A stretch of DNA of 64,000 bases from Alphaproteobacteria bacterium (GTDB lineage Bacteria > Pseudomonadota > Alphaproteobacteria > UBA6615), in NCBI GenBank assembly GCA_022449545.1, contig JAKUPN010000009.1:1-64000 (forward strand). The letters run 5' to 3'. The translations under genes and the position numbers were made by a program. The notes beneath the pieces are model-generated. The model saw only the letters and a list, made by a program, of their open reading frames with translations. It did not search any database and was not told the origin of the DNA. Below, piece by piece: positions 1 to 64,000 of this stretch; positions within the stretch are counted from its first letter, which is position 1, and each line of letters starts with the position of its first letter.

Positions 1-140
1 TGAGCATATCTTAGCTCAACAGCTAAACGTTCCGCCGCTCCTTTTTCACCAGCAACATAAGGACCAAGATCAAGAACCGGAATTTCTTCCGTTTTCTTCT
101 CACCACCTGGTTCGATTTCTACTTCTAATTGAACGCTCAT
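1..140 (-). CDS. 2-oxoglutarate/Fe(II) oxygenase, isopenicillin N synthase family (N-terminal part)
   Basis: Only the first 46 codons lie in the window; the gene runs off the left edge. The start ATG is the complement of 138-140, and a clear GGAAGGTG ribosome-binding site lies just upstream. The peptide begins with a short acidic lead, then IPVLDLGPY (residues 20-28) and GAAERLAVELRYA. This is the usual opening of the non-haem dioxygenase N-terminal domain in bacterial isopenicillin-N-synthase-like oxygenases. The catalytic HxD...H residues are outside the window, so activity and substrate cannot be judged. It is the likely upstream-most visible member of a minus-strand group that also includes the two SDR genes to its right. 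Confidence 0.7.
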   Translation of the reverse strand, partial: MSVQLEVEIEPGGEKKTEEIPVLDLGPYVAGEKGAAERLAVELRYA

Positions 141-214
141 TATCATCACCTTCCAGATATATTCTAACCTTAAACAGTTTTGGTAATAAACTCAAAAAAG
201 ATATTATACTTTAA

Positions 215-988
215 TTATTCTGCAATAAATAACCCAGCTCCAAATCCCTCATCAATTACAAAGTTTGCTCCAAAAATAGGGTTTCCAGTCTTAGGTGAAG
301 CAAGAAAAAGTGCAGTATTAGCTATTTCATCAGCTGTTGAATAGGTACGGCCAGAGGGGGTAACTTTCTGCATAAAGTCTAATATTGGTTTCCATTCAGG
401 ATCTGTGCGTATCGTTTCATTCATAGGAGTTTCAGTATTACCTGGTGAGATAGAGTTAACATGAATACCATCTCTGGACAGCTCCGTCGCCATTACCTTT
501 GTAAGCATTACTATTCCTGCTTTCGTAGCACAATAAACGCCGTACAAGGGCAGGGCTCTAACTCCTGCAACAGAAGCCATATTAATGATATTCCCCCTTT
601 TACGAGATTTCATATGTGGGACAACAGCATTTATAGTATTCAATGTCCCTTTAAGGTTGACATCAATCATGAGATTTATATCAGAGTTTTTACTGCACCC
701 TGCTGGAGTTGGGACAAAAATACCGGCAGAATTGACTAAAATATCAATCTTTTTATGATCTTTTAAAACCTTTTCAACAAGTTTAGTAACTTGTCCAGAC
801 TTAGTTACATCACAAACGTAACCCTTTGATTTACGTTTTATATCTCTGGCTATTTTATTAGCTTTTCTTACATTTTTACTAGCAACAATAGCGCACGTTG
901 CTCCTTCTGATGCAAACAGACGTGCCGTAGCCTCACCTAGCCCAGAAGACCCGCCAATTATTAGAGCAACTTTATTCCTCAATTCCAT
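215..988 (-). CDS. short-chain dehydrogenase/reductase (SDR)
   Basis: This is a 257-residue classical SDR, a cytosolic NAD(P)-dependent oxidoreductase acting on an alcohol or ketone that is not known here. Counting from the chosen start, the nucleotide-binding motif GGSSGLG is at 12-18, NSAG at 86-89, the catalytic Ser near 139 and YCATK at 152-156 (Tyr152, Lys156). I chose the ATG at 988 because GGAGTG sits 7 nt upstream. An in-frame ATG at 1003 would add five residues but has no good site. The downstream gene at 1017 is a second SDR of the same type, so the pair may be an old duplication or two steps of one pathway. The N-terminal TG of the usual TGxxxGxG is IG here, a mild variant. Confidence 0.9.
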   Translation of the reverse strand: MELRNKVALIIGGSSGLGEATARLFASEGATCAIVASKNVRKANKIARDIKRKSKGYVCDVTKSGQVTKLVEKVLKDHKKIDILVNSAGIFVPTPAGCSKNSDINLMIDVNLKGTLNTINAVVPHMKSRKRGNIINMASVAGVRALPLYGVYCATKAGIVMLTKVMATELSRDGIHVNSISPGNTETPMNETIRTDPEWKPILDFMQKVTPSGRTYSTADEIANTALFLASPKTGNPIFGANFVIDEGFGAGLFIAE

Positions 989-1016
989 AATCTGACACTC
1001 CATTTAAGTCGTTTGT

Positions 1017-1784
1017 TTAGAATCCTATATTAGCGCCTTCATCCATAACTACTGTCTCACCGTGCATTGGCTTCGTAATGTCTAAAGACAAAAACAGCGC
1101 CATATTAGCTATTTCTTTCGGATCGGAAAATGGTCTTCCGCTAAGTGCCCTTTTAGAAATGATTTCTCTTGTTTCCGAATAAGCCTCCTCAGTTCTTACA
1201 TCCTCATTCATCGGAGTTGCGGTGTTTCCTGGAGAAATACAATTTACATTTATTCCTGATGGGGCTAGTGCACATGCAAGGGATTTTGTCATCTGCATAA
1301 CGCCAGCTTTAGCAGCACCGTAAACGATATAAGAACTTCGTCCTTGTATCCCCGCAGCTGAGCCAAAGTTAACTATTTTTCCAGAGCCCTTACTAACCAT
1401 GATAGGACAAACAGTATTACACATGAAAAAAGTACCCTTAAGACAAGTATCGACTATATGGTCGAAATCTTTTTCTAGTGTCTCTCCAATTCTAGTAGGA
1501 TAAAATACTCCCGCAGCATTAACTAAGATATCAATTGAATCAAATTTTTGAATGACATTATCAACTAGTTTTTCCACTTCGTTCAATTCACGAACATCAC
1601 AAGAAAAAGCTTCTGCCTCATAGCCTTCTTTCAAAATTTCTTCGACAATGTTTTGCGCTTTTTCTGTGTCTCGGCTAGCTACAACAGCGACTTTTGAACC
1701 CTCCTCCGCAAATAATTTACAAATTTCGGCACCAATGCCAGAAGAGCCTCCAGTAACTAAAGTGATCTTGTCTTTTAAGCGCAT
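1017..1784 (-). CDS. short-chain dehydrogenase/reductase (SDR)
   Basis: A 255-residue classical SDR with all family marks: TGGSSGIG at 11-18, NAAG at 89-92, catalytic Ser142, and YGAAK with Tyr155 and Lys159. It resembles the neighbour at 215-988 (both have the ISPGNTxTPMNE stretch after the active site), which points to common descent. It probably reduces or oxidises a small ketone/alcohol using NAD(P)H; the substrate is not readable from sequence. It is co-directional with the hydantoinase genes upstream, separated from them by about 38 nt, and could be read from the same transcript. Confidence 0.92.
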   Translation of the reverse strand: MRLKDKITLVTGGSSGIGAEICKLFAEEGSKVAVVASRDTEKAQNIVEEILKEGYEAEAFSCDVRELNEVEKLVDNVIQKFDSIDILVNAAGVFYPTRIGETLEKDFDHIVDTCLKGTFFMCNTVCPIMVSKGSGKIVNFGSAAGIQGRSSYIVYGAAKAGVMQMTKSLACALAPSGINVNCISPGNTATPMNEDVRTEEAYSETREIISKRALSGRPFSDPKEIANMALFLSLDITKPMHGETVVMDEGANIGF

Positions 1785-1822
1785 AAATCAGCCCTCTATT
1801 AGATTAATTTAAATAAAATACT

Positions 1823-3610
1823 TTACTGAAATTTACTTACTTCTTCTCGAAGAGATAAACGTAATTTTTTTGTTTCTTCAACAGAAACACCACCCACCGA
1901 ATCAAGTAAAACTCCATAAATATTTTTAGCTCTGGTTACAGTTATAAATCCTTCTGAAACATCTTTTGCAACAGAATTAGGGTCTCTCTCTATAGGAGAG
2001 CCATATCCCCCCCCTCCGCAAGAGTAGGAAACTATCAGTTCCCCATTATCAAGAGTAATACGACCACAATTGGGTACAGAGACATTTTTTCCGTTCTTAT
2101 CAATTTTATGCTGATAGGCTGAAGCTCCAGAAGTACCACCGCGAACACCTTTAGGAGCATTAATGTTCCCATCACTATTATAAACGATATCCATAGAACA
2201 GTTTTGAGGACCAAAAATGGCAAAAGCCGCCCTTGAGCCACAATAATATCCAGCCCCCTCTGTATCTTCGACAAAACCCCTGGAGTGGACATAAATTGGA
2301 TGTCGTAGTTCATCAAGTTCAACGGAATCCATAAAACACATACCACCATTACCTACGTGTGAAATTGTCTGCCATGCATCAGCCGATGAAGAAGCTGCCC
2401 CGCAGGTTTTACCCAGAAAGACCTGATTCACATAGTCTTTTCCAGTTCGAGGATCATTTCCCGAAATAACACTAGCCGCGGGCGGATTTATAGCACCACA
2501 TTCAGCCATTCCAACTTTATTAGACAACTGCGCCATTGCAGATTGAACACCATTAGCTACTCGATCAGCAACGTTTGTGGTTGCGACAGAACAACTTGTA
2601 GGATGACTGGGTATACCAACCACACAGTTATTTCTTAAGTGAACCTTTAATCTACGAAACGACCCAGCGTTTTTTGGCACAGTATGATCAATAGAATTAA
2701 AGACTCCTAGCATTGCCGAAGTCTTTGAACAGGCCTCAGAAAGATTCAGACCACAGGGAAGACAATCAGGATTGTCTCTTAAATCAACGTTTATTTTTCC
2801 CGCCTTTCCATCAACTTTTACTTTAGTGTGAATAGGAATACCTTCAGTTGGCGTGCCTGGAAAAGCATCATGAACACTAGTATGTTCGGCATCACCAGAG
2901 GGAATACTTTTGATCGCGTTTGTCATTCGTTTTTCACTATAATCAAACCAGTCGCTGATAAACTCATCCAGAGTATCCCAACCTATTTCCTCCCCAAGTT
3001 TTGTTAATTCTCTCTCGCCAATCCTTGCAGCCCCTATCATTGCTAAATAGTCCCCCCACCATTGGCTGGGTACTCTTATTCTTAACTGACAAATGCGTAT
3101 AATATCATCTATGTTTTGGTAATTATTTTGCACTTTAACCGAAGGAAAAATTATAGCTCCCTCTTGATAAACATCTCTAGCATTTCCAAAATATGTGGTT
3201 GGTATAGAGTTACCTATGTCTGCTTGATGAGCTTTAGACTGAACCGTAAATCTATGATTTCCTTCACCATCCATTATTGGCACTAGGATTGTATGATCAG
3301 CTGGATGGGAACAACCGTGATATGGTGAATTATGCAAAAAAGCATCACCTTTTTTAAAGCATGGATGTAATTTCTTCATAGATTTAGACATTAAATCGGG
3401 CCCAGAAAGAACATGTATAGGCAGGCTTTCAGCAGCTGCTAGTAACTCATCTTGCGCAGTAACAACACAACAGGAAAAATCTCTTGCCATGGCAAGAACG
3501 CCAGATCGGCCGGTGCGTAAAAGCGTATTAGACATTTTACGCACAATACCTTCAATTCTATTACTAATAAGAGCAAGCTGCACACCTGCTGTATTTACAT
3601 GCGAAGTCAT
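1823..3610 (-). CDS. hydantoinase B/oxoprolinase family protein (second HyuB copy)
   Basis: A 595-residue HyuB-type subunit of the ATP-dependent N-methylhydantoinase / 5-oxoprolinase / acetone-acetophenone carboxylase superfamily. It shares long blocks with the next gene: RTGRSGVL near the start, NSPYHGCSHPADHT, KAHQADIGNSIPTTY, LNLSEAC and the FNSIDHTVPKNAGSFRR region. It ends in a Gly-rich SCGGGGYG stretch followed by a short helical tail. The start codon lies 6 nt downstream of the first HyuB stop and has no visible Shine-Dalgarno site, so translation is probably coupled. With HyuA (5376-7454) it forms an operon containing one A and two B subunits. The substrate is probably a cyclic imide or amide, or a ketone to be carboxylated; the sequence does not decide. 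Confidence 0.9.
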   Translation of the reverse strand: MTSHVNTAGVQLALISNRIEGIVRKMSNTLLRTGRSGVLAMARDFSCCVVTAQDELLAAAESLPIHVLSGPDLMSKSMKKLHPCFKKGDAFLHNSPYHGCSHPADHTILVPIMDGEGNHRFTVQSKAHQADIGNSIPTTYFGNARDVYQEGAIIFPSVKVQNNYQNIDDIIRICQLRIRVPSQWWGDYLAMIGAARIGERELTKLGEEIGWDTLDEFISDWFDYSEKRMTNAIKSIPSGDAEHTSVHDAFPGTPTEGIPIHTKVKVDGKAGKINVDLRDNPDCLPCGLNLSEACSKTSAMLGVFNSIDHTVPKNAGSFRRLKVHLRNNCVVGIPSHPTSCSVATTNVADRVANGVQSAMAQLSNKVGMAECGAINPPAASVISGNDPRTGKDYVNQVFLGKTCGAASSSADAWQTISHVGNGGMCFMDSVELDELRHPIYVHSRGFVEDTEGAGYYCGSRAAFAIFGPQNCSMDIVYNSDGNINAPKGVRGGTSGASAYQHKIDKNGKNVSVPNCGRITLDNGELIVSYSCGGGGYGSPIERDPNSVAKDVSEGFITVTRAKNIYGVLLDSVGGVSVEETKKLRLSLREEVSKFQ

Positions 3611-3616
3611 AATGAA

Positions 3617-5383
3617 TTAAGGAGCAGACGTAGATCGAAGCTCTTCAGTAGCAGGAACATCAATATTACCAAGCTCGTCAAACACTACTTTATAAACTTC
3701 CTCAGCACGGTTCATGCTTACATAGTCTTCATTCACATCATGGAGAACCATTTCAGGGTTTCTCTCAATTGGTTCTCCATACCCCCCACCTCCAGTGGTC
3801 ATAGAAACTATACGTTCTCCAACCTCCAGAGAAACTACACCAACATTGGTTAGTTCAACTCGATCTCCATTCCTAGATATTTTGTAATGCTGAGAGGGGG
3901 TACCGTGTAATCCTCCACGAACTCCTTTCGCTGAATTTTTTGATCCATCACTTATATAAGCAACATCCATTTTTCCTCTTATTGGCCCATACTCACTATA
4001 AGCAGAGCGCGCTCCACAAAATCGGCCAGCGCCTTCTGTATCCTTAATAAACTCACGAGAATGAACGTAAAGTGGATGTCTTAACTCATCTAATTCAATA
4101 CTATCATAGTAGCACAAACCGCCATTTCCCACATGACAAATGGTCTGCCAACAATCAGCTTCTGGACCTCCTGCACCTCCTGTAAAAGCTAGCATTATTT
4201 GGTTAACATAGGGTTTCCCGTTAATTGGATCGATTCCTGAAATCACTCCAAGCCCGGGAGTAAAGATTCCTCCACACTCTGCCAAACCCAGGCCGTCAGA
4301 TATTTCAGCCATTGCTGACTGTGTTGGATTTGTAACTCTATCAGCAACGTTTGTGGTTGCTGCTGAACAAGAAGTCGGATGTGATGGTATGCCGCAAACG
4401 GAATTTTTCTTCAAAAGAACTTTTATTCGTCTGAACGAACCTGCATTTTTTGGAACCGTATGGTCTATAGAATTGAACACACCTACCATGGCTGCAGTTC
4501 TTGAGCAGGCCTCTGACAAGTTAAGACCACACGGCAAAGAATCTGGATTATCCAACAGATCAACAGTTATTTCTGCTGCTTTTGGGTCTATTGACACAGT
4601 AGATTTAATAGTTATTCCTTCCTCAGGAGTTCCAGGAATTGGATCATGGGTTGATCTACAACTTGCTTTTCCTTGAGGTAGATTACCAATGGCAGTAACC
4701 ATTCTTTGTTCAGAATAGTTAAACCATTCTTCATTAAATTTTTCTAAATTATCCCAGCCAACTTCTCTGCCTAACTCCAAAATCTCTCGCTCTCCAATAC
4801 GAGCCGCTCCAATCATTGCAAGAAAATCGCCCCACCACTGATCAGGGACCCGAATACGCATCCGGCACATACGAACTATGTCCATATTTGTTTCATAGTT
4901 TTCTTGTACCTTTGTAGCCGGAAATATTAAAGCTCCTTCTTCGTAAACATCTCGTGCTGTCCCGTGATAGGTCGTAGGAATTGAATTGCCTATATCAGCT
5001 TGATGAGCCTTTGCGGCAACCGTATATCTGTGTACCCCATCATCATCAATTACCGGAACAAGAATTGTATGATCTGCAGGATGGGAGCATCCATGATAAG
5101 GAGAGTTATGAAGAAAAGCATCTCCCCTTCTTATATCTGAATGAAAAGACATCATAGATTCAGCCATTATATCTGGGCCGGAAAGAACATGAATAGGAAG
5201 ACTCTCGGCAACTGCCAGTAATTCGTGTTTACCTGTCAAAATGCAACAGGAAAAATCACGAGCTATATTTAATACTCCAGATCGACCGGTGCGCATCAGA
5301 GTATTACCCATTTTACGAGATATGCCCTCGAATCGATTAGACAACAGCGCTAATTTAACTCCATCAACACTCTCATTATTCAT
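3617..5383 (-). CDS. hydantoinase B/oxoprolinase family protein (first HyuB copy)
   Basis: A 588-residue HyuB subunit, clearly paralogous to the downstream 1823-3610 product. It has RTGRSGVL, NSPYHGCSHPADHT, KAHQADIGNSIPTTY, LNLSEACS, PSHPTSCSAATTN and a terminal TGGGGYGEP block. I placed the start at 5383 (MNNESVDG...), where AGGAG lies 6 nt upstream. The reading frame is open further upstream but that part overlaps HyuA deeply and is not family-like. The chosen start overlaps the HyuA stop by 8 nt, typical of translational coupling between A and B subunits. The B subunit supplies the half of the active site that works on the ATP-activated cyclic amide or ketone in known members. Confidence 0.93.
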   Translation of the reverse strand: MNNESVDGVKLALLSNRFEGISRKMGNTLMRTGRSGVLNIARDFSCCILTGKHELLAVAESLPIHVLSGPDIMAESMMSFHSDIRRGDAFLHNSPYHGCSHPADHTILVPVIDDDGVHRYTVAAKAHQADIGNSIPTTYHGTARDVYEEGALIFPATKVQENYETNMDIVRMCRMRIRVPDQWWGDFLAMIGAARIGEREILELGREVGWDNLEKFNEEWFNYSEQRMVTAIGNLPQGKASCRSTHDPIPGTPEEGITIKSTVSIDPKAAEITVDLLDNPDSLPCGLNLSEACSRTAAMVGVFNSIDHTVPKNAGSFRRIKVLLKKNSVCGIPSHPTSCSAATTNVADRVTNPTQSAMAEISDGLGLAECGGIFTPGLGVISGIDPINGKPYVNQIMLAFTGGAGGPEADCWQTICHVGNGGLCYYDSIELDELRHPLYVHSREFIKDTEGAGRFCGARSAYSEYGPIRGKMDVAYISDGSKNSAKGVRGGLHGTPSQHYKISRNGDRVELTNVGVVSLEVGERIVSMTTGGGGYGEPIERNPEMVLHDVNEDYVSMNRAEEVYKVVFDELGNIDVPATEELRSTSAP

Positions 5384-7454
5384 AGCTAACTCCTGGGTCA
5401 ATGGATAAACTTCCGGAAACTTTCCGATAAGCTTTGGCACCAGGATCAATTACCACAGTTGTAAAAGGGGATTCAATTATTGCTGGACCAACTACTGCTT
5501 CTCCTATCTGAAGAGACTCAAATCTTTTAACTTTTGACGGAAGAAAACCCTGATTAACAAAATAAGCCTCTCTTTCTTTCTCAATCGTATCTTGCGTATT
5601 AACTGTGACTAAACTACCCCCCTCAGTATCACGAAGACGGCACTTTACAGAAGCAGTCCACCCCACAATTTCTATACCACTTTCTGGGTCATTAATGGCA
5701 AATAAATCCTCGTGTGTTTTATGAAATTCATTTACTAAACTATTAATATCATTGTCACTTTCAAATATATGTGAACTTATAGGAACTTCGATTTCCCACA
5801 CTTGCTCTGGATATCTAGCTTCAGCAAAATATTCCACTTTTGATTCAATTGCCCCTTTACCAGTATTTTCAATGAATTCATTACAGCTATCTCGTAGGTT
5901 TTCTAATAAGTGATTAACTCCTTGATAGTCGAAATCTTTTGAGGTTGTAAAATGAGTTCTTCTGAATTGATATGCCAGCTCAGACATCATAGCCCCTGCC
6001 GCGCTCAAAGCTGCACCGACTTCAGGAATAATTGCTCTATAACATCCTAAACGTCGAGCAATCGCAACGGCGTTAAGCCCTGCCGCGCCTCCACCACCGA
6101 TAAGTACTGTCTCTCGCGGATCTATACCTTGATTTACTGTAATATCAACTATTGCTTGAACCATATTTTCTGTAGCAACGCTTATAATTGCCGCAGATGC
6201 CTCTTCGAGAGCTAGTCCCATGGGCTTAGCGACATCTTCAAGAATTACTTTTTCTGATGAATTAAGATCTAATTCCATCTCACCTCCTAAAAAGAAGACT
6301 GGATCGATATGGCCAAGTACTAAAGAGGCATCTGTTACAGTTGCTTTTTCTCCACCTTGACGATAGCAAGCAGGCCCTGGAACAGCCCCGGCGCTCTGAG
6401 GGCCAACATGAAGCATGCCACCCTCATCTACCCAGGCAATCGATCCACCTCCAGCTCCAATACTTTTTACTTCAACAGAAGGAAAACCCGTCATATGACC
6501 ACGGTAAGGTTCACCGATCCAAGTTTCACGAGTCCAGGGTATACCTCCTTTTCTCACAAGACTAACATCATAAGTGGTTCCACCTGTGTCAGTAACTACA
6601 GCAGAATCGTACTCTTCATCAACCTTTGCAAAATACCTGCCCGATACAGGCGCCATTGATGGACCAGAGTTTATTAGATGTATTGGTGAATCAGCTATAT
6701 CCTCAGCATCCATCACCCCTGCTTGAGAAGTTACAATTAACACTCTACCTATAAATCCAGCATCACGAAGTCTTCCACTAAGGTTGTTCATATACTCACT
6801 CATTAATGGTTTTAATGACGCATCTATAGCTGCAGAAGACGCACGGCGGTATTCACGTAAACTAGGATTCAGGGCATGGGATAAAGTAAAAGGGATACCA
6901 GGAAGGTGTTTTTGAAGAAGTTCACCAACTCGCAATTCATGATCTGAGTTTACTATCGACCATAAGAGACAAACAGCAACAGATTCTACCTGTTCCTCCT
7001 TAAGCAAATCAATTATCTGTATAATTTTTTCTTCATTCAAAGGGGTCATTTCAGAACCGTCAGCCAGAATCCTACCAGGCACTTCGAATGTTAATGCTCT
7101 CGGAAGATATGGTTCAGGAAAGGGAACAGTAAAATTAAATGGTTCCATCCGACCCCCTTCACGAAACACAAGAATATCTCTGTGTCCTTCCGTGCTTAGG
7201 AATGCGGTTTTAGCGGTATTACCGGTGACTATGGCATTAATCGCGTGAGTAGTGCCATGAATAAATAGTTCCCCTTTAGACAAGAGTTCACCTAAATCAG
7301 TTTTATATTCATGCGCAGCATTCTCTAGAGTATTCATGAGTCCGCGAATTGGATCATCAGGTGTCGTTGCAGCCTTAAACATTCGTAACTTCCCATCGTC
7401 TTCCTCAACGATTAGATCGGTGAATGTTCCCCCTGTATCTACTGCGAACCGCAT
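5376..7454 (-). CDS. hydantoinase A/oxoprolinase family protein (HyuA)
   Basis: A 692-residue HyuA-type subunit with an actin/ASKHA-like ATP-binding fold. The family signature DTGGTFTDL is at residues 6-14, followed by FIHGTTHAINAIVTG, the TDTGGTTYDVSL phosphate-binding repeat mid-protein and IGGGGAAGLNAVAIA in the second lobe. In N-methylhydantoinase and 5-oxoprolinase this subunit binds ATP and phosphorylates the substrate. It is the first gene of the operon and has an AAAGG site 7 nt before the ATG. Two HyuB genes follow. No AcxC-like small subunit is visible, which argues mildly against acetone carboxylase and for a hydantoin/oxoproline-type hydrolase. The nearby racemase-like gene at 41042 belongs to a family that often accompanies hydantoinases but is far away. 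Confidence 0.93.
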   Translation of the reverse strand: MRFAVDTGGTFTDLIVEEDDGKLRMFKAATTPDDPIRGLMNTLENAAHEYKTDLGELLSKGELFIHGTTHAINAIVTGNTAKTAFLSTEGHRDILVFREGGRMEPFNFTVPFPEPYLPRALTFEVPGRILADGSEMTPLNEEKIIQIIDLLKEEQVESVAVCLLWSIVNSDHELRVGELLQKHLPGIPFTLSHALNPSLREYRRASSAAIDASLKPLMSEYMNNLSGRLRDAGFIGRVLIVTSQAGVMDAEDIADSPIHLINSGPSMAPVSGRYFAKVDEEYDSAVVTDTGGTTYDVSLVRKGGIPWTRETWIGEPYRGHMTGFPSVEVKSIGAGGGSIAWVDEGGMLHVGPQSAGAVPGPACYRQGGEKATVTDASLVLGHIDPVFFLGGEMELDLNSSEKVILEDVAKPMGLALEEASAAIISVATENMVQAIVDITVNQGIDPRETVLIGGGGAAGLNAVAIARRLGCYRAIIPEVGAALSAAGAMMSELAYQFRRTHFTTSKDFDYQGVNHLLENLRDSCNEFIENTGKGAIESKVEYFAEARYPEQVWEIEVPISSHIFESDNDINSLVNEFHKTHEDLFAINDPESGIEIVGWTASVKCRLRDTEGGSLVTVNTQDTIEKEREAYFVNQGFLPSKVKRFESLQIGEAVVGPAIIESPFTTVVIDPGAKAYRKVSGSLSIDPGVSYE

Positions 7455-7543
7455 ATTTTGGCCTTTCTGAATGTGACTTAATGTTTATAAAAGGTAATCC
7501 TCTAAGAAATTAGCTGTAACGATGCAGGAAAGAAATCACTTAA

Positions 7544-8332
7544 TTAAGCCTGCAAAAAAGATAACAACTCGGACACGAATATATCTCTTGATTGTATTTG
7601 CGGACAATGACCGCAACCCGGAATTTCAATTAGCATTGATTTCTGTATACCGTTTTTTAAAGCGTAAGACATGATAGGCGGTGTTGTCTCGTCTTCAAGA
7701 CCAACCATAACCATCGTCTCATTATTTATCTTGATCAGATCACCAGCCATATCAGCATCAGCTAAAGCTCTTGCTGTTGAGGCAAAAGCGACAGGATTGC
7801 AAGTTGCCAAGATCGCTTTTCTTTTCTCCACTATTTCTGGATTTTCCTTAATGTAGTTTTGGGGAAACATCCTTGCCATTGCAGCATCAAGAACCACTTC
7901 CATTCCTGCTGTCTCAACCCGATTAGCCAAAAGACGTAATGGAGTTTTATCAGTCTCAGAAAAAGCTGGCCCAGTGTCAGCTAATATTAATTTACCAATC
8001 CTTGTGCCGTAACGAATAGCTAGCGCCACGGCAATAAAACCGCCAGCACCATTACCCAGTACGGCTGTATCATTTGGCAGATCTAAACTATTCATAAAAA
8101 CATGTATGAAATCGGCTAAATCAAATAACTCCGGATTAGTTAGATCTAATTCAGGGGTATCCCCATAACCCGGAAGATTAGGTAAAGTTAGGCGATATTC
8201 TTTTGAAAGCTCATCTAAAATAAGTTCAAAAACAGTACGGTCAGACAGAAGAGAATGAAGTAGCATTATATCAGGCCCCTCACCAATCTGTATAAAATCC
8301 ACCTTCGAAATATCAAAATTTTCTTTATTCAT
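7544..8332 (-). CDS. alpha/beta-hydrolase fold protein lacking the nucleophile serine
   Basis: A 262-residue protein with the layout of a small alpha/beta hydrolase: DIMLLHSLLSD in the oxyanion region (residues 21-31), LPNLPGYGDT near 50-59, a nucleophile-elbow segment VLGNGAGG at 91-98, an acid in GLEDETTP (Asp214) and a terminal GCGHCP with His242. In active relatives the elbow reads GxSxG. Here it is G93-N-G95-A-G97, so the nucleophile position is glycine (codon GGT read on the minus strand). The acid and histidine are kept. It may be a non-hydrolytic member or may use another chemistry. It follows the start of HyuA by 90 nt in the same direction (it lies upstream of HyuA). Confidence 0.85.
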   Translation of the reverse strand: MNKENFDISKVDFIQIGEGPDIMLLHSLLSDRTVFELILDELSKEYRLTLPNLPGYGDTPELDLTNPELFDLADFIHVFMNSLDLPNDTAVLGNGAGGFIAVALAIRYGTRIGKLILADTGPAFSETDKTPLRLLANRVETAGMEVVLDAAMARMFPQNYIKENPEIVEKRKAILATCNPVAFASTARALADADMAGDLIKINNETMVMVGLEDETTPPIMSYALKNGIQKSMLIEIPGCGHCPQIQSRDIFVSELLSFLQA

Positions 8333-8570
8333 AAAAATCCAAAAATTAGTTTAAATTGTAAAGCCTATAAATATTAACCCGTTATTGGTGTATATTATCA
8401 GTTAATAACAAAAAATTGCCTATATTTTAATTTATTTGTAATTCATATACTTGTTAGATTGAATAATATTCTTATAGTAAGCATCAATATTGCTGTTAGT
8501 GAGAGTTATATCGTTTAAAATCTCTCTGCAGCGATAAACATTTGAAGCGTTAGTAATGAGGGAGGAAATA

Positions 8571-8615
8571 ATGGGATACGATTTAAGGGCTAGCATTCTA
8601 GATAACACTTTCTAG
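8571..8615 (+). CDS. 14-codon ORF with strong RBS (leader peptide or gene remnant)
   Basis: ATG at 8571 is preceded by GGGAGG (8560-8565) with a 5-nt A/T spacer, as good as any ribosome-binding site in the window. The frame runs MGYDLRASILDNTF and stops at TAG 8613-8615, with TAA directly after. It lies 134 bp upstream of the first permease of the ABC operon. It could be a leader peptide, or the 5' end of a lost gene such as the missing solute-binding protein. The residues do not look like a signal peptide, so the second reading is weak. Confidence 0.35.
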   Translation: MGYDLRASILDNTF

Positions 8616-8680
8616 TAAAAGAAATTTATTTAATTTTTATTAATGATATGCATTAGTTATGTAAAAATAACTATCTTGAC

Positions 8681-8686
8681 TATAAT
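8681..8686 (+). promoter_or_regulatory. candidate -10 element upstream of ABC operon
   Basis: A perfect TATAAT hexamer lies 63 nt before the permease ATG at 8750. The best -35 candidate at an 18-nt spacing is TTATGT (8657-8662), which is weak. In DNA this AT-rich the hexamer could occur by chance. Confidence 0.25.
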
Positions 8687-8749
8687 AAACAAAATCTAGG
8701 CAAATAGAGATTTTACTCATTAAGTGTCTTAGGTATGTGAGGCTTTAAA

Positions 8750-9751
8750 ATGACTGCTGAACAGACAATTGGCGAAAATTTACCACTGACAGGGCGTGCT
8801 GCTTCAAGAGCGCAGGGTATTAGACGGTTTAAGTGGACAGTTTTAACTCCATTTTTTGCATTGCTGATATTTATATTAATGCCCGCTTTAATCGCTCAAG
8901 TCTTCTTTTCTTTAAATCACTTTTCAATATTTGATGCAGGTGATGACGATACTTGGCGCTCATATCTGAATGCATCAGAATGGATTGGCTTAGAGTTATT
9001 TATAGAAGTTTTTAATGATGAAAGATTCTGGAACGCTTGTATAAGGTCCCTCTTATTTGCCAGTGGTTCGACTCTAGGATGCTTCATAATTGGTTTTGGC
9101 TTGGCACTGTTGATGTACCGCCCTTTCAGAGGCCAGGCTCTATATTACATTTTCTTCATCCTTCCTATGCTCACAGTTCCAATCGTCATAGCTTACACAG
9201 GAGAAATGATACTCTACCAAAATGGCCCATTAAATGATGTTCTATCGCGAATAACAGGATTGAGAGTTGATGCCCAATTCCTGTATAAAAAAGAAATAGC
9301 GCTAACAACCATAGCATTCCTTGAAGTTTGGAATTGGACGCCGTTTAGTTTTATAATCATGATGGCAGGACTCGCAGCTTTACCCCAAGAACCCCAAGAA
9401 GCAGCTAAGATACTTGGAGCGAGTAAGTGGAGGATATTCTGGGAAATTCAATTGCCATTGCTAAGGCCCGTAATTCTTCTCTGCTTAATACTTCGTTTTC
9501 TCGAATCTATGGCAGAATTTCCAAAAACATGGGGACTCTTACAAGGAGGCCCTGGATCGGCGACCGAAACAATACCAGTCTATATCTTCATAACTACATG
9601 GCAATATTTTGATATTTCCTATGGAGCGGCTCTATCCTATGTAGTTCTTGTCTTAATGGTGGCTATTGTTGCTGGAGGAATTTACTTCCTGCAGAGAGAG
9701 AAAAAGAATCTGGACGAAATGTACTTCTCCAGACCTCAGCAATCAGAATAA
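8750..9751 (+). CDS. sugar-type ABC transporter permease (MalF/UgpA-like)
   Basis: A 333-residue integral membrane protein of the binding-protein-dependent transport family (carbohydrate uptake CUT1 type). The first membrane segment is near residues 31-52, followed by a periplasmic stretch and a run of five further hydrophobic segments. The cytoplasmic EAA loop that docks on the ATPase is at about 217-240 (EAAKILGASKW...). GAGG sits upstream of the ATG. It is followed 14 nt later by the MalG-like partner and then by the ATPase, giving a three-gene operon. The substrate is probably a sugar, polyol or glycerol-3-phosphate-like compound; this cannot be refined because no binding protein is encoded next to it. 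Confidence 0.9.
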   Translation: MTAEQTIGENLPLTGRAASRAQGIRRFKWTVLTPFFALLIFILMPALIAQVFFSLNHFSIFDAGDDDTWRSYLNASEWIGLELFIEVFNDERFWNACIRSLLFASGSTLGCFIIGFGLALLMYRPFRGQALYYIFFILPMLTVPIVIAYTGEMILYQNGPLNDVLSRITGLRVDAQFLYKKEIALTTIAFLEVWNWTPFSFIIMMAGLAALPQEPQEAAKILGASKWRIFWEIQLPLLRPVILLCLILRFLESMAEFPKTWGLLQGGPGSATETIPVYIFITTWQYFDISYGAALSYVVLVLMVAIVAGGIYFLQREKKNLDEMYFSRPQQSE

Positions 9752-9765
9752 GGGAAGTTATTATT

Positions 9766-10686
9766 ATGGCTATGACAATGTCACAAAAGCGAAGTACATT
9801 TTCTGTTTTTCGCTATTTTGTACTGACAATATGGTTACTTATTGTTGCTTTTCCTATGTTCTGGATGGTGGGCACCTCTTTTAAGCCAGACAAAGAATGG
9901 TTTGCCTGGCCCCCTGTCTACATAACTGAAAACGCAACGATGAGAAATTACTTAATCGTGTGGGCTAATATCAATGAGTACACTAAAGCTGATGGCGCAC
10001 ACATCGATGAAAAAACTGGAGAATTATCCCAATACACTCAATCACTGCAAAGACCTTGGGTTGCATTACGCAACAGCACTATAATTGCAGGAATAGCAAC
10101 AACATTTGCAGTTTTATTTGGAGGAGTTCTAGCATATGGAGTATCTAGGCATAATATAATATCTGAAGGAAAAATGTTTCAGCTATTAATGTTAAGAATG
10201 GTGCCACCCATAGTATTGATAGCGCCGATATCATTATGGTACCGCCAAATAGGACTGTTGGACACTATAACTGGGCTTGTGCTTTTATATTTTTTGACCT
10301 CTCTGCCCTACGCAGTTTGGATGTGTAAAAGTTTTATTGATGAGGTCCCAAGAGAAATGGAACAAGCCGCTGAAATATTAGGAGCAAGTCGGTGGAGAAC
10401 TATCTGGGAAATTGTTTTACCACTGGTTAGATCTGGGCTAGTCGCAACTTTCTTGTTTATTCTTATACTAACCTGGAGTGAGTATCTGCTAGCACTTCTT
10501 CTTTCAAAAGCGGAAGTTCTTACACTACCTGTGGAACTATCTAAATATCAAGGATCAACAGAAGGAAGAGTTTATGGGCGACAGGCTGCACTATCTGTCG
10601 GCATAACTATTCCTCTAATATTTGTTGGTTTGATAATACGCAAACATTTGGCCCGAGGCTTTAGCTTCGGTATGGTAAGGAGGTAA
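9766..10686 (+). CDS. sugar-type ABC transporter permease (MalG/UgpE-like)
   Basis: A 306-residue permease with an N-terminal membrane anchor (about 16-36), a periplasmic section containing TSFKPDKEWFAWPP, five further membrane spans and the EAA loop at about 199-220 (EQAAEILGASRW...). It pairs with the MalF-like protein just upstream. The sequence is strikingly like the orphan permease at 60264-61133; both have RYFxLTxWLLIVAFPxFW and the EWxxWPPV block. The two probably derive from the same transporter type. It lies 6 nt before the GTG start of the ATPase. Confidence 0.92.
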   Translation: MAMTMSQKRSTFSVFRYFVLTIWLLIVAFPMFWMVGTSFKPDKEWFAWPPVYITENATMRNYLIVWANINEYTKADGAHIDEKTGELSQYTQSLQRPWVALRNSTIIAGIATTFAVLFGGVLAYGVSRHNIISEGKMFQLLMLRMVPPIVLIAPISLWYRQIGLLDTITGLVLLYFLTSLPYAVWMCKSFIDEVPREMEQAAEILGASRWRTIWEIVLPLVRSGLVATFLFILILTWSEYLLALLLSKAEVLTLPVELSKYQGSTEGRVYGRQAALSVGITIPLIFVGLIIRKHLARGFSFGMVRR

Positions 10687-10692
10687 CAAGCT

Positions 10693-11766
10693 GTGTCTCG
10701 AATTGAACTTAAGGACCTTAGAAAGGAATTCGGCAGCGTTGTGGCTGTAAAGGATTTAAACCTAACAATTGAAGATGGAGAATTTATTGTTCTAGTTGGT
10801 CCATCAGGTTGTGGCAAAACCACAACACTTCGCATGATTGCTGGCTTTGAAGACCCAACAGCAGGTGAAATTAAACTTGATGGCTCTATAGTTAATGATC
10901 TCGAACCCCGAGATAGAGACCTAGGAATGGTTTTCCAAAGCCATGCTCTTTTCCCGCATAAAAATGTCGCAGATAATATTGTATTCGGTCTTAGAATGAA
11001 AAATGTCGGCAAAGAAGAGCAATTGCAAAAGCTACAAGAAGTATCAGATTTAGTCAGAATCTCTCATCTTTTAACGAAAATGCCCGCTCAATGCTCTGGC
11101 GGTGAATCACAGAGAATAGCATTGGCCAGAACACTTGTTACAGAGCCATCAAATTTTCTACTTGATGAACCTTTATCTAGCCTTGATGCAAAGTTGCGTC
11201 GTGAACTAAGAGCAGAATGCGATCGATTGCATGCGGAGCTACAGAAAACATTCGTATATGTCACTCATGATCAAGAAGAAGCCATGACACTAGCCGACAG
11301 AATAGTCGTTATGGATCAGGGGGTAATTGTTCAAATGGGATCACCCATCGATATATATAGTGATCCTGTTTCCTATTTTGTTGCTGACTTTTTTGGCAAC
11401 CCAGCTATGAACTTGATCCCGGGGGAATTTGTACAGAATGGATCAGGAATTGAGTTTAAAAGTGATCAATTCAACGTCCCCTTAAATGAAAAATTTAGTA
11501 GCGTTCCCATAGGATCAGGCACTTTTGGCATTCGGCCCGAGAACGTTAAAGTGGTGTCTTCATCAAATGGTTCTGATAGAAAAATTGGCTTGGTAGAACC
11601 ACTGGGTAAAGACACGCTATTATATTTTGAGACTGACTCTGATCGACCCTTTGTTGCAGTTGTTGATGGAACAGAGAATCATACTGCAGGAAGTCCCGTC
11701 GAACTCAACTTTCCCCAGGAAAACATATTCCTCTTTGATTCAAACGGAGATAGAATTCGAGCCTAG
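10693..11766 (+). CDS. sugar-type ABC transporter ATP-binding protein (MalK/UgpC-like)
   Basis: A 357-residue ATPase. Walker A GPSGCGKT is at 36-43, the Q-loop MVFQSHALFP near 79-88, Walker B FLLDE at 155-159 and the switch His in YVTHDQEE. The C-terminal 120 residues form the TOBE/OB-fold regulatory domain typical of MalK/UgpC. The signature motif is CSGGESQ (134-140), with Cys in place of the usual Leu. The start is GTG, supported by AGGAGGT 8 nt upstream. It energises the two permeases directly upstream. A rho-independent terminator follows at 11781. Confidence 0.95.
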   Translation: MSRIELKDLRKEFGSVVAVKDLNLTIEDGEFIVLVGPSGCGKTTTLRMIAGFEDPTAGEIKLDGSIVNDLEPRDRDLGMVFQSHALFPHKNVADNIVFGLRMKNVGKEEQLQKLQEVSDLVRISHLLTKMPAQCSGGESQRIALARTLVTEPSNFLLDEPLSSLDAKLRRELRAECDRLHAELQKTFVYVTHDQEEAMTLADRIVVMDQGVIVQMGSPIDIYSDPVSYFVADFFGNPAMNLIPGEFVQNGSGIEFKSDQFNVPLNEKFSSVPIGSGTFGIRPENVKVVSSSNGSDRKIGLVEPLGKDTLLYFETDSDRPFVAVVDGTENHTAGSPVELNFPQENIFLFDSNGDRIRA

Positions 11767-11780
11767 ACTTTTTATTTGGA

Positions 11781-11823
11781 AAAGACGCTGCTGTACAAAT
11801 AGTATTTCAGCGTCTTTTATTTT
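11781..11823 (+). terminator. rho-independent terminator of the ABC operon
   Basis: Inverted repeat AAAGACGCTG (11781-11790) and CAGCGTCTTT (11808-11817), a 10-bp perfect stem with a 17-nt loop, followed by a T-rich tail (TTATTTT). It sits between the ABC operon and the convergent aminotransferase gene, and the A-rich left flank means it may also act on minus-strand transcripts. Confidence 0.85.
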
Positions 11824-11834
11824 AAATTGGAAGA

Positions 11835-12794
11835 TTACATTCGAGGGACGTCTTTTACGGGATATCTTGTGTATTGAGAAACCCAATCAAAACCCACTAA
11901 ATCAACATATAAATTCATTAACTTTTCTGTTACCGGACCAGGAACCCCGCCCTCTGCAAAAGTACGTCCATTAATACTTCTACAAGGACAAATACAAAAA
12001 CTTGTTGAGGTTATAAAGGCTTCATCAGAATTATAAGCATCGTATAAATCGTAATCTTTTTCGATACAAGGTAATGAAATCTTTTTTGCTAGTTCTTTAA
12101 CTGTCTGTCTACTAATACCCGGAAGCACAAATCTTTCCTGGGGTGTATAAAGACATCCATCTGATACAAAGAATACATTACTACCCCGACCCTCAGCTAT
12201 GTTTCCATTGTGGTCTAACATAAGCGCAAATGCATTAGGATCCTGAGCAGATACCTCCTCATCCGCCATAATTAGGTTAAGGTAATTATGTGTTTTTGCT
12301 CTAGGGCTTAGCATATCAGGAGAATTACGGCGCACAGATGATACAATCATATCAATTCCATCTCTGTATAACCGAGATCTTGTCGAAAGAGGTAAGGGTA
12401 AACACTCAATTATGACTGTGGGGCCAGTATATGAAGGCCAGGCCGTTCTCTCATTCGGGTCAATAATACCCCGTGTTATTCTTTGTGAAACCCAATAATC
12501 TTCATCCTTCGCAATTAGAGGTAAATTTAATTCGAGAACTTTTTCAGTAATTTCAGTGACTTCATTAACGCTTAAACCAGGATCGATTCCTACATAACGA
12601 AGCGAACGAAAAAGACGTTCTACATGCTCCTCCAATTTAAATATTTTATGCCCAAAAGTTCGTGTAGTATCGAACACTGCATCTCCATACTTAACTCCAC
12701 GATCGCGAAATGGCAGTTTTGCCTCATTTTCGGGAATATATTCTCCATTTAGATAAACAATTCTCTGGTTAGGGATGGTCACGGAAGCCCTCAA
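11835..12794 (-). CDS. class IV PLP-dependent aminotransferase (IlvE/D-amino acid type)
   Basis: A 319-residue fold-type IV aminotransferase. It has NGEYIPENEA and RDRGVKYGDAVFDT near the N terminus, the PLP-binding Lys167 in RAKTHNYLN, Glu201 in NIAEGRGSNVFFV and the phosphate-binding LPGISRQTV. These match branched-chain, D-alanine and (R)-selective amine transaminases, which cannot be separated safely by eye. The reaction is transfer of an amino group between an amino acid or amine and a 2-oxo acid in the cytosol. It stands alone on the minus strand, convergent with the ABC operon and divergent from the CoxL-like gene with a 75-bp gap. Confidence 0.9.
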   Translation of the reverse strand: MRASVTIPNQRIVYLNGEYIPENEAKLPFRDRGVKYGDAVFDTTRTFGHKIFKLEEHVERLFRSLRYVGIDPGLSVNEVTEITEKVLELNLPLIAKDEDYWVSQRITRGIIDPNERTAWPSYTGPTVIIECLPLPLSTRSRLYRDGIDMIVSSVRRNSPDMLSPRAKTHNYLNLIMADEEVSAQDPNAFALMLDHNGNIAEGRGSNVFFVSDGCLYTPQERFVLPGISRQTVKELAKKISLPCIEKDYDLYDAYNSDEAFITSTSFCICPCRSINGRTFAEGGVPGPVTEKLMNLYVDLVGFDWVSQYTRYPVKDVPRM

Positions 12795-12869
12795 TATTTA
12801 TTATCATTAACTAACGTTATACCAAGTGAGACAGCACCGTGCTAAGGTTTTCTTTAGGGAGAAAAGAAA

Positions 12870-15203
12870 ATGACTAAATATGGAGTAGGACAACCTGTTC
12901 TTAGAACTGAGGATCCACGTTTACTTAAAGGGGTCGGCAAGTTTAACGATGATTATTCAATCGATGACATGTCATACGGATATGTTCTTAGATCCCCGTA
13001 TCCCCATGCAGAAATAATCTCTATCGATACCTCGAAAGCTAAGAATAGCCCTGGAGTTCTCGATGTTTTTATTGGGGAAGACCTACATGAAGACGAAATA
13101 GGTGGATTCCCAGGACCCCCTCCGTTTTTTGCCGATCTTACAAAACCTGATGGCTCGCCACTTAGTTATCCGCCCCAATACGCATTAACATCCGATCGTG
13201 TTCGTTACGTTGGAGATCCAGTAGCGTTTATTGTTGCAGACACTTTAGAGAATGCGAAGGATGCAGCTGAAACTATTGAAATTGACTACAACGAATTACC
13301 CTCTGTGGTGGATACTTCTGAAGCAATGGATGAAGGGGCAGCTCAATTGTGGGAAGAGGTCCCAAATAACTTCTTATTTCAAGCACAAGTAGGCGATAAA
13401 GAAAAAACTGAAAAAGCATTCAATGAAGCCACCCACGTGGTTCATGTAGGTTTGACAAATAATAGAATAGTACAAAACTCTATGGAAGTTAGAGGTGCGG
13501 TTGGTAGTTATGATCCCAAAAAAGAAAAATACACCTTGTACACGTCAAATCAAAACCGCCATATGCTTCGTGACTGGATAGCAAATAGTTTTCTAAAATG
13601 CGACCCTCAAATGCTACAGGTTCTAGTGGATGACGTTGGTGGCGGGTTCGGCATGAAGACTCACGCCTATCATGAGCAGGTTCTTGTTCTATACGCAGCT
13701 AAAAAACTTGGAACAAACATTAAATGGATAAGTGATCGAACCGAGGCATTTCTGAGTGATCTGCACGGACGAGATCATTTATCAGAATGTTATTTAGCCT
13801 TAGATGAGAATGGAAAATTTTTAGGAGTTAAAGTTGAAACAATTGCTGCTATTGGAGCTTATTCATGCTCAGCAGGTGTTGCGATACCTACCCAGGTAGG
13901 CCCAAAAATACTAACCAATGTTTACGATATCCCTACAGCTGATGTGAGCGTCAAATGTGTCATGACTAACACAGCTCCCGTAGGCCCTTATAGAGGCGCT
14001 GGGCGCCCTGAGGCGATTTATGTAATGGAAAGACTGGTTGACGTTGCAGCAATAGAATTAGGTATAGACCCTGTTGAATTGAGAAGAAGGAACTTAATAA
14101 AACCAGAACAACTACCTTATACAAATGCCATGGGAACAACTTATGATAGCGGAGAGTTTGAAGAAAACATGAACGCAACCATGTCGCTTGGTGATTGGAA
14201 TAACTATGAAGAACGACGTCAAAGCTCACTAGACAATGGACGCCTCAGAGGTATAGGAATTTGCCAATACATAGAAACTACAGCAGGTAACCCGACCGAA
14301 AGCGCTGAAGTGGAAATAAAAGATAATAAGGTAGTGGTAAAAGTTGGAACCCAGCCAATGGGGCAAGGACATGATACATCTTTTATGCAACTTGTCTCCG
14401 AGAAACTTGGTGTCGATTTTGAGGATGTGATTATTGATACTAGTGATAGTGATAACTTACCAAGTGGTGGGGGCAGCCACGGCTCGAGAACTAGCCAAAT
14501 TGGCAGTATAGCGACCATTAATTCTTCGGATAAAATGATTGCTAAGGGCAAGCTCATAGCTGGAGAAATTCTAGAGACCGCCCCGGCAGATATAGAATAT
14601 AATAATGGAGCATTTAGTATCGCAGGTACCGACAGAGAAATATCTCTCTTTGACGTTGGACGTGAAGCTATTTCTTCTGTATCTCTGCCTGAAGAACTAA
14701 AGGGACCCCTTTCCGGTTCTGACACTCACACTATTGAAAACTGGAACTATCCGAATGGATGTCACCTCTGCGAACTTGAAATCGATAAAGACACAGGTGA
14801 AATAGAGATCCTTAACTATTGCGCTGTGGACGATTTTGGAAGAGTAATAAACCCTCTACTGGTCGCTGGACAAGTTCACGGAGGGGTAGCACAGGGGCTA
14901 GGACAAGCCATACTAGAAAATACAGTGTATGACAAAAATTCAGGTCAATTAATAACAAGTTCTTTTATGGATTATACAATGCCACGAGCTGATGATTTAC
15001 CTTTAATGAATATAGACACCAACGAAGTACTGTGCAAAACAAACATACTGGGAGTTAAGGGGTCTGGGGAAGCAGGAGCTTTGGTCGCTCCGCCTGTCAT
15101 TATTTCAGCGATTGTTGATGCTCTGAAAGACTACGGCATAACGCATATAGACATGCCTGCCACATCAGAAAAGTTGTGGGAAATAATGCACAAACGTAGT
15201 TGA
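12870..15203 (+). CDS. xanthine dehydrogenase family molybdopterin-binding subunit (CoxL-like)
   Basis: A 777-residue large subunit of a molybdenum hydroxylase. It opens with the family-typical RTEDPRLLKG, then has GGGFGMK near residue 256 (molybdopterin contact), PYRGAGRPE near 373 and the catalytic-glutamate motif GSGEAGA near 732. The YRGAGR loop resembles form II CoxL-like proteins rather than true CO dehydrogenase (AYRCSFR), so CO oxidation is unlikely. The substrate is probably an N-heterocycle or aldehyde. The FAD and 2Fe-2S subunits that normally accompany it are not encoded anywhere in the window. A paralogue lies at 56495-58834. Confidence 0.93.
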   Translation: MTKYGVGQPVLRTEDPRLLKGVGKFNDDYSIDDMSYGYVLRSPYPHAEIISIDTSKAKNSPGVLDVFIGEDLHEDEIGGFPGPPPFFADLTKPDGSPLSYPPQYALTSDRVRYVGDPVAFIVADTLENAKDAAETIEIDYNELPSVVDTSEAMDEGAAQLWEEVPNNFLFQAQVGDKEKTEKAFNEATHVVHVGLTNNRIVQNSMEVRGAVGSYDPKKEKYTLYTSNQNRHMLRDWIANSFLKCDPQMLQVLVDDVGGGFGMKTHAYHEQVLVLYAAKKLGTNIKWISDRTEAFLSDLHGRDHLSECYLALDENGKFLGVKVETIAAIGAYSCSAGVAIPTQVGPKILTNVYDIPTADVSVKCVMTNTAPVGPYRGAGRPEAIYVMERLVDVAAIELGIDPVELRRRNLIKPEQLPYTNAMGTTYDSGEFEENMNATMSLGDWNNYEERRQSSLDNGRLRGIGICQYIETTAGNPTESAEVEIKDNKVVVKVGTQPMGQGHDTSFMQLVSEKLGVDFEDVIIDTSDSDNLPSGGGSHGSRTSQIGSIATINSSDKMIAKGKLIAGEILETAPADIEYNNGAFSIAGTDREISLFDVGREAISSVSLPEELKGPLSGSDTHTIENWNYPNGCHLCELEIDKDTGEIEILNYCAVDDFGRVINPLLVAGQVHGGVAQGLGQAILENTVYDKNSGQLITSSFMDYTMPRADDLPLMNIDTNEVLCKTNILGVKGSGEAGALVAPPVIISAIVDALKDYGITHIDMPATSEKLWEIMHKRS

Positions 15204-15227
15204 TTAACGATTATTCTTTCGAGCTAA

Positions 15228-15956
15228 CTAAGCACCGAGATAATAACTCTTAACCATATCGTTGTCAGCGAGATCCTGCGCGTCCTTACTTGCAAACGCA
15301 ATCTCTCCATGAACGATTATATAGCCTCTATCAGCAATTTTAATCGCTTGATTGAAGTTTTGCTCTGCCATCAAAATTGTTACATTACGGCTTTCACTTA
15401 ACTCACCAATTTTTTCAATCATTTGAGCAACGAGAATAGGAGCTAAACCCACGGAAGGCTCATCAATCAAAAGAAGCTTAGGAACACTCATCATGGCCCT
15501 GGCAACAGCAAGCATCTGCTGCTCACCACCGCTCATACTGCCCGCTTTCTGTTCTCGTCTTTCTGCTAGACGAGGAAAGAGTTCAAAACAAAATTCTATA
15601 CTTTCATCTATCCGTTCTCTTGCAGCTTTGCGGTACGCACCTAACATAAGGTTTTGCTCAACTGTCAACAACGGAAACAGTCTTCTACCCTCAGGCACCA
15701 TGGCTATTCCATGATCAACAATCTGCTTGGGGCTATCAGAAATAAGGTCAATCTCTGCCCCTTCATCTTTAAATGTAATGCTTCCCGCAGTAGGCTTTAT
15801 TAGTCCTGCCACACAACGCATCAACGTACTCTTTCCATTACCATTCGTCCCGAGAAGCGCGACTATGCTTCCGTCTGCAACTTCTAGAGACACTTCATGA
15901 AGAACACTAACATTGCCATATCCGGCAACTAAATCTTTTATGATCAGCTCAGCCAT
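15228..15956 (-). CDS. livF: branched-chain amino acid/amide ABC transporter ATPase (LivF-type)
   Basis: A 242-residue ATPase of the HAAT family. It has Walker A LGTNGNGKST, the signature MSGGEQQMLAVARAMM, Walker B LLLIDEPSVGLAP and the short LivF-length C terminus. LivF and LivG hydrolyse ATP to drive import through LivH/LivM. It is the last gene of the minus-strand operon SBP-livH-livM-livG-livF and begins 2 nt after the livG stop. Members of this family carry branched-chain amino acids, but also urea, short amides and aromatic acids, so the cargo is uncertain. Confidence 0.92.
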   Translation of the reverse strand: MAELIIKDLVAGYGNVSVLHEVSLEVADGSIVALLGTNGNGKSTLMRCVAGLIKPTAGSITFKDEGAEIDLISDSPKQIVDHGIAMVPEGRRLFPLLTVEQNLMLGAYRKAARERIDESIEFCFELFPRLAERREQKAGSMSGGEQQMLAVARAMMSVPKLLLIDEPSVGLAPILVAQMIEKIGELSESRNVTILMAEQNFNQAIKIADRGYIIVHGEIAFASKDAQDLADNDMVKSYYLGA

Positions 15957-15958
15957 TT

Positions 15959-16684
15959 TTAGACACCTAGATAGGCTCTTTCCACGCCTTTATCTTTTTG
16001 AATTATGTCAGGAGTACCTTCTGCTATTAATTGCCCAGCATCCAAGCAAATAACCCGTTGTGAAAATTGCATCACAGCTCTCATGATATGCTCGATCATA
16101 ATAATAGTCATACCCTGTTCATTAAAGTTTATTAATATTTGTGTTACTTCATCGACTTCGTTGCCTGTTAGTCCCGCCATAGCTTCATCAGAAATGAGTA
16201 ACTTAGGTTTTGCTGCAATAGCTCTAGCCAATTCTAATTTTCGCAATTCGATCTGCGTTAAACCAGAGGTCTCTTCATCAGCCTTTTCAGCCATACCCAT
16301 AGTTTCAAGTATAGACATTGCTTCATCTCTAATTTCGGCCTGAGGTCTTCCAGAAGCGCTAACAAATTCAAGTGGAATTTTGAGATTATCAATTATAGTC
16401 ATACTGTGAAACGGACGAGGTATTTGAAACGTCCGTGTTATACCAGCGGCAGTCCTTAGATGTGCCTTCATACCCTGAAGATCTTGTCCATCAAAAATAA
16501 TACTACCGCCATCATTTGTAAGAGTACCCGATATACAATTTATCAGAGTAGTTTTACCTGATCCATTAGGCCCAATAAGACCAAACCTTTCTCCAGATTT
16601 TACCTCTGTTGTCACTTCTGACAGAGCTGTAAAACCACCGAAGTTTTTAGTTACTGAATCAACCTTCAAAAGAGCTTCAGCCAT
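15959..16684 (-). CDS. livG: branched-chain amino acid/amide ABC transporter ATPase (LivG-type)
   Basis: A 241-residue ATPase with Walker A IGPNGSGKTT, the LivG-type Q-loop TAGITRTFQIPRPF, a divergent signature (SGLTQIELRKLELARA) in place of LSGGxxQ, Walker B KLLISDEAMAGL, and IEHIMRAVM with the switch His. The Glu of Walker B is retained. Its position between livM and livF, with 13- and 2-nt gaps, supports the assignment. The altered signature is common in LivG proteins. Confidence 0.92.
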   Translation of the reverse strand: MAEALLKVDSVTKNFGGFTALSEVTTEVKSGERFGLIGPNGSGKTTLINCISGTLTNDGGSIIFDGQDLQGMKAHLRTAAGITRTFQIPRPFHSMTIIDNLKIPLEFVSASGRPQAEIRDEAMSILETMGMAEKADEETSGLTQIELRKLELARAIAAKPKLLISDEAMAGLTGNEVDEVTQILINFNEQGMTIIMIEHIMRAVMQFSQRVICLDAGQLIAEGTPDIIQKDKGVERAYLGV

Positions 16685-16697
16685 TTCTTAAAGCACC

Positions 16698-17672
16698 TTA
16701 TTTATTTTTTTTCATAAACCAGCCAACAATACCATGTGGAGCTATTGTAACAAATATGACTAACAACAGACCTATGATCAATAAATTGATCTCAGACGAA
16801 ATAGTCACAATAGCAACCTGTTGGACAGTTCCTAATAAAATTGAACCAACCACCGGTCCAATCCAAGTGAAAGTTCCACCAATCATTGGCATAGCCAATG
16901 AGTTCACAGCAAACTCCAAATTAAAAGCCGTGGGCGGATCAACGAATGTGAGATAACTCGGGAAGACTGCTCCCGCAACTCCCATAAGAGAACCACTTAT
17001 AACTGTTGCAATTAGTTTAAGTTTTAAGGTCGGTACCCCCATGCATTCGGCAGCCTCTTCATTATCTTTGATCGCGTTTAGTCCACGACCTAGTTTGCCA
17101 AATTCAACCGTTCTTGCAATCCAGACACTCATAATTGCTAGAGCGCCCATAAGGAAGAATAAAAATTCCTTATTATTATAGAAAATACCGCCACCTTTTC
17201 TATCGACAATTGTTATACCTAGAAGTTCTGGTGTGCGGGGCGGCAAAATTGATACGCCTGCAGCTCCACCTACGTAGTCCCAGTTGTTAACAAATGTTTC
17301 CAGAACAATTGCGATTGCCAATGTCGCAATGGCAAAATAAACCCCCTTCAACCTGAGGGTTATATACCCAATCCCAAGACCTAGAAGACCCGCTAAAGCT
17401 CCAGCAACTATGATCTGTTCTATAATACCAGCTCCGTAGAACTGGATCATAGCTATAGCTACGTAGGTTCCTAAGCCAAGGAAGCCCGCGGTTCCAAAGT
17501 TTATGTAACCGCCATATCCACCTAATATATTCCATGCGGTTGAGATGAGTACATATTGTAGGATAGCGAAGCCTGCAAAATAATAAAATCTATTGAGCTC
17601 TACTTGAGTAATTAGGAAGCAGGCTAACAACGCCACCACACATCCAATTTCAAACCTATAGCGCATTAACAT
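16698..17672 (-). CDS. livM: branched-chain amino acid/amide ABC transporter permease (LivM-type)
   Basis: A 324-residue hydrophobic permease with about nine membrane segments. The LivM-type blocks NILGGYGGYINFGTAGFLGLG and GIGYITLRLKGVYFAIATLA are present, as is the cytoplasmic loop GRGLNAIKDNEEAAECMGV that docks on the ATPase. Its ATG overlaps the livH stop by one nucleotide, a translationally coupled junction. It forms the membrane channel together with LivH. Confidence 0.93.
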   Translation of the reverse strand: MLMRYRFEIGCVVALLACFLITQVELNRFYYFAGFAILQYVLISTAWNILGGYGGYINFGTAGFLGLGTYVAIAMIQFYGAGIIEQIIVAGALAGLLGLGIGYITLRLKGVYFAIATLAIAIVLETFVNNWDYVGGAAGVSILPPRTPELLGITIVDRKGGGIFYNNKEFLFFLMGALAIMSVWIARTVEFGKLGRGLNAIKDNEEAAECMGVPTLKLKLIATVISGSLMGVAGAVFPSYLTFVDPPTAFNLEFAVNSLAMPMIGGTFTWIGPVVGSILLGTVQQVAIVTISSEINLLIIGLLLVIFVTIAPHGIVGWFMKKNK

Positions 17673-18568
17673 TACCTTGTATCTCCGGTGCCAAATAACC
17701 CGGTCGGTTTAAACGCCAAAACTCCCAATAATATTCCGAAGGAGACCGCCGGTGCCCAAGATGGGCCAAAGAAGGTTGATACTAAACTCTCAGCTATGCC
17801 CAATATTAAAGCGCCCACTAGAGTGCCAGGTATTGAGCCTAGCCCCCCCAGAACAACAATTGCGAAAACGTTACCAATAAAGAAACGTCCAACCGCTGGC
17901 TCTATGGGAATAACTATAATCATAAGCGCCCCAGCCAAACCGCAGGTTGCTAGCCCAAGAGCAAATGCGATCCGCTTGATCATAACCGGATCGGCTCCCA
18001 TCAAGGATAAAGCCATCATATCTTGATGCACAGCACTAGTTGCACGACCAAAATATGAACTATTGAGATAGTAGGAAATTCCTAAAGTCATGAGACCTGC
18101 GATAACAAATGCAGCAAGCAACCTATATGGAATTGAGAACGTCATACCCGTCACAATCGCTGTAAATGATTCCCCTATATACGGAGCATTTACGAGCCTA
18201 TGGTCAACGCCAAAGATCATAATCATTACGACCTCTGCTATGAAGAGTAATCCAAAGAAGAAAGCTAATCCTCTTAAAGCTTCAGCACTCTGTCGTTCAA
18301 AGAATTGATAGTAGAGGGAATAAATTCCCATCCCCAACAAGAAAAATACAGGAGTTAATATTAAGCCAGCTACAATAGGGTCTATTCCAAGCAAGTCATT
18401 CAATAAAAATGTACAGAATGCCGCCCCAACTATAAGAGTCGGATGGGCGATATTTACTGCATCAAGTAGACCAAAGCATATAGAAAGACCTATCGACAAC
18501 GCAGCAAAAAAGCCTCCCAACAAAATACCGGCTATAAGTGCATTGATTAGCAATTCTAAGAATTCCAC
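17672..18568 (-). CDS. livH: branched-chain amino acid/amide ABC transporter permease (LivH-type)
   Basis: A 298-residue permease with about eight membrane spans. It has the LivH signatures LSIGLSICFGLLDAVNIAHP near the N terminus, AVHQDMMALSLMGADP in the ATPase-contact loop and IVVLGGLGSIPGTLVGALILG near the C terminus. It follows the solute-binding-protein gene after a 78-nt gap that contains two hairpins, and precedes livM with a one-nucleotide overlap. Confidence 0.93.
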   Translation of the reverse strand: MEFLELLINALIAGILLGGFFAALSIGLSICFGLLDAVNIAHPTLIVGAAFCTFLLNDLLGIDPIVAGLILTPVFFLLGMGIYSLYYQFFERQSAEALRGLAFFFGLLFIAEVVMIMIFGVDHRLVNAPYIGESFTAIVTGMTFSIPYRLLAAFVIAGLMTLGISYYLNSSYFGRATSAVHQDMMALSLMGADPVMIKRIAFALGLATCGLAGALMIIVIPIEPAVGRFFIGNVFAIVVLGGLGSIPGTLVGALILGIAESLVSTFFGPSWAPAVSFGILLGVLAFKPTGLFGTGDTR

Positions 18569-18594
18569 AGCGCCTCACTTATTAAATAATTAAA

Positions 18595-18634
18595 GTCTCA
18601 AAGGAGACCGGGGGGCTATAGAAATAGCCCCCGG
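18595..18634 (-). repeat. tandem hairpins between binding-protein gene and livH
   Basis: Two adjacent inverted repeats. GTCTC (18595-18599) and GAGAC (18604-18608) flank an AAAG loop. CCGGGGGGCTAT (18608-18619) pairs with ATAGCCCCCGG (18624-18634) around an AGAA loop, with one bulged G. No long T-run follows on the minus strand, so these look like mRNA-stabilising or attenuating structures rather than a full terminator. Such elements commonly allow more binding protein than permease to be made from one transcript. Confidence 0.7.
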
Positions 18635-18646
18635 CCAATTCGAATA

Positions 18647-19918
18647 CTAACGTAGCGAATTATAAGTTTGTGGAGTTCCGGTTTTAATATCCAATGGATA
18701 CATAATTTTCCGGGTTCCAGGTCTAGCAAATTGTTGCAAATCATTATTTTTAATATTCTGATATTGAACAACAATCGTTCGTGTTTCAGACCACTCGCCG
18801 AGTGGGGTAAATTTAATCTTACCTACAACGGAAGTGAATTCTGTAGCATGAATATATTTCGCTATTGCTTCGTGATCTATTTTACCCACTGCATTTACAG
18901 CTTGGCCTAATACATCAAGATAAGCATACGCCCATGGCACTAGGTAGTAGCCTAAGGCATCAGTTTTAAGACCTTCAGTCTTAACCTTATTTTGATATTT
19001 TGCGATTAATTCTGTAGCTCCAGGATATAATGCCATTGTGGGCTCTGGAACGTAGAAGTCATAGTTTAGAATTCCATTCAAGTTAGGTCCTAAACCAGCC
19101 ATTAGACCAGAAAACTGAAGGCCTACCATTCCACCGCCTACAGCTTTTGCCTTTGTACCAACTTCTGCTAATGCACGAACTAAACCAGCTGATCCGTTTG
19201 GATAAGAAGCGATGTAAAATACATCAGGCTTTTTAGCATTAACGGCTCTTACTATAGGAGTGAAGTCGGCCGTCTTGGGCGGATAGTTCTCATTATAAAC
19301 TATCTTTAGTCCCATATTTTTCGCATTCTTAACAGCGCCTTCTTTCAAGTTACGCGCAAATTCTGCGTCAGCTGATAGTAATGCAATCGTCTTGGGTTTG
19401 AATGTTTTAAGTGCCTCAAACCAGTTGTATGAGAAACCGACCGCTGGATCAGGTCCAGCAGGTAAAATCTGAAAATACTTATCATATTTCCACTTTTTAT
19501 TGTTGTTCATACCGAAGAGACCCATAAATACAACGTCTCTATCAATTGCAACTGGCATAGCAGGTGCTATTAGATTGGTACCATAGCCGCTAACTATAAA
19601 GTCAACTTTATCAACGTCGAGCAGCTTAGCATAAATGCCAGGTACGTTTTTAGGGTTAGTCTGATCATCATAATAGACAAGCTCCACTTGTCTTCCAATC
19701 ATTCCACCTTTTGAATTTATGTCGTCTCGCCATATCTTCATAGCTTCAAGTGCCTGCTTACCACCACCGGCAAGAGCGCCTGTTAACGCCATACTAAATC
19801 CAACCTTTATCGGCTTCGCCTGAGCGGAAGGCGAAAAGGCCGTTGTCAGCGTGAATGCAGCTGCAAACAAAACACCTAGCAACATCGTGCTTACGCGAAA
19901 TTTAAGAATTCGGCTCAT
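18647..19918 (-). CDS. ABC transporter substrate-binding protein, LivK/amide-binding type
   Basis: A 423-residue periplasmic binding protein of the type I fold. I set the start at 19918, where GGGAGGGG lies 6 nt upstream; the frame is open for another 50 codons, but that stretch is not protein-like. A signal peptide covers residues 1-33 (basic MSRILKFR, hydrophobic core, AQA before KPIKVGFS). Then come GGMIGRQVELVYYDDQTNPK and a long two-lobed ligand domain with YPPKTADFTPIVRAV. It captures the ligand for LivHMGF. An amino acid, amide or small organic acid is likely, but ligand contacts cannot be read reliably. Confidence 0.93.
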   Translation of the reverse strand: MSRILKFRVSTMLLGVLFAAAFTLTTAFSPSAQAKPIKVGFSMALTGALAGGGKQALEAMKIWRDDINSKGGMIGRQVELVYYDDQTNPKNVPGIYAKLLDVDKVDFIVSGYGTNLIAPAMPVAIDRDVVFMGLFGMNNNKKWKYDKYFQILPAGPDPAVGFSYNWFEALKTFKPKTIALLSADAEFARNLKEGAVKNAKNMGLKIVYNENYPPKTADFTPIVRAVNAKKPDVFYIASYPNGSAGLVRALAEVGTKAKAVGGGMVGLQFSGLMAGLGPNLNGILNYDFYVPEPTMALYPGATELIAKYQNKVKTEGLKTDALGYYLVPWAYAYLDVLGQAVNAVGKIDHEAIAKYIHATEFTSVVGKIKFTPLGEWSETRTIVVQYQNIKNNDLQQFARPGTRKIMYPLDIKTGTPQTYNSLR

Positions 19919-20253
19919 TAATAGCCCCTCCCTGTTAGTTAGCCACACAGTGTACTGACTGAGCCTGAGTGGCCCCTGTAAATGTATTAAATTAAACTTT
20001 GTAACATAATCAACGGTAGCTAATTTAAAGCCAGCCCTAATACAAAGGACCGACTTTTTGCAATACAATTCAAGTTTTTCAGTTTAATGATGCATGGAAT
20101 TATGCAATTGGGCAAGCCTTATAGAGATATTTTTTGTAATAATAGATTAATATGAACTGCGATTATTGCACTATTTCCTTCTACATCTTAGGCTAAACAA
20201 GCGAAATCTATCAATTTTAATGAATGTTTTTAATAAATTAGGATTAGTTAAAA
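19919..20253. other. intergenic region upstream of the Liv operon and an SDR gene, 335 bp
   Basis: A non-coding stretch between the divergent binding-protein gene (minus) and SDR gene (plus). An imperfect inverted repeat lies near the binding-protein start (see 19942-19973). Promoter elements for either direction are not clear: the minus-strand candidates I tried have poor spacing or weak -10 boxes. No RNA gene or riboswitch class is recognised. Confidence 0.6.
19942..19973 (-). promoter_or_regulatory. imperfect hairpin in the 5' leader of the binding-protein gene
   Basis: GCCAC-a-CAG (19942-19950) is complementary to CTG-a-GTGGC (19965-19973), giving eight pairs with one mismatch and a 14-nt loop. 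It ends 24 nt upstream of the start codon, directly before the GGGAGGGG ribosome-binding site. It could be an operator or an mRNA element; there is no direct evidence for either. Confidence 0.4.
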
Positions 20254-21120
20254 ATGCCTCAATACAAATTAAATGATCGCATTATCATAGTAACCGGTGC
20301 CGGAAGAGGACTCGGCCGTGCGATGACGGAAGCTCTAACCGAGGCAGGAGCTAATGTGATAGCTGCTGCTCACATAAGCAATGATTTTGCTGATCTTAAA
20401 GAATCGTGCAAGGAAAATCCGGGAGAGGTTTATTGCCACGAAGCAGATATCAGAAATGCTGATGAATGTGACAAAATTATATCTGTTGCAAAAGATGTTT
20501 ATGGAGGACTTCATGGATTGGTAAATAACGCCGGCTTAACGTTTACATATATTTGGCCTGATATGTTCCGACGAAAAGAATGGACAGAACACCAGCATTT
20601 TCCTGCTTTCTATGAAGCTAAAGACGAAATAATAGAAAATGTTATGACTACAAATTTTATAGGAGCTGATAGGCTAGCCAGACGAGCCGCACCAATAATG
20701 ATAGAACAGGGCTGGGGGCGAATAATAAATGTCACCACTATGTATACCACAATGACAAGACGCGGAGCTTCACCATATGGCCCCTCTAAAGCTGCATTAG
20801 AATGTGCAACTGAGATTTGGCATCAAGACCTAGAAGGTACTGGAGTTACAGTTAATATACTTAATCCCGGTGCAGGTGCTGCTACTCCTGGCATGGCGGA
20901 AGAGATGAAACAAATGAGCAGAGAAGCTGATACACCAATACTTATTGAACCAGAACAATATAAGGCACCTATCGTTTGGTTGATGTCAGACGCAACCGAT
21001 GGGATAAGTGGTATGAGGTATGATGCTAAACCGTGGGATGATTCTAAACCCAGCCCTCAGGAAGGTGAAAGAATAGGCGCGAAAGCTGGCGTATTACTCT
21101 ATTCTAAATCAGATTACTAA
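20254..21120 (+). CDS. short-chain dehydrogenase/reductase (SDR)
   Basis: A 288-residue SDR with TGAGRGLGRA near residues 13-22, NNAG near 92, and SPYGPSKAALE as the catalytic Tyr-Lys region. It is slightly longer than the classical length because of an insert, rich in aromatic and charged residues (FRRKEWTEHQHFPAFYEAKDE), after NNAG. That insert should shape the substrate pocket and sets it apart from the other SDRs here. It is followed by a TTG-started MFS gene 55 nt downstream and may be co-transcribed with it. The substrate is unknown. Confidence 0.9.
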   Translation: MPQYKLNDRIIIVTGAGRGLGRAMTEALTEAGANVIAAAHISNDFADLKESCKENPGEVYCHEADIRNADECDKIISVAKDVYGGLHGLVNNAGLTFTYIWPDMFRRKEWTEHQHFPAFYEAKDEIIENVMTTNFIGADRLARRAAPIMIEQGWGRIINVTTMYTTMTRRGASPYGPSKAALECATEIWHQDLEGTGVTVNILNPGAGAATPGMAEEMKQMSREADTPILIEPEQYKAPIVWLMSDATDGISGMRYDAKPWDDSKPSPQEGERIGAKAGVLLYSKSDY

Positions 21121-21175
21121 ACACTTTACCAACTTAATCCCTTTTAAAATAAGCCCTATAAAAGGGCCCAAATTT

Positions 21176-22351
21176 TTGGGTCCATTAACGTTACTTATCC
21201 TGACACAATCAATGATTTCTTGGGGTGTTTTTGCTCCCCCTGTAGTTGCAATGCAGGCGCTACCAGATATCGGCCTTAATCCTATATGGATTGGAGGCCA
21301 ACCAAGCATTGTTTTTATAGCAGCCATGATAATTGGAGTTTTGGCAAGTTCCTGGGTTGCTAAAATTAATCCGATGCGTGCAACTCAGATTTTTGTGTTT
21401 TGCACAGCCGTCGGTGTAATCCTTATATCTACTGGCCATATAGTTTCTTTTATTGTTGGGTCTGCTTTAATTGGAACAGCCTTGGGGCCAGCAACTCCCG
21501 CAAGCTCACATATACTAGCAAGGGTCACACCAGAGAATTTACAACCTCTCGTGTTCTCAATAAGACAGTCCTCGGTCCCATTAGGAGGCGTTTTAGCAGG
21601 AGTAATAACTCCATTATTGATGGAACAATGGGGTTGGCAAATATCCCTTATGACTATTGCTATCCCCTGCCTAGTCTCTATAGCGATAGTAGAAATTTGG
21701 GTTAAATCATATAATGTTCATGCCATATCTCAGGACAAACATTCAATAAATTTTATAGAACCAATAAAATTAGTTTTATCCATTCCATCCCTTAAATGGC
21801 TAACTCTGGGAATGATGCCACTTGTCATAGCGCAATACTCGTTAACAACGTTTATCGTAATTTACCTGCAAAAAGATATTAATCTTTCAGTCATAACTGC
21901 TGGTTGGGTTTTAGGAATAGCTCAAGCAGCAGGTGCTGGCGGTAGAATATTATTTGGTTTATTAGCAGTTAAATTTGCACACCCGTTAATAGTCTTAATT
22001 TGTCTATCCGCTTTAGCATCTATTTCTTCAATCCTAACATCATTGCAAACCGAATATTGGGCCTTAGGAATAATCTTTTTAGTTGGTGCTATATTTGGTG
22101 CCAGTGCTGCTGGATGGAATGGAGTTTTTCTTGCGGAAACTGCCAGGCAATCACCCGGCGGAACTGTGAGTAAGGTAACAGGTGGAGTTACGTTTTTTAT
22201 TTTTGGCGCATTAGTATTAGGTCCTGCAGGATTCGCCTTTCTAATTGAACAAACTAGTTTTGCATTCTCATATACACTGATTGGCATCACTCTTATTATA
22301 AGTATTTATAGTTTCATTAGGTGTTACAAAGAAATCAAATCAAAGAAATGA
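21176..22351 (+). CDS. MFS transporter
   Basis: A 391-residue major facilitator with twelve predicted membrane segments in two halves joined by the loop VKSYNVHAISQDKHS. The cytoplasmic loop after TM2 reads SSWVAKINPMRA, replacing the classic DRxGRR motif, and QSSVPLGGVLAGV resembles motif C of antiporters. No ATG fits the first helix. The frame is usable from a TTG at 21176, with AAGGG about 9 nt upstream, and is open back to the SDR stop. The TTG lies inside an inverted repeat (GGGCCCAA/TTGGGTCC, 21164-21183). It probably imports or exports a small organic acid or drug-like solute. Confidence 0.85.
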   Translation: MGPLTLLILTQSMISWGVFAPPVVAMQALPDIGLNPIWIGGQPSIVFIAAMIIGVLASSWVAKINPMRATQIFVFCTAVGVILISTGHIVSFIVGSALIGTALGPATPASSHILARVTPENLQPLVFSIRQSSVPLGGVLAGVITPLLMEQWGWQISLMTIAIPCLVSIAIVEIWVKSYNVHAISQDKHSINFIEPIKLVLSIPSLKWLTLGMMPLVIAQYSLTTFIVIYLQKDINLSVITAGWVLGIAQAAGAGGRILFGLLAVKFAHPLIVLICLSALASISSILTSLQTEYWALGIIFLVGAIFGASAAGWNGVFLAETARQSPGGTVSKVTGGVTFFIFGALVLGPAGFAFLIEQTSFAFSYTLIGITLIISIYSFIRCYKEIKSKK

Positions 22352-22374
22352 AGAATTTGTATAATACGTGAACA

Positions 22375-23931
22375 CTATATGCGACGACCCTGATCTTTCC
22401 AAAAATGATCCCTTATATCCTTTTTGCGCACTTTACCCACGGCACTCCTAGGCAATTCATCCCAAAACTCTATGGTTTTAGGAGTTTTAACACCACCTAG
22501 CTCTTCCCTACACAGCTCAATAATTTCCGACTCTTCAAGATCGCTTCCAGATTTCAATTCTATAACTGCAGTAACAGCCTCGCCCCATTTGTCATCCGGT
22601 ATACCAATAACCGCGCAATCCTGGACTGATGGATGAGTCCAGATAACCTGTTCTATTTCACTAGGATAAATATTAAAGCCACCGGAAATTATCATATCTT
22701 TTTTTCTATCGACAATATAAATATAGCCATCCTCATCCTTGTGACCAATATCACCTGTGCGATGCCAACCATTACTTGTGGTCACTTCTTCAGTCGCTTC
22801 CTTATTTTTATAATAACCAGCCATCACCAAACGCCCACGGACTACAATCTCTCCGCTTTCACCGGGCGGTAAGATCTTTTCATCATCATCCATGATCTCA
22901 ACAGGGGTTAAAATAGAGGGCTGACCACAGCTAGACAATCGATGCACCTTATTTGTTTCTAAAGCTTCAATATGGTCTTCAGGAGAAAAAAAAGTACAAA
23001 TCATTGGAGCTTCGGCTTGTCCATAGGTCTGTGTCATTACCGGACCAAAAACATCTATGGCCTCCCTCAGTTTTTCAACAGACATCGGTGCCGCAGCGTA
23101 AATAAAATACTCAAGTGAAGAATAATCGTAATTACGTACATCGGGATGAGCTAACATAATGTATATTGCCGTTGGAGGCAGAAATAAATGAGTAACATCA
23201 TAGGTCTCAATTTTTTCCATTAAGCCTGGTAGCTCCACTCCATTCATAATGACATTAGTTGCCCCATACCCCATCATACTTAGCGCGACACACCCAGCCG
23301 CATGAGTCATAGGAGCTGCACATAAGTGCACGGGCGGTTTTTTTAGAGGCAGATGAACCATCCATTCAGAAACAAGTGTTTCAAATACATCATTCGTCCA
23401 TAATATACCTTTTGGTTGGCCTGTTGTTCCACCAGAAGAGAATATTCCGCAAATATCCGATGGATCGTCTGGATATGGTTCAACTTCACCGTGATGGTTA
23501 AAAATGAAATCATCTAGCGATGGATCATCCGACACAACTTTGTCCAAGCAAACAAAATTCTTTATCCCAGGACATTCATTTTTTATTACCTGAACGTTCT
23601 CTTCGAATGAAGAATGATAAAAAAGAAACTCAGCATCATTATGATTTAATATAAAACAATTTTCTTTTATTGCATTTCTTGCATTTAAGGGGACCCAGAC
23701 ACCACCAGCTCTATATAAGCCTAATAATGATTCAAAAGCACCAGGATGATTCGGACTGTATATAGCTGCGTTTTGTTTATACTCAAACCCCACTGAGTGC
23801 ATAGCCAAAGCAATTCGATGAGATTTTATTTGTTTCTCACGATATGTAGGTTCGTATCCATTTTCGGAAACCATAAAAGCCCTTTTTGGGTAAAGAAGCG
23901 CACCTCTGTCAAAAAAATCAATTACCCTCAT
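22375..23931 (-). CDS. AMP-dependent acyl-CoA synthetase/ligase
   Basis: A 518-residue ANL-superfamily enzyme that forms acyl-CoA via acyl-AMP. The P-loop SSGGTTGQPKG is near residue 166-176. The A5-like TYGQAEAP, the hinge GWHRTGDIGHKDEDGYIYIVDRKKD and the C-terminal catalytic Lys in PRSAVGKVRKKDIR are all present, so it should be active. It resembles long/medium-chain fatty-acid or aryl-CoA ligases. It lies directly downstream of the thiolase-like gene (gap 38 nt) on the same strand, consistent with acyl activation followed by chain metabolism. Confidence 0.93.
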   Translation of the reverse strand: MRVIDFFDRGALLYPKRAFMVSENGYEPTYREKQIKSHRIALAMHSVGFEYKQNAAIYSPNHPGAFESLLGLYRAGGVWVPLNARNAIKENCFILNHNDAEFLFYHSSFEENVQVIKNECPGIKNFVCLDKVVSDDPSLDDFIFNHHGEVEPYPDDPSDICGIFSSGGTTGQPKGILWTNDVFETLVSEWMVHLPLKKPPVHLCAAPMTHAAGCVALSMMGYGATNVIMNGVELPGLMEKIETYDVTHLFLPPTAIYIMLAHPDVRNYDYSSLEYFIYAAAPMSVEKLREAIDVFGPVMTQTYGQAEAPMICTFFSPEDHIEALETNKVHRLSSCGQPSILTPVEIMDDDEKILPPGESGEIVVRGRLVMAGYYKNKEATEEVTTSNGWHRTGDIGHKDEDGYIYIVDRKKDMIISGGFNIYPSEIEQVIWTHPSVQDCAVIGIPDDKWGEAVTAVIELKSGSDLEESEIIELCREELGGVKTPKTIEFWDELPRSAVGKVRKKDIRDHFWKDQGRRI

Positions 23932-23969
23932 AACTAATATTCTCCAAAGTGTTCTAGAACGAAATTAGT

Positions 23970-25205
23970 TTACTGCCGACTGAGAATACTCAAACACGCC
24001 ACTGCCTCTTCGATCCCATGGAATCCGCCTCCATTTTCTGCAATAGCTATCTTTGCATCTTCTACCTGTCTTTTTCCCGCTTCACCTCTCAGCTGCAAAA
24101 CAAGCTCATATATCTGAGCTAACCCAGTTGCGCCAACAGGATGTCCCTTAGATTCCAATCCGCCTGAAGGATTAACAGGAATACTGCCACCCAAAGTGGT
24201 GGCGCCGGATAATGTCATCGGTCCTCCCTCACCAAAATCACAGAAACCTAGATTCTCTATTTGCTGAATTTCAGCAAAGGCAGTGGCATCATGTACTTCC
24301 GCAACGTCCATATCGGATGGCTCGAAACCAGTTTCTTCATATGCCTGCATGGCAGCTAAATGTGTTACGTGCTTATCCGCCTGTTCGGGTTTTCGATCAC
24401 TTCCAGTTCGAAGTACAGTCGTTTCAAGCTTAATAGCTCTTGTCTGATCAAACCGCCCAAGATCTTCTTCTCTACACAATATGGCAGCCGCCGCCCCATC
24501 TGAAATAGGAGAACACATAGGTAATGTTAGCGGCCAGCTTATTTTTCTCGCAGACATTACCTCTTCGACTGAAATAGGGTTTCTGTACTGTGACAATGGG
24601 TTATATTGTGAATGATAATGATTTTTAGAGGCTACAGCAGCAATTTGCTCATAAGAGGTTCCGTAGGTTTTCATATGGTATTTTGCTAATGCTGCGTATA
24701 CATCCATAAATATACTACGTTCACCAGAATCATGACTTCCTTCCGGATCATCAATGCCCGCACCTAACTCAAGTAACAAAGCAGACGCCGCTTTGCTGTT
24801 ATGAACATCCCACCCTCCATCAAAAACACTAAACATTTTTTCTCTATCTTCGTGGAACATCTTTTCAACACCTATGGCTAGGGCAACCCCCCCTCGCCCA
24901 GCTTTAAGCCAGGTCGAAGCCATATCTAGAGCAGTGGAAGCACTTGCGCATGCATTCTCAACGTTAATCACTGGTATACTTTCGATTCCCATAGACCTGA
25001 GAGCAATTTCTCCAGGAATGGTTGCCTGACCTTCTAGAACTGATTGTGCCGCGTTAGCAAAGTAAGCCACCTCAATATCTTCTAGAACAGCTTTGGCATC
25101 CCCCAAAGCATCATTAACAACAATATTCGTCATCTCCTTAATGGATCGATTAAGATACTTTCCGAAGGAAGTCATACCGACACCAACAACATAAATATTA
25201 GTCAT
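23970..25205 (-). CDS. thiolase-family protein (SCP-x/lipid-transfer type acetyl-CoA acetyltransferase)
   Basis: A 411-residue thiolase-fold protein. The nucleophile Cys86 is in ENACASAS, and KGHPVGATG near 353 carries the His. The second catalytic Cys motif of classical thiolases is replaced by the AENGGG form seen in SCP-x-like thiolases. These enzymes cleave or condense beta-ketoacyl-CoA, often for branched or steroid-like chains, and usually sit beside a DUF35 OB-fold partner, which is not visible here. It is in line with the acyl-CoA ligase downstream and the quinone oxidoreductase and SDR upstream. Confidence 0.9.
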   Translation of the reverse strand: MTNIYVVGVGMTSFGKYLNRSIKEMTNIVVNDALGDAKAVLEDIEVAYFANAAQSVLEGQATIPGEIALRSMGIESIPVINVENACASASTALDMASTWLKAGRGGVALAIGVEKMFHEDREKMFSVFDGGWDVHNSKAASALLLELGAGIDDPEGSHDSGERSIFMDVYAALAKYHMKTYGTSYEQIAAVASKNHYHSQYNPLSQYRNPISVEEVMSARKISWPLTLPMCSPISDGAAAAILCREEDLGRFDQTRAIKLETTVLRTGSDRKPEQADKHVTHLAAMQAYEETGFEPSDMDVAEVHDATAFAEIQQIENLGFCDFGEGGPMTLSGATTLGGSIPVNPSGGLESKGHPVGATGLAQIYELVLQLRGEAGKRQVEDAKIAIAENGGGFHGIEEAVACLSILSRQ

Positions 25206-25279
25206 CTCTTAATTCTCTTTTTTGTAAAAATGAAAAGAACTCAAAATAACAGATCTGATAAAATTTAATGTTTATTCAA

Positions 25280-26257
25280 TTATGGAATAAGAATACTAAT
25301 ACCCGTAGTTTTTCGTGATTCAACATCTTTATGAAGTTGCACAACATCTTTCATCGGATAGCGCTGATTTATATTGAGCTTTATCTTCCCACTCCTAATC
25401 ATTGAAAATACTCTTTTTGCGCTATGTAACCTATCTTGTGGCGATGCAGCATAATTAAAAAGAGAAGCTCTCACAATAAATGGGGCACGCCCCATAAATC
25501 TAGGCTCATTAAGATTAACTGGGGGTATAGGACCTGACGCTCCGCCAAAGCTAGCTAGTAATCCTCTATCTCTAAGACATGAAAGAGAAGTTTCCCAAGT
25601 GTCTTTTCCTACGGGGTCATAAATAACATCTACGCCTTTTTTCTTAGTCAATCGCATCACCTGCTTGACTACATCCTGCCGAGATGTGTTTATAGAGTAG
25701 TGAGCGCCAGCCTTAATAATTTCTTTACATTTTGAGGCAGAAGATGCGGTACCTATGACAATTGCCCCCATAGACTTAGCCCACTGACAAAGCATCAGCC
25801 CTACACCTCCGGCTGCTGAATGCATAAGGACCACTTCTCCCTTTCGGATTTTATGAACACGCTCAACGAGCATTTCAACAGTCATCCCCTTGAGATGAGT
25901 AGCAGCTGCTTCCTCATCAGAAACACCTCTTGGAATTGGGATACATATAGTTGAAGGAACATTCTGGGCATCAGAGTAAGTTCCTACTTTGCCTATATAG
26001 ACTACGCGCTGTCCTAATTTTACATTTTTAACGCCCCTGCCAACTGCTTCAACAATACCCGATGCTTCTGAACCAATTCCAGTTGGCATTTCTAACGGAT
26101 AACGACCTGATCGATGATTACAATCTATAAAGTTAAACCCTACCGCAGTGTGGCGAACTGTAACTTCATTTCTTCCAGGTTTAGGTAAATCTATGGTTTT
26201 CCATTTCATTACCGAGGGGCCCCCATGTTTGGCTATTTGTATGGCTTTAATTTGCAT
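25280..26257 (-). CDS. quinone oxidoreductase-like zinc-independent alcohol dehydrogenase
   Basis: A 325-residue MDR-family reductase. The start at 26257 (MQIKAIQIAKHGGP) has AAGGA upstream; an earlier ATG at 26302 would overlap the preceding SDR gene. It has the GroES-like N-terminal domain, no zinc-ligand cysteines, and the nucleotide-binding HSAAGGVGLMLCQWAK near 146. The best match is NADPH:quinone reductase (Qor). Such enzymes reduce quinones or enones with NADPH. It sits 22 nt after the SDR stop, so the two are probably co-transcribed. Confidence 0.92.
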   Translation of the reverse strand: MQIKAIQIAKHGGPSVMKWKTIDLPKPGRNEVTVRHTAVGFNFIDCNHRSGRYPLEMPTGIGSEASGIVEAVGRGVKNVKLGQRVVYIGKVGTYSDAQNVPSTICIPIPRGVSDEEAAATHLKGMTVEMLVERVHKIRKGEVVLMHSAAGGVGLMLCQWAKSMGAIVIGTASSASKCKEIIKAGAHYSINTSRQDVVKQVMRLTKKKGVDVIYDPVGKDTWETSLSCLRDRGLLASFGGASGPIPPVNLNEPRFMGRAPFIVRASLFNYAASPQDRLHSAKRVFSMIRSGKIKLNINQRYPMKDVVQLHKDVESRKTTGISILIP

Positions 26258-26279
26258 TTTTATTTCCTTATTTATTTTA

Positions 26280-27032
26280 TTATCCGGAAGTTCGCCCAGC
26301 ATCTACCTTCAGCAAGGTTCCGGTCATATGAGGGGCCTCGTCACTAAGAGCAAAAGATACTAGAGCGGCCAATTCATCTGGCTCAACCAACTCGTCCATT
26401 GGCACATATTTTAGTCCTCTTGAGGCATACTCAGGCCCACCAACCATCAAAGCTTGCGTTCTGGTTACTCCTGGCACAACAGTGTTACACCTAATTTTAT
26501 CTTCTGCTAGTTCTATAGCCAAAGCACGCATTAGTTGATGCACGCCTCCTTTGCTAGCCGTATAGGGTATCATTCCCGGTATTGGTCTTATGGCTGTCGA
26601 CGATCCAGTGGCTAACAATGAGCCCCCTTCTCCTTGAGCAAGTAATACTTTAAGTGTTTCCTGAAGAGTTAGGAATACACCGGTCAAATTAACATCCAAT
26701 ACTCGATTCCAGTCTTCCAGATCCATTTCAGCAAAAGAGGTTTGCTTTACAAAAGCCCCAGCATTTGCAACTACACCATCCAAACGACCGAACCTATCAA
26801 CAGTTGCAGCCACCATGTCCCTAACCTGTTCCTGATTGGTGACGTCAGTAGGTTTTGCAAAACCTTCTCCAGAATAATTTGACATAGTGGATACAGTGTC
26901 ATTAAGTCCATCGCTATTAAGTCCGGCAACAACCACTTTTGCACCATCGCGTGCTGCTCGAAGCGCAATAGCCTGACCAATTCCCGACTCACCACCAGTA
27001 ACCATAAAGACTTTACCAGTTAAATCACTCAT
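26280..27032 (-). CDS. short-chain dehydrogenase/reductase (SDR)
   Basis: A 250-residue classical SDR with TGGESGIGQA at 12-21, NAGAF near 90, and IPYTASKGG with the catalytic Tyr and Lys near 155-159. The coding strand is minus, and the ATG is preceded by GAGGGGAAACA. It forms the head of a minus-strand group with the quinone oxidoreductase, thiolase and ligase, and is divergent from the sulfurtransferase gene. The substrate is unknown. Confidence 0.92.
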   Translation of the reverse strand: MSDLTGKVFMVTGGESGIGQAIALRAARDGAKVVVAGLNSDGLNDTVSTMSNYSGEGFAKPTDVTNQEQVRDMVAATVDRFGRLDGVVANAGAFVKQTSFAEMDLEDWNRVLDVNLTGVFLTLQETLKVLLAQGEGGSLLATGSSTAIRPIPGMIPYTASKGGVHQLMRALAIELAEDKIRCNTVVPGVTRTQALMVGGPEYASRGLKYVPMDELVEPDELAALVSFALSDEAPHMTGTLLKVDAGRTSG

Positions 27033-27184
27033 TGTTTCCCCTCTTGTTCGCTATTAATAGCCATCCAACTTGTAGCTGTATTATCTTTTCTACTTGAAAC
27101 TAGAATAGTATTTAATAAAACAACACTTAATTATATAATTAAAACTCTTGATAATATCAAAATATTCAAAATTGGACCTTCCTA

Positions 27185-28072
27185 ATGACTAATTCCTGGG
27201 CAAATGAACCAAATGGACACTTACTTATAGATGCGGAGTGGCTCAATAATCACATTGACGACCCGAATTTACGCATATTTGACTGCACAACTCGTTTAAT
27301 CCCTGACGATAAATTAGGCTACCGTATCGAGGACGCTCGCGACAACTGGGCTGCAGGCCATATACGTGGCTCTGGATACCTCAACTGCCAAAGCGATATG
27401 TGTGATACCAATAGCAAATTTCGATTCATGCTATCCGCCCCTCATGAATTTGCTAGATCAGTTGGCTCGCTAGGAATAGGTGATAATACAAAAGTGGTCT
27501 TGTATAGTACCGCGGAGTTGTTTTGGTCTACGCGAGCTTGGTGGGCTCTCTATGCAAACGGTTTTGATAATGCAGTCATTTTAAATGGTGGATTACAAGA
27601 ATGGATTAATTTGGGACATCCAATTAGCACAGATCCGTGCACATATCCTGAAACTACGTTTACCCCAAAGAGACGGAATGAAGTCATCGTAGATAAAAAC
27701 CAAGTTCTTTCATCCATAGGTGATCAAAAAATATGCCTTATAAATGCTTTAAGTGAAGAACAGTATCGGGGCACAGGTGGAATGGTTTTCGGTCGCCCGG
27801 GACATATTCCTGGTTCAGGTAATGCTCCATATTCTGCTCTAGCAAACTTCTCAACGGGCACCCTAAATGATCCTGATACAGTTAAGAGCACGCTTGAAAA
27901 ATCAGGAGCTATAAAAGACGACAAAATCGTTAATTATTGCGGCGGCGGCATTTCAGCCACTATTGGTTTTTTTGCCCAAAAACTTTTAGGTTATGAGAAC
28001 ATCGCTTTGTACGATGCATCTATGCAAGAATGGGGTTTCGACAAAACGCTACCAATTGAGACCAGCAAATAA
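27185..28072 (+). CDS. two-domain rhodanese sulfurtransferase (MST/TST type)
   Basis: A 295-residue protein with two tandem rhodanese modules. The N-terminal one (about 10-130) includes DCTTRLIPDDK and WAAGHIRGSGYLN but lacks a catalytic Cys in its loop. The C-terminal one (about 165-290) carries the active-site loop CGGGISA with Cys252. The CGxGxxA form is closer to 3-mercaptopyruvate sulfurtransferase than to thiosulfate sulfurtransferase (CRKGxTA). It moves sulfane sulfur to cyanide or thiols in the cytosol. It stands in a plus-strand pair with the nitronate monooxygenase-like gene 66 nt downstream. Confidence 0.92.
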   Translation: MTNSWANEPNGHLLIDAEWLNNHIDDPNLRIFDCTTRLIPDDKLGYRIEDARDNWAAGHIRGSGYLNCQSDMCDTNSKFRFMLSAPHEFARSVGSLGIGDNTKVVLYSTAELFWSTRAWWALYANGFDNAVILNGGLQEWINLGHPISTDPCTYPETTFTPKRRNEVIVDKNQVLSSIGDQKICLINALSEEQYRGTGGMVFGRPGHIPGSGNAPYSALANFSTGTLNDPDTVKSTLEKSGAIKDDKIVNYCGGGISATIGFFAQKLLGYENIALYDASMQEWGFDKTLPIETSK

Positions 28073-28138
28073 ATAGTTAGAAATATAATATAAAATTACT
28101 CTTAAAAAGAGAGATTCATAACGAAATGGTTCATTAAA

Positions 28139-29095
28139 ATGTCTCTACCAAATTCATTTCTTAATCGTTTATCTCTACCCGTGGTTGCTGCTCCAATGTT
28201 TCTTGTATCAGGCCCTGAAATAGTTATCTCATGTTGTAAAGCTGGAATAGTAGGAACTTTTCCTGCCCTTAATCAACGATCAACTGAAGGACTGAATGAA
28301 TGGATAGAGCAAATTAAAGATTCGACAGACGATAATGATGCACCATTCGGAATTAATTTAATTGTTCATAAAACTAATCCACGCGTTGAAGCAGACCTTC
28401 AATCTTGTGTTCATCACAAAGTACCGCTGATTATAACTTCATTGGGAGCGGTCGCAGATTTAGTTGATGAAGTGCATTCCTATGGAGGGCTTGTGTTTCA
28501 TGACGTAACCACTGTTCGTCATGCCCAAAAAGCGACAGAAGCAGGTTGTGACGGATTAATACTTGTTTGCGCCGGAGCAGGAGGACACGCTGGAATATTA
28601 AGTCCGTTCGCCCTACTGCCTGAAATAAGAAAATTCTTTGAAGGAACAATATTACTTGCTGGATCACTTTCAGATGGTCGTTCCATTGCAGCAGCTCAAA
28701 TGCTAGGTGCTGACCTAGCCTATTTAGGGACCAGATTTATAGCCACAAAAGAAAGTCATGCAGCAGAAAAGTTTAAACAAATGATAGTGGCTAGCTCTGC
28801 AAAAGACATCATTCATACCCCTGCTATATCCGGAATACCCGGAAGCTTTCTTAGGCCTAGCATCGTAGCCGCAGGTTTCAATCCAGACCAGCTTCCTGAG
28901 AAAGGCACAGATCAGGCTGAGTTTGGAGACAATATGCAAGAGGAACGAAAAGCCTGGCGAGATGTTTGGTCAGCAGGACAAGGCGTAGGCCAAATAGATG
29001 ATATCTTAAATGTAGCCGAACTAGTTAAAAAACTTAAATCAGAATACAGACAAAGTATCGCAGACTTCGATCTGACTATTTCAAATTACAGTTAA
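28139..29095 (+). CDS. nitronate monooxygenase / 2-nitropropane dioxygenase family protein
   Basis: A 318-residue TIM-barrel flavoprotein. The FMN-binding features are VAAPMFLVSGPE at the N terminus, CAGAGGHAG with the catalytic-base His150, LLAGSLSDGRSIAAAQMLGADLAYLGTRF for phosphate binding, and an ATKES loop. This set matches bacterial nitronate monooxygenases and related enoyl reductases. A role in oxidising alkyl nitronates or a similar carbanion is likely but not certain. It is convergent with the flavin reductase-like gene at 29148. Confidence 0.9.
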   Translation: MSLPNSFLNRLSLPVVAAPMFLVSGPEIVISCCKAGIVGTFPALNQRSTEGLNEWIEQIKDSTDDNDAPFGINLIVHKTNPRVEADLQSCVHHKVPLIITSLGAVADLVDEVHSYGGLVFHDVTTVRHAQKATEAGCDGLILVCAGAGGHAGILSPFALLPEIRKFFEGTILLAGSLSDGRSIAAAQMLGADLAYLGTRFIATKESHAAEKFKQMIVASSAKDIIHTPAISGIPGSFLRPSIVAAGFNPDQLPEKGTDQAEFGDNMQEERKAWRDVWSAGQGVGQIDDILNVAELVKKLKSEYRQSIADFDLTISNYS

Positions 29096-29147
29096 TTGAA
29101 TTATTAAAACCTAACTATTATATTTTAATTTTTTGAAGCTTTAGTAT

Positions 29148-29804
29148 TTATTTTTCTGGAGGAACTTCATTTGGGTGCAGTTTGTCAGGCTGTAAATAAG
29201 GAGCTGTCATTTCAAATATTTCTTGAGTTCTGCAATACCTAGGACCACCTAAGCGTCCAACTGGAGCTAGTTTATAAGGGTCTATATATTTATCCTCAAT
29301 AATTAAATCTTCTCGAACATGCCAACAGAGTATTTTACCAATAACTAGATGCGTAACCCAGTCACTTCCAAAATCTATAATTCTATCAAACTCACATTCC
29401 ATAGCTACCGGTGCATTGGCAATACGAAAAGCGTCAACGAAGTCAGATGATACTGTTTCCAGATTTCCTTTTGAAAACTCATCCTCATCAGGAGAAAAGT
29501 TTGCTGAAGTTGCGTTCATTTTTTCTTCCCAGCCATTCACAACTGTATGAATAACATACCCTTTCGTATCAGTAATATTCTTCGCTGTATCCTTCATACG
29601 ACGCTCTCTTTCACCAACCGAAATAGATACCATTGGTGGATAATGAGATACCATTGTAAAAAAACTAAACGGAGCTAGATTAGGAACACCTTTATTACTA
29701 ATAGAACTAACCCAAGCAATGGGTCTAGGAACAATAGAACCAATCAACATGCGATACGCCTGTTGATGATCAATCATGTCAGCCTTAAACGTACGATAAC
29801 TCAT
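29148..29804 (-). CDS. flavin reductase-like FMN-binding split-barrel protein
   Basis: A 218-residue member of the flavin reductase-like family: LIGSIVPRPIAWVSS near 20-34, NLAPFSFFTMVSHYPPMVSISVG, and the central ATSANFSPDEDEF. Such proteins bind FMN and either reduce it for a partner monooxygenase or act as small oxidoreductases. I chose the ATG at 29804 because it overlaps the RraA-like stop by 4 nt (ATGA) with GGGAAG just upstream; the frame has an earlier ATG at 29816. Co-transcription with the RraA-like gene is almost certain. Confidence 0.88.
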   Translation of the reverse strand: MSYRTFKADMIDHQQAYRMLIGSIVPRPIAWVSSISNKGVPNLAPFSFFTMVSHYPPMVSISVGERERRMKDTAKNITDTKGYVIHTVVNGWEEKMNATSANFSPDEDEFSKGNLETVSSDFVDAFRIANAPVAMECEFDRIIDFGSDWVTHLVIGKILCWHVREDLIIEDKYIDPYKLAPVGRLGGPRYCRTQEIFEMTAPYLQPDKLHPNEVPPEK

Positions 29805-30454
29805 TTTACTTCCCACCCATTAATTTCTAATGTCGTTATACCCTTACGTAACTCTTTCATCATCTCCAGTTCACGAGCATCTCGATCTTTTGCTGAAGTA
29901 ATCACTTCTTTTATTCTGTCATTAGGTATGACTACAACTCCATCGAAATCTCCTATCACTAAATCACCTGCCTCGACAATTACATCCCCAATTGGCAGTG
30001 ATTCTGCTATAGCACCCTTAAATTCTGGATTTTTTTCAGTTCCTCGCATACAAGTACCCCTTGAAAAAACTGGAAAACCCATTTCAATCATTGCCTTTCC
30101 ATCTCGAACACAACCATTAATGACCAAACCAGCGACACCTCGTGATTGAGCAGATACAGACATAACTTCTCCCCAATAACCTGCCTCATAAAATCCGCTC
30201 ATATCAGCCACCAAAATATCGCCTGGACGAGCTTCAGCTAAAGCATAATGTAGCCATAAATTATCTCCTGGCGCCCCTTTAACAGTAAAAGCAGGGCCAC
30301 ACAAACCTAACGAAGAATTCAGAGGTTTTATTGCGGATGGTAATGATCCAATTTTTCCAGCGGCTTCATGAATTGACGAAGTAGAAATTGATCTCGCTTC
30401 ATCAATTATTTCTGGAGTCGGTCGTTTAAAGTCTGTAGAAAAAATACTACCCAT
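29801..30454 (-). CDS. RraA-like protein (4-hydroxy-4-methyl-2-oxoglutarate aldolase family)
   Basis: A 217-residue RraA/HMG-aldolase-type protein. It has the metal/substrate motif NGCVRDGKAM (Arg117, Asp118), the preceding GAPGDNLWLHYAL loop, and DFDGVVVIPND near 175. Metal-dependent relatives cleave 4-hydroxy-4-methyl- or 4-carboxy-4-hydroxy-2-oxoadipate into pyruvate and an oxo acid; RNase E-inhibitor members lack some of these residues. Because the Arg-Asp pair is kept, an aldolase or oxaloacetate decarboxylase role is more likely than RNase E control. It is first in a two-gene operon and divergent from the CoA-transferase operon. Confidence 0.9.
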   Translation of the reverse strand: MGSIFSTDFKRPTPEIIDEARSISTSSIHEAAGKIGSLPSAIKPLNSSLGLCGPAFTVKGAPGDNLWLHYALAEARPGDILVADMSGFYEAGYWGEVMSVSAQSRGVAGLVINGCVRDGKAMIEMGFPVFSRGTCMRGTEKNPEFKGAIAESLPIGDVIVEAGDLVIGDFDGVVVIPNDRIKEVITSAKDRDARELEMMKELRKGITTLEINGWEVK

Positions 30455-30588
30455 TTCTCAATTCCTATTCGTGTTCTGAAATATTACTTAGTACATTTTT
30501 AAAATTTCCGTTCTTTAAAGCAATTATCTACTATGCTCTATAAGAAAACTGTTAACTTATCTTAAACTTAAACCTCGGACTATAAAAC

Positions 30589-31818
30589 ATGACTGGCATA
30601 CTATCTGGACTACGTATAATAGAAGGTTCAGCCTTCGTTGCCGCCCCTCTTTGCGGAATGACCATTGCACAAATGGGGGCAGATGTAATTCGCTTTGATC
30701 TCCCAAGCGGAGGAATAGATTATCGTCGATGGCCAAAATCAGATAATGGAACAAGTATCTATTGGGCAAGTATGAATAAGGGAAAAAGATCTTTAGCTGT
30801 CGATTTTCGTCGTCCAGAAGGACAAGAGTTATTAACAGAACTTATTACTGCCCCAGGTAAAGAAAACGGTATTTTATCTACAAATTTTCCAATGAGAGAC
30901 TGGCTTGATTATGAGACTTTAAAGAAAAGACGAGCCGATCTGATAGCCATGAATATAATTGGCAACCCTGATGAAAGTGTAGCTGTCGACTATACTGTGA
31001 ACGCAGCGGTGGGTTTTCCTTTAGTAACAGGTTCAGGTAACAATAAAAGTCCTGTAAATCATGTTTTTCCTGGGTGGGACGTAGCCACAGGGTATGCGGC
31101 TGCGATGGGTGTTTTAGCTGCTGAGAGATATCGAAACAGAACTGGCAAAGGCCAACAAATAAAGCTTTCTCTTTCAGATGTTGCCTTCTCAACTGTTGGT
31201 AACCTTGGATATATTGGGGAAGTCCAAATTAATAAAGAAGAACGACCAAATATTGGAAACAGCATATATGGAAGTTACGGCGAGGATTTTGCTACAAAGG
31301 ACGGGCGAAGGGTAATGATTATTGCTGTGTCTGTTTCACAATGGAGGAAACTATTAGATGCTACTGAGTGTCACGATTCCATAAGCAATGTTGAAAAAGA
31401 GATGGGTCTAGACTTCAACCTAGAAGAACATCGATTTGAAGCACGCAGAGAAATAGGAAGTATTATTGGTCCTTGGTGTAAGAGTCGTAACCTTAGTGAT
31501 ATACGCAAGATTTTTGAGGAAAATAACGTCTGCTGGGGACCATTCCAAAGTTTCAGTCAAATGGTAAATGAAGATCCCAGATGTTCTACAAAAAATCCTT
31601 TATTTGCCGAAATGGACCAGCCCGGGTTGGGAAAATATTTAATTCCAAGGATCCCTCATCAATTCAGTGAAATCGAGCATAAACATACAAGAGCTCCTCG
31701 ATTAGGAGAGCACACAATCCAGATACTTGCTGACGAAATCGGTCTGAGTCAGAGTAAGATTGGTGAACTACATGATTCAGGGATTATATATGAAGCAGAA
31801 AATGAAAAAAAACGCTAA
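30589..31818 (+). CDS. CaiB/BaiF (class III) CoA transferase, candidate mesaconyl-CoA C1-C4 transferase
   Basis: A 409-residue class III CoA transferase. It opens with LRIIEGSAFVAAPLCGMTIAQMGADVIRF, typical of the family. The catalytic aspartate is probably Asp164 in FPGWDVATGYAAAMG, and GKGQQIKLSLSD follows. By context it starts an operon with a mesaconyl-C4-CoA hydratase-like gene and a methylsuccinyl-CoA dehydrogenase-like gene. The proposed role is intramolecular transfer of CoA from the C1 to the C4 carboxyl of mesaconate, as in Mct of the 3-hydroxypropionate bi-cycle. That specificity is inferred from context only; a succinyl-CoA:itaconate or other dicarboxylate transferase is possible. 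Confidence 0.88.
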   Translation: MTGILSGLRIIEGSAFVAAPLCGMTIAQMGADVIRFDLPSGGIDYRRWPKSDNGTSIYWASMNKGKRSLAVDFRRPEGQELLTELITAPGKENGILSTNFPMRDWLDYETLKKRRADLIAMNIIGNPDESVAVDYTVNAAVGFPLVTGSGNNKSPVNHVFPGWDVATGYAAAMGVLAAERYRNRTGKGQQIKLSLSDVAFSTVGNLGYIGEVQINKEERPNIGNSIYGSYGEDFATKDGRRVMIIAVSVSQWRKLLDATECHDSISNVEKEMGLDFNLEEHRFEARREIGSIIGPWCKSRNLSDIRKIFEENNVCWGPFQSFSQMVNEDPRCSTKNPLFAEMDQPGLGKYLIPRIPHQFSEIEHKHTRAPRLGEHTIQILADEIGLSQSKIGELHDSGIIYEAENEKKR

Positions 31819-32653
31819 AATAAGTTATGGTGACTGGACACCATATGTAGAGAGTTCAACAGAACAAATTGACCTAACTCAGGTCAGAAAACTCGCAGGG
31901 GTTCTAAATATTGATGAGACCGCTTTTGAGGTTGAAAACGATCTCCCTCCTATGTGGCATTGGTTGTTCTTTTTACATCGCGCAGCCACAGAAAATATTG
32001 GGGAAGATGGGCATCCAAAACGGGGAGGCTTTTTCCCGCCTATTGAACTACAGAGACGCATGTTTGCAGGAGAACAAATCATTTTTCACTCTCCACTAAA
32101 AATAGGACTTCCAGCTACTCGCACTGGAACAATAATCAACCTAGAAAAAAAAGTAGGACGAAAAGGGCCCATGATCCTTTTGAGCGCCCATTACCAGATT
32201 AAACAGAATGAAGTACTTTGCATCGAAGACACTCATAACATTGTTTACTTAGATAATAATGATCCTACTCCGACGCCTGGGGGAGATTCTTATGTGCCCC
32301 CAAACAATAAATGGTATAAGAAACACAAAGCAGATCCAGTATTTTTATTCCGCTACTCTGCTCTAAGTTTTAACAGTCATAGAATACACTATGATAGAGA
32401 TTATGCAGTTAATGTAGAAAAGTACCCGGGACTTATAGTCCATGGTCCACTTACCGCACTTTTATTATCTGAACTTGTAAGGTCTAAAATAAATAAACCG
32501 ATGAAGTCATTTAGTTTTCGTGGTCAGGCACCCATATTTGAACCTTGGCCCTTTTATGCAATAGGAACTCCCTCAAAAGATGGCGAAATCAATCTTGAGG
32601 CCGTTCGTAATGACTCGGTCGTCGCTATGACAGCAACAGCCAAATTTGATTAG
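31790..32653 (+). CDS. FAS1-like/MaoC dehydratase, candidate mesaconyl-C4-CoA or itaconyl-CoA hydratase
   Basis: A 287-residue hot-dog-fold hydratase of the HTD2/Meh/Ich group. The N-terminal hot-dog half has LPPMWHWLFFLHRA, and the C-terminal half carries FRYSALSFNSHRIHYDRDYA with the His/Asp active-site pattern and YPGLIVHGPLTALLL. I chose the ATG at 31790, with AGGG 7 nt upstream; it overlaps the CoA-transferase gene by 29 nt. Known relatives hydrate mesaconyl-C4-CoA (Chloroflexus) or itaconyl-CoA (Pseudomonas) to citramalyl-CoA. Its placement between a CaiB-type transferase and an Mcd-like dehydrogenase favours the first. Confidence 0.85.
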   Translation: MKQKMKKNAKISYGDWTPYVESSTEQIDLTQVRKLAGVLNIDETAFEVENDLPPMWHWLFFLHRAATENIGEDGHPKRGGFFPPIELQRRMFAGEQIIFHSPLKIGLPATRTGTIINLEKKVGRKGPMILLSAHYQIKQNEVLCIEDTHNIVYLDNNDPTPTPGGDSYVPPNNKWYKKHKADPVFLFRYSALSFNSHRIHYDRDYAVNVEKYPGLIVHGPLTALLLSELVRSKINKPMKSFSFRGQAPIFEPWPFYAIGTPSKDGEINLEAVRNDSVVAMTATAKFD

Positions 32654-32662
32654 GTAATAATA

Positions 32663-34348
32663 ATGATTATTTCCCAGCATTCTCTCAATCCAATTGAATC
32701 AAAATTGGCACTAAAATTATGTCAAGAGGCAATGGTTTCTGCTGAGTCACATTTGCAGAATTTAAAATCATCAACAAGTGGTCTGGCTACTAAAGGTGGT
32801 AAAATTGATTCTGAATTTCTTCTAAGCAATCAATATGCAGTGCACGGATTTGCTTGGATGGCAACCTATATCATTGCCTTAAAGCAATTATTATCTTGGG
32901 CAGAAAAGCTTAGTTCCGATGAACGATTAGGAGATTTGGAAACTTTAATTTTACAATGTGGTTTTGGCGGCTACTTGAAGCAGTTACGTCATGGAATCGC
33001 CATGAGCCAAGATGAGTTTGCTAGACCTGGTGATCTTGGGATTGAAAGGACTGAGGATTTATATACCTCCACTATAGATCAGCTTATCAGTCAAGGAGAT
33101 AGTATCTATGTCAGGTCGCAAATCGCTAAAATTCTCTGTGAAAATATTGGCACAGGTAATTTTGGAGCCCTAGGATTAAACGAAACTTACACTATAATTC
33201 GTGAACAGTTTTCTAGATTCTCTGATGATCGAATAGCACCAGCTGCTCAGAGATGGCATATTAATGATGAATTGATTCCGTTAGAAATAATTGAAGAAAT
33301 GAGTGATTTAGGCGTTTTTGGTCTCACGCTCCCTGAAGAGTATCAAGGACTGGGAATGGATAAAGTATCTATGTGCGTTGTTACCGAAGAATTATCACGT
33401 GGATACATAGGTGTGGGTTCCTTAAGTACTAGATCAGAAATTGCAGCAGAGCTTATTAGGTTTAACGGTACTGGCGAACAAAAAGAACATTATTTAGCAG
33501 CAATATCTTCTGGAAAAATTCTTCCCACCGCAGTTTTTACGGAGCCGAACCATGGTTCAGATTTAGCTCACATAAGAACACGCGCAGAACGAAATGGTAA
33601 TTCTTACGTGATAACGGGAAATAAAATATGGATTACACATGGAGCGCGATCGGATCTAATGACATTACTTGCTCGAACCAATGCTGACGATTCAGGGTAT
33701 GGCGGACTAAGCATGTTTTTAGCCGAAAAACCCAGAGGAAGCATTGAAAATCCCTTCCCGGCTAAAGGAATGAGTGGAAGTGAAATTAAAGTCCTCGGGT
33801 ATAGAGGAATGAAAGAATATGAAATTGCCTTCGACGGATTTGAAATTAGTAAAACTTCTCTTTTAGGGGGAGCTGAAGGAAATGGTTTTAAGCAGCTTAT
33901 GTCTAGCTTTGAAACTGCACGTATTCAAACTGCTGCTCGAGCAGTTGGCGTAGCACAGAATGCGTTAGAGTTATCATTGAAATATGCAAATGATCGATCT
34001 CAGTTTGGCAGTAGTATAGTGAACTTTGACCGTGTTGCAGGAAAAATAGGTTGGATGGCAGTAGAAACTATGATTGTTCGACAATTGACTTACTTTGCTG
34101 CTCGTCAGAGAGACGCTGACCAAAGATGTGACATAGAAGCAGGTATGGCAAAATTATTGGCTGCCAGAGTTGCATGGTCAAATGCAGATAATGGCCTCCA
34201 AATACACGGTGGTAATGGTTACGGAGAAGAGTTTGTTATTTCTAGGTTACTTTGTGATGCTCGTATTCTAAATATATTTGAAGGTGCCGCTGAAATTCAA
34301 GCTGGCATCATTGCTCGTGGACTTCTTAATCGTCCGAATAGGCCGTAA
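32663..34348 (+). CDS. mcd: acyl-CoA dehydrogenase, (2S)-methylsuccinyl-CoA dehydrogenase type
   Basis: A 561-residue acyl-CoA dehydrogenase with an extra N-terminal domain of about 170 residues, the hallmark length of Mcd from the ethylmalonyl-CoA pathway. The FAD-binding block TEPNHGSDLAHIRTRA is followed by GNKIWITHGARSDLMTLLART, MSGSEIKVLGYRGMKEYEIAFDGF, IQTAARAVGVAQNALELS, NGLQIHGGNGYGEE and the catalytic Glu540 in IFEGAAEIQ. These closely fit remembered Mcd sequences. It should oxidise methylsuccinyl-CoA to mesaconyl-C1-CoA, passing electrons to ETF. It lies 9 nt after the hydratase gene in the same operon. No crotonyl-CoA carboxylase/reductase or Mch gene is in the window. Confidence 0.88.
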   Translation: MIISQHSLNPIESKLALKLCQEAMVSAESHLQNLKSSTSGLATKGGKIDSEFLLSNQYAVHGFAWMATYIIALKQLLSWAEKLSSDERLGDLETLILQCGFGGYLKQLRHGIAMSQDEFARPGDLGIERTEDLYTSTIDQLISQGDSIYVRSQIAKILCENIGTGNFGALGLNETYTIIREQFSRFSDDRIAPAAQRWHINDELIPLEIIEEMSDLGVFGLTLPEEYQGLGMDKVSMCVVTEELSRGYIGVGSLSTRSEIAAELIRFNGTGEQKEHYLAAISSGKILPTAVFTEPNHGSDLAHIRTRAERNGNSYVITGNKIWITHGARSDLMTLLARTNADDSGYGGLSMFLAEKPRGSIENPFPAKGMSGSEIKVLGYRGMKEYEIAFDGFEISKTSLLGGAEGNGFKQLMSSFETARIQTAARAVGVAQNALELSLKYANDRSQFGSSIVNFDRVAGKIGWMAVETMIVRQLTYFAARQRDADQRCDIEAGMAKLLAARVAWSNADNGLQIHGGNGYGEEFVISRLLCDARILNIFEGAAEIQAGIIARGLLNRPNRP

Positions 34349-34360
34349 TGAATCATTATT

Positions 34361-35161
34361 ATGAATAAGACCGAAATATTAATTTTTGATACAGTTACCA
34401 AACTAGGACCTGAATCCTCTAAGAATGTTGTAATAGCTGGATCACACGGTGGTGTATACGCCGGCTTTGAAGCCGCCACTGCACAAGTTCGTGGCATTAT
34501 ACTTCATGACGCTGGAGTAGGTCTCGATAATGCGGGAATTGGATCTTTAAAATATTTAGATAAATTAGAAATAGCAGCTGCAGTTGTAGACTACCGCACA
34601 GCAGTTATTGGTGATGGTCAAAGTCTAGCTAATAACGGTAGAATCAGTTTTGTAAATAATGCCGCCGCAAAATCAGGATGTGCCGTTGGTCAAACCTCAA
34701 TAGAATGTGCAAATGAAATGAAATTATCTCCTTTTATTTCAATGCCAGTGCCAGTTTATGAAGAAGCGCGTTTTACTATTCGAGATGGAAGTGATGGGAT
34801 TATAGTAAGAGGATGCGATTCAGTTTCTTTAGTAAAAGAAGAAGATGAAGATACAGTGGTCATAACTGCATCACATGGTGAAGTTCTTGCATCCTCACCA
34901 ACGTGGGGAAACCGTCCTTTGGTTTTAGCAGCTGTGTTCAACGATGCTGGCTCTAATTCGGTTAGCCGCTTACCAGACCTGGACAAGCTAGGCATCCCGG
35001 CTGCCACGGTTTCATATTCAAGCGCAAAGATTGGCGATGCGAGATCAACATATAATGATGGTATAATCTCTCATTTTAATGAGAGTGCTATAGATTTAAA
35101 TCTCAAAGTTGGTATGACTACTATCGAATTTGTCGACGAGATTAATAAAAATACTAGCTAA
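34361..35161 (+). CDS. unrecognised protein made of two copies of one ~100-residue domain
   Basis: I do not recognise this 266-residue protein. It consists of two homologous halves. Residues about 23-121 contain VVIAGSHGG, IILHDAGVGLDNAGI, LKYLDKLEIAAAVV, AVIGDGQS, GRISFVNNAA and VGQTSIECANEM. Residues about 166-262 contain VVITASHGE, AAVFNDAG, LPDLDKLGIPAATVS, AKIGDARST, GIISHFNESA and VGMTTIEFVDEI. Conserved in both are SHG, xNDAG/HDAG, LDKL, IGD and the closing E. There is no signal peptide or membrane span. It is the last gene of the mesaconyl-CoA-type operon (12 nt after mcd) and overlaps the convergent E1-beta pseudogene by 8 nt. Confidence 0.85.
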   Translation: MNKTEILIFDTVTKLGPESSKNVVIAGSHGGVYAGFEAATAQVRGIILHDAGVGLDNAGIGSLKYLDKLEIAAAVVDYRTAVIGDGQSLANNGRISFVNNAAAKSGCAVGQTSIECANEMKLSPFISMPVPVYEEARFTIRDGSDGIIVRGCDSVSLVKEEDEDTVVITASHGEVLASSPTWGNRPLVLAAVFNDAGSNSVSRLPDLDKLGIPAATVSYSSAKIGDARSTYNDGIISHFNESAIDLNLKVGMTTIEFVDEINKNTS

Positions 35162-36134
35162 AGAATGATTTTGATTTATTTATTATTTGTTCTTCAGATA
35201 TCATATATTCAGCCTCGAGAGGTATTGAAAAAGGTATAGGGATACGAGCCCCACCCATACGCTTCACAGGTGCTTTGAGTATATTGAATAAATGTTCGCT
35301 TACTTCCGAAGAAATTTCACCGCCGAATCCACCTACCTTCACTGCCTCATGCACAATCATGAGTCGGCCTGTTTTTTTAACTGAATTAAAAACGGAATCT
35401 TTATCCCAAGGCCATAGTGTCCTTAAATCAATCACTTCAACAGATATACCTTCATCAGCAAGGCTTAAAGCGGCCTTCTTGACAACGTTAACCATAGCGG
35501 ACCAGGTTACGATTGTAAGATCACTGCCAGTAAGTACTTTTCTAGCTATGCCTAGAGGAATAGGATCTTAATCATTTTATTCACCTTCTCCTTCAGCACC
35601 CCATAACCCTTTGTGCTCCATATAAACAACGGGATCGTCACAACGAATTGCAGCCTTAAGCAAACCACGATTATCAGCAGGAGTTGCTGGCGTTACAACT
35701 ACTAGACCTGGTACGTGTGTGTACCAAGCCTCGGGAGACTGGGAGTGTTGAGCGGCTATGCCACCCCGAATACCTATGGGCATACGAGCGATCATTGGAA
35801 CTCTCGCCTGCCCTCCAAACATATAACGAGCTTTAGCAGCCTGATTAACCAGTTCATCGACCGCACACATTGCAAAGTCAGAAAAGCGTAACTCAGCAAT
35901 AGGACGGGTACCAGCCAGAGCAGCACCAATTGCCGCCCCCATAATAGTTGCTTCCGAAATTGGTGTATCGACAATTCTATCAGCGCCAAATTCAGCCTGT
36001 AGATCTTTATATTGTCCACCCATACCACCTTCAAATCCTAAATCTTCTCCCAAAGCCCAGACGGTAGAATCACGTTCCATCTCCTCTTTAAGAGCTAGCC
36101 TTGCGGCTTCGGCATAAGTCATCTTTGTCATCAA
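35154..36134 (-). pseudogene. 2-oxo acid dehydrogenase E1 beta subunit, interrupted by two in-frame TAA codons
   Basis: The frame from 36134 encodes MTKMTYAEAARLALKEEMERD... through VVYMEHKGLWGAEGEGE, then TAA (35577-35579), Asn-Asp, and a second TAA (35568-35570). The same frame then resumes with DPIPLGIARKVLTGSDLTIVTWSAM and runs to the normal C terminus at 35154. The intact paralogue at 40043-41032 reads straight through the equivalent point. Because both sides share one frame, this is nonsense decay (two single-base changes such as GAA to TAA would suffice), not a frameshift. The C-terminal part has no good internal start. The gene overlaps its E1 alpha partner by 4 nt. Without beta, that E1 cannot assemble a normal alpha2beta2 tetramer unless it borrows the other beta. 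Confidence 0.85.
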
Positions 36135-37126
36135 TTCGCTCCTTCCGCCGGTGAACCGACATCTTGAACGTCAGTGAATGCATCAGACACATCAGGCCAA
36201 GGCGCCTCATGCGCATCAGAAACATAATTGGCTATCAATTCTTTAGCCTGATCTTTGGCTTTATCAATTTCTTCTATAGAAACTCCTTGATCCTTCAACC
36301 AAGTTTCTGTTCTAGGCATTGGCTCATTTTTTAATGCACTTTCAACTTCACTTGGATTTCGATAAAGAGCTTCATCATGAGCATAGTGTCCTTTAAGTCT
36401 GTAGGTCATTGCTTGAATTAATTGTGGACCACTTCCTGCACGGATTTCATCGACAACTCTTGCAGCTGTGCTATCCACTAATAAGAGATCATTGCCATCA
36501 ATAGTGATTGCTGGAATCCCATAGCTTTTTGCCCGAGCTTCAATTCCATCTCCTGCAGTAACAGTTTTCGTAGTCGTAGTTGCAGCAATTTGATTATTCT
36601 CACAAACGAATAAAACTGGCAATTCGTATACCTTTGCCCAGTTTAGAGCTTCCATGAATGGACCCCTGTTGATACCACCGTCACCTATAAAGTTTACTAT
36701 AATCTTATCTTGTTTGAGTAACTTTATCGCCTGCGCAGCACCTACCGAAATTGTACACCCATCAGCTATTACCCCATTTGCACCAAGCATTCCAACGGAG
36801 AAGTCAGCAATATGCATTGAGCCTCCCTTTCCCCCGCTGGTGCCTCCTACTCGTCCAAACAATTCTAACATCATTGCCCTAGGATCAGCCCCTTTGGCGA
36901 TAGAGTGACCATGACCTCTATGATAGCTAGTGAGCAGGTCATCATTACGCAAATTTTCACAGATTCCTACAGCGATAGCCTCTTCACCAATATATTGATG
37001 GACAGATCCTCTTACATTTCCCGCATGAAAATTCTCTGCAGCAGCTTCCTCAAATGCTCTAATAAGAAGCATTTTTTTATACATATTAAATATTCTAGCC
37101 GGCTCATTCGTTTGGACTTGCGCCAC
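36131..37126 (-). CDS. 2-oxo acid dehydrogenase E1 alpha subunit (PDH/acetoin dehydrogenase type), copy 1
   Basis: A 331-residue ThDP-dependent E1 alpha. The ThDP/Mg motif is GDGGINRGPFMEALNWAKVYELP with GDG at 148-150 and NN at 177-178. Further marks are SVHQYIGEEAIAVG, YRGHGH-like SYHRGHGHSIAKG and GKGGSMHIAD. It decarboxylates a 2-oxo acid (pyruvate, branched-chain oxo acid) or oxidises acetoin, together with E1 beta. Its own beta partner (35154-36134) is broken. A close paralogue with an intact beta lies at 39045-41032. No E2 or E3 gene is in the window. Whether this copy still works is unclear; its sequence is intact. Confidence 0.9.
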   Translation of the reverse strand: MAQVQTNEPARIFNMYKKMLLIRAFEEAAAENFHAGNVRGSVHQYIGEEAIAVGICENLRNDDLLTSYHRGHGHSIAKGADPRAMMLELFGRVGGTSGGKGGSMHIADFSVGMLGANGVIADGCTISVGAAQAIKLLKQDKIIVNFIGDGGINRGPFMEALNWAKVYELPVLFVCENNQIAATTTTKTVTAGDGIEARAKSYGIPAITIDGNDLLLVDSTAARVVDEIRAGSGPQLIQAMTYRLKGHYAHDEALYRNPSEVESALKNEPMPRTETWLKDQGVSIEEIDKAKDQAKELIANYVSDAHEAPWPDVSDAFTDVQDVGSPAEGAN

Positions 37127-37259
37127 TCTTTTTTCTCCTTCTTAATACAATATCTATAGCATTGGCTTACGGCTAATTACTGTTAGTATTACTCGGCAGA
37201 TCCATCAGGTAAAGATAAACTAGACATGAAAACTCCATAAGAGAGAAAATGGTGACAAT

Positions 37260-39023
37260 ATGAATAAAAAGACCACTGAGACACTTAGCGGAGATAACGT
37301 GCGCCTCGAGATGTCGGGTGGCGAAGTTCTTGCAGAAATGTTCAAACGTCACAAAGTAGGACCGATGTTTGGAATGGCGGGGTTTCAGCTACTACCATTC
37401 TATGACGCAGTGCGTAATCTGAGCATGGATCATACTTTAATTGCAGATGAAAGAAGCGGAGCATTTATGGCTGATGCCTGGGCTAGAGTCACCTGTCGAC
37501 CAGGCGTATGTGATGCTACACTGGGCCCAGGAGCTACAAACCTGTTAACCGCGCTTACAGAATCTTTAAATGCGGGAATTCCAGTCATAGCAATGATTGG
37601 AGATACTAATCGTGTTCATTCTTGGAAAAACATGACACAAGAGACAAACCAAGTTGAAATGCTTCGCCCAGCTGTAAAAGAAGTCATTAGAGTAGAAGTC
37701 GGCACACGTATTCCCGAGCATGTTAGATACGCATATACGGTGGCAACATCAGGTCGACCAGGGCCAGTTCTCTTAGACGTGCCAGAAGATATATGTCATG
37801 GAGTATTTGAATTCGATGCTGACGACTTATTTATAGATGAATCAACAATAACTTCGCCAGCTATTAGAACGCGACCTAGCTTGGAAGACATTAAAAAATC
37901 TGCTTCGTTACTTTCCAAGGCTAAAAGACCAATAATTCTTGCCGGTGGTGGTGTCCATATATCGCAAGCTCAAGAAGCTCTAACCGCATTTGCAACGGAA
38001 CAGTCAATTCCAGTAGCTCACACTTTATCTGGCAAGGGATCAATAGCTTGCACCGACAAACTTTCTTTGGGCCTATTTGGTAGATATGATCGCACTGCTA
38101 ATCAGGTCATCGATAATAGTGACTGTATTTTAGTAGTCGGTTGCAAACTTGGCGAAATAGCAACCAAACGTTACACTATACCACGCCCTGGTATCCCAAT
38201 AATACACCTAGATATCTATCCTGAAGAAATAAGCAGATGGGCTAAGACAGATATACGGCTTTGGGGTGATGCACGAGAGAGCCTTAATGAATTGCGTGAA
38301 GCGCTTTCCGCAAACTCTGAAAATACTAGAAAGAAAAGAGATTCATACATTAATGAACTTACAAAAGGCAAAGATAAATGGAGGGCAGATGTAAATGCAC
38401 GCCTAACGTCTAAAGAAGAACCAGTTAATATGGCTCGCTTGTGTCATGAGTTAAACAATGTTTTACCCGCAGATTCAATATTAGTTGCCGATGGTGGTTT
38501 TGCAGCTCACTGGACAGGGCTACTGTATGATACAAAACAATCAGGCAGAGGTTTTATAGTAGACAGAGGGATGGCATCAATAGGATATGGTGTCGCTGGT
38601 GGTATTGGAGCACAATTAGCGGCTCCTGAAAAATCGGTTTTTTCCCTGACAGGTGACGGCGGATTAAATATGACTCTGGGTGATTTAGAAACGGCAGCGC
38701 GTCTAAAGGTCCCCCTCACCATGATCGTAGTCAACAATGCGGCCTCAGGATATATAAAGGCTTTACAGCACGCTATGTTTAGTGGCCGTTATCAGTCTTC
38801 AGATCTATCAGATTTGAACTATGCAGATATAGCTGAATCACTTGGATGTAAGGGGATAAGAGTTACTAAACCAAACAAATTAGCTGAAGCCTTTAAAGAA
38901 GCACTATCAGAACGCAATTTGCCTACCCTGATAGATGTAGTTGTTACGCGAGACGCAGCACAAATGCTTCCAGGGGTCGATAACCGATCAGCACCAATCA
39001 AAAAAGGCGACCGAATTGCCTAA
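37260..39023 (+). CDS. acetolactate synthase-like ThDP-dependent enzyme
   Basis: A 587-residue enzyme of the acetolactate synthase/benzoylformate decarboxylase/POX family. The N-terminal Pyr domain has the activating Glu64 in IADERSGAFMADAWAR and the GPGATNLLTAL loop. The middle domain starts around 200, and the C-terminal PP domain has GDGGLNMTLGDLETA near 466 plus the Asn of VVNNAASGYIK. The family decarboxylates a 2-oxo acid and transfers or releases the aldehyde unit. It differs from core IlvB in its surroundings: it is divergent from one E1 pair and 21 nt ahead of another. Formation of an acetoin- or acyloin-like product is possible but unproven. Confidence 0.9.
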   Translation: MNKKTTETLSGDNVRLEMSGGEVLAEMFKRHKVGPMFGMAGFQLLPFYDAVRNLSMDHTLIADERSGAFMADAWARVTCRPGVCDATLGPGATNLLTALTESLNAGIPVIAMIGDTNRVHSWKNMTQETNQVEMLRPAVKEVIRVEVGTRIPEHVRYAYTVATSGRPGPVLLDVPEDICHGVFEFDADDLFIDESTITSPAIRTRPSLEDIKKSASLLSKAKRPIILAGGGVHISQAQEALTAFATEQSIPVAHTLSGKGSIACTDKLSLGLFGRYDRTANQVIDNSDCILVVGCKLGEIATKRYTIPRPGIPIIHLDIYPEEISRWAKTDIRLWGDARESLNELREALSANSENTRKKRDSYINELTKGKDKWRADVNARLTSKEEPVNMARLCHELNNVLPADSILVADGGFAAHWTGLLYDTKQSGRGFIVDRGMASIGYGVAGGIGAQLAAPEKSVFSLTGDGGLNMTLGDLETAARLKVPLTMIVVNNAASGYIKALQHAMFSGRYQSSDLSDLNYADIAESLGCKGIRVTKPNKLAEAFKEALSERNLPTLIDVVVTRDAAQMLPGVDNRSAPIKKGDRIA

Positions 39024-39044
39024 AATATTATTTAAGAGGAAGAG

Positions 39045-40046
39045 ATGAAAGCCAAAAACTCTACCAATTATCCTGATCGCATACTAGAAATGTACAAAAC
39101 AATGACTCTTATTCGTGCCTTTGAAGAGATTGCTGAAGAAGCCTTTGATGCTGGATTAGTTAATGGTTCAATTCATCAATATATAGGCGAAGAGGCCATA
39201 GGAACGGCAGTATGTGCAAACCTAAAAAGAAGCGATTATATTCTCTCAAATCATCGTGGACATGGGCATGCTATAGCAAAAGGTGCTGACCCTGAGGCAA
39301 TGATGAAAGAACTATTGGGAAGAGAAGGAGGGACAAGTGGCGGCAAAGGAGGATCAATGCACATAGCTGACTTTTCTGTTGGAATGTTGGGAGCGAATGG
39401 AGTGCTTGCTGACGGCCTAACTATGGGAGTAGGAGCCGCACAAGCTTTAGTTTTAAGAGAAGAGAACGCAATAGTTGCCGTGTTTGTAGGAGATGGCACA
39501 ACGAATCGCGGCCCCTTCTACGAGGCTCTTAATTGGGCTATGATTTATAAACTGCCAATTCTTTTTGTTTGTGAAAATAATACTTATGCATCTTCCACAG
39601 CAACACAAACTGTAACCGCTGGACCTGGACCAGTTGCACGCGCAGAAGCTTTCGGCATGCCTGCTTTTGATGTGGATGGAAACGATGTCTGCGCCGTGGA
39701 TGAAATAGCTGGCACATTAATTGAAAAAATACGTAATGGTCATGGCCCTCATTTTCTTCACGCACGGACTTATCGGATCAAAGGACATATCTCCCGAGAT
39801 AAAATGCTTTATAGACCAGAGGGGGAAACAGAGGCTCATTTAGTAAATGAACCTCTTCTAAAATGCAAAGATTGGATGATTAAAAACGGTATCAAACAAA
39901 AGGAAATTGATGATATTAGCAGCATGGCTTATGAGCAAATTAAGGAAGCTCTTGAAGCAGCTAAGAATGCACCCTTTCCCGACAAAACACTCACCTATAC
40001 AGATGTGCAGGATCTAGGCAATCCATATCTTGGAGGCAGCTCATGA
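39045..40046 (+). CDS. 2-oxo acid dehydrogenase E1 alpha subunit, copy 2
   Basis: A 333-residue E1 alpha that matches copy 1 at most positions: SIHQYIGEEAIGTA, SNHRGHGHAIAKG, GTSGGKGGSMHIADFSVGMLGANGV, and the ThDP motif from GDG at 149-151 to ENN. An AAGAGGAAGAG ribosome-binding site precedes the ATG. Its stop overlaps the start of the intact beta gene by 4 nt, so the subunits should be made together. It is in the same transcript as the acetolactate-synthase-like gene. The absence of E2/E3 suggests use of shared E2/E3 from elsewhere or an acetoin-type system. Confidence 0.93.
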   Translation: MKAKNSTNYPDRILEMYKTMTLIRAFEEIAEEAFDAGLVNGSIHQYIGEEAIGTAVCANLKRSDYILSNHRGHGHAIAKGADPEAMMKELLGREGGTSGGKGGSMHIADFSVGMLGANGVLADGLTMGVGAAQALVLREENAIVAVFVGDGTTNRGPFYEALNWAMIYKLPILFVCENNTYASSTATQTVTAGPGPVARAEAFGMPAFDVDGNDVCAVDEIAGTLIEKIRNGHGPHFLHARTYRIKGHISRDKMLYRPEGETEAHLVNEPLLKCKDWMIKNGIKQKEIDDISSMAYEQIKEALEAAKNAPFPDKTLTYTDVQDLGNPYLGGSS

Positions 40047-41032
40047 CTAATAACAAAATGACCCATGCCTCAGCAGTACGTGAAGGACTAGCTGAAGAAA
40101 TGAGGCGAGATCCATTAGTTTGGGCATTAGGTGAAGATCTAAGCACGGCTCATGGAGGAACAAGCGCTGATCAATATCGTGGATTAATAGACGAATTTGG
40201 AGAAAAGCGAATTGTAAATACGCCAATTTCTGAAAATACTATAATGGGTGCCGCTGTGGGAGCTGCAGTAGCTGGAACAAGACCCGTTGCAGATTTACGA
40301 ATGGCCGATTTTGCAATGTGTGCAGTTGACGAACTTGTTAATCAAGCCGCTAAAATTCGATACATGTTTGGTGGACAAGCAAGAGTCCCCCTAGTGGTAC
40401 GCCAAGCAATAGGAGTACGTAAAGGTGGGGCAGCTCAACACTCACAATCAACAGAAGCATGGTATATTCATACCCCTGGTCTAGTAGTTGTAGCTCCCGC
40501 AACAGCAGCTGATGCTAAGGGATTGATGAAATCTGCAATACGAGCTGACGACCCAGTTGTATATATGGAGCATAAAGATCTTTGGATGGCTGAGGGTGAA
40601 GTTTCAGAAGACCCGGAAGAATTAGTCGAAATTGGTAAAGCAAGCATAATGAAATCGGGAAGTGACCTAACTCTTGTTTCTTGGTCAAAAATGGCTCTAC
40701 TTTCTCTGGAAGCCGCCAAAATCCTTGAAGTGGATAATATTTCAGTCGAGGTTATAAACTTGCGCAGTCTCTGGCCCTGGGACAAAGACTTGGTCTATAA
40801 ATCGGTCTCCAAAACGGGACGTCTCCTAGTGGCACAAGAATCAGTTCAAGTAGCAGGGTTTGGAGCAGAAATTTCTGCTGACGTGACAGAAAATCTAAAT
40901 GATCAACTAAAAACTCATGTCCGTCGCATAGGAGCGCCAAGAACTCCTGTTCCTTATGCGGAAACAATGGAAAACGAATATCGTGTAACAACAGAACGCA
41001 TTATTGAAAAAGTAAAAGAACTGATGAGTTAA
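40043..41032 (+). CDS. 2-oxo acid dehydrogenase E1 beta subunit, copy 2 (intact)
   Basis: A 329-residue transketolase-type E1 beta subunit. It contains GEDLSTAHGGTSADQYRGL, NTPISENTIMGAAVGAAVAGTRPVADLR, DFAMCAVDELVNQAAKIRYMFGGQ, HSQSTEAWYIHTPGL and VVYMEHK. The segment AEGEVSEDPEELVEIGKASIMKSGSDLT is where the other copy carries its two stops. It forms the alpha2beta2 E1 with the gene it overlaps by 4 nt. The gene ends 9 nt before the convergent racemase-like stop. Confidence 0.94.
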   Translation: MTNNKMTHASAVREGLAEEMRRDPLVWALGEDLSTAHGGTSADQYRGLIDEFGEKRIVNTPISENTIMGAAVGAAVAGTRPVADLRMADFAMCAVDELVNQAAKIRYMFGGQARVPLVVRQAIGVRKGGAAQHSQSTEAWYIHTPGLVVVAPATAADAKGLMKSAIRADDPVVYMEHKDLWMAEGEVSEDPEELVEIGKASIMKSGSDLTLVSWSKMALLSLEAAKILEVDNISVEVINLRSLWPWDKDLVYKSVSKTGRLLVAQESVQVAGFGAEISADVTENLNDQLKTHVRRIGAPRTPVPYAETMENEYRVTTERIIEKVKELMS

Positions 41033-41041
41033 AAAACCCCT

Positions 41042-41713
41042 CTATTGAAAAATAGATTTAAGTTTTCTTACTGCACACTCCGGAGCCGTAAGAATGGGAC
41101 GTTCTGCTATAGTAGAAATTTTTTTGGCTACTCCCCCCATGGAAAATTGACCTAGCATTAAACTATCGCACTCAGTTACTTTTTCTGCAGCTTCAATTAT
41201 CAATGAATCTGAGCCTTCTTCGTCACCATCTAGTATTTTCTGAAACGCTCCTTCTGCAACCTGAGATGTAATAGAAAAATCAAGAGATCTTTCGTCAGTA
41301 TATCTAATAATATCATTCGTTAGAAAACCAAGGGATGATTGGGCACTTGTCACTACACCCAACCTTGGTCCGTGCTTAAGCCCTTCTTCAATCATAGCTT
41401 CAAATGAAGTTAATATTGGAATATCAAAACCCTTTCTTCCTTCTTCAACTAATGGACCAAAAACTGAACCACAAAATATTATACCATCAGCGCCAGTCGT
41501 CTTGCTGTAGCTGAAAAGCTCAGCAATTCTCGCATAGGCCTCATCAGGATACTCTGGGCTTACTGAGAAATCGGGATTAACAAAATCAGCATATAACGAT
41601 TCATCTAACAAACACACTGATGATGCCTCAGGCCACAAAACTGAAAAAGCCTCCCTAACAGCTGGAAAAGCTACATCAACAGGAGAAATTATTCCTATTC
41701 TGATGCGTGACAT
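41042..41713 (-). CDS. aspartate/glutamate/hydantoin racemase superfamily protein with altered second active-site residue
   Basis: A 223-residue protein with the two-lobed Asp/Glu racemase fold. The first catalytic cysteine is Cys81 in IIFCGSVFGPLVEE. In active two-base racemases the second is in an LGC(A/x)GM motif; here the matching stretch reads LMLGQFSMGG, so the position is Gln189. It may be an isomerase/decarboxylase-like member with one cysteine, or non-racemising. It lies 35 nt upstream of nothing conserved but is in line with the NIPSNAP and class II aldolase genes. The substrate is unknown. Confidence 0.8.
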   Translation of the reverse strand: MSRIRIGIISPVDVAFPAVREAFSVLWPEASSVCLLDESLYADFVNPDFSVSPEYPDEAYARIAELFSYSKTTGADGIIFCGSVFGPLVEEGRKGFDIPILTSFEAMIEEGLKHGPRLGVVTSAQSSLGFLTNDIIRYTDERSLDFSITSQVAEGAFQKILDGDEEGSDSLIIEAAEKVTECDSLMLGQFSMGGVAKKISTIAERPILTAPECAVRKLKSIFQ

Positions 41714-41748
41714 TTCAAAATATCTCCAAAAATAATGAGTGACTTTAC

Positions 41749-42069
41749 TTACTGCATTGGTGAAAAAGAAACTGGCTTGAGAATTTTATTTTCCATTTTC
41801 ACTAAAAGCTCTGATGCCTTTAGCTCTTCAATATATTCAAGCCATCCTGGATCCTTATACATCTCCGTTCGACGCCTCTCTCGTTCACCTTGGTTTTCAT
41901 AACGCCATAAATGAACGATTTGGCTTAGATCTCCAACATCACATGTAAACATACCAATAAAGTCTTCAAGATATTTCATCTGATATGGTAAAGCCATTCT
42001 TTCCCAAAGAGACAAAAAATCTCCCGTGCGAGCAGCTTTCGTATAATAAGTACGATGATCAATAATCAT
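41749..42069 (-). CDS. NIPSNAP family protein
   Basis: A 106-residue small protein with the ferredoxin-like alpha/beta-barrel pattern of NIPSNAP: DHRTYYTKAARTGDFLSLWE at the N terminus, LEDFIGMFTCDVGDLSQIVHLWRYEN in the middle, then RERRRTEMYKDPGWLEYI. Such proteins are dimeric alpha-beta barrels of unclear function, often next to catabolic genes. The ATG is preceded by GGGAGGAGGC. It is 35 nt upstream of the racemase-like gene and probably shares its transcript. Confidence 0.88.
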   Translation of the reverse strand: MIIDHRTYYTKAARTGDFLSLWERMALPYQMKYLEDFIGMFTCDVGDLSQIVHLWRYENQGERERRRTEMYKDPGWLEYIEELKASELLVKMENKILKPVSFSPMQ

Positions 42070-42196
42070 AATGCCTCCTCCCTTAGAAGGGTAATCTCAT
42101 TAAAAAACTTCATAACTTAGAGAGCCAGAAGCAAATTTCACTAGTTGAAATATGATAATAAATAAAACATAAGCAGTCGTACTAGCTGTCTTTTAC

Positions 42197-42973
42197 TCAA
42201 TCTTTGTATGAGGGATCAATTTGATCTAAACGACGCAAAAAACCGGGCCAATCAGCACTTCCACGACCAGAATCATGTGACTTCCTTTGTGCTTTATATG
42301 TTTTTAGTACTTCTTCTGAAGGCAAACTAAATTTTGCTCCGGTTGCCTGAAGTCGTAATTGTAGTTCACAAGCATCCGCTATATCACGCATACGAACAAA
42401 CGCATCCCTCACAGATTTTCCGCATGTTACCACACCGTGATTACGCATTAACAAAACGTTTTTATCTCCGATATTACTGGCAATACGTGCGCGTTCTTCT
42501 AAATTTTCTGTTATACCCTCATAGTCGTGATAGCCGATATCTCCGATAAATCGCATTGCAGTCTGAGACACTGGAAGTAAACCATCAGTTTGATTGGCTA
42601 CAGCTATACAGGCTGGTATATGTGTATGATAACAACAGTTCACATCCTTCCGATCTTTCAGAAGCCCTCCGTGCAAGGTAAACCCAGGTCTATTGACATG
42701 CACTGACTCATCGACATCTTTCTGAGTCATATCAACTTTAACAAGATTTGATGCGCTAACTTCATTGTAAAGAAGTTCATGGGCTTTAATTAAAAAATAG
42801 TTTGGTTCATCAGGAACCCTCATAGATATATGATTATAGATACTATCTGCCCAACCATATTCATGCGCCAACCTATAAGCAGCAGCAAGATCAACTCTTG
42901 CCGTCCATTCAGACTCCCCAGCCTGATGACGTAATGAGGGTATATCCCTCAGGTTATCAACATTAGCATTCAA
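42197..42973 (-). CDS. class II aldolase/adducin family protein
   Basis: A 258-residue zinc-dependent aldolase-fold protein (FucA/AraD/adducin N domain). Zinc ligands are visible as His116 and His118 in CYHTHIPA and His179 in LLMRNHGVV. The N-terminal SIYNHISMRVP and the substrate loop LLYNEVSASNLVKVD fit the adducin-like subgroup. Known members cleave L-fuculose-1-P-like substrates or catalyse epimerisation, but many of this subgroup have no assigned reaction. It sits between the FAD-linked dehydrogenase and NIPSNAP genes on the same strand. Confidence 0.9.
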   Translation of the reverse strand: MNANVDNLRDIPSLRHQAGESEWTARVDLAAAYRLAHEYGWADSIYNHISMRVPDEPNYFLIKAHELLYNEVSASNLVKVDMTQKDVDESVHVNRPGFTLHGGLLKDRKDVNCCYHTHIPACIAVANQTDGLLPVSQTAMRFIGDIGYHDYEGITENLEERARIASNIGDKNVLLMRNHGVVTCGKSVRDAFVRMRDIADACELQLRLQATGAKFSLPSEEVLKTYKAQRKSHDSGRGSADWPGFLRRLDQIDPSYKD

Positions 42974-43040
42974 CTTTTTACTTCCAAAGAAAATTGATTT
43001 TTATATTTAATCAGGCTTAGAAAAGTATAATTATTCAATA

Positions 43041-44441
43041 TCAGACACGTAGAACTTTTCCAGGATTCATAATATTTTCTGGATCCAAGGCTTTTTTTAT
43101 ACTTCTCATTAAGCTAACTGCCTCCCCGTGTTCAGCAATCAGGAAATCTATTTTTCCTGCTCCAATACCATGCTCTCCGGTGCATGTGCCCCCCATGGCT
43201 AAAGCCCTTTTAACTATTCGATCATTGCAATCTTTCGCTCTTTTCATTTCTTCTTCATCATCTATATCAACCAGAAATATACTATGAAAATTTCCATCCC
43301 CTACATGCCCAACAATGGGTGCATCAAAGCCGGATTCTTTCGTATCCAGTTCAGTCTCTGAGATACATTCAGCTAACTGAGATATAGGAACACAAACATC
43401 AGTAGAAATACCCTGTTTACCTGGAGCTTGCGCAATACAAGCATGATAGACATCGTGCCTCGCCTGCCACAAATTGTTACGCTCTTCTGTTGAACTGGCC
43501 CACTGAAACGCTGACCCACCAAACTCATCAATAATAGCCCGTACTTGGTTAGTCTGTTCCTCCACATTGGCTTCACTTCCATGAAACTCATAAAAAAGAG
43601 TAGGTTTGGATTCATACTGATCTAGCTTTGAATACTGAATAGTCCAATCCATCATTAAAGAATCTAAAAGCTCTATTCTCGCAACTGGAATGCCGGACTG
43701 TATTGTTAATATAACACTATCAACGGCATCAGCGGTTGAAGGAAATTGGCACACTGCAGAAGTTATTTTTTCTGGAATTCCATGAAGTTTAAGATGAACT
43801 TCAGTTATAACTCCCAGTGTCCCTTCCGAGCCAATGAAAACTCGAGTTAAGTCATAGCCAGCAGAAGATTTCTTTGCCCTGCCACCCGTCCTCACTATTC
43901 TACCATCAGCGGTAACTACTGTAAGGCCGATGACATTCTCACGCATAGTTCCGTATCGGACAGCATTCGTACCACTAGCTCTTGTGGCGGCCATTCCACC
44001 AATGGAAGCATCTGCGCCAGGATCAATGGGAAAGAAAAGACCTGTATCTCTTAGATGTTCATTCAATTGTTTTCTGGTTACACCAGCTTGAACACGACAA
44101 TCAAGATCTTCAGGGTTGACCTCTATTACTGCATTCATCTGCATTAGGTCTATAGTAATTCCACCATGAAGCGCCGTTACATGTCCCTCAACCGAAGTGC
44201 CTGTTCCAAATGGAATTACTGGAGTGCTATAGTTCGCACAAATTTTTACAATTTCAGCAACTTCTTCAGTTGAATTCGGAAAACAAACGGCATCAGGAGG
44301 AAAGGCAGCAAAATAATCTTCTCCATGACCGTGATGTTCCCGAACAGCCATAGTAGTCGTAATTCTATCTCCTAGCAAATTGCCCAAATCTTCAATTACT
44401 TCTGGGTTTACTTCCCTAGGTACTTTAGCAACATCCGACAT
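43041..44441 (-). CDS. FAD-linked oxidoreductase (GlcD / D-lactate dehydrogenase type)
   Basis: A 466-residue VAO/PCMH-family flavoprotein. The FAD-binding N-terminal domain has the PIPFGTGTSVEGH-like motif (PVIPFGTGTSVEGH), IDPGADASIGGMAATRASG and GLTVVTADGRIV. The C-terminal FAD-oxidase C domain ends in GTCTGEHGIGAGK and DPENIMNPGKVL. These are classical for glycolate oxidase GlcD and D-lactate/D-2-hydroxy acid dehydrogenases, which oxidise 2-hydroxy acids to 2-oxo acids. GlcE/GlcF partners are not seen. The product could feed the class II aldolase or E1 enzymes nearby, but this is speculation. Confidence 0.93.
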   Translation of the reverse strand: MSDVAKVPREVNPEVIEDLGNLLGDRITTTMAVREHHGHGEDYFAAFPPDAVCFPNSTEEVAEIVKICANYSTPVIPFGTGTSVEGHVTALHGGITIDLMQMNAVIEVNPEDLDCRVQAGVTRKQLNEHLRDTGLFFPIDPGADASIGGMAATRASGTNAVRYGTMRENVIGLTVVTADGRIVRTGGRAKKSSAGYDLTRVFIGSEGTLGVITEVHLKLHGIPEKITSAVCQFPSTADAVDSVILTIQSGIPVARIELLDSLMMDWTIQYSKLDQYESKPTLFYEFHGSEANVEEQTNQVRAIIDEFGGSAFQWASSTEERNNLWQARHDVYHACIAQAPGKQGISTDVCVPISQLAECISETELDTKESGFDAPIVGHVGDGNFHSIFLVDIDDEEEMKRAKDCNDRIVKRALAMGGTCTGEHGIGAGKIDFLIAEHGEAVSLMRSIKKALDPENIMNPGKVLRV

Positions 44442-44537
44442 AACAGATTCACCTTTATTTGTTTATATCATAACAAGTTCTACTAGTGGGTATTATAAAA
44501 AACATAGCCTCATGTATAATAAACAAGCAAATAATAA

Positions 44538-45572
44538 TTAATCGAGTGTAGGGTCAAGTATCACCTTCCCTATACCGGAACGGCTATCAACTAATGCATG
44601 GGCTTCTGCTGCTTCACTTAACGGCATCACTCGGTCTATTAGTGTTTTTATCTCTTGTTCCCCTGCTAATTTAAGTGCCTTATCTAATCCCCCCGGCTGT
44701 TCACGTGGCTCGCCAATAATTTGAAGCTGAAAAAGATAGAGTTTCCAAAGGTCCAGAGACACTTGACCTCCGGCGTGTGCCCCAGCAGTCACAAGTTTTC
44801 CTTCCCTACCAAGACTGTTAAAAGCACCGTTAAAAAGATCAGGGTCACCTATGTTTTCACAAACTAGTTTCACTCCCTGCCCCTCCGTTATTCGGGAAAC
44901 TTCCTCTGCCAAATCTTGTGATCTATAATTAACACCAAAATCTGCTCCCACCGACATCGCAGCCTCAACTCTCACATCTGCACCAGCTGCGGCTATTACG
45001 TTAGCACCATTTAGTTTTGCCACCTGTACGGCAGCACTACCCAAACCTCCAGCAGCTCCCATAACTAGCACCCAATCATTTTCAGAAATATTTCCAATAC
45101 CCTCTACTTGATTAATGGCGGTGGCTAAATGTCTTCCGATTACAGTCGCATCATAGAATTCTAAGTTATCTGGAATTGAATGGACTACAGAATCAGGAAC
45201 TTTAACATATTCGGCATAACCACCCCAGACATTTACCCCAAGAAAATCAACACCTCCTACTCCTGGTAACTTCACTGCTGACGGATCATCCGAAGGAACA
45301 AAAAGACTACAATAAACACGATCACCAATTTTACAATTTTCTACTTCCTGACCTACTCGCTCAATTACACCAGAAGGATCAACTCCAAGCACATGAGGAA
45401 GCGGAGGAGTGCGAGCATAATTATTAGCTCGCACTTCTAGATCAAGAGTTCGATTAACCGACACAGCCTGTACTTTTACTAAAACATCATTTAGCCCGAG
45501 CTCCGGTGTTGGTATTTCCTCGTACTTAAGAACTTCTGGCCCACCAAACTCATGCATAACTGCAGCTTTCAT
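44538..45572 (-). CDS. NADPH:quinone reductase-like MDR oxidoreductase
   Basis: A 344-residue medium-chain reductase. The GroES-like N domain has VNRTLDLEVRANNYARTPPLPHVLGVDPSG. The Rossmann domain has VMGAAGGLGSAAVQVAKLNGANVIAAA. Zinc ligands are absent. It resembles Qor/zeta-crystallin-type reductases and alkenal reductases. It lies between the GlcD-like gene and the CocE-like gene on the same strand, with gaps of about 100 nt, and may be transcribed with them. It is related to, but clearly distinct from, the one at 25280-26257. Confidence 0.92.
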   Translation of the reverse strand: MKAAVMHEFGGPEVLKYEEIPTPELGLNDVLVKVQAVSVNRTLDLEVRANNYARTPPLPHVLGVDPSGVIERVGQEVENCKIGDRVYCSLFVPSDDPSAVKLPGVGGVDFLGVNVWGGYAEYVKVPDSVVHSIPDNLEFYDATVIGRHLATAINQVEGIGNISENDWVLVMGAAGGLGSAAVQVAKLNGANVIAAAGADVRVEAAMSVGADFGVNYRSQDLAEEVSRITEGQGVKLVCENIGDPDLFNGAFNSLGREGKLVTAGAHAGGQVSLDLWKLYLFQLQIIGEPREQPGGLDKALKLAGEQEIKTLIDRVMPLSEAAEAHALVDSRSGIGKVILDPTLD

Positions 45573-45693
45573 TTCCTACCCCTGTTATAATTGTTTTGTT
45601 ATAACCTTTTCGAACGAAGACTATTAATTTCCAAGTAATAGTGAAAGTAAATGTGAACTGAGGATACTAACCTCAGTTCAAAGAAACTAATCA

Positions 45694-47463
45694 TTACTTC
45701 GGTGGTATAATTGGCAACAGAACATATGGTGACTTCTCTTCATCAACATGGAGGGTTACAGAGTTATCAAAAACGTCCATAGGTCTATTAACCGGATCAT
45801 CGTGTAAAAAAGGACCAACTCCGGTAAAGGTATTTTTCATGTTAGACAATCCGGTGTTTGGCTCGCCCGGATAAACATAATCACATCCTCTTATTGATAA
45901 AGCAAAACGATAACCTTCAGGAACTACGATCCCTGTCGCATGTATTTCTATATCTAGTTCATATACATCGCCTGGAACTAATTCCTCTATTTCATCATGC
46001 GTATGATAAGGAGCCCATTTTTCAGACTTATCTGGATCTATCTTACGATGAGACGCTCTTAACCAACCCGAGGCAACGGGTGTATGAGGATCAAGTGCTC
46101 CTCTAAATGTTACCTCTTTTAGGTCAGACTGAAACACACGAAGTATAACAAAAATATCTGCATCTTTTGTATCAGAAGAAGCGAATAACTTAACAGCCAT
46201 TGGTCCACAAATTTCAGTTTCACTCTCAACAGGACTAGAAACAAATGTTAGTCCATCACCCATCGCTTTATATGACATCTCAGACTTTTCTGTAATAGGA
46301 GTTGTCGATAAAACCTGCCCCTCAGGAAGTAGAAAATATTTTGTCCAGTCAGTTCTTGGCAGAGGCCAATCTTCTTCATCACGGAGAACAAACTTCTCAC
46401 CTGGGTGACGTACATTTAAAGAGACCCTTGGCTGCTCACTCCATCCAGTGTCATCGTCCTTGAGATATTTATCAAAAAACCGCCACTGAATATCATTTCC
46501 ATAGTCAGTATAGTATAGTGACCAATGCTCTAATCCATGTACTTCTAAATATTTATCTTTAGAAGCTGAATACATAAATCCATTGAAATTACCTCTGGGA
46601 TGTAGTGGAGCGCCTCCCCAATTTCCGCAACTTAAGATTGGAACTTCAATTTTAGAAAAATCAATATAGCGTTCAGCATAAAATTCATCATCTAGTTGAT
46701 GCGCACTTAATGTTCCATGTAAATCAAATCGATTTTTTATTAACTGATCATCAGATAGGGTAACTGGCCCAGCAGCTAATTCCCCATTTGCGCGTGAAGT
46801 ATACCCTCGATCACCATAACCATGTTGAATCTGCATAATTTGCATATCATACCAATGCTTGGCGAATGTAGAGTAAATACCTCCGTGATAAGCACCTTCT
46901 CTATAATAATCTGCCGACCCCTCCCAAGGACATATCGCTGCTAAATGCTTCGGCTGTTCAGCTGCTACCATCCATTGATTAATAGCATAGTAAGAGATTC
47001 CGCTTAATCCAACCTTACCATTAGACCAACTTTGGACACCTCCCCATTCTATGCATTCAGCAAAATCTAGGGTTTCTCGTCTGGCAAAAACTTCAAGATA
47101 ACCAGGTGAACGACCAGCCCCTCTAGAGTCAACACGAACCAAGGCATATCCTTTTGGAACCCATTTTTCTGGATCTGCAACTTCCCAAGCCTGATGAATA
47201 TTGGTCGATCCGGCTGGCACATCAGGATGATTTTGACACATTAAATCCCAACAAGTTTTATATAGTTCCTCAAAATGCAAATCTTTTCCATATGGGCCAT
47301 AGGACATTATAACGGGATACTTACCATTATCATCAGGTCTATAAACATTTGCCCTGAGCACCACCCCATCATTCATTTCAATTGGCACATCCCAATCTAT
47401 TCGCATTCCTTCACGAACTTCGGTTCTAAATATATCATCGACGCCAGTTTTTATGTCGTCCAT
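45694..47463 (-). CDS. CocE/NonD family hydrolase (X-Pro dipeptidyl-peptidase S15-like)
   Basis: A 589-residue serine hydrolase. The alpha/beta-hydrolase domain opens with DVPIEMNDGVVLRANVYRPDDNGKYPV; VRVDSRGAGRSPG is followed by the nucleophile motif GISYYA with Ser157. The jelly-roll C-terminal domain begins near 370 and includes FASSDTKDADIFVILRVFQ. These match cocaine esterase, glutaryl-7-ACA acylase and related proteins. The start at 47463 has AGGGGGAG 5 nt upstream; an ATG at 47490 has none. No signal peptide is seen, so it acts in the cytosol on an ester or amide of unknown identity. Confidence 0.93.
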   Translation of the reverse strand: MDDIKTGVDDIFRTEVREGMRIDWDVPIEMNDGVVLRANVYRPDDNGKYPVIMSYGPYGKDLHFEELYKTCWDLMCQNHPDVPAGSTNIHQAWEVADPEKWVPKGYALVRVDSRGAGRSPGYLEVFARRETLDFAECIEWGGVQSWSNGKVGLSGISYYAINQWMVAAEQPKHLAAICPWEGSADYYREGAYHGGIYSTFAKHWYDMQIMQIQHGYGDRGYTSRANGELAAGPVTLSDDQLIKNRFDLHGTLSAHQLDDEFYAERYIDFSKIEVPILSCGNWGGAPLHPRGNFNGFMYSASKDKYLEVHGLEHWSLYYTDYGNDIQWRFFDKYLKDDDTGWSEQPRVSLNVRHPGEKFVLRDEEDWPLPRTDWTKYFLLPEGQVLSTTPITEKSEMSYKAMGDGLTFVSSPVESETEICGPMAVKLFASSDTKDADIFVILRVFQSDLKEVTFRGALDPHTPVASGWLRASHRKIDPDKSEKWAPYHTHDEIEELVPGDVYELDIEIHATGIVVPEGYRFALSIRGCDYVYPGEPNTGLSNMKNTFTGVGPFLHDDPVNRPMDVFDNSVTLHVDEEKSPYVLLPIIPPK

Positions 47464-47732
47464 ATCAGCTCCCCCTGAATTATAACCCAAAGTAAAAGTG
47501 TTCCAAGCATGCCTTATTAGGCTTGAAGTTGCATATAAAAGCTAGTCTAAGGCAAATTATTTTGTCCAGAAAAATACAATAAATATCTTTCTTCACCAAA
47601 AACTTTTGGTAATAGATAACTAATATTCATTATATGCTTATAAATAAATCATCATACACACATTTAATCTGATTGTCAGAAACCGATATGGTAGTATTTG
47701 ATCGGCAAGACATTGAGGGGGGAGTCATAATA

Positions 47733-48491
47733 ATGGATATATCATCAATTAAGAATCAAATTGCAGTCATACCTGGAGGAGCTGCGGGAATCGGACTTGC
47801 TTGTGCACAAAGATACTCTGCAGAAGGTGCAAAAGTAGCCATTATTGATCGCGATCAAAAAAATGGAATGGCAGCTTTAGCTACATTGGAAGAAAAAGGT
47901 GGAGAAGCTATGTTTACTCCAGCCGAATGCACATCAGAATCGGAAATGGACTCAGCTATAGCAGAAGTGACTAAGAAGTGGGGTAAAGTTGACATACTCG
48001 CGAATTGTGCCGGGGGATTTCATTCGGCCCCCCCAATTGAAGAAGTCGATGCTATAAAATGGAGCCACGGAATAGAATGGAATCTTTCTGGCGTATATAT
48101 ACCAATAAGATCAGTTGTCCCTATTATGAAATCAAATAAATATGGTCGGATCGTCAGCATAGGTTCAGCGGCAGGAAGAACGGCAGCTCTTATTGCATCC
48201 ATAGACTACTCAGCAGCTAAAGCTGCTGTAGGAGGCCTTTCAAGAAGATTAGCTATAGAGTTAGCCCCCCATGGAATAACAGTAAATACTGTTGCACCCG
48301 GAACAGTGATGACCCCACGTATAGCTGTTTTACACTCGTCTCGTATGAAACAACTAGAAAAAGCAATGCCCGTAGGAAGATTAGGCGAACCAGAAGAGAT
48401 AGCGCATGCAGTTTGGTATCTTTCAACTCCTGGTGCAGCATTCACAACTGGCGCAATCCTTGATGTGAATGGAGGATCCTGGACTGGCTGA
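47733..48491 (+). CDS. short-chain dehydrogenase/reductase (SDR)
   Basis: A 252-residue SDR with PGGAAGIGLA near residue 13 (the first Thr of TGxxxGIG is Pro here), NCAGGF near 90, and DYSAAKAAVG with the catalytic Tyr and Lys near 155-159. The start at 47733 is supported by GGGGGAG upstream; an ATG-like codon 20 residues earlier has no support. The C terminus LDVNGGSWTG is typical of the FabG-like group. It is divergent from the CocE-like gene and convergent with the VOC gene. Confidence 0.9.
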   Translation: MDISSIKNQIAVIPGGAAGIGLACAQRYSAEGAKVAIIDRDQKNGMAALATLEEKGGEAMFTPAECTSESEMDSAIAEVTKKWGKVDILANCAGGFHSAPPIEEVDAIKWSHGIEWNLSGVYIPIRSVVPIMKSNKYGRIVSIGSAAGRTAALIASIDYSAAKAAVGGLSRRLAIELAPHGITVNTVAPGTVMTPRIAVLHSSRMKQLEKAMPVGRLGEPEEIAHAVWYLSTPGAAFTTGAILDVNGGSWTG

Positions 48492-48532
48492 GTGTCAATT
48501 ATTAAATTATTTAGAATATTAAATACTGCTAA

Positions 48533-48910
48533 TTATATTCTAGTATCGTCCTCTAAACGGCGAGCAAAACTTATTTCGTGTCCATCAGGATCACGAATAT
48601 GAAAATACCTCTCTCCCCAAGGGGCATCTTTCGGTCTCGAAAGAGGAAACAGTCCTAGTGATAATGCTCGTTCATACATAACATCAACATTAGAGACGTA
48701 GATAATTATTCTTCCCCAATCTTTATGCTCATTTTCGTCTGAGCAAAGCGATAAATTTAGATATCCAGAACCAATAGAAAAACTAGAAAATGAAGTTGAT
48801 TCACCTCCATAAAGAAGCTGAAAACCCAGGGAGTTGTAAAACTTGACTGCACCTGACATGTTTTTTGTGAATAAAGTTATGGCACTTATTGATTCAATAT
48901 TTGTCGACAA
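48533..48910 (-). CDS. VOC superfamily protein (glyoxalase/bleomycin-resistance/dioxygenase fold)
   Basis: A 125-residue protein with the paired beta-alpha-beta-beta-beta modules of the VOC fold: SAITLFTKNMSGAVKFYNSLGF at the N terminus, and GERYFHIRDPDGHEISFARRL at the C terminus, where DPDGHEI carries a likely metal ligand. Function within this superfamily (glyoxalase I, fosfomycin/bleomycin binding, extradiol dioxygenase) cannot be decided. It lies directly downstream of the Gfo/Idh pair on the same strand (4-nt gap), so it probably belongs to that operon. Confidence 0.88.
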   Translation of the reverse strand: MSTNIESISAITLFTKNMSGAVKFYNSLGFQLLYGGESTSFSSFSIGSGYLNLSLCSDENEHKDWGRIIIYVSNVDVMYERALSLGLFPLSRPKDAPWGERYFHIRDPDGHEISFARRLEDDTRI

Positions 48911-48914
48911 GATA

Positions 48915-49907
48915 TCAACTAACCTTAATTAACTTTCCTGTTCTAGACGATTCTATTATTGCGTCTGTTACAGAGACAACATGTATTATTTGATCATGAC
49001 TAATAGGAAACGGTTCTTGTTCTAGGATAGACCTAGAAAATGCCTCTAATTCTTCCCTTAAGGTTTCAACATCCATGTCATAATCCCCAAAATCAATATC
49101 TTCATTTTCACCCCTAATAGGTCTGAACTGAAACTTATTATAAGACCGCGTTCGAATCTCAGATGTCCCTGCTGTTCCATATACAGCAAATCTATTATCG
49201 GGAGGTGCAGAAAGTAAGGTTAATAGAAACCCGGTCATGCCATTCTTAAATGTAAGAGTAACAACAGTTGTATCATCAATTTTTTGATCCACAACCTGAC
49301 GAACGCTTTGACAAAAAACAGTTAAAATCTCTCCGAACAACTCAACCATGTGGTCAATTTGATGCACTCCCATTGGAGTTATTCCTCCCGCAGGCCACTC
49401 CAACTCACTGAAACGCCAATCATCTTCAGACATCCAGGATGTCGCTGGTATAGCAGCCATTGCCTCCACGTGAAGAGGAGTGCCTAGTTTACCACAAGAA
49501 ATTAGTTTCCTCATTTTTTTCATAGAAGGATGGAAGCGACGGTTATAGCCTACTCCAACCTGTAAACCTGCTTCTTTGATCTCAGAGATAGCAAACTCAC
49601 ATTCTAATTTATTCATAGTGAACGGTTTCTCACAAAAGATATGCTTATTGGCTCTGACTGCTTTACCTATCTGTTCCGAATGTAATGTATGAGGAGTTGC
49701 TAATACAATGGCTTCTATATTTTCCTCCTTTAACATTTCATCATAACTTTCAAAAATTTTCAGTCCAAAGTCATTTGAAAATTGAGTTACTCTCTCCGGA
49801 TGTCTCACTGAACCCGCCACAAAGTTTATAGAGGCATCGGTATTATTTACTGACCTAACAAGGTTTTGTCCCCACCAACCGAGGCCTAATATGCCTGCTT
49901 TAATCAT
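48915..49907 (-). CDS. Gfo/Idh/MocA family oxidoreductase (copy 2)
   Basis: A 330-residue NAD(P)-dependent oxidoreductase. The Rossmann motif reads GILGLGWWGQNLVRSV (GxGxxG). The Gfo/Idh signature EKPF follows in FCEKPFTMNK near residue 95, and the substrate domain has GYNRRFHPSM and GGITPMGVHQIDHMVELFG. It closely matches the upstream neighbour at 49929-50921 in every block, so the two arose by tandem duplication. The frame starts at 49922, but homology with the neighbour and the MIKAGILG opening favours 49907. The family acts on sugars, inositols or related polyols; the substrate is unknown. Confidence 0.9.
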   Translation of the reverse strand: MIKAGILGLGWWGQNLVRSVNNTDASINFVAGSVRHPERVTQFSNDFGLKIFESYDEMLKEENIEAIVLATPHTLHSEQIGKAVRANKHIFCEKPFTMNKLECEFAISEIKEAGLQVGVGYNRRFHPSMKKMRKLISCGKLGTPLHVEAMAAIPATSWMSEDDWRFSELEWPAGGITPMGVHQIDHMVELFGEILTVFCQSVRQVVDQKIDDTTVVTLTFKNGMTGFLLTLLSAPPDNRFAVYGTAGTSEIRTRSYNKFQFRPIRGENEDIDFGDYDMDVETLREELEAFSRSILEQEPFPISHDQIIHVVSVTDAIIESSRTGKLIKVS

Positions 49908-49928
49908 TATATAATTACCCAATTTGTT

Positions 49929-50921
49929 TTATGAAACATGAACTAATTCTTTTGTTTTAGAAGACTGAATTATTGATTCCAAAACAGCTACAGCATGAAT
50001 AATTTGTTCCTGTGGAATTGGGTGTTCTTCTCTATTCTCAACCGCTGCTGCAAATGCTTCCAGTTCTAAGTTTAAAGCGTCCATTTCAATATTAAAATCT
50101 CCATAATCAATGTCTTCTATTTCTCCATTCATAGGGGTTATTTGGAGTTTATTATATGATCTTTGAGTTACATGAGCTGCAGCGTCAGTCCCATGAATGG
50201 TTAAACTCAAACTCATTTGTGCAGCGACCATAACTGCTATGTAACCAGTCATACCATTTTCAAATTGAAGTAAGACAGAGGTTGTATCATCTATGTCTGC
50301 CTTTACAACCCGGTTTACGCTCTGACAAAAAACAGACTTCACTCTTCCGAATAAATCTATCATTCCGTCTATCAAGTGAATGCCCATGGGAGTCATGCCT
50401 CCTGCAGGCCACTCATTTCGATCAAAACGCCAAGTGTCAGGTGGTAACATTATCCCCGCGGGCACTGATTCCGTCGCTTCTACATGCAAAGGAATTCCAA
50501 ATTCTCCACTGGCTAACATTTTTCGTAAATTTGTCATAACTGGGTGAAAGCGTCTATTGTGTCCGACAACCACTGTCAGGTTAGCTTTATTTGCTTCTGT
50601 TATTACTTTTTCCGCATCACTTTTATTCATTGTAAAAGGTTTCTCACAGTAAATATGTTTCCCAGCTGAAACTGCATTCATCATCTGCTCAGCATGTATT
50701 GAGTGAGGAGTGGCTAGAACGACGCTATCTATATCTGCTTCGGATAGCATTTGATCATAACTACTGTACATTTCGAGATGATTTTTTTGGGAAAACTCAA
50801 CAACTTTATCGGGGTGTCGAACAGCGCCAGCGCTAAATTTTATTGATTCACTTTTATCCTGAACTGAATTAACAAGATTTTGTCCCCACCATCCTAGACC
50901 AACTATACCGGCATTAATCAT
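49929..50921 (-). CDS. Gfo/Idh/MocA family oxidoreductase (copy 1)
   Basis: A 330-residue paralogue of the next gene, with MINAGIVGLGWWGQNLVNSV, YCEKPFTMNK (EKPF at 93-96), GHNRRFHPVMTNLRKML and GGMTPMGIHLIDGMIDLFG. It is the first gene of a three-gene minus-strand operon (Gfo, Gfo, VOC) and is divergent from the HIBADH-like pair at 51074 over a 152-bp gap. The unusual double Trp in the Rossmann glycine loop is shared by both copies. Confidence 0.9.
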   Translation of the reverse strand: MINAGIVGLGWWGQNLVNSVQDKSESIKFSAGAVRHPDKVVEFSQKNHLEMYSSYDQMLSEADIDSVVLATPHSIHAEQMMNAVSAGKHIYCEKPFTMNKSDAEKVITEANKANLTVVVGHNRRFHPVMTNLRKMLASGEFGIPLHVEATESVPAGIMLPPDTWRFDRNEWPAGGMTPMGIHLIDGMIDLFGRVKSVFCQSVNRVVKADIDDTTSVLLQFENGMTGYIAVMVAAQMSLSLTIHGTDAAAHVTQRSYNKLQITPMNGEIEDIDYGDFNIEMDALNLELEAFAAAVENREEHPIPQEQIIHAVAVLESIIQSSKTKELVHVS

Positions 50922-51073
50922 CTTTTACTTCCTTCCATTGAAATCAGAACTTGCAAACATAATTTAAAATATTTTCTAGTAAAAGCCTTATGTTAAACTG
51001 AGCTTTTATTCTAAGATTATAACTGCATAGGGCTGTAGCATTTAAATCAAGCTCAAATATTAGGAGATATCTT

Positions 51074-51970
51074 ATGAATCTAAAAGTGGGCGTCAGCGGT
51101 TTAGGAATTATGGGGGGAGCATTTGCTGTGAATCTAGTCAAGAACGGGTTTCAGGTAACTGGCTACGACCCTAACAGTAAAAGAAAACAAAAATTTAAAA
51201 AATCAGGTGGGAAAATTGCTAGAAGCAATAAAGAGTTGGCCATGAAGTCAGATGTTATTATTACCTCATTGCCGACAGCATCTGTTTTAGATGAGGTCAT
51301 ACAAGGTAGATCTGGAATTGTTTCAAGTGGCAAAAAAAATCTAGTTTTACTTGAAGCCAGTACTGTAAGTTTTGCAGAAAAAGAGAGAAATCGTTCTGCT
51401 TTAAAACTAATTAATGGCACGATGTTAGATACGCCTGTCAGTGGCGCCGGTAGACAGGCTGAAGCGGGCGAGATATCAATAATGATCAGCGGACCAAAGT
51501 CAGCCTATAACAAAATTAAGTCAATATTACCAGGATTTACAAAAATACACTACTATGTAGGAACCTTTGGTGAGAGCACAAAGTTAAAGCTTTTGATTAA
51601 CATGTTAATTTCTGTTCATGGAGCGGCTTTTGCAGAAGCCATAACTCTGGCTAGGGCATCTGGGGTTAATTTAAAAACGTTTCAAGAAGTACTAAAACCT
51701 TCTGCAGGAAACTCAAGAGTAATTGAATACCGTGGTCCATTGATGATTGACGATGAGTATTCAGACTTAAATGTTAAAACAGCTGATTTAACAATAATGA
51801 TGAAAGACAATGAGTTAATCGAACAATATGCTAAAGACTACCGTGTGCCAGTGCCAGTATTTCTTAATAGCATGTCACTAACCTACGCTGCCTTATCACA
51901 GGGGTATGGTGATCATGACCCTGGAGTGATAACTCGGATTTGTGAACAAATGGCAGGAATACCGAGATAA
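51074..51970 (+). CDS. 3-hydroxyisobutyrate dehydrogenase-like NAD(P)-binding protein (copy 1)
   Basis: A 298-residue beta-hydroxyacid dehydrogenase. The N-terminal Rossmann motif is GVSGLGIMGGAFAVNLV. The substrate motif DTPVSGAGRQAEAGEISIM follows, and the catalytic Lys lies in TKLKLLINM (second Lys, aligning with the K-x-x-x-N of the family). The C-terminal helical domain resembles HIBADH/tartronate semialdehyde reductase/glyoxylate reductase. A clear AGGAGATATC site precedes the ATG. It is followed by a homologue at 52037; the pair is divergent from the Gfo/Idh pair. Confidence 0.9.
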   Translation: MNLKVGVSGLGIMGGAFAVNLVKNGFQVTGYDPNSKRKQKFKKSGGKIARSNKELAMKSDVIITSLPTASVLDEVIQGRSGIVSSGKKNLVLLEASTVSFAEKERNRSALKLINGTMLDTPVSGAGRQAEAGEISIMISGPKSAYNKIKSILPGFTKIHYYVGTFGESTKLKLLINMLISVHGAAFAEAITLARASGVNLKTFQEVLKPSAGNSRVIEYRGPLMIDDEYSDLNVKTADLTIMMKDNELIEQYAKDYRVPVPVFLNSMSLTYAALSQGYGDHDPGVITRICEQMAGIPR

Positions 51971-52036
51971 ATAATCTTCAATGAGAAGCGTCCAAAGTTA
52001 ATTTTAAATTTATTGTTAATTCATTGGGAGAGTTTT

Positions 52037-52912
52037 ATGAATCTCACGGTTGGTGTCATAGGACTAGGTAATATCGGAAATGGAGTTGCAAAAAACATAT
52101 CTAAAAAAGGATATAAGGTTCTTGGGTTTGATATCGACCCCAATCGTATGGACGAGTGTATAGCTATATCGGTAAACAGCATTGAAAAGATTGCTTCCCA
52201 AAGCCATTTTCTTTTAGTGGCAGTTGCAACGCTGGAAGCATACGAAGAAGTGATGAAAATTATATCCATAAATGCATCTGATAAGCTTATCGTCGGTGAC
52301 TTATGCACCTTTTCAGAAAAAACAAAGAAACAATCCTGTCTTATGCTAGCCGAGAATGGAATCGTCCTAATTGATTGCCCAGTATCAGGAGCCCGACCAC
52401 AATCTCAAGCAGGAAAACTTTCAATGACCGTTAGTGGGAAGAAACCTGCTTTTGACAAAGTAGAAACCATTCTTAATAGCTTTTGTAGATCAGTAATTTA
52501 CGTTGGTGAATTTGGAGTTAGTATTAAAATAAAATACATTCTAAATCTAATGATCGCCATTCATAATTTAACTTGTGCAGAAGCCTTTGTAATGGCCGAA
52601 AAAGTGGGTGTTGATTTAGAGCTCTTTGTCAAAGTAGTTAAAAATAGTAGCGCACATTTAGAGATTTTTGATACGCGTGCTGATAAGTGGATCACTGGAA
52701 ACTATGATAAAGATATAACCGCAGCACTAGGGATAACATTGAAGGACAAATTAGTTATTCAAGAATTTGCCGCAGAACACAACATTCCAACACCCTTATA
52801 CAAAGTGGCAGGGAAATATTATGATGAAGCAGCTATGCGTGGATGGAACGAGAAGGACGCAGCAGTTATCCTTAAACTGTTAGAAGAAAAAACGGGAATA
52901 ACCAGGGATTAA
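52037..52912 (+). CDS. 3-hydroxyisobutyrate dehydrogenase-like NAD(P)-binding protein (copy 2)
   Basis: A 291-residue paralogue of the gene just upstream: GVIGLGNIGNGVAKNI, DCPVSGARPQSQAGKLSM and IKIKYILNLM with the likely catalytic Lys. I chose 52037 (GGGAGAG upstream, MNLTVGV parallel to MNLKVGV of copy 1). Divergence between the copies is large, so this is an older duplication with probably different substrates. Its terminal helices KYYDEAAMRGWNEKDAAVI resemble the copy 1 C terminus. Substrates may be C3-C4 hydroxy acids. Confidence 0.9.
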   Translation: MNLTVGVIGLGNIGNGVAKNISKKGYKVLGFDIDPNRMDECIAISVNSIEKIASQSHFLLVAVATLEAYEEVMKIISINASDKLIVGDLCTFSEKTKKQSCLMLAENGIVLIDCPVSGARPQSQAGKLSMTVSGKKPAFDKVETILNSFCRSVIYVGEFGVSIKIKYILNLMIAIHNLTCAEAFVMAEKVGVDLELFVKVVKNSSAHLEIFDTRADKWITGNYDKDITAALGITLKDKLVIQEFAAEHNIPTPLYKVAGKYYDEAAMRGWNEKDAAVILKLLEEKTGITRD

Positions 52913-52998
52913 TAAATCAATATTTTTTATATTTTCTAGAAATCGTAGACTAAGATTGTTCAAACATAACTCTGTAATTATTAAACCATTTGGGACAT

Positions 52999-54036
52999 AT
53001 GATGGACATAAAAATGATAACTGAGGAGATAACTGGACCTGGAGCTTGGCTGGGTCCAGAAATCCAGAACGATCAGAGCTGGTTAATGAACCTTGATGAG
53101 GACGATATTAACGAAATAGAAGCCGCTTTAAGTTTAATCAAGGAATCGAAAATAAAAATACCATTTCCTGCCAGTTCTTTTGATATACCTAACTTACGAA
53201 AAAAAATAAGGTCTTTAGCTCACTCAATCAATCAGGGCGCTGGCATCGTGCTACTGCGTGGACTACCCCGCGATAAATATAGTGATATAGACTGTGAGAT
53301 TATATATTGGGGTATTTGCATACAAATTGGTACCCCAGTTTCGCAAAATTCAAGAGGTCATTTGTTGGGACATGTTCGTGATGAAGGACGTGATATCAAC
53401 GACCCTAATGCCCGTCCATATCAAACATCGAGTAAAATGGATTTTCATTGTGATCTTATGCCCGTAGATATATTAGGACTCTTCTGTTCAAGAGCAGCAA
53501 AAAGTGGTGGTGAGAGTTATGTGATAAGTGCCGAAACCTTACATAATGTCATACTAGCTGAACGTGCTGACTACCTAGAAGCTCTCTACCAACCCCTTAA
53601 TATTGACTGGGCGGGCGAAGAACCAGAAGGCACTGATCCTTGGTATTCCATGCCAATGTTTAGTGTTGCAGATGGAAAAATTACATCCCGTATAACGAGT
53701 CGCAGGTTTGTACAAATGGTAACGCGTCACGGAAAGTTTCTAGCAGCAACAAAAAAACAACTTGAAGCAATAGACTTCGCTCAACAGGTGGCTCAAAGAC
53801 CAGAGCTAAGACTAAAAATGGTGCTCAAAGAAGGAGACATGCAGTTTCTAAGTAATCATAGGACTTTGCACGGACGCTCGTCCTTCACAGATGATGAGAC
53901 AAACAGCAAAAGACACCTAATGAGAATGTGGATCAGCTTGAATGACAAAGAAAGAAGACCTCTGTCCCATTTACTTGATGAGCGTTACAGCTGGGTAAAA
54001 AATGGAGGCATTCCCCAAAAAACAAATTTAATATAA
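52999..54036 (+). CDS. TauD/TfdA family Fe(II)/2-oxoglutarate dioxygenase
   Basis: A 345-residue non-haem iron dioxygenase. The iron ligands are His150 and Asp152 in MDFHCD and distal His291 in NHRTLHGRSSF, and Arg305 in KRHLMRMW fits the 2-oxoglutarate carboxylate anchor. The N-terminal VLLRGLPRDKY is also typical of the family. It hydroxylates an unknown substrate using oxygen and 2-oxoglutarate. I favour the ATG at 52999 with GGGA just upstream, but the adjacent ATG at 53002 is equally possible. It precedes the selenocysteine-type GST by 79 nt. Confidence 0.9.
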   Translation: MMDIKMITEEITGPGAWLGPEIQNDQSWLMNLDEDDINEIEAALSLIKESKIKIPFPASSFDIPNLRKKIRSLAHSINQGAGIVLLRGLPRDKYSDIDCEIIYWGICIQIGTPVSQNSRGHLLGHVRDEGRDINDPNARPYQTSSKMDFHCDLMPVDILGLFCSRAAKSGGESYVISAETLHNVILAERADYLEALYQPLNIDWAGEEPEGTDPWYSMPMFSVADGKITSRITSRRFVQMVTRHGKFLAATKKQLEAIDFAQQVAQRPELRLKMVLKEGDMQFLSNHRTLHGRSSFTDDETNSKRHLMRMWISLNDKERRPLSHLLDERYSWVKNGGIPQKTNLI

Positions 54037-54115
54037 TTTTAGGAGTTACTTTAACCTATGTTTTAAAGCAAACTATTAGTGTCTCGATTTTATTCTTAAT
54101 TAAAGGAAATATTAT

Positions 54116-54808
54116 ATGACTAAATATCACCTTGTTAGCTCGTTCACCTGACCTTGGGTGCAGCGCGCCGTGATCATAATGCGTGCGAAGAAAGTTCAAT
54201 TTGACGTGACGTATATTAACTTACTGGATAAACCCAAATGGTTTTTAGACATTTCACCCCATGGTAAAGTGCCTCTGCTAATGGTGGAGAATAGAGTTCT
54301 ATTTGAATCGAACGCGATTGCTGAATACCTAGATGAAGTAGTTCCTCCACAATTACATCCAGTTGATCCCATTAAAAAAGCACATAACAGAGCCTGGACA
54401 GATTTCGTACCCGAATTTGCTAAAGTCCTTGGAGCCATAGGATATTCAAAAAGCCTAGATGAGATGAATGAAGCCCTATTAAATGCCCCTAAAGTTCTCG
54501 CGAAAATTGAGGAAGCACTGATAAACCAGGATGAGGACGGTCCATTTTTTAATGGAAAAAAACTCTGTTTGGTAGACGCAGCTTATGCTCCTTTCCTACA
54601 ACGATATAGGCTTATCGATAAAATGCTCAATAATAACGTCTTAAAGAATTTCCCACATATTAACTCTTGGACCGATAATCTGCTTTCTGATGAAAGGGTT
54701 ATTTTAGCTGTACCAGATAATTTTGAGGAAGAATTCCTTGCCTCTCTCATACGCAGAAAAACGTATGCCTCTTCATTTATCAAAGATTCGAACTTAGCGG
54801 CAGAATAA
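54116..54808 (+). CDS. glutathione S-transferase family protein, probable selenoprotein (in-frame TGA at codon 12)
   Basis: ATG at 54116 follows AAGGA by 8 nt and opens MTKYHLVSSFT, then TGA (54149-54151), then PWVQRAVIIMRAKKVQFDV. Related GSTs read CPYVQRA at this place, so the TGA replaces the N-terminal active-site Cys. The same frame continues for 219 codons with no other stop: the thioredoxin-like domain (SPHGKVPLLMVE, FESNAIAEYL) and the helical GST C domain with LVDAAYAPFLQRY. A SECIS-like hairpin follows the TGA (54163-54186). Read-through gives 230 residues. The alternative, a pseudogene with one nonsense change, would not explain the position of the TGA or the hairpin. A start at the GTG 54158 would lose the active site. 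Sec machinery genes are outside the window. Confidence 0.8.
54163..54186 (+). promoter_or_regulatory. candidate bacterial SECIS hairpin
   Basis: GCGCGC (54163-54168) pairs with GCGTGC (54181-54186), six pairs with one G-U, closing a 12-nt loop CGTGATCATAAT. The loop begins 18 nt after the TGA, inside the 16-37 nt range described for bacterial SECIS elements, and has G in its first two positions, as the consensus requires. A small lower stem (CTT 54153-54155 with AAG 54188-54190) is possible. The pairing was found by eye and not by folding software. Confidence 0.65.
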
Positions 54809-54826
54809 CCATTCCTGAGTTAGAGA

Positions 54827-55528
54827 ATGATTTCTTACAAGATACATAATCCACATGGATATAGAGCTGAAGACCCCCGTTTTGGTCTTTCGGGCGAAGA
54901 GTTAAAAAATTATTATTTATCACAGCCAACGCAATTTTACGTTAAGTGCATTTACAAGCAAGAATCAAAAAATTCATTAACTCAGGCATCATCCGCCCAT
55001 GAGCTAAATATTAAATTATTACTTAATGACATCCAATTCGTGGGCCCTCTTTTGTCCGAAGACAATGATACAGAAATAGGCATGATGTATATAATGAATA
55101 TGCCGAATCGTAATTCTGTCGAGGCGTTTCTTAAAAAAGATGAATGTTATAAACTAGGACTAATAGAAAAAATAGAAATTTATAGATTTATTAACAGTAA
55201 AAAACACCGATTTGGAGATCGTTCACCTGATACCCAAATGCAATTGTTTGTCTGTGAATGTCTAGATAAAAAGAATATAAGTGACCTTCGCTCTAAAACC
55301 TCAGAGGCACACCATAATTACCAGGGGCAGATTATAAATAACTATTTCGCACACGGCCCTTTAAGAAGTGATGATGGAGTTAATTTGATAGGCAGTTTAT
55401 TTATTATAGAGGTAGAAAATATGAAAGCGGCCAAAAAGTTGGTGGCCTCTGAACCCTTTACAAAAGCGGGCGTTTTTAAAACCACCACAATAACAGGCTG
55501 GCGTTACAGTCACTTTCTAAAATCATAA
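54827..55528 (+). CDS. protein with two YCII-related domains
   Basis: A 233-residue protein with two tandem YCII-like (ferredoxin-fold) domains. The first (about 37-122) has FYVKCIYKQ, HELNIKLLLNDIQFVGPLL and DECYKLGLIEKIEIYRF. The second (about 141-229) has LFVCECLD, HHNYQGQIINNYFAHGPLR and SEPFTKAGVFKTTTITGW. Each keeps the histidine of the YCII helix (AHE.. / AHHNY..) and the terminal Ala/Gly-Val-Phe region. Single-domain YCII proteins are typically about 95 residues and dimeric, so this fusion would make an intramolecular dimer. It follows the GST by 18 nt and is probably in the same transcript. Function is unknown. Confidence 0.82.
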   Translation: MISYKIHNPHGYRAEDPRFGLSGEELKNYYLSQPTQFYVKCIYKQESKNSLTQASSAHELNIKLLLNDIQFVGPLLSEDNDTEIGMMYIMNMPNRNSVEAFLKKDECYKLGLIEKIEIYRFINSKKHRFGDRSPDTQMQLFVCECLDKKNISDLRSKTSEAHHNYQGQIINNYFAHGPLRSDDGVNLIGSLFIIEVENMKAAKKLVASEPFTKAGVFKTTTITGWRYSHFLKS

Positions 55529-55541
55529 ATAATAGAAATTC

Positions 55542-56471
55542 TTAATCACCAACCCTGGATTCTGAAACAGGTATTCTCTCTTCTCCTCTTATAGCTTCAC
55601 GCCTCGCAATATAGGTTGTGCCAATAACAATTATTCCACCGCCAATCCAGGTCCAGATATCAGGAAATTCTGAGAACATAAAATAGCCTACTAAAGCTGC
55701 CCATATCATTCGGGTAAAAATTGCCGGTTCTACGACACTAATATCTGCTAATTTATAGGCTTGTACAAAAAGAAGATGCCCGATAACTCCAAAAAATCCT
55801 ATAAGAGCTAGAAACATTAACTGATATAAGTTGGGAGTTTGCCAAACAAAAATAGCTGGCACGAGTGTTATAGGAAGCATTAACAAAGTTAAAAGACCAA
55901 CAATTTGGGCTGCTGATTCAGTATTCGATAGTACCTTGGCCATTAATTTAGAACTCGAAACAGTTAAAGCCGCAAATAATATTAACCATGTACCAACCCC
56001 AATCTCTGAAAAACCAGGTCGAACTATTATTAGTCCTCCTATAAGAGCTATGACAACACCGGCCCAACGCCTTATTCCGACAGTTTCCGACAGGAATATA
56101 ATAGCTAAAATTGTTACAAAAACAGGACTTAACAGCCCTAGGGCAGTTGCATCCGCAACGGGCATAAGGCTTAAGGCCGTAAACCAAGCTAATAAGGATA
56201 TGGAGTTTAAACCTGCCCGAGTAATATGCAGAAATGGACGAGTAGTCCTCAGGCTTCTAAAGCCTTTCTTCATAATCCACGGGGCAAATATTAAAACACC
56301 AAATAAATTACGAAAGAATGCAGCTTCAAATGGGTGTATGCCTTCTGAGGTAGTAACATACCTTATAACATTGTGCATCAAGGCAAAAAGAGCTGCAGCA
56401 AATACCACTAGCAAGAATGCATATACTGTCGGATCCATTTTTGAAGCTATAGAATGGAACTTCCTAATCAT
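55542..56471 (-). CDS. EamA family (DMT superfamily) transporter
   Basis: A 309-residue membrane protein with ten predicted hydrophobic segments in two EamA repeats. The N-terminal half has PFEAAFFRNLFGVLIFAPW and ADATALGLLSPVFVTILAI. The second half has ADISVVEPAIFTRMIWAAL and the final helix TWIGGGIIVIGTTYIARREA. DMT members export amino acids, nucleosides or toxic metabolites. No good Shine-Dalgarno site is seen for the ATG at 56471; the helix starts near residue 13. Convergent with the double-YCII gene. Confidence 0.9.
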   Translation of the reverse strand: MIRKFHSIASKMDPTVYAFLLVVFAAALFALMHNVIRYVTTSEGIHPFEAAFFRNLFGVLIFAPWIMKKGFRSLRTTRPFLHITRAGLNSISLLAWFTALSLMPVADATALGLLSPVFVTILAIIFLSETVGIRRWAGVVIALIGGLIIVRPGFSEIGVGTWLILFAALTVSSSKLMAKVLSNTESAAQIVGLLTLLMLPITLVPAIFVWQTPNLYQLMFLALIGFFGVIGHLLFVQAYKLADISVVEPAIFTRMIWAALVGYFMFSEFPDIWTWIGGGIIVIGTTYIARREAIRGEERIPVSESRVGD

Positions 56472-56494
56472 AGCTGATGTAGAAAAATAAAATA

Positions 56495-58834
56495 TTAGTC
56501 AGAACTGTTTTGTATCGTTTGCCAAACACGATAGGGAGTAGCAGGCATGTCAATGTTAGAAACTCCAAATTCAGAAAGCGCATCAATGACAGCGTTCATT
56601 ACTGCCGGTAATGCTCCACTGCAACCTGCTTCACCAGCACCCTTGGCTCCTAGCACGTTAGATGTCGCTGGGTCAGGATGATCATCAAATGTAATGTCTG
56701 GTATTTCTACTGCTCGTGGTAATTGGTAATCCATATAAGAACCTGTTAGCAACTGGCCATCATCGGAATAAACGACTTCTTCCATAAGGGCCTGGCCGAT
56801 ACCTTGGACAATCCCTCCATGTACCTGACCCTCTGCCAAGAGTGGGTTCACAATAGTACCAAAATCATCCACCACACTGTATCTATCTACACGAGTAAAC
56901 CCTGTTTCTGGATCAACTTCTACCTCGCAAATGTGTATTCCATTAGGAAATGACGAAGGTGCAGTCTCATGCACCAATTCTGTATCTAGGCTATCAGGAA
57001 ACTGGTGGTCACCGGCGTTATCTTTTGCCTGTTTGGCAACTTCAAATATTCCCACAGACTTATCTGTTCCAGCAACATGAAAACTTCCTTCATTATACTC
57101 AATATCTTCAACACTTGCTTCCAAGATATAGCTAGCAATCTGGCACCCTTTTTCTATAACTTTTTCGGCTGTTTCATAGATAGCCCCTGATTCAGCAATA
57201 ACTGATCGTGATCCACCAGTACCTCCTCCAATTATTAATTGATCACTATCTCCCTGCAGAAGATCAATTTTATCAAATGGTACACCTAAACGCGCTGAAA
57301 GAATTTGTGCAAAAGTAGAACGATGACCTTGTCCGTAATCTAGTGTCCCGCTAACAATTGTAATACGGCCATCATCGCCAAATCTTAGGCCTCCCATTTC
57401 TTTTCCCGAAGGAGCCGAAACTTCGACATAAGCACAAACACCGAACCCTCGCTTCATTCCTCGCTCCTGAGACTCAGATCGGCGTTTATTAAAGCCAAGT
57501 AAATCAGAAGCATCCAATGCTTTATCAAACATTGGATCAAAATCCCCGCTATCATAGATTTGACCACTGGCTGCAGTGAATGGCATTGCCTCTTTAGAAA
57601 CTAGATTTCTCCGTCGTAAATCAATCGGGTCTATTCCCATCTCCCGTGACGCGGTATCGACCAATCTTTCCATAATAAAATTGCCCTCCGGTCGACCGGC
57701 ACCACGATAGGCTCCTACATAATTGGTATTAGTGAAAACACACTGCATATTTACGTCAATGGCAGGAGTTCTATACATACATGTAAGATTTTTGCCGACA
57801 TTGACTGTTTGTGCGTGTGGGCCAGTTCCGGTTAGGTACCCTCCCATGTTAGCTAGTCCATGCACCCGAGCGGCTAAAAATATTCCATTCTCATCTAGCG
57901 CTAGTTCAGCAAAATACTCACTGCCACGGCCCATGTGATCAGAAACCATACTTTCAGTTCGATCTGCAGTCCACTTAACCGGACACGAGAGATTTTTAGA
58001 AGCAAGCATAACAACTGGATACTCATTGTAAGGAAGTGATTTCATACCAAAGGAACCACCTACATCATTTGTAATAACTCGGATATTTTCAGGTTCTTCT
58101 TTGATAATACCAGCAAGAAGGTTTCGCATCCCAAAAACACCTTGGCAACCGGTATAAACAGTATACCTTTGTGTTTTAAGATCGTAATTTCCAATGAACG
58201 ACCTTGGCTCCATTGCCGACACAAAAACCTGATTGTTTTTAAGCTTTATACTAGTAACGTGACTTGCATTTTCAAAAGCGTTACTGGTTGCTTCAGCGTC
58301 TCCCATCTGAAAATCAATGCATACATTTCCAGGTGCTTCTTGATGCAATTGTAACGCCTCATCAGAAGTAGAGCTAGAAACATCAACACTTGCTGACAAT
58401 TCTTCAATATCAATAACAACTAGCTCAGCCGCATCACGGGCTTCAGAGATTGTTTTGCCTATTACTGCAACTATCGGTTCTCCGACATTTCTAACTCGAT
58501 CTGTTGCCAATATTGGTCGTGGGGGTTTAATGAGTGCTGAACCGTCGCGGCTTTTCAATGGCAAATTATTTGGTAATGTACCATAACCTGCTTCATTAAT
58601 ATCATTGCACGTGTACACAGCTAATATACCAGGAGAAGATTTGGCTGCGTCTGTGTCTATGGAGACAATATTTCCGTGGGCAACATGTGATCGTACAAAA
58701 ATAATATACGCTTGATCCTGTAGATTCATGTCATCTGTGTATTGGCCTCTCCCACGAAGAAGACGAGGGTCTTCATTCCGGGTTACAGGCTGACTGACTG
58801 CATATGGTCCTGAGCCAAATACGGGTACATCCAC
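56495..58834 (-). CDS. xanthine dehydrogenase family molybdopterin-binding subunit (CoxL-like), second copy
   Basis: A 779-residue large subunit related to the one at 12870-15203. From the N terminus: VTRNEDPRLLRGRGQYTDD, GGSFGMK, GAYRGAGRPEG (form II AYRGAGR loop) and GAGEAGC with the catalytic Glu. I place the start at a GTG (58834), which has AAGGA 7 nt upstream and gives a length equal to the paralogue; an ATG 25 codons earlier adds an un-family-like lead. As with the first copy, no FAD or 2Fe-2S partner is visible. The substrate is unknown; CO is unlikely. Confidence 0.92.
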   Translation of the reverse strand: MDVPVFGSGPYAVSQPVTRNEDPRLLRGRGQYTDDMNLQDQAYIIFVRSHVAHGNIVSIDTDAAKSSPGILAVYTCNDINEAGYGTLPNNLPLKSRDGSALIKPPRPILATDRVRNVGEPIVAVIGKTISEARDAAELVVIDIEELSASVDVSSSTSDEALQLHQEAPGNVCIDFQMGDAEATSNAFENASHVTSIKLKNNQVFVSAMEPRSFIGNYDLKTQRYTVYTGCQGVFGMRNLLAGIIKEEPENIRVITNDVGGSFGMKSLPYNEYPVVMLASKNLSCPVKWTADRTESMVSDHMGRGSEYFAELALDENGIFLAARVHGLANMGGYLTGTGPHAQTVNVGKNLTCMYRTPAIDVNMQCVFTNTNYVGAYRGAGRPEGNFIMERLVDTASREMGIDPIDLRRRNLVSKEAMPFTAASGQIYDSGDFDPMFDKALDASDLLGFNKRRSESQERGMKRGFGVCAYVEVSAPSGKEMGGLRFGDDGRITIVSGTLDYGQGHRSTFAQILSARLGVPFDKIDLLQGDSDQLIIGGGTGGSRSVIAESGAIYETAEKVIEKGCQIASYILEASVEDIEYNEGSFHVAGTDKSVGIFEVAKQAKDNAGDHQFPDSLDTELVHETAPSSFPNGIHICEVEVDPETGFTRVDRYSVVDDFGTIVNPLLAEGQVHGGIVQGIGQALMEEVVYSDDGQLLTGSYMDYQLPRAVEIPDITFDDHPDPATSNVLGAKGAGEAGCSGALPAVMNAVIDALSEFGVSNIDMPATPYRVWQTIQNSSD

Positions 58835-58980
58835 GGCTTTTTCCTTTTTTAAAGTTGATAAGGATTGCAACTGTCTAAGATAATCATATCTTCGCCAAAA
58901 ACTCGACAAATATAGACTTATTTATCGTATCAGTCGTGACTTGGTAATATTATTAAATTATAGAATTCAAATGTCTACAG

Positions 58981-60036
58981 CTATTCTGCTGCCTGTACAA
59001 CTGGACCTTCTTTATCTAGAAAATGCGGCATAACCTCCTCGGCAAACTGTTGTAAGGCCTCAGTGGATCCACTTAGATCATGAGCTAAAATATTTCTAAC
59101 TCCAAGGTCATAAAGCTTTTGAACCCTTTCGCCCATTTCCTGAGAATTTCCTATAATTGCACCTGCCTCGGAAATAAGATCAGGATCACCACGATCTTTC
59201 CAACGTGAATCAGCTACGGGATTGAACGATTTTGCCTGAAACTTTTTATCTGTGGCCAAAACCTGCACTTCAGTAATAAACTTGCCTCTCAGAACGTGTG
59301 CTTCTTTTCGCTTATTATCATTATTGGCAACCATAAGCCCTCGTGTAACAGCAACTGAGTATGGATCAAACTCTCTTCCTTGATTCTCTACCTCATCACG
59401 ATAATAATTTATTCTCTCTCCTATCGCTTCAAAAGGGGACATTTGATCTAACAATAAATTAAAGCCACTTTTTGCCGCTTTTCTTATTGAGGCTTCACTG
59501 CCAGCCCCCACCCACATAGGAGGGTAGGGTTTTTGAACAGTAGGAGGTTCAACTATGATCTGATTAAACTCCCATCTATCAGATTTATAAGACCACCTAT
59601 CTGTTTCTTCATAGGACCTTTTTATAATAGCGATAGACTCCTGAAATATTTCTTCCGCATCTTCTACCTTAATACCAAACCCAGCAAATTCATTAGCTCT
59701 ATATCCTCGACCAATACCAAAATCATAGCGCCCCTTAGATATTTGATCGAGGGTCGCTACCTGCTCAGCCAGTAAGATTGGATTAAACCATGGGACAACA
59801 ACAACCGCGCTACCAAGTCGAATTTTGGAAGTAATTCCTGCTAAGTAGCAAAGATAATTCAATGTTGCTGATAGTTGCGAAAATCCAGTGAAGTGATGTT
59901 CAACTAACCACGCACTGCTATAACCCAACTTCTCAGCAAGTTGAATATATTCACCATATTCATGATAACCAAGAGCTGCTTCAGTAATAACCTCTCCTGG
60001 AACTGCCTGTGCACCACCAAACAAACCAAATTTCAT
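58981..60036 (-). CDS. LLM class flavin-dependent oxidoreductase (luciferase-like)
   Basis: A 351-residue TIM-barrel flavoprotein of the bacterial luciferase/F420 family. It has EYIQLAEKLGYSSAWLVEHHFTGFSQLSATLNYL, IRLGSAVVVVPWFNPILLAEQVATLDQISKGRYDFGIGRG, and PPMWVGAGSEASIRKAAKSGF in the C-terminal part. It uses reduced FMN (or F420) to oxygenate or oxidise an organic substrate; the preference cannot be read. It is the next gene upstream of the CoxL-like gene on the same strand. Confidence 0.9.
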   Translation of the reverse strand: MKFGLFGGAQAVPGEVITEAALGYHEYGEYIQLAEKLGYSSAWLVEHHFTGFSQLSATLNYLCYLAGITSKIRLGSAVVVVPWFNPILLAEQVATLDQISKGRYDFGIGRGYRANEFAGFGIKVEDAEEIFQESIAIIKRSYEETDRWSYKSDRWEFNQIIVEPPTVQKPYPPMWVGAGSEASIRKAAKSGFNLLLDQMSPFEAIGERINYYRDEVENQGREFDPYSVAVTRGLMVANNDNKRKEAHVLRGKFITEVQVLATDKKFQAKSFNPVADSRWKDRGDPDLISEAGAIIGNSQEMGERVQKLYDLGVRNILAHDLSGSTEALQQFAEEVMPHFLDKEGPVVQAAE

Positions 60037-60263
60037 AATACTGCCCCAATAATTCTATAACCAATATATATAACTGACAGGATCTAAAGATAATAATAAT
60101 TTATAATTATAAACTTTATATGATTTAATAATATCTCAAAATATTGCTCATACGAGAAGGTAAAAAATAAATAGTTCTTAAACACGTTTTTATACAACAA
60201 CTTTTTATAATAAGTGAAAAGAATTTGTTAATTAATCATTAAGAAAATTTATATAGTGCTCTT

Positions 60264-61133
60264 TTAACGATGCCGTTTCACAAAACCGAAGGTAAGTCCG
60301 CGTACGAGGTGCTTTCTTATAAACAAACCAATAATAACTAGAGGCAAAGTCGCACCGATTGATAAAGCCGCTTGAATACCGTAGGCGCCCCCTCCTCCAA
60401 ACCGATTAAGATACATTGGTAATGTAGACACATCAGCCTTGGAAAGTATTAAAGCCAAAAAGAACTCACTCCAATTCAAAATAAAAAGAAACAAGAAAGT
60501 TACAGCTAAGCCAGGCTTCAAAAGAGGAAGAATTATCTCGACAATCACCTGAAATCTGCGGGCTCCTAATACCTCTGCTGCCTGTTCATACTCAAGTGGA
60601 ATATCGTCAACGAAACTTTTTAAAACCAATAAAGCAAAAGGAATTGTTGTTATAATATACAATAATATAAGACCAATCCTTGAATCTTCCAAACCTATAA
60701 AAGAATACCAAAGCAAAAGAGGACCAGCAATAACAAAGGGCGGTACCAGTCTCAGTAATAAAGTTGCTATTAATTGGGTGTCCGTCAGTATTTTATAACG
60801 AGAAGCAGCATATGCAACTATAGCACCAAAAAAAGTAGCAAATAATGAGGCACTAAACGCTATAATTAGTGAGTTTATAAAAGCATCCCATGGGCCTATA
60901 GATTCTGTATAACGTCCTGCACTAAAAACACCAGAGATCCAAACAAGATAGTAGTTCAAAAAGTTAGGATCTTCTGACCACCAGACCGGAGGCCAAGTAA
61001 TCCATTCATGCGAAGCCTTAAGTGAAGTGGAGACTATCCAAAAAAGTGGAAAAGCCACTATTAACAACCACACAGTAAGAATAAAATAACGCAAAAATTC
61101 AAATAAGGATTTCCGCTTAAATCGGGATATCAT
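60264..61133 (-). CDS. orphan sugar-type ABC transporter permease (MalG-like)
   Basis: A 289-residue CUT1-type permease: the first membrane span includes LRYFILTVWLLIVAFPLFWI, then the EWITWPPVWW periplasmic motif, and the EAA loop EQAAEVLGARRFQVIVEIILP. It resembles the MalG-like permease at 9766-10686 but stands without a MalF partner, ATPase or binding protein. It is co-directional with the LVIVD gene upstream (27-nt gap). It may use subunits from elsewhere or be a leftover of a rearranged operon. Confidence 0.9.
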   Translation of the reverse strand: MISRFKRKSLFEFLRYFILTVWLLIVAFPLFWIVSTSLKASHEWITWPPVWWSEDPNFLNYYLVWISGVFSAGRYTESIGPWDAFINSLIIAFSASLFATFFGAIVAYAASRYKILTDTQLIATLLLRLVPPFVIAGPLLLWYSFIGLEDSRIGLILLYIITTIPFALLVLKSFVDDIPLEYEQAAEVLGARRFQVIVEIILPLLKPGLAVTFLFLFILNWSEFFLALILSKADVSTLPMYLNRFGGGGAYGIQAALSIGATLPLVIIGLFIRKHLVRGLTFGFVKRHR

Positions 61134-61160
61134 TCCACCTATCCTGAAACTATGGCTAGC

Positions 61161-62390
61161 TTATGGATTTAAACCAGTATAGCGCAAAATATAAATTCCA
61201 TGATTTTTATCAGACACATAGATGTTCCCTCGTTTGTCAACAATGACATCCTCTGTCTGAGCCACTAGCTTAGTAGCTGGTAATAGGCCTCTTCTTTCTT
61301 TGGGATCAGGTGGAACAAAATAGCCTACCTCTTGGGGCAGTCTTTCATCTGAAATATCATAAATTCTCAACCCGCCATTAAAATAAGTCACAAAAGACAG
61401 GTCTTCACCTTGGTAAAGAATATCCTGATGCTGGGGTTGGTGTTGATTATGGGGGCCAAAGCGCCCTCCCCTTTCACAAAAGTTTTTATAAGGAGCTTCT
61501 TCCGGAGGAACCGGTAGTGGGAATAAAGATATAAGATGAGGATTTTTCTCATCACTTATATCAACCATACCACAGTAACCAAGAGGTTCTTCACAATTTT
61601 CTTTTATTGCTTCAGAATTAACAATAACCAAATCTCTTCCATTTAGAGGAAGAGCTGTATGTACAGAGATAAAATTCACAAAGGGGGGTGAAAAAGGCAA
61701 GTCACTTACCATAGTCGGCTGAGTTTTATCAGAAATATCTAAAATGACAAATCCCCCTGCACCGTATGGAAGGAAAGCACGATCACCTTTAATGTATGCT
61801 CCTCCGTGCAGCATGGTTCCCAACCGAGGTCCGTCTTCACCTCCTGCAATCCATTGTCCAGGTCTCCACCAACGTCCAACTTCAACTGGGTTGCTTGGAT
61901 CTATTATGTCTACTATCTGCAATATTTGACCTATGTAACCTTCTGGTAGCCCTGTAGCATATACATATCTCCCACCATCATAATAATTTCTATGTGTTCC
62001 ATCTCCACCTGTTTTAAAATGACCTATAAGTTTAGGATCCTCCGGATCATCGAGACCCCAGATCAAAAACCCCTCCCCATTTGGTTCACCAGGTGTATTA
62101 CCCCAACCCTCCATTATCTTTTCCTGAGAAGTAATCATAAGACCATCAGCAATTTGAACTTGAAGTGTCCAAGTGTTAGATGGTCCTTCGATAAATCTAA
62201 CAAATCTAGGGTTGGCCGGATCTGTCACCTCAACAATAGAAAAGCCTGGGTGCCAGAACTTAGCGGTATATAAATACCAGCGGTCGCCAGACTTATGCAA
62301 AGCTAGCTTGAAACCTGGTCTACCCTCTAGATCGCAATATCCAATTTTTTCTACATTTAAAGAAAAACTATCTCCCGAAGGATAGGTCAT
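61161..62390 (-). CDS. LVIVD-repeat beta-propeller protein
   Basis: A 409-residue protein with repeated LVIVD-type blades: FSIVEVTDPANPRFVRFIEG, FLIWGLDDPEDPKLIGHFKTG, LQIVDIIDPSNPVEVGRW, FVILDISDKTQPTMVSDL, CGMVDISDEKNPHLISLF and GGLRIYDISDERLPQEVGYF, ending in NIYVSDKNHGIYILRY. Six or seven blades would close a propeller. There is no signal peptide or membrane anchor. Such proteins are usually of unknown role, sometimes binding sugars or acting as metal-binding scaffolds. It precedes an orphan sugar permease and is divergent from a GntR regulator, which may control both. Confidence 0.9.
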   Translation of the reverse strand: MTYPSGDSFSLNVEKIGYCDLEGRPGFKLALHKSGDRWYLYTAKFWHPGFSIVEVTDPANPRFVRFIEGPSNTWTLQVQIADGLMITSQEKIMEGWGNTPGEPNGEGFLIWGLDDPEDPKLIGHFKTGGDGTHRNYYDGGRYVYATGLPEGYIGQILQIVDIIDPSNPVEVGRWWRPGQWIAGGEDGPRLGTMLHGGAYIKGDRAFLPYGAGGFVILDISDKTQPTMVSDLPFSPPFVNFISVHTALPLNGRDLVIVNSEAIKENCEEPLGYCGMVDISDEKNPHLISLFPLPVPPEEAPYKNFCERGGRFGPHNQHQPQHQDILYQGEDLSFVTYFNGGLRIYDISDERLPQEVGYFVPPDPKERRGLLPATKLVAQTEDVIVDKRGNIYVSDKNHGIYILRYTGLNP

Positions 62391-62443
62391 GACATGCCCT
62401 CTGTTATAAGATTCATATTTAAAATCACATATTTTATCATCTT

Positions 62444-62462
62444 TAGCACTAGTACGTGACTA
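62444..62462. promoter_or_regulatory. inverted repeat, candidate GntR operator
   Basis: TAGCAC (62444-62449) and GTGACTA (62456-62462) are almost complementary half-sites (TAG-(T)-CAC) around TAGTAC. It lies in the 124-bp gap between the divergent LVIVD gene and the GntR gene, about 50 nt before the regulator start. A GntR/HutC protein commonly binds such a palindrome in its own divergent promoter. This was found by eye, with no statistical test. Confidence 0.3.
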
Positions 62463-62514
62463 ATAAATTTCATAAGGGTCTAGATTATTTGCGTTTATCA
62501 GTCAAAAATATCAA

Positions 62515-63264
62515 ATGACTTCAAATATAGATGATCATAGACGACCACGTTATCAAATCATAGCTGATGATCTGATTACTGAAATAACCTCTAATAGGAT
62601 TACGGTAGGTTCTAGCTTACCTACAGAAAAAGAATTATGTCGTTATTACGAGGTCAGCAGATATACTGTTCGTGAAGCACTCAGAGTTCTTAGAGAAATG
62701 GGGCTTATTAGCATTCGTCGTGGCTCAGGAACAAAAGTTTTATCTGCAAAACCCAAGGATGCTTACGTACAGTCAGTAAATAGTCTTTCAGAATTATTAA
62801 GGTATCCAGAAACTAGGTTCTCTCTAAAAAAATCAGGCATGGCCATGATCGACAGGAACCTTGCCAATACTCTTAATATAAAAAAAGAAGTTTGGTTTCA
62901 GATAAGTGGTATCCGCCGTTCAAATTCTTCAAATACTCCTATTTGTTGGCAAGACGTTTACGTTTTACCAGAATATGAAGATGCTGCAAGACGAGTACCT
63001 TTCAGCCATCATGCTGTGCATCAAATTATTGAATTACGCCATGGATCATTAATAGAAGAAGCACAACTAAACATATTTGCAAGCCAGATAGACCGTCCTT
63101 TAGCAAGACATCTTGAGGTTCAAGAAGGTTCTTCTGCTATGACAATAATTCGTCTCTATCATGATAATAAAGGACGTTTATTTGAAATAACTAGAAGTAT
63201 TCACCCAGAGGGACGTTTCGTTTATTCGCTGCACATGAAACATGACAAACAAAACAGGGAATAA
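62515..63264 (+). CDS. GntR family transcriptional regulator (HutC/UTRA subfamily)
   Basis: A 249-residue regulator. The N-terminal winged helix-turn-helix (about 13-80) has RYQIIADDLITEITSNRI, GSSLPTEKELCRYYEVSRYTVREALRVLREMGL and RRGSGTKVL. The C-terminal UTRA ligand domain (about 95-245) has CWQDVYVLPEYEDAA, IIELRHGSLIEEAQLNIFA and LFEITRSIHPEGRFVY. It probably represses the divergent LVIVD/permease transcript, releasing it when a small ligand (sugar, amino sugar or organic acid) binds. No Shine-Dalgarno site is seen before the ATG. Confidence 0.93.
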   Translation: MTSNIDDHRRPRYQIIADDLITEITSNRITVGSSLPTEKELCRYYEVSRYTVREALRVLREMGLISIRRGSGTKVLSAKPKDAYVQSVNSLSELLRYPETRFSLKKSGMAMIDRNLANTLNIKKEVWFQISGIRRSNSSNTPICWQDVYVLPEYEDAARRVPFSHHAVHQIIELRHGSLIEEAQLNIFASQIDRPLARHLEVQEGSSAMTIIRLYHDNKGRLFEITRSIHPEGRFVYSLHMKHDKQNRE

Positions 63265-63274
63265 AAAATATTTA

Positions 63275-64000
63275 TTATTTGAATGCAGCCAGTTCATTAA
63301 CAATATCTTCGTCAACCTCAACACCAAGACCTGCTCCATCAGGTAAGATTGCTAGTCCAGAATCAACAACAATTGGGTTTCGAACAAGATCTTTTGCGAC
63401 ATACTGTTTAGTGATACTCAGCCCCCAATTTAATGAAGGAGCAGCAGCAGAAATATGAAGAACTGCAGCACTTGATATACTTGACTCCGCAACCTTTCCA
63501 GCCATATTCACATTCATGCCTAACTCATCACAAACACAAGCGGCCTCATAGGCACGAGTTATGCCACCCAACTTGATCATTTTCAAGCTACCACCTTTTG
63601 CAGCTGACATTTCCTTATGAGTTTTTATATCCCTTACACTGTGCAGCCCTTCATCGGCCCCAATATCAATCTTAGAGTGTCTTTGAACCAGGGCCATACC
63701 ATCTAAATCAGAGCCTAATATTGGCTGTTCAACAAAGTCTAAGCTCTCACCAACGTTTTCAACAAACTCGACTGCCTTCTCGCGACTCCAGCCTTGATTT
63801 GCATCAGCAGAAAGCTGCACCCCACTGTTAACTAGGTCACGAATACGAATAGAACGTTCGACATCTTCTTCTACTGGATTAGATCCAACTTTTATTTTGA
63901 AAGATTTAAAGCCCTCTTCTAATTTCTGACTACCATCCCTGAGATCATCTTCCAGCTTTCCTGATGCTAGCATCCATAAAACTGGCATCTTCGTTCTTTT
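63275..64000 (-). CDS. enolase superfamily protein, MLE/mandelate racemase group (5' end outside window)
   Basis: The C-terminal 241 residues of an enolase-superfamily enzyme; the frame stays open to the right edge (KRTK precedes the first Met), so the start lies beyond it. Visible catalytic pieces are KIKVG (KxK lysine), SADANQGW (first metal Asp), VEQPI (Glu), GADEGLHS (third metal ligand) and KMIKLGG (second Lys). This KxK plus K arrangement is the MLE-subgroup pattern, seen in muconate lactonising enzyme and dipeptide epimerase relatives. The substrate is undecided. It is convergent with the GntR gene, 10 nt away. Confidence 0.88.
   Translation of the reverse strand, partial: KRTKMPVLWMLASGKLEDDLRDGSQKLEEGFKSFKIKVGSNPVEEDVERSIRIRDLVNSGVQLSADANQGWSREKAVEFVENVGESLDFVEQPILGSDLDGMALVQRHSKIDIGADEGLHSVRDIKTHKEMSAAKGGSLKMIKLGGITRAYEAACVCDELGMNVNMAGKVAESSISSAAVLHISAAAPSLNWGLSITKQYVAKDLVRNPIVVDSGLAILPDGAGLGVEVDEDIVNELAAFK

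Follow-up and report, generated by a model that had tools for sequence, protein, structure and literature searches.

Selenocysteine (Sec)-containing glutathione S-transferases (GSTs) are known from ocean DNA. Working with the Global Ocean Sampling, Zhang and Gladyshev in 2008 reported a Sec-containing GST family (COG0625) of 12 sequences (PMC2398784), and the initial annotation of the present locus was thus right that such proteins had been reported from marine metagenomes. GST-like selenoproteins also appear in two later reviews, as PPR62222.1 in 2022 (PMC9312934) and as MEK9676863.1, with PF13409, in 2026 (PMC13188914). The gene considered here lies in a 64,000-nucleotide stretch of alphaproteobacterial DNA (the window), from a genome of 2.25 Mb that is 96% complete. 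Like the published genes, it is from a marine bacterium, encodes a GST domain, which matches PF13409, and has an in-frame TGA for Cys. We found no essential difference from the published proteins, other than that the present gene is seen in whole genomes, together with sel genes and relatives. Orthology to the published sequences is likely, and the gene is an additional, well-supported case of the selenoprotein type reported from ocean DNA in 2008.

The initial annotation proposed a ribosome binding site followed by a frame with TGA at codon 12 and a full GST, and this picture is borne out by the AAGGA sequence, the 230-residue frame and the Pfam domains (Table 1). Translation from the ATG reads MTKYHLVSSFT, the TGA, and then PWVQRA and onward to a TAA at 54806-54808, with no other in-frame TGA. 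GST_N_2, GST_N_3, GST_N and several GST_C models match the protein, most of them above cut-offs, and the N-domain matches begin at residues 4 to 11; by Pfam, structure model and fold search alike, the product has both the N- and the C-terminal GST domain. It had also been foreseen that an ORF caller taking TGA as a stop would lose the catalytic residue. A standard caller (table 11) indeed returns only 54158-54808, a 216-residue product with a GTG start and no codon 12, so that standard annotation shortens the Sec-GST and drops the predicted catalytic residue.

Table 1. Features of the Sec-GST locus (window coordinates).
Feature	Position	Strand	Evidence
Shine-Dalgarno-like AAGGA, eight bases 5' of ATG 54116	54103..54107	+	direct reading
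Sec-containing GST, 230 aa, TGA (predicted Sec) at codon 12	54116..54808	+	GST domains, TGA-bearing orthologues, confident GST fold
TGA, predicted to be read as selenocysteine, active-site position	54149..54151	+	26 of 26 close orthologues with TGA; Cys homologues with TGC or TGT
Predicted SECIS hairpin, 6-bp stem GCGCGC/GCGUGC, 11 nt past TGA	54163..54186	+	same-place fold in most relatives
GCC-GTG codons (Ala18-Val19), codon-invariant; loop GU 54170-54171 at +19/+20 from TGA	54167..54172	+	codon comparison, 21 Sec sequences
YciI-domain protein (PF03795), next gene	54827..55528	+	beside Sec-GST in family f1

How widely is the TGA kept? It stands at the codon 12 position in all 26 close-orthologue loci, which range from 51 to 100% identity, come from at least five families, and include a few same genomes reached by two routes. 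Each of the genus's three genomes, like each of the 16 genomes of the order that carry a close orthologue, has the gene with exactly one TGA. The closest public genome found is MarineAlpha12_Bin1, at 89% identity. When 385 genomes of the class were sampled, four other families added TGA forms (52-57% identity), while all other homologues in that sample are at most 45% identical and have no stop; no further TGA forms of the GST were found in a wider phylum sample. The distant homologues have TGC or TGT, hence Cys, at this position, in the motifs CPWVQRA, CPFVQR and CPYVQRA. The correspondence of TGA with Cys that had been claimed for this gene is therefore confirmed, as is the conserved in-frame TGA aligned with Cys that one looks for in a selenoprotein. 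The sole exception among the distant homologues, L070 of genome G005, has Gly (GGC) in place of Cys or Sec; that genome has selB, and no Sec-GST was found in it. In a maximum-likelihood tree the 21 Sec forms make up one clade (branch support 100/97), and its sister is a clade of Cys forms with SFKTCPWVQRA or SFKTCPWVHRA. These nearest sisters, the alphaproteobacterial GSTs L090-L094, share the motif and length of the Sec-GST but have TGC or TGT at the position and are only 41-45% identical to it.

The search for decoding genes that the initial annotation called for yielded the full set: selA (598 bits), selB (450 bits), tRNA-Sec(UCA) (selC; 72.5 bits) and selD all lie on contig C12 of this genome, in a region of about 8 kb. 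The selD product has Cys in its active-site loop (GGCGAK), and a single ORF of 762 residues joins it with an FAD/NAD dehydrogenase-like part (L100:2719-5007, G000:C12). The tRNA-Sec gene (4972-5067) is directly upstream of selD, and the two overlap only in a GTG-started extension. The sel region also holds a Cys-type GST paralogue with SSATCPFAQR (L100:649-1341, G000:C12), about 1.4 kb from selD, and related Cys GSTs are present in most genomes of the order. Among 24 genomes of the order, selB is present in all 16 that have the Sec-GST. Four of the eight genomes that lack the Sec-GST lack selB, and all four selB-less genomes lack the Sec-GST; the hypergeometric p for this association (70/10626 = 0.0066) is only indicative, the genomes being related.

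What else might the decoding system serve in this genome? A bacterioferritin-comigratory-type peroxiredoxin with TPG[U]TKEACAFRE (L117, minus strand; TGA at 1618 of the reverse complement; G000:C3:36112-36495) has its TGA at the peroxidatic Cys position, and is probably a Sec peroxiredoxin. A peroxiredoxin-like gene with an in-frame TGA, in RGHW[U]PYCRRQL (L118, minus strand; TGA at 1615 of the reverse complement; G000:C5:15310-15675), probably encodes a second such protein. With these two further TGA genes, at peroxiredoxin active sites, the decoding system thus appears to serve several clients. A Sec formate dehydrogenase, which might have explained why the genome keeps sel genes, was considered and rejected, as no match in the genome rose above the cut-off and the matches are without TGA. 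No SelW-like protein was found in the genome.

Bacterial Sec insertion is expected to depend on a hairpin downstream of the UGA, and the initial annotation pointed to one at SECIS-like distance with G in its loop. The hairpin is present at such a distance, its loop has GU, and its loop codons are constrained, but the evidence from fold energy and covariation is weak. Every proposed check that was run spoke for the initial annotation, and only on the hairpin had it claimed more than fold energy and covariation can prove. Against dinucleotide shuffles of 54149-54200 the fold energy has z = +0.29, and among synonymous shuffles 4% match the fold energy of the native hairpin region or better it. 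The mean z of this region against synonymous shuffles is -0.75 for the Sec genes and -0.59 for the Cys genes, and we rejected such z-scores as proof of a SECIS since they hardly separate the two groups. Covariation of the fixed 6-bp helix, with one compensatory cell only, was likewise too weak to count. Members of families f96 and f81, and locus L069, have a shifted helix, in which the pairs are of the GGGC/GCCC type and the loop, CGUGAUU, is 7 nt long. An Rfam search returned no SECIS match here, the sole match being a sub-threshold one to pntA. Codon usage is a stronger signal than either energy or covariation. In the 21 Sec sequences there are 40 invariant residues of 4- or 6-fold degeneracy, and only Ala18 (GCC) and Val19 (GTG) use a single codon throughout; codon identity is 1.00 at these two, 0.66 at the next residue, and 0.35 at the median of the 40. 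Such invariance at the loop is what an RNA element that is read through its loop would be expected to leave in the sequence. The predicted element resembles the SECIS of E. coli fdhF in being a hairpin after the UGA with GU in the loop, at +20/+21 in fdhF, one base farther than here, and differs from it in stem sequence and loop size; binding by SelB is here only predicted.

The structure model of the protein is a GST fold (pLDDT 93.8, pTM 0.91) in which residue 12 lies between a strand (4-8) and a helix (13-24), at the start of the helix, and so in the model it occupies the place of the catalytic residue of GSTs. Omega GSTs, with their catalytic Cys in CPF, are near the top of the profile search, and tau and omega GSTs are mixed among the closest Foldseek matches. 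The position expected of the omega class, that of a catalytic Cys in a CPF/Y motif at the start of helix 1, is found here with predicted Sec in place of Cys. The human omega enzyme GSTO1 (PDB 1eem and others) shares the fold and, where helix 1 begins, the CPxxQR motif, but has Cys at that position and is only about 24% identical.

The neighborhood of the gene gives a further hint. The YciI gene is next to the Sec-GST in the seven f1 relatives whose sequence reaches that far (L050, L054, L101, L102, L103, L107, L108). Upstream of the Sec-GST, at 51074-54036 of the window, are two neighboring 3-hydroxyisobutyrate-dehydrogenase-like genes and a TauD/TfdA-type oxygenase gene, and this upstream arrangement recurs in several f1 relatives. 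Taken together with YciI, these neighbors point to a cluster for catabolism or detoxification. The neighborhood is not common to the Sec-GSTs of the other families examined, though L110 has a TauD of its own nearby.

How secure is the reading of the TGA? The conservation of the TGA, its correspondence with Cys, the presence of decoding genes and the codon-level constraint together lead to the conclusion that the gene encodes a selenoprotein, and on these comparisons we regard Sec at codon 12 as highly probable. Recoding of UGA to Cys by tRNAs that resemble tRNA-Sec is known in some bacteria, and one might think that the UGA is here read by a tRNA inserting Cys or Trp, or by general read-through. 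Such a reading is very improbable: of the best eight tRNA-Sec matches, the only one with the UCA anticodon is a canonical tRNA-Sec that has complete selA and selB genes beside it; the presence of the Sec-GST tracks that of selB; and TGA ends nine of the 54 long ORFs in the window, an ordinary stop, so that genome-wide recoding can be rejected. Could the TGA instead be a true stop, in a pseudogene or through a sequencing error, or is only the internal GTG-start product made? The persistence of the table 11 ORF after the TGA would fit, but the chance of this is close to negligible. The same TGA is found in the 26 loci, in several families, the 11 residues that precede it are conserved (KYHLISSFT/SSIT), and the frame is open to the end in the relatives. 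Decay would not leave a stop in place for so long between conserved flanks, and a sequencing error would not recur in orthologues with as little as 51% protein identity; by these alignments and the tree, both can be ruled out.

Given Sec, what does the enzyme do? When Sec was introduced chemically at the active-site Ser of a tau GST, the enzyme acquired strong glutathione peroxidase (hydroperoxidase) activity (PMC10812501), and by this analogy a peroxidase or reductase role for the natural Sec-GST is plausible; we hold such chemistry to be a real possibility, at best an even one. A narrower proposal is that the protein is mainly a glutathione-dependent peroxidase or reductive (dehalogenase-like) enzyme of the neighboring catabolic cluster, rather than a conjugating transferase. 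The tau GST result and the retention of the TauD/TfdA-type oxygenase and YciI neighbors in several f1 genomes speak for it, and the absence of a common neighborhood in the other families examined speaks against it; we view it as rather unlikely. More speculative still, and improbable at present, is the proposal that the GST clade, not once found with Cys in these genomes, is obligate for Sec, and that its members are by nature glutathione peroxidases or reductive enzymes built on a GST scaffold and coupled, in a catabolic pathway of marine bacteria, to a partner of the YciI type.

The explanation that we favor is a cytosolic omega/tau-like GST with selenocysteine as its predicted catalytic residue. 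SelB would deliver Sec-tRNA(UCA) to the UGA at codon 12, directed by the putative SECIS hairpin with its invariant loop CCGUGAU; were the UGA not decoded, translation would end after 11 residues, or begin internally and yield a product minus the catalytic residue. The predicted Sec, placed where helix 1 begins, may behave as the catalytic Cys does in omega GSTs and form a mixed selenosulfide with glutathione. Thiol transfer, reduction or peroxidase-type reactions that depend on glutathione would then run faster than with Cys.

What the present analysis adds is the clade structure, the loop codon signal, the link in occurrence between the gene and selB, and the gene neighborhood. The gene, its orthologues, the decoding genes, the codon signal at the putative SECIS and the Cys sister clade make a firm genome-level case for a family that had been documented mainly through metagenome reads and tables in reviews, and give a defined target for the question of why a GST retains selenium.
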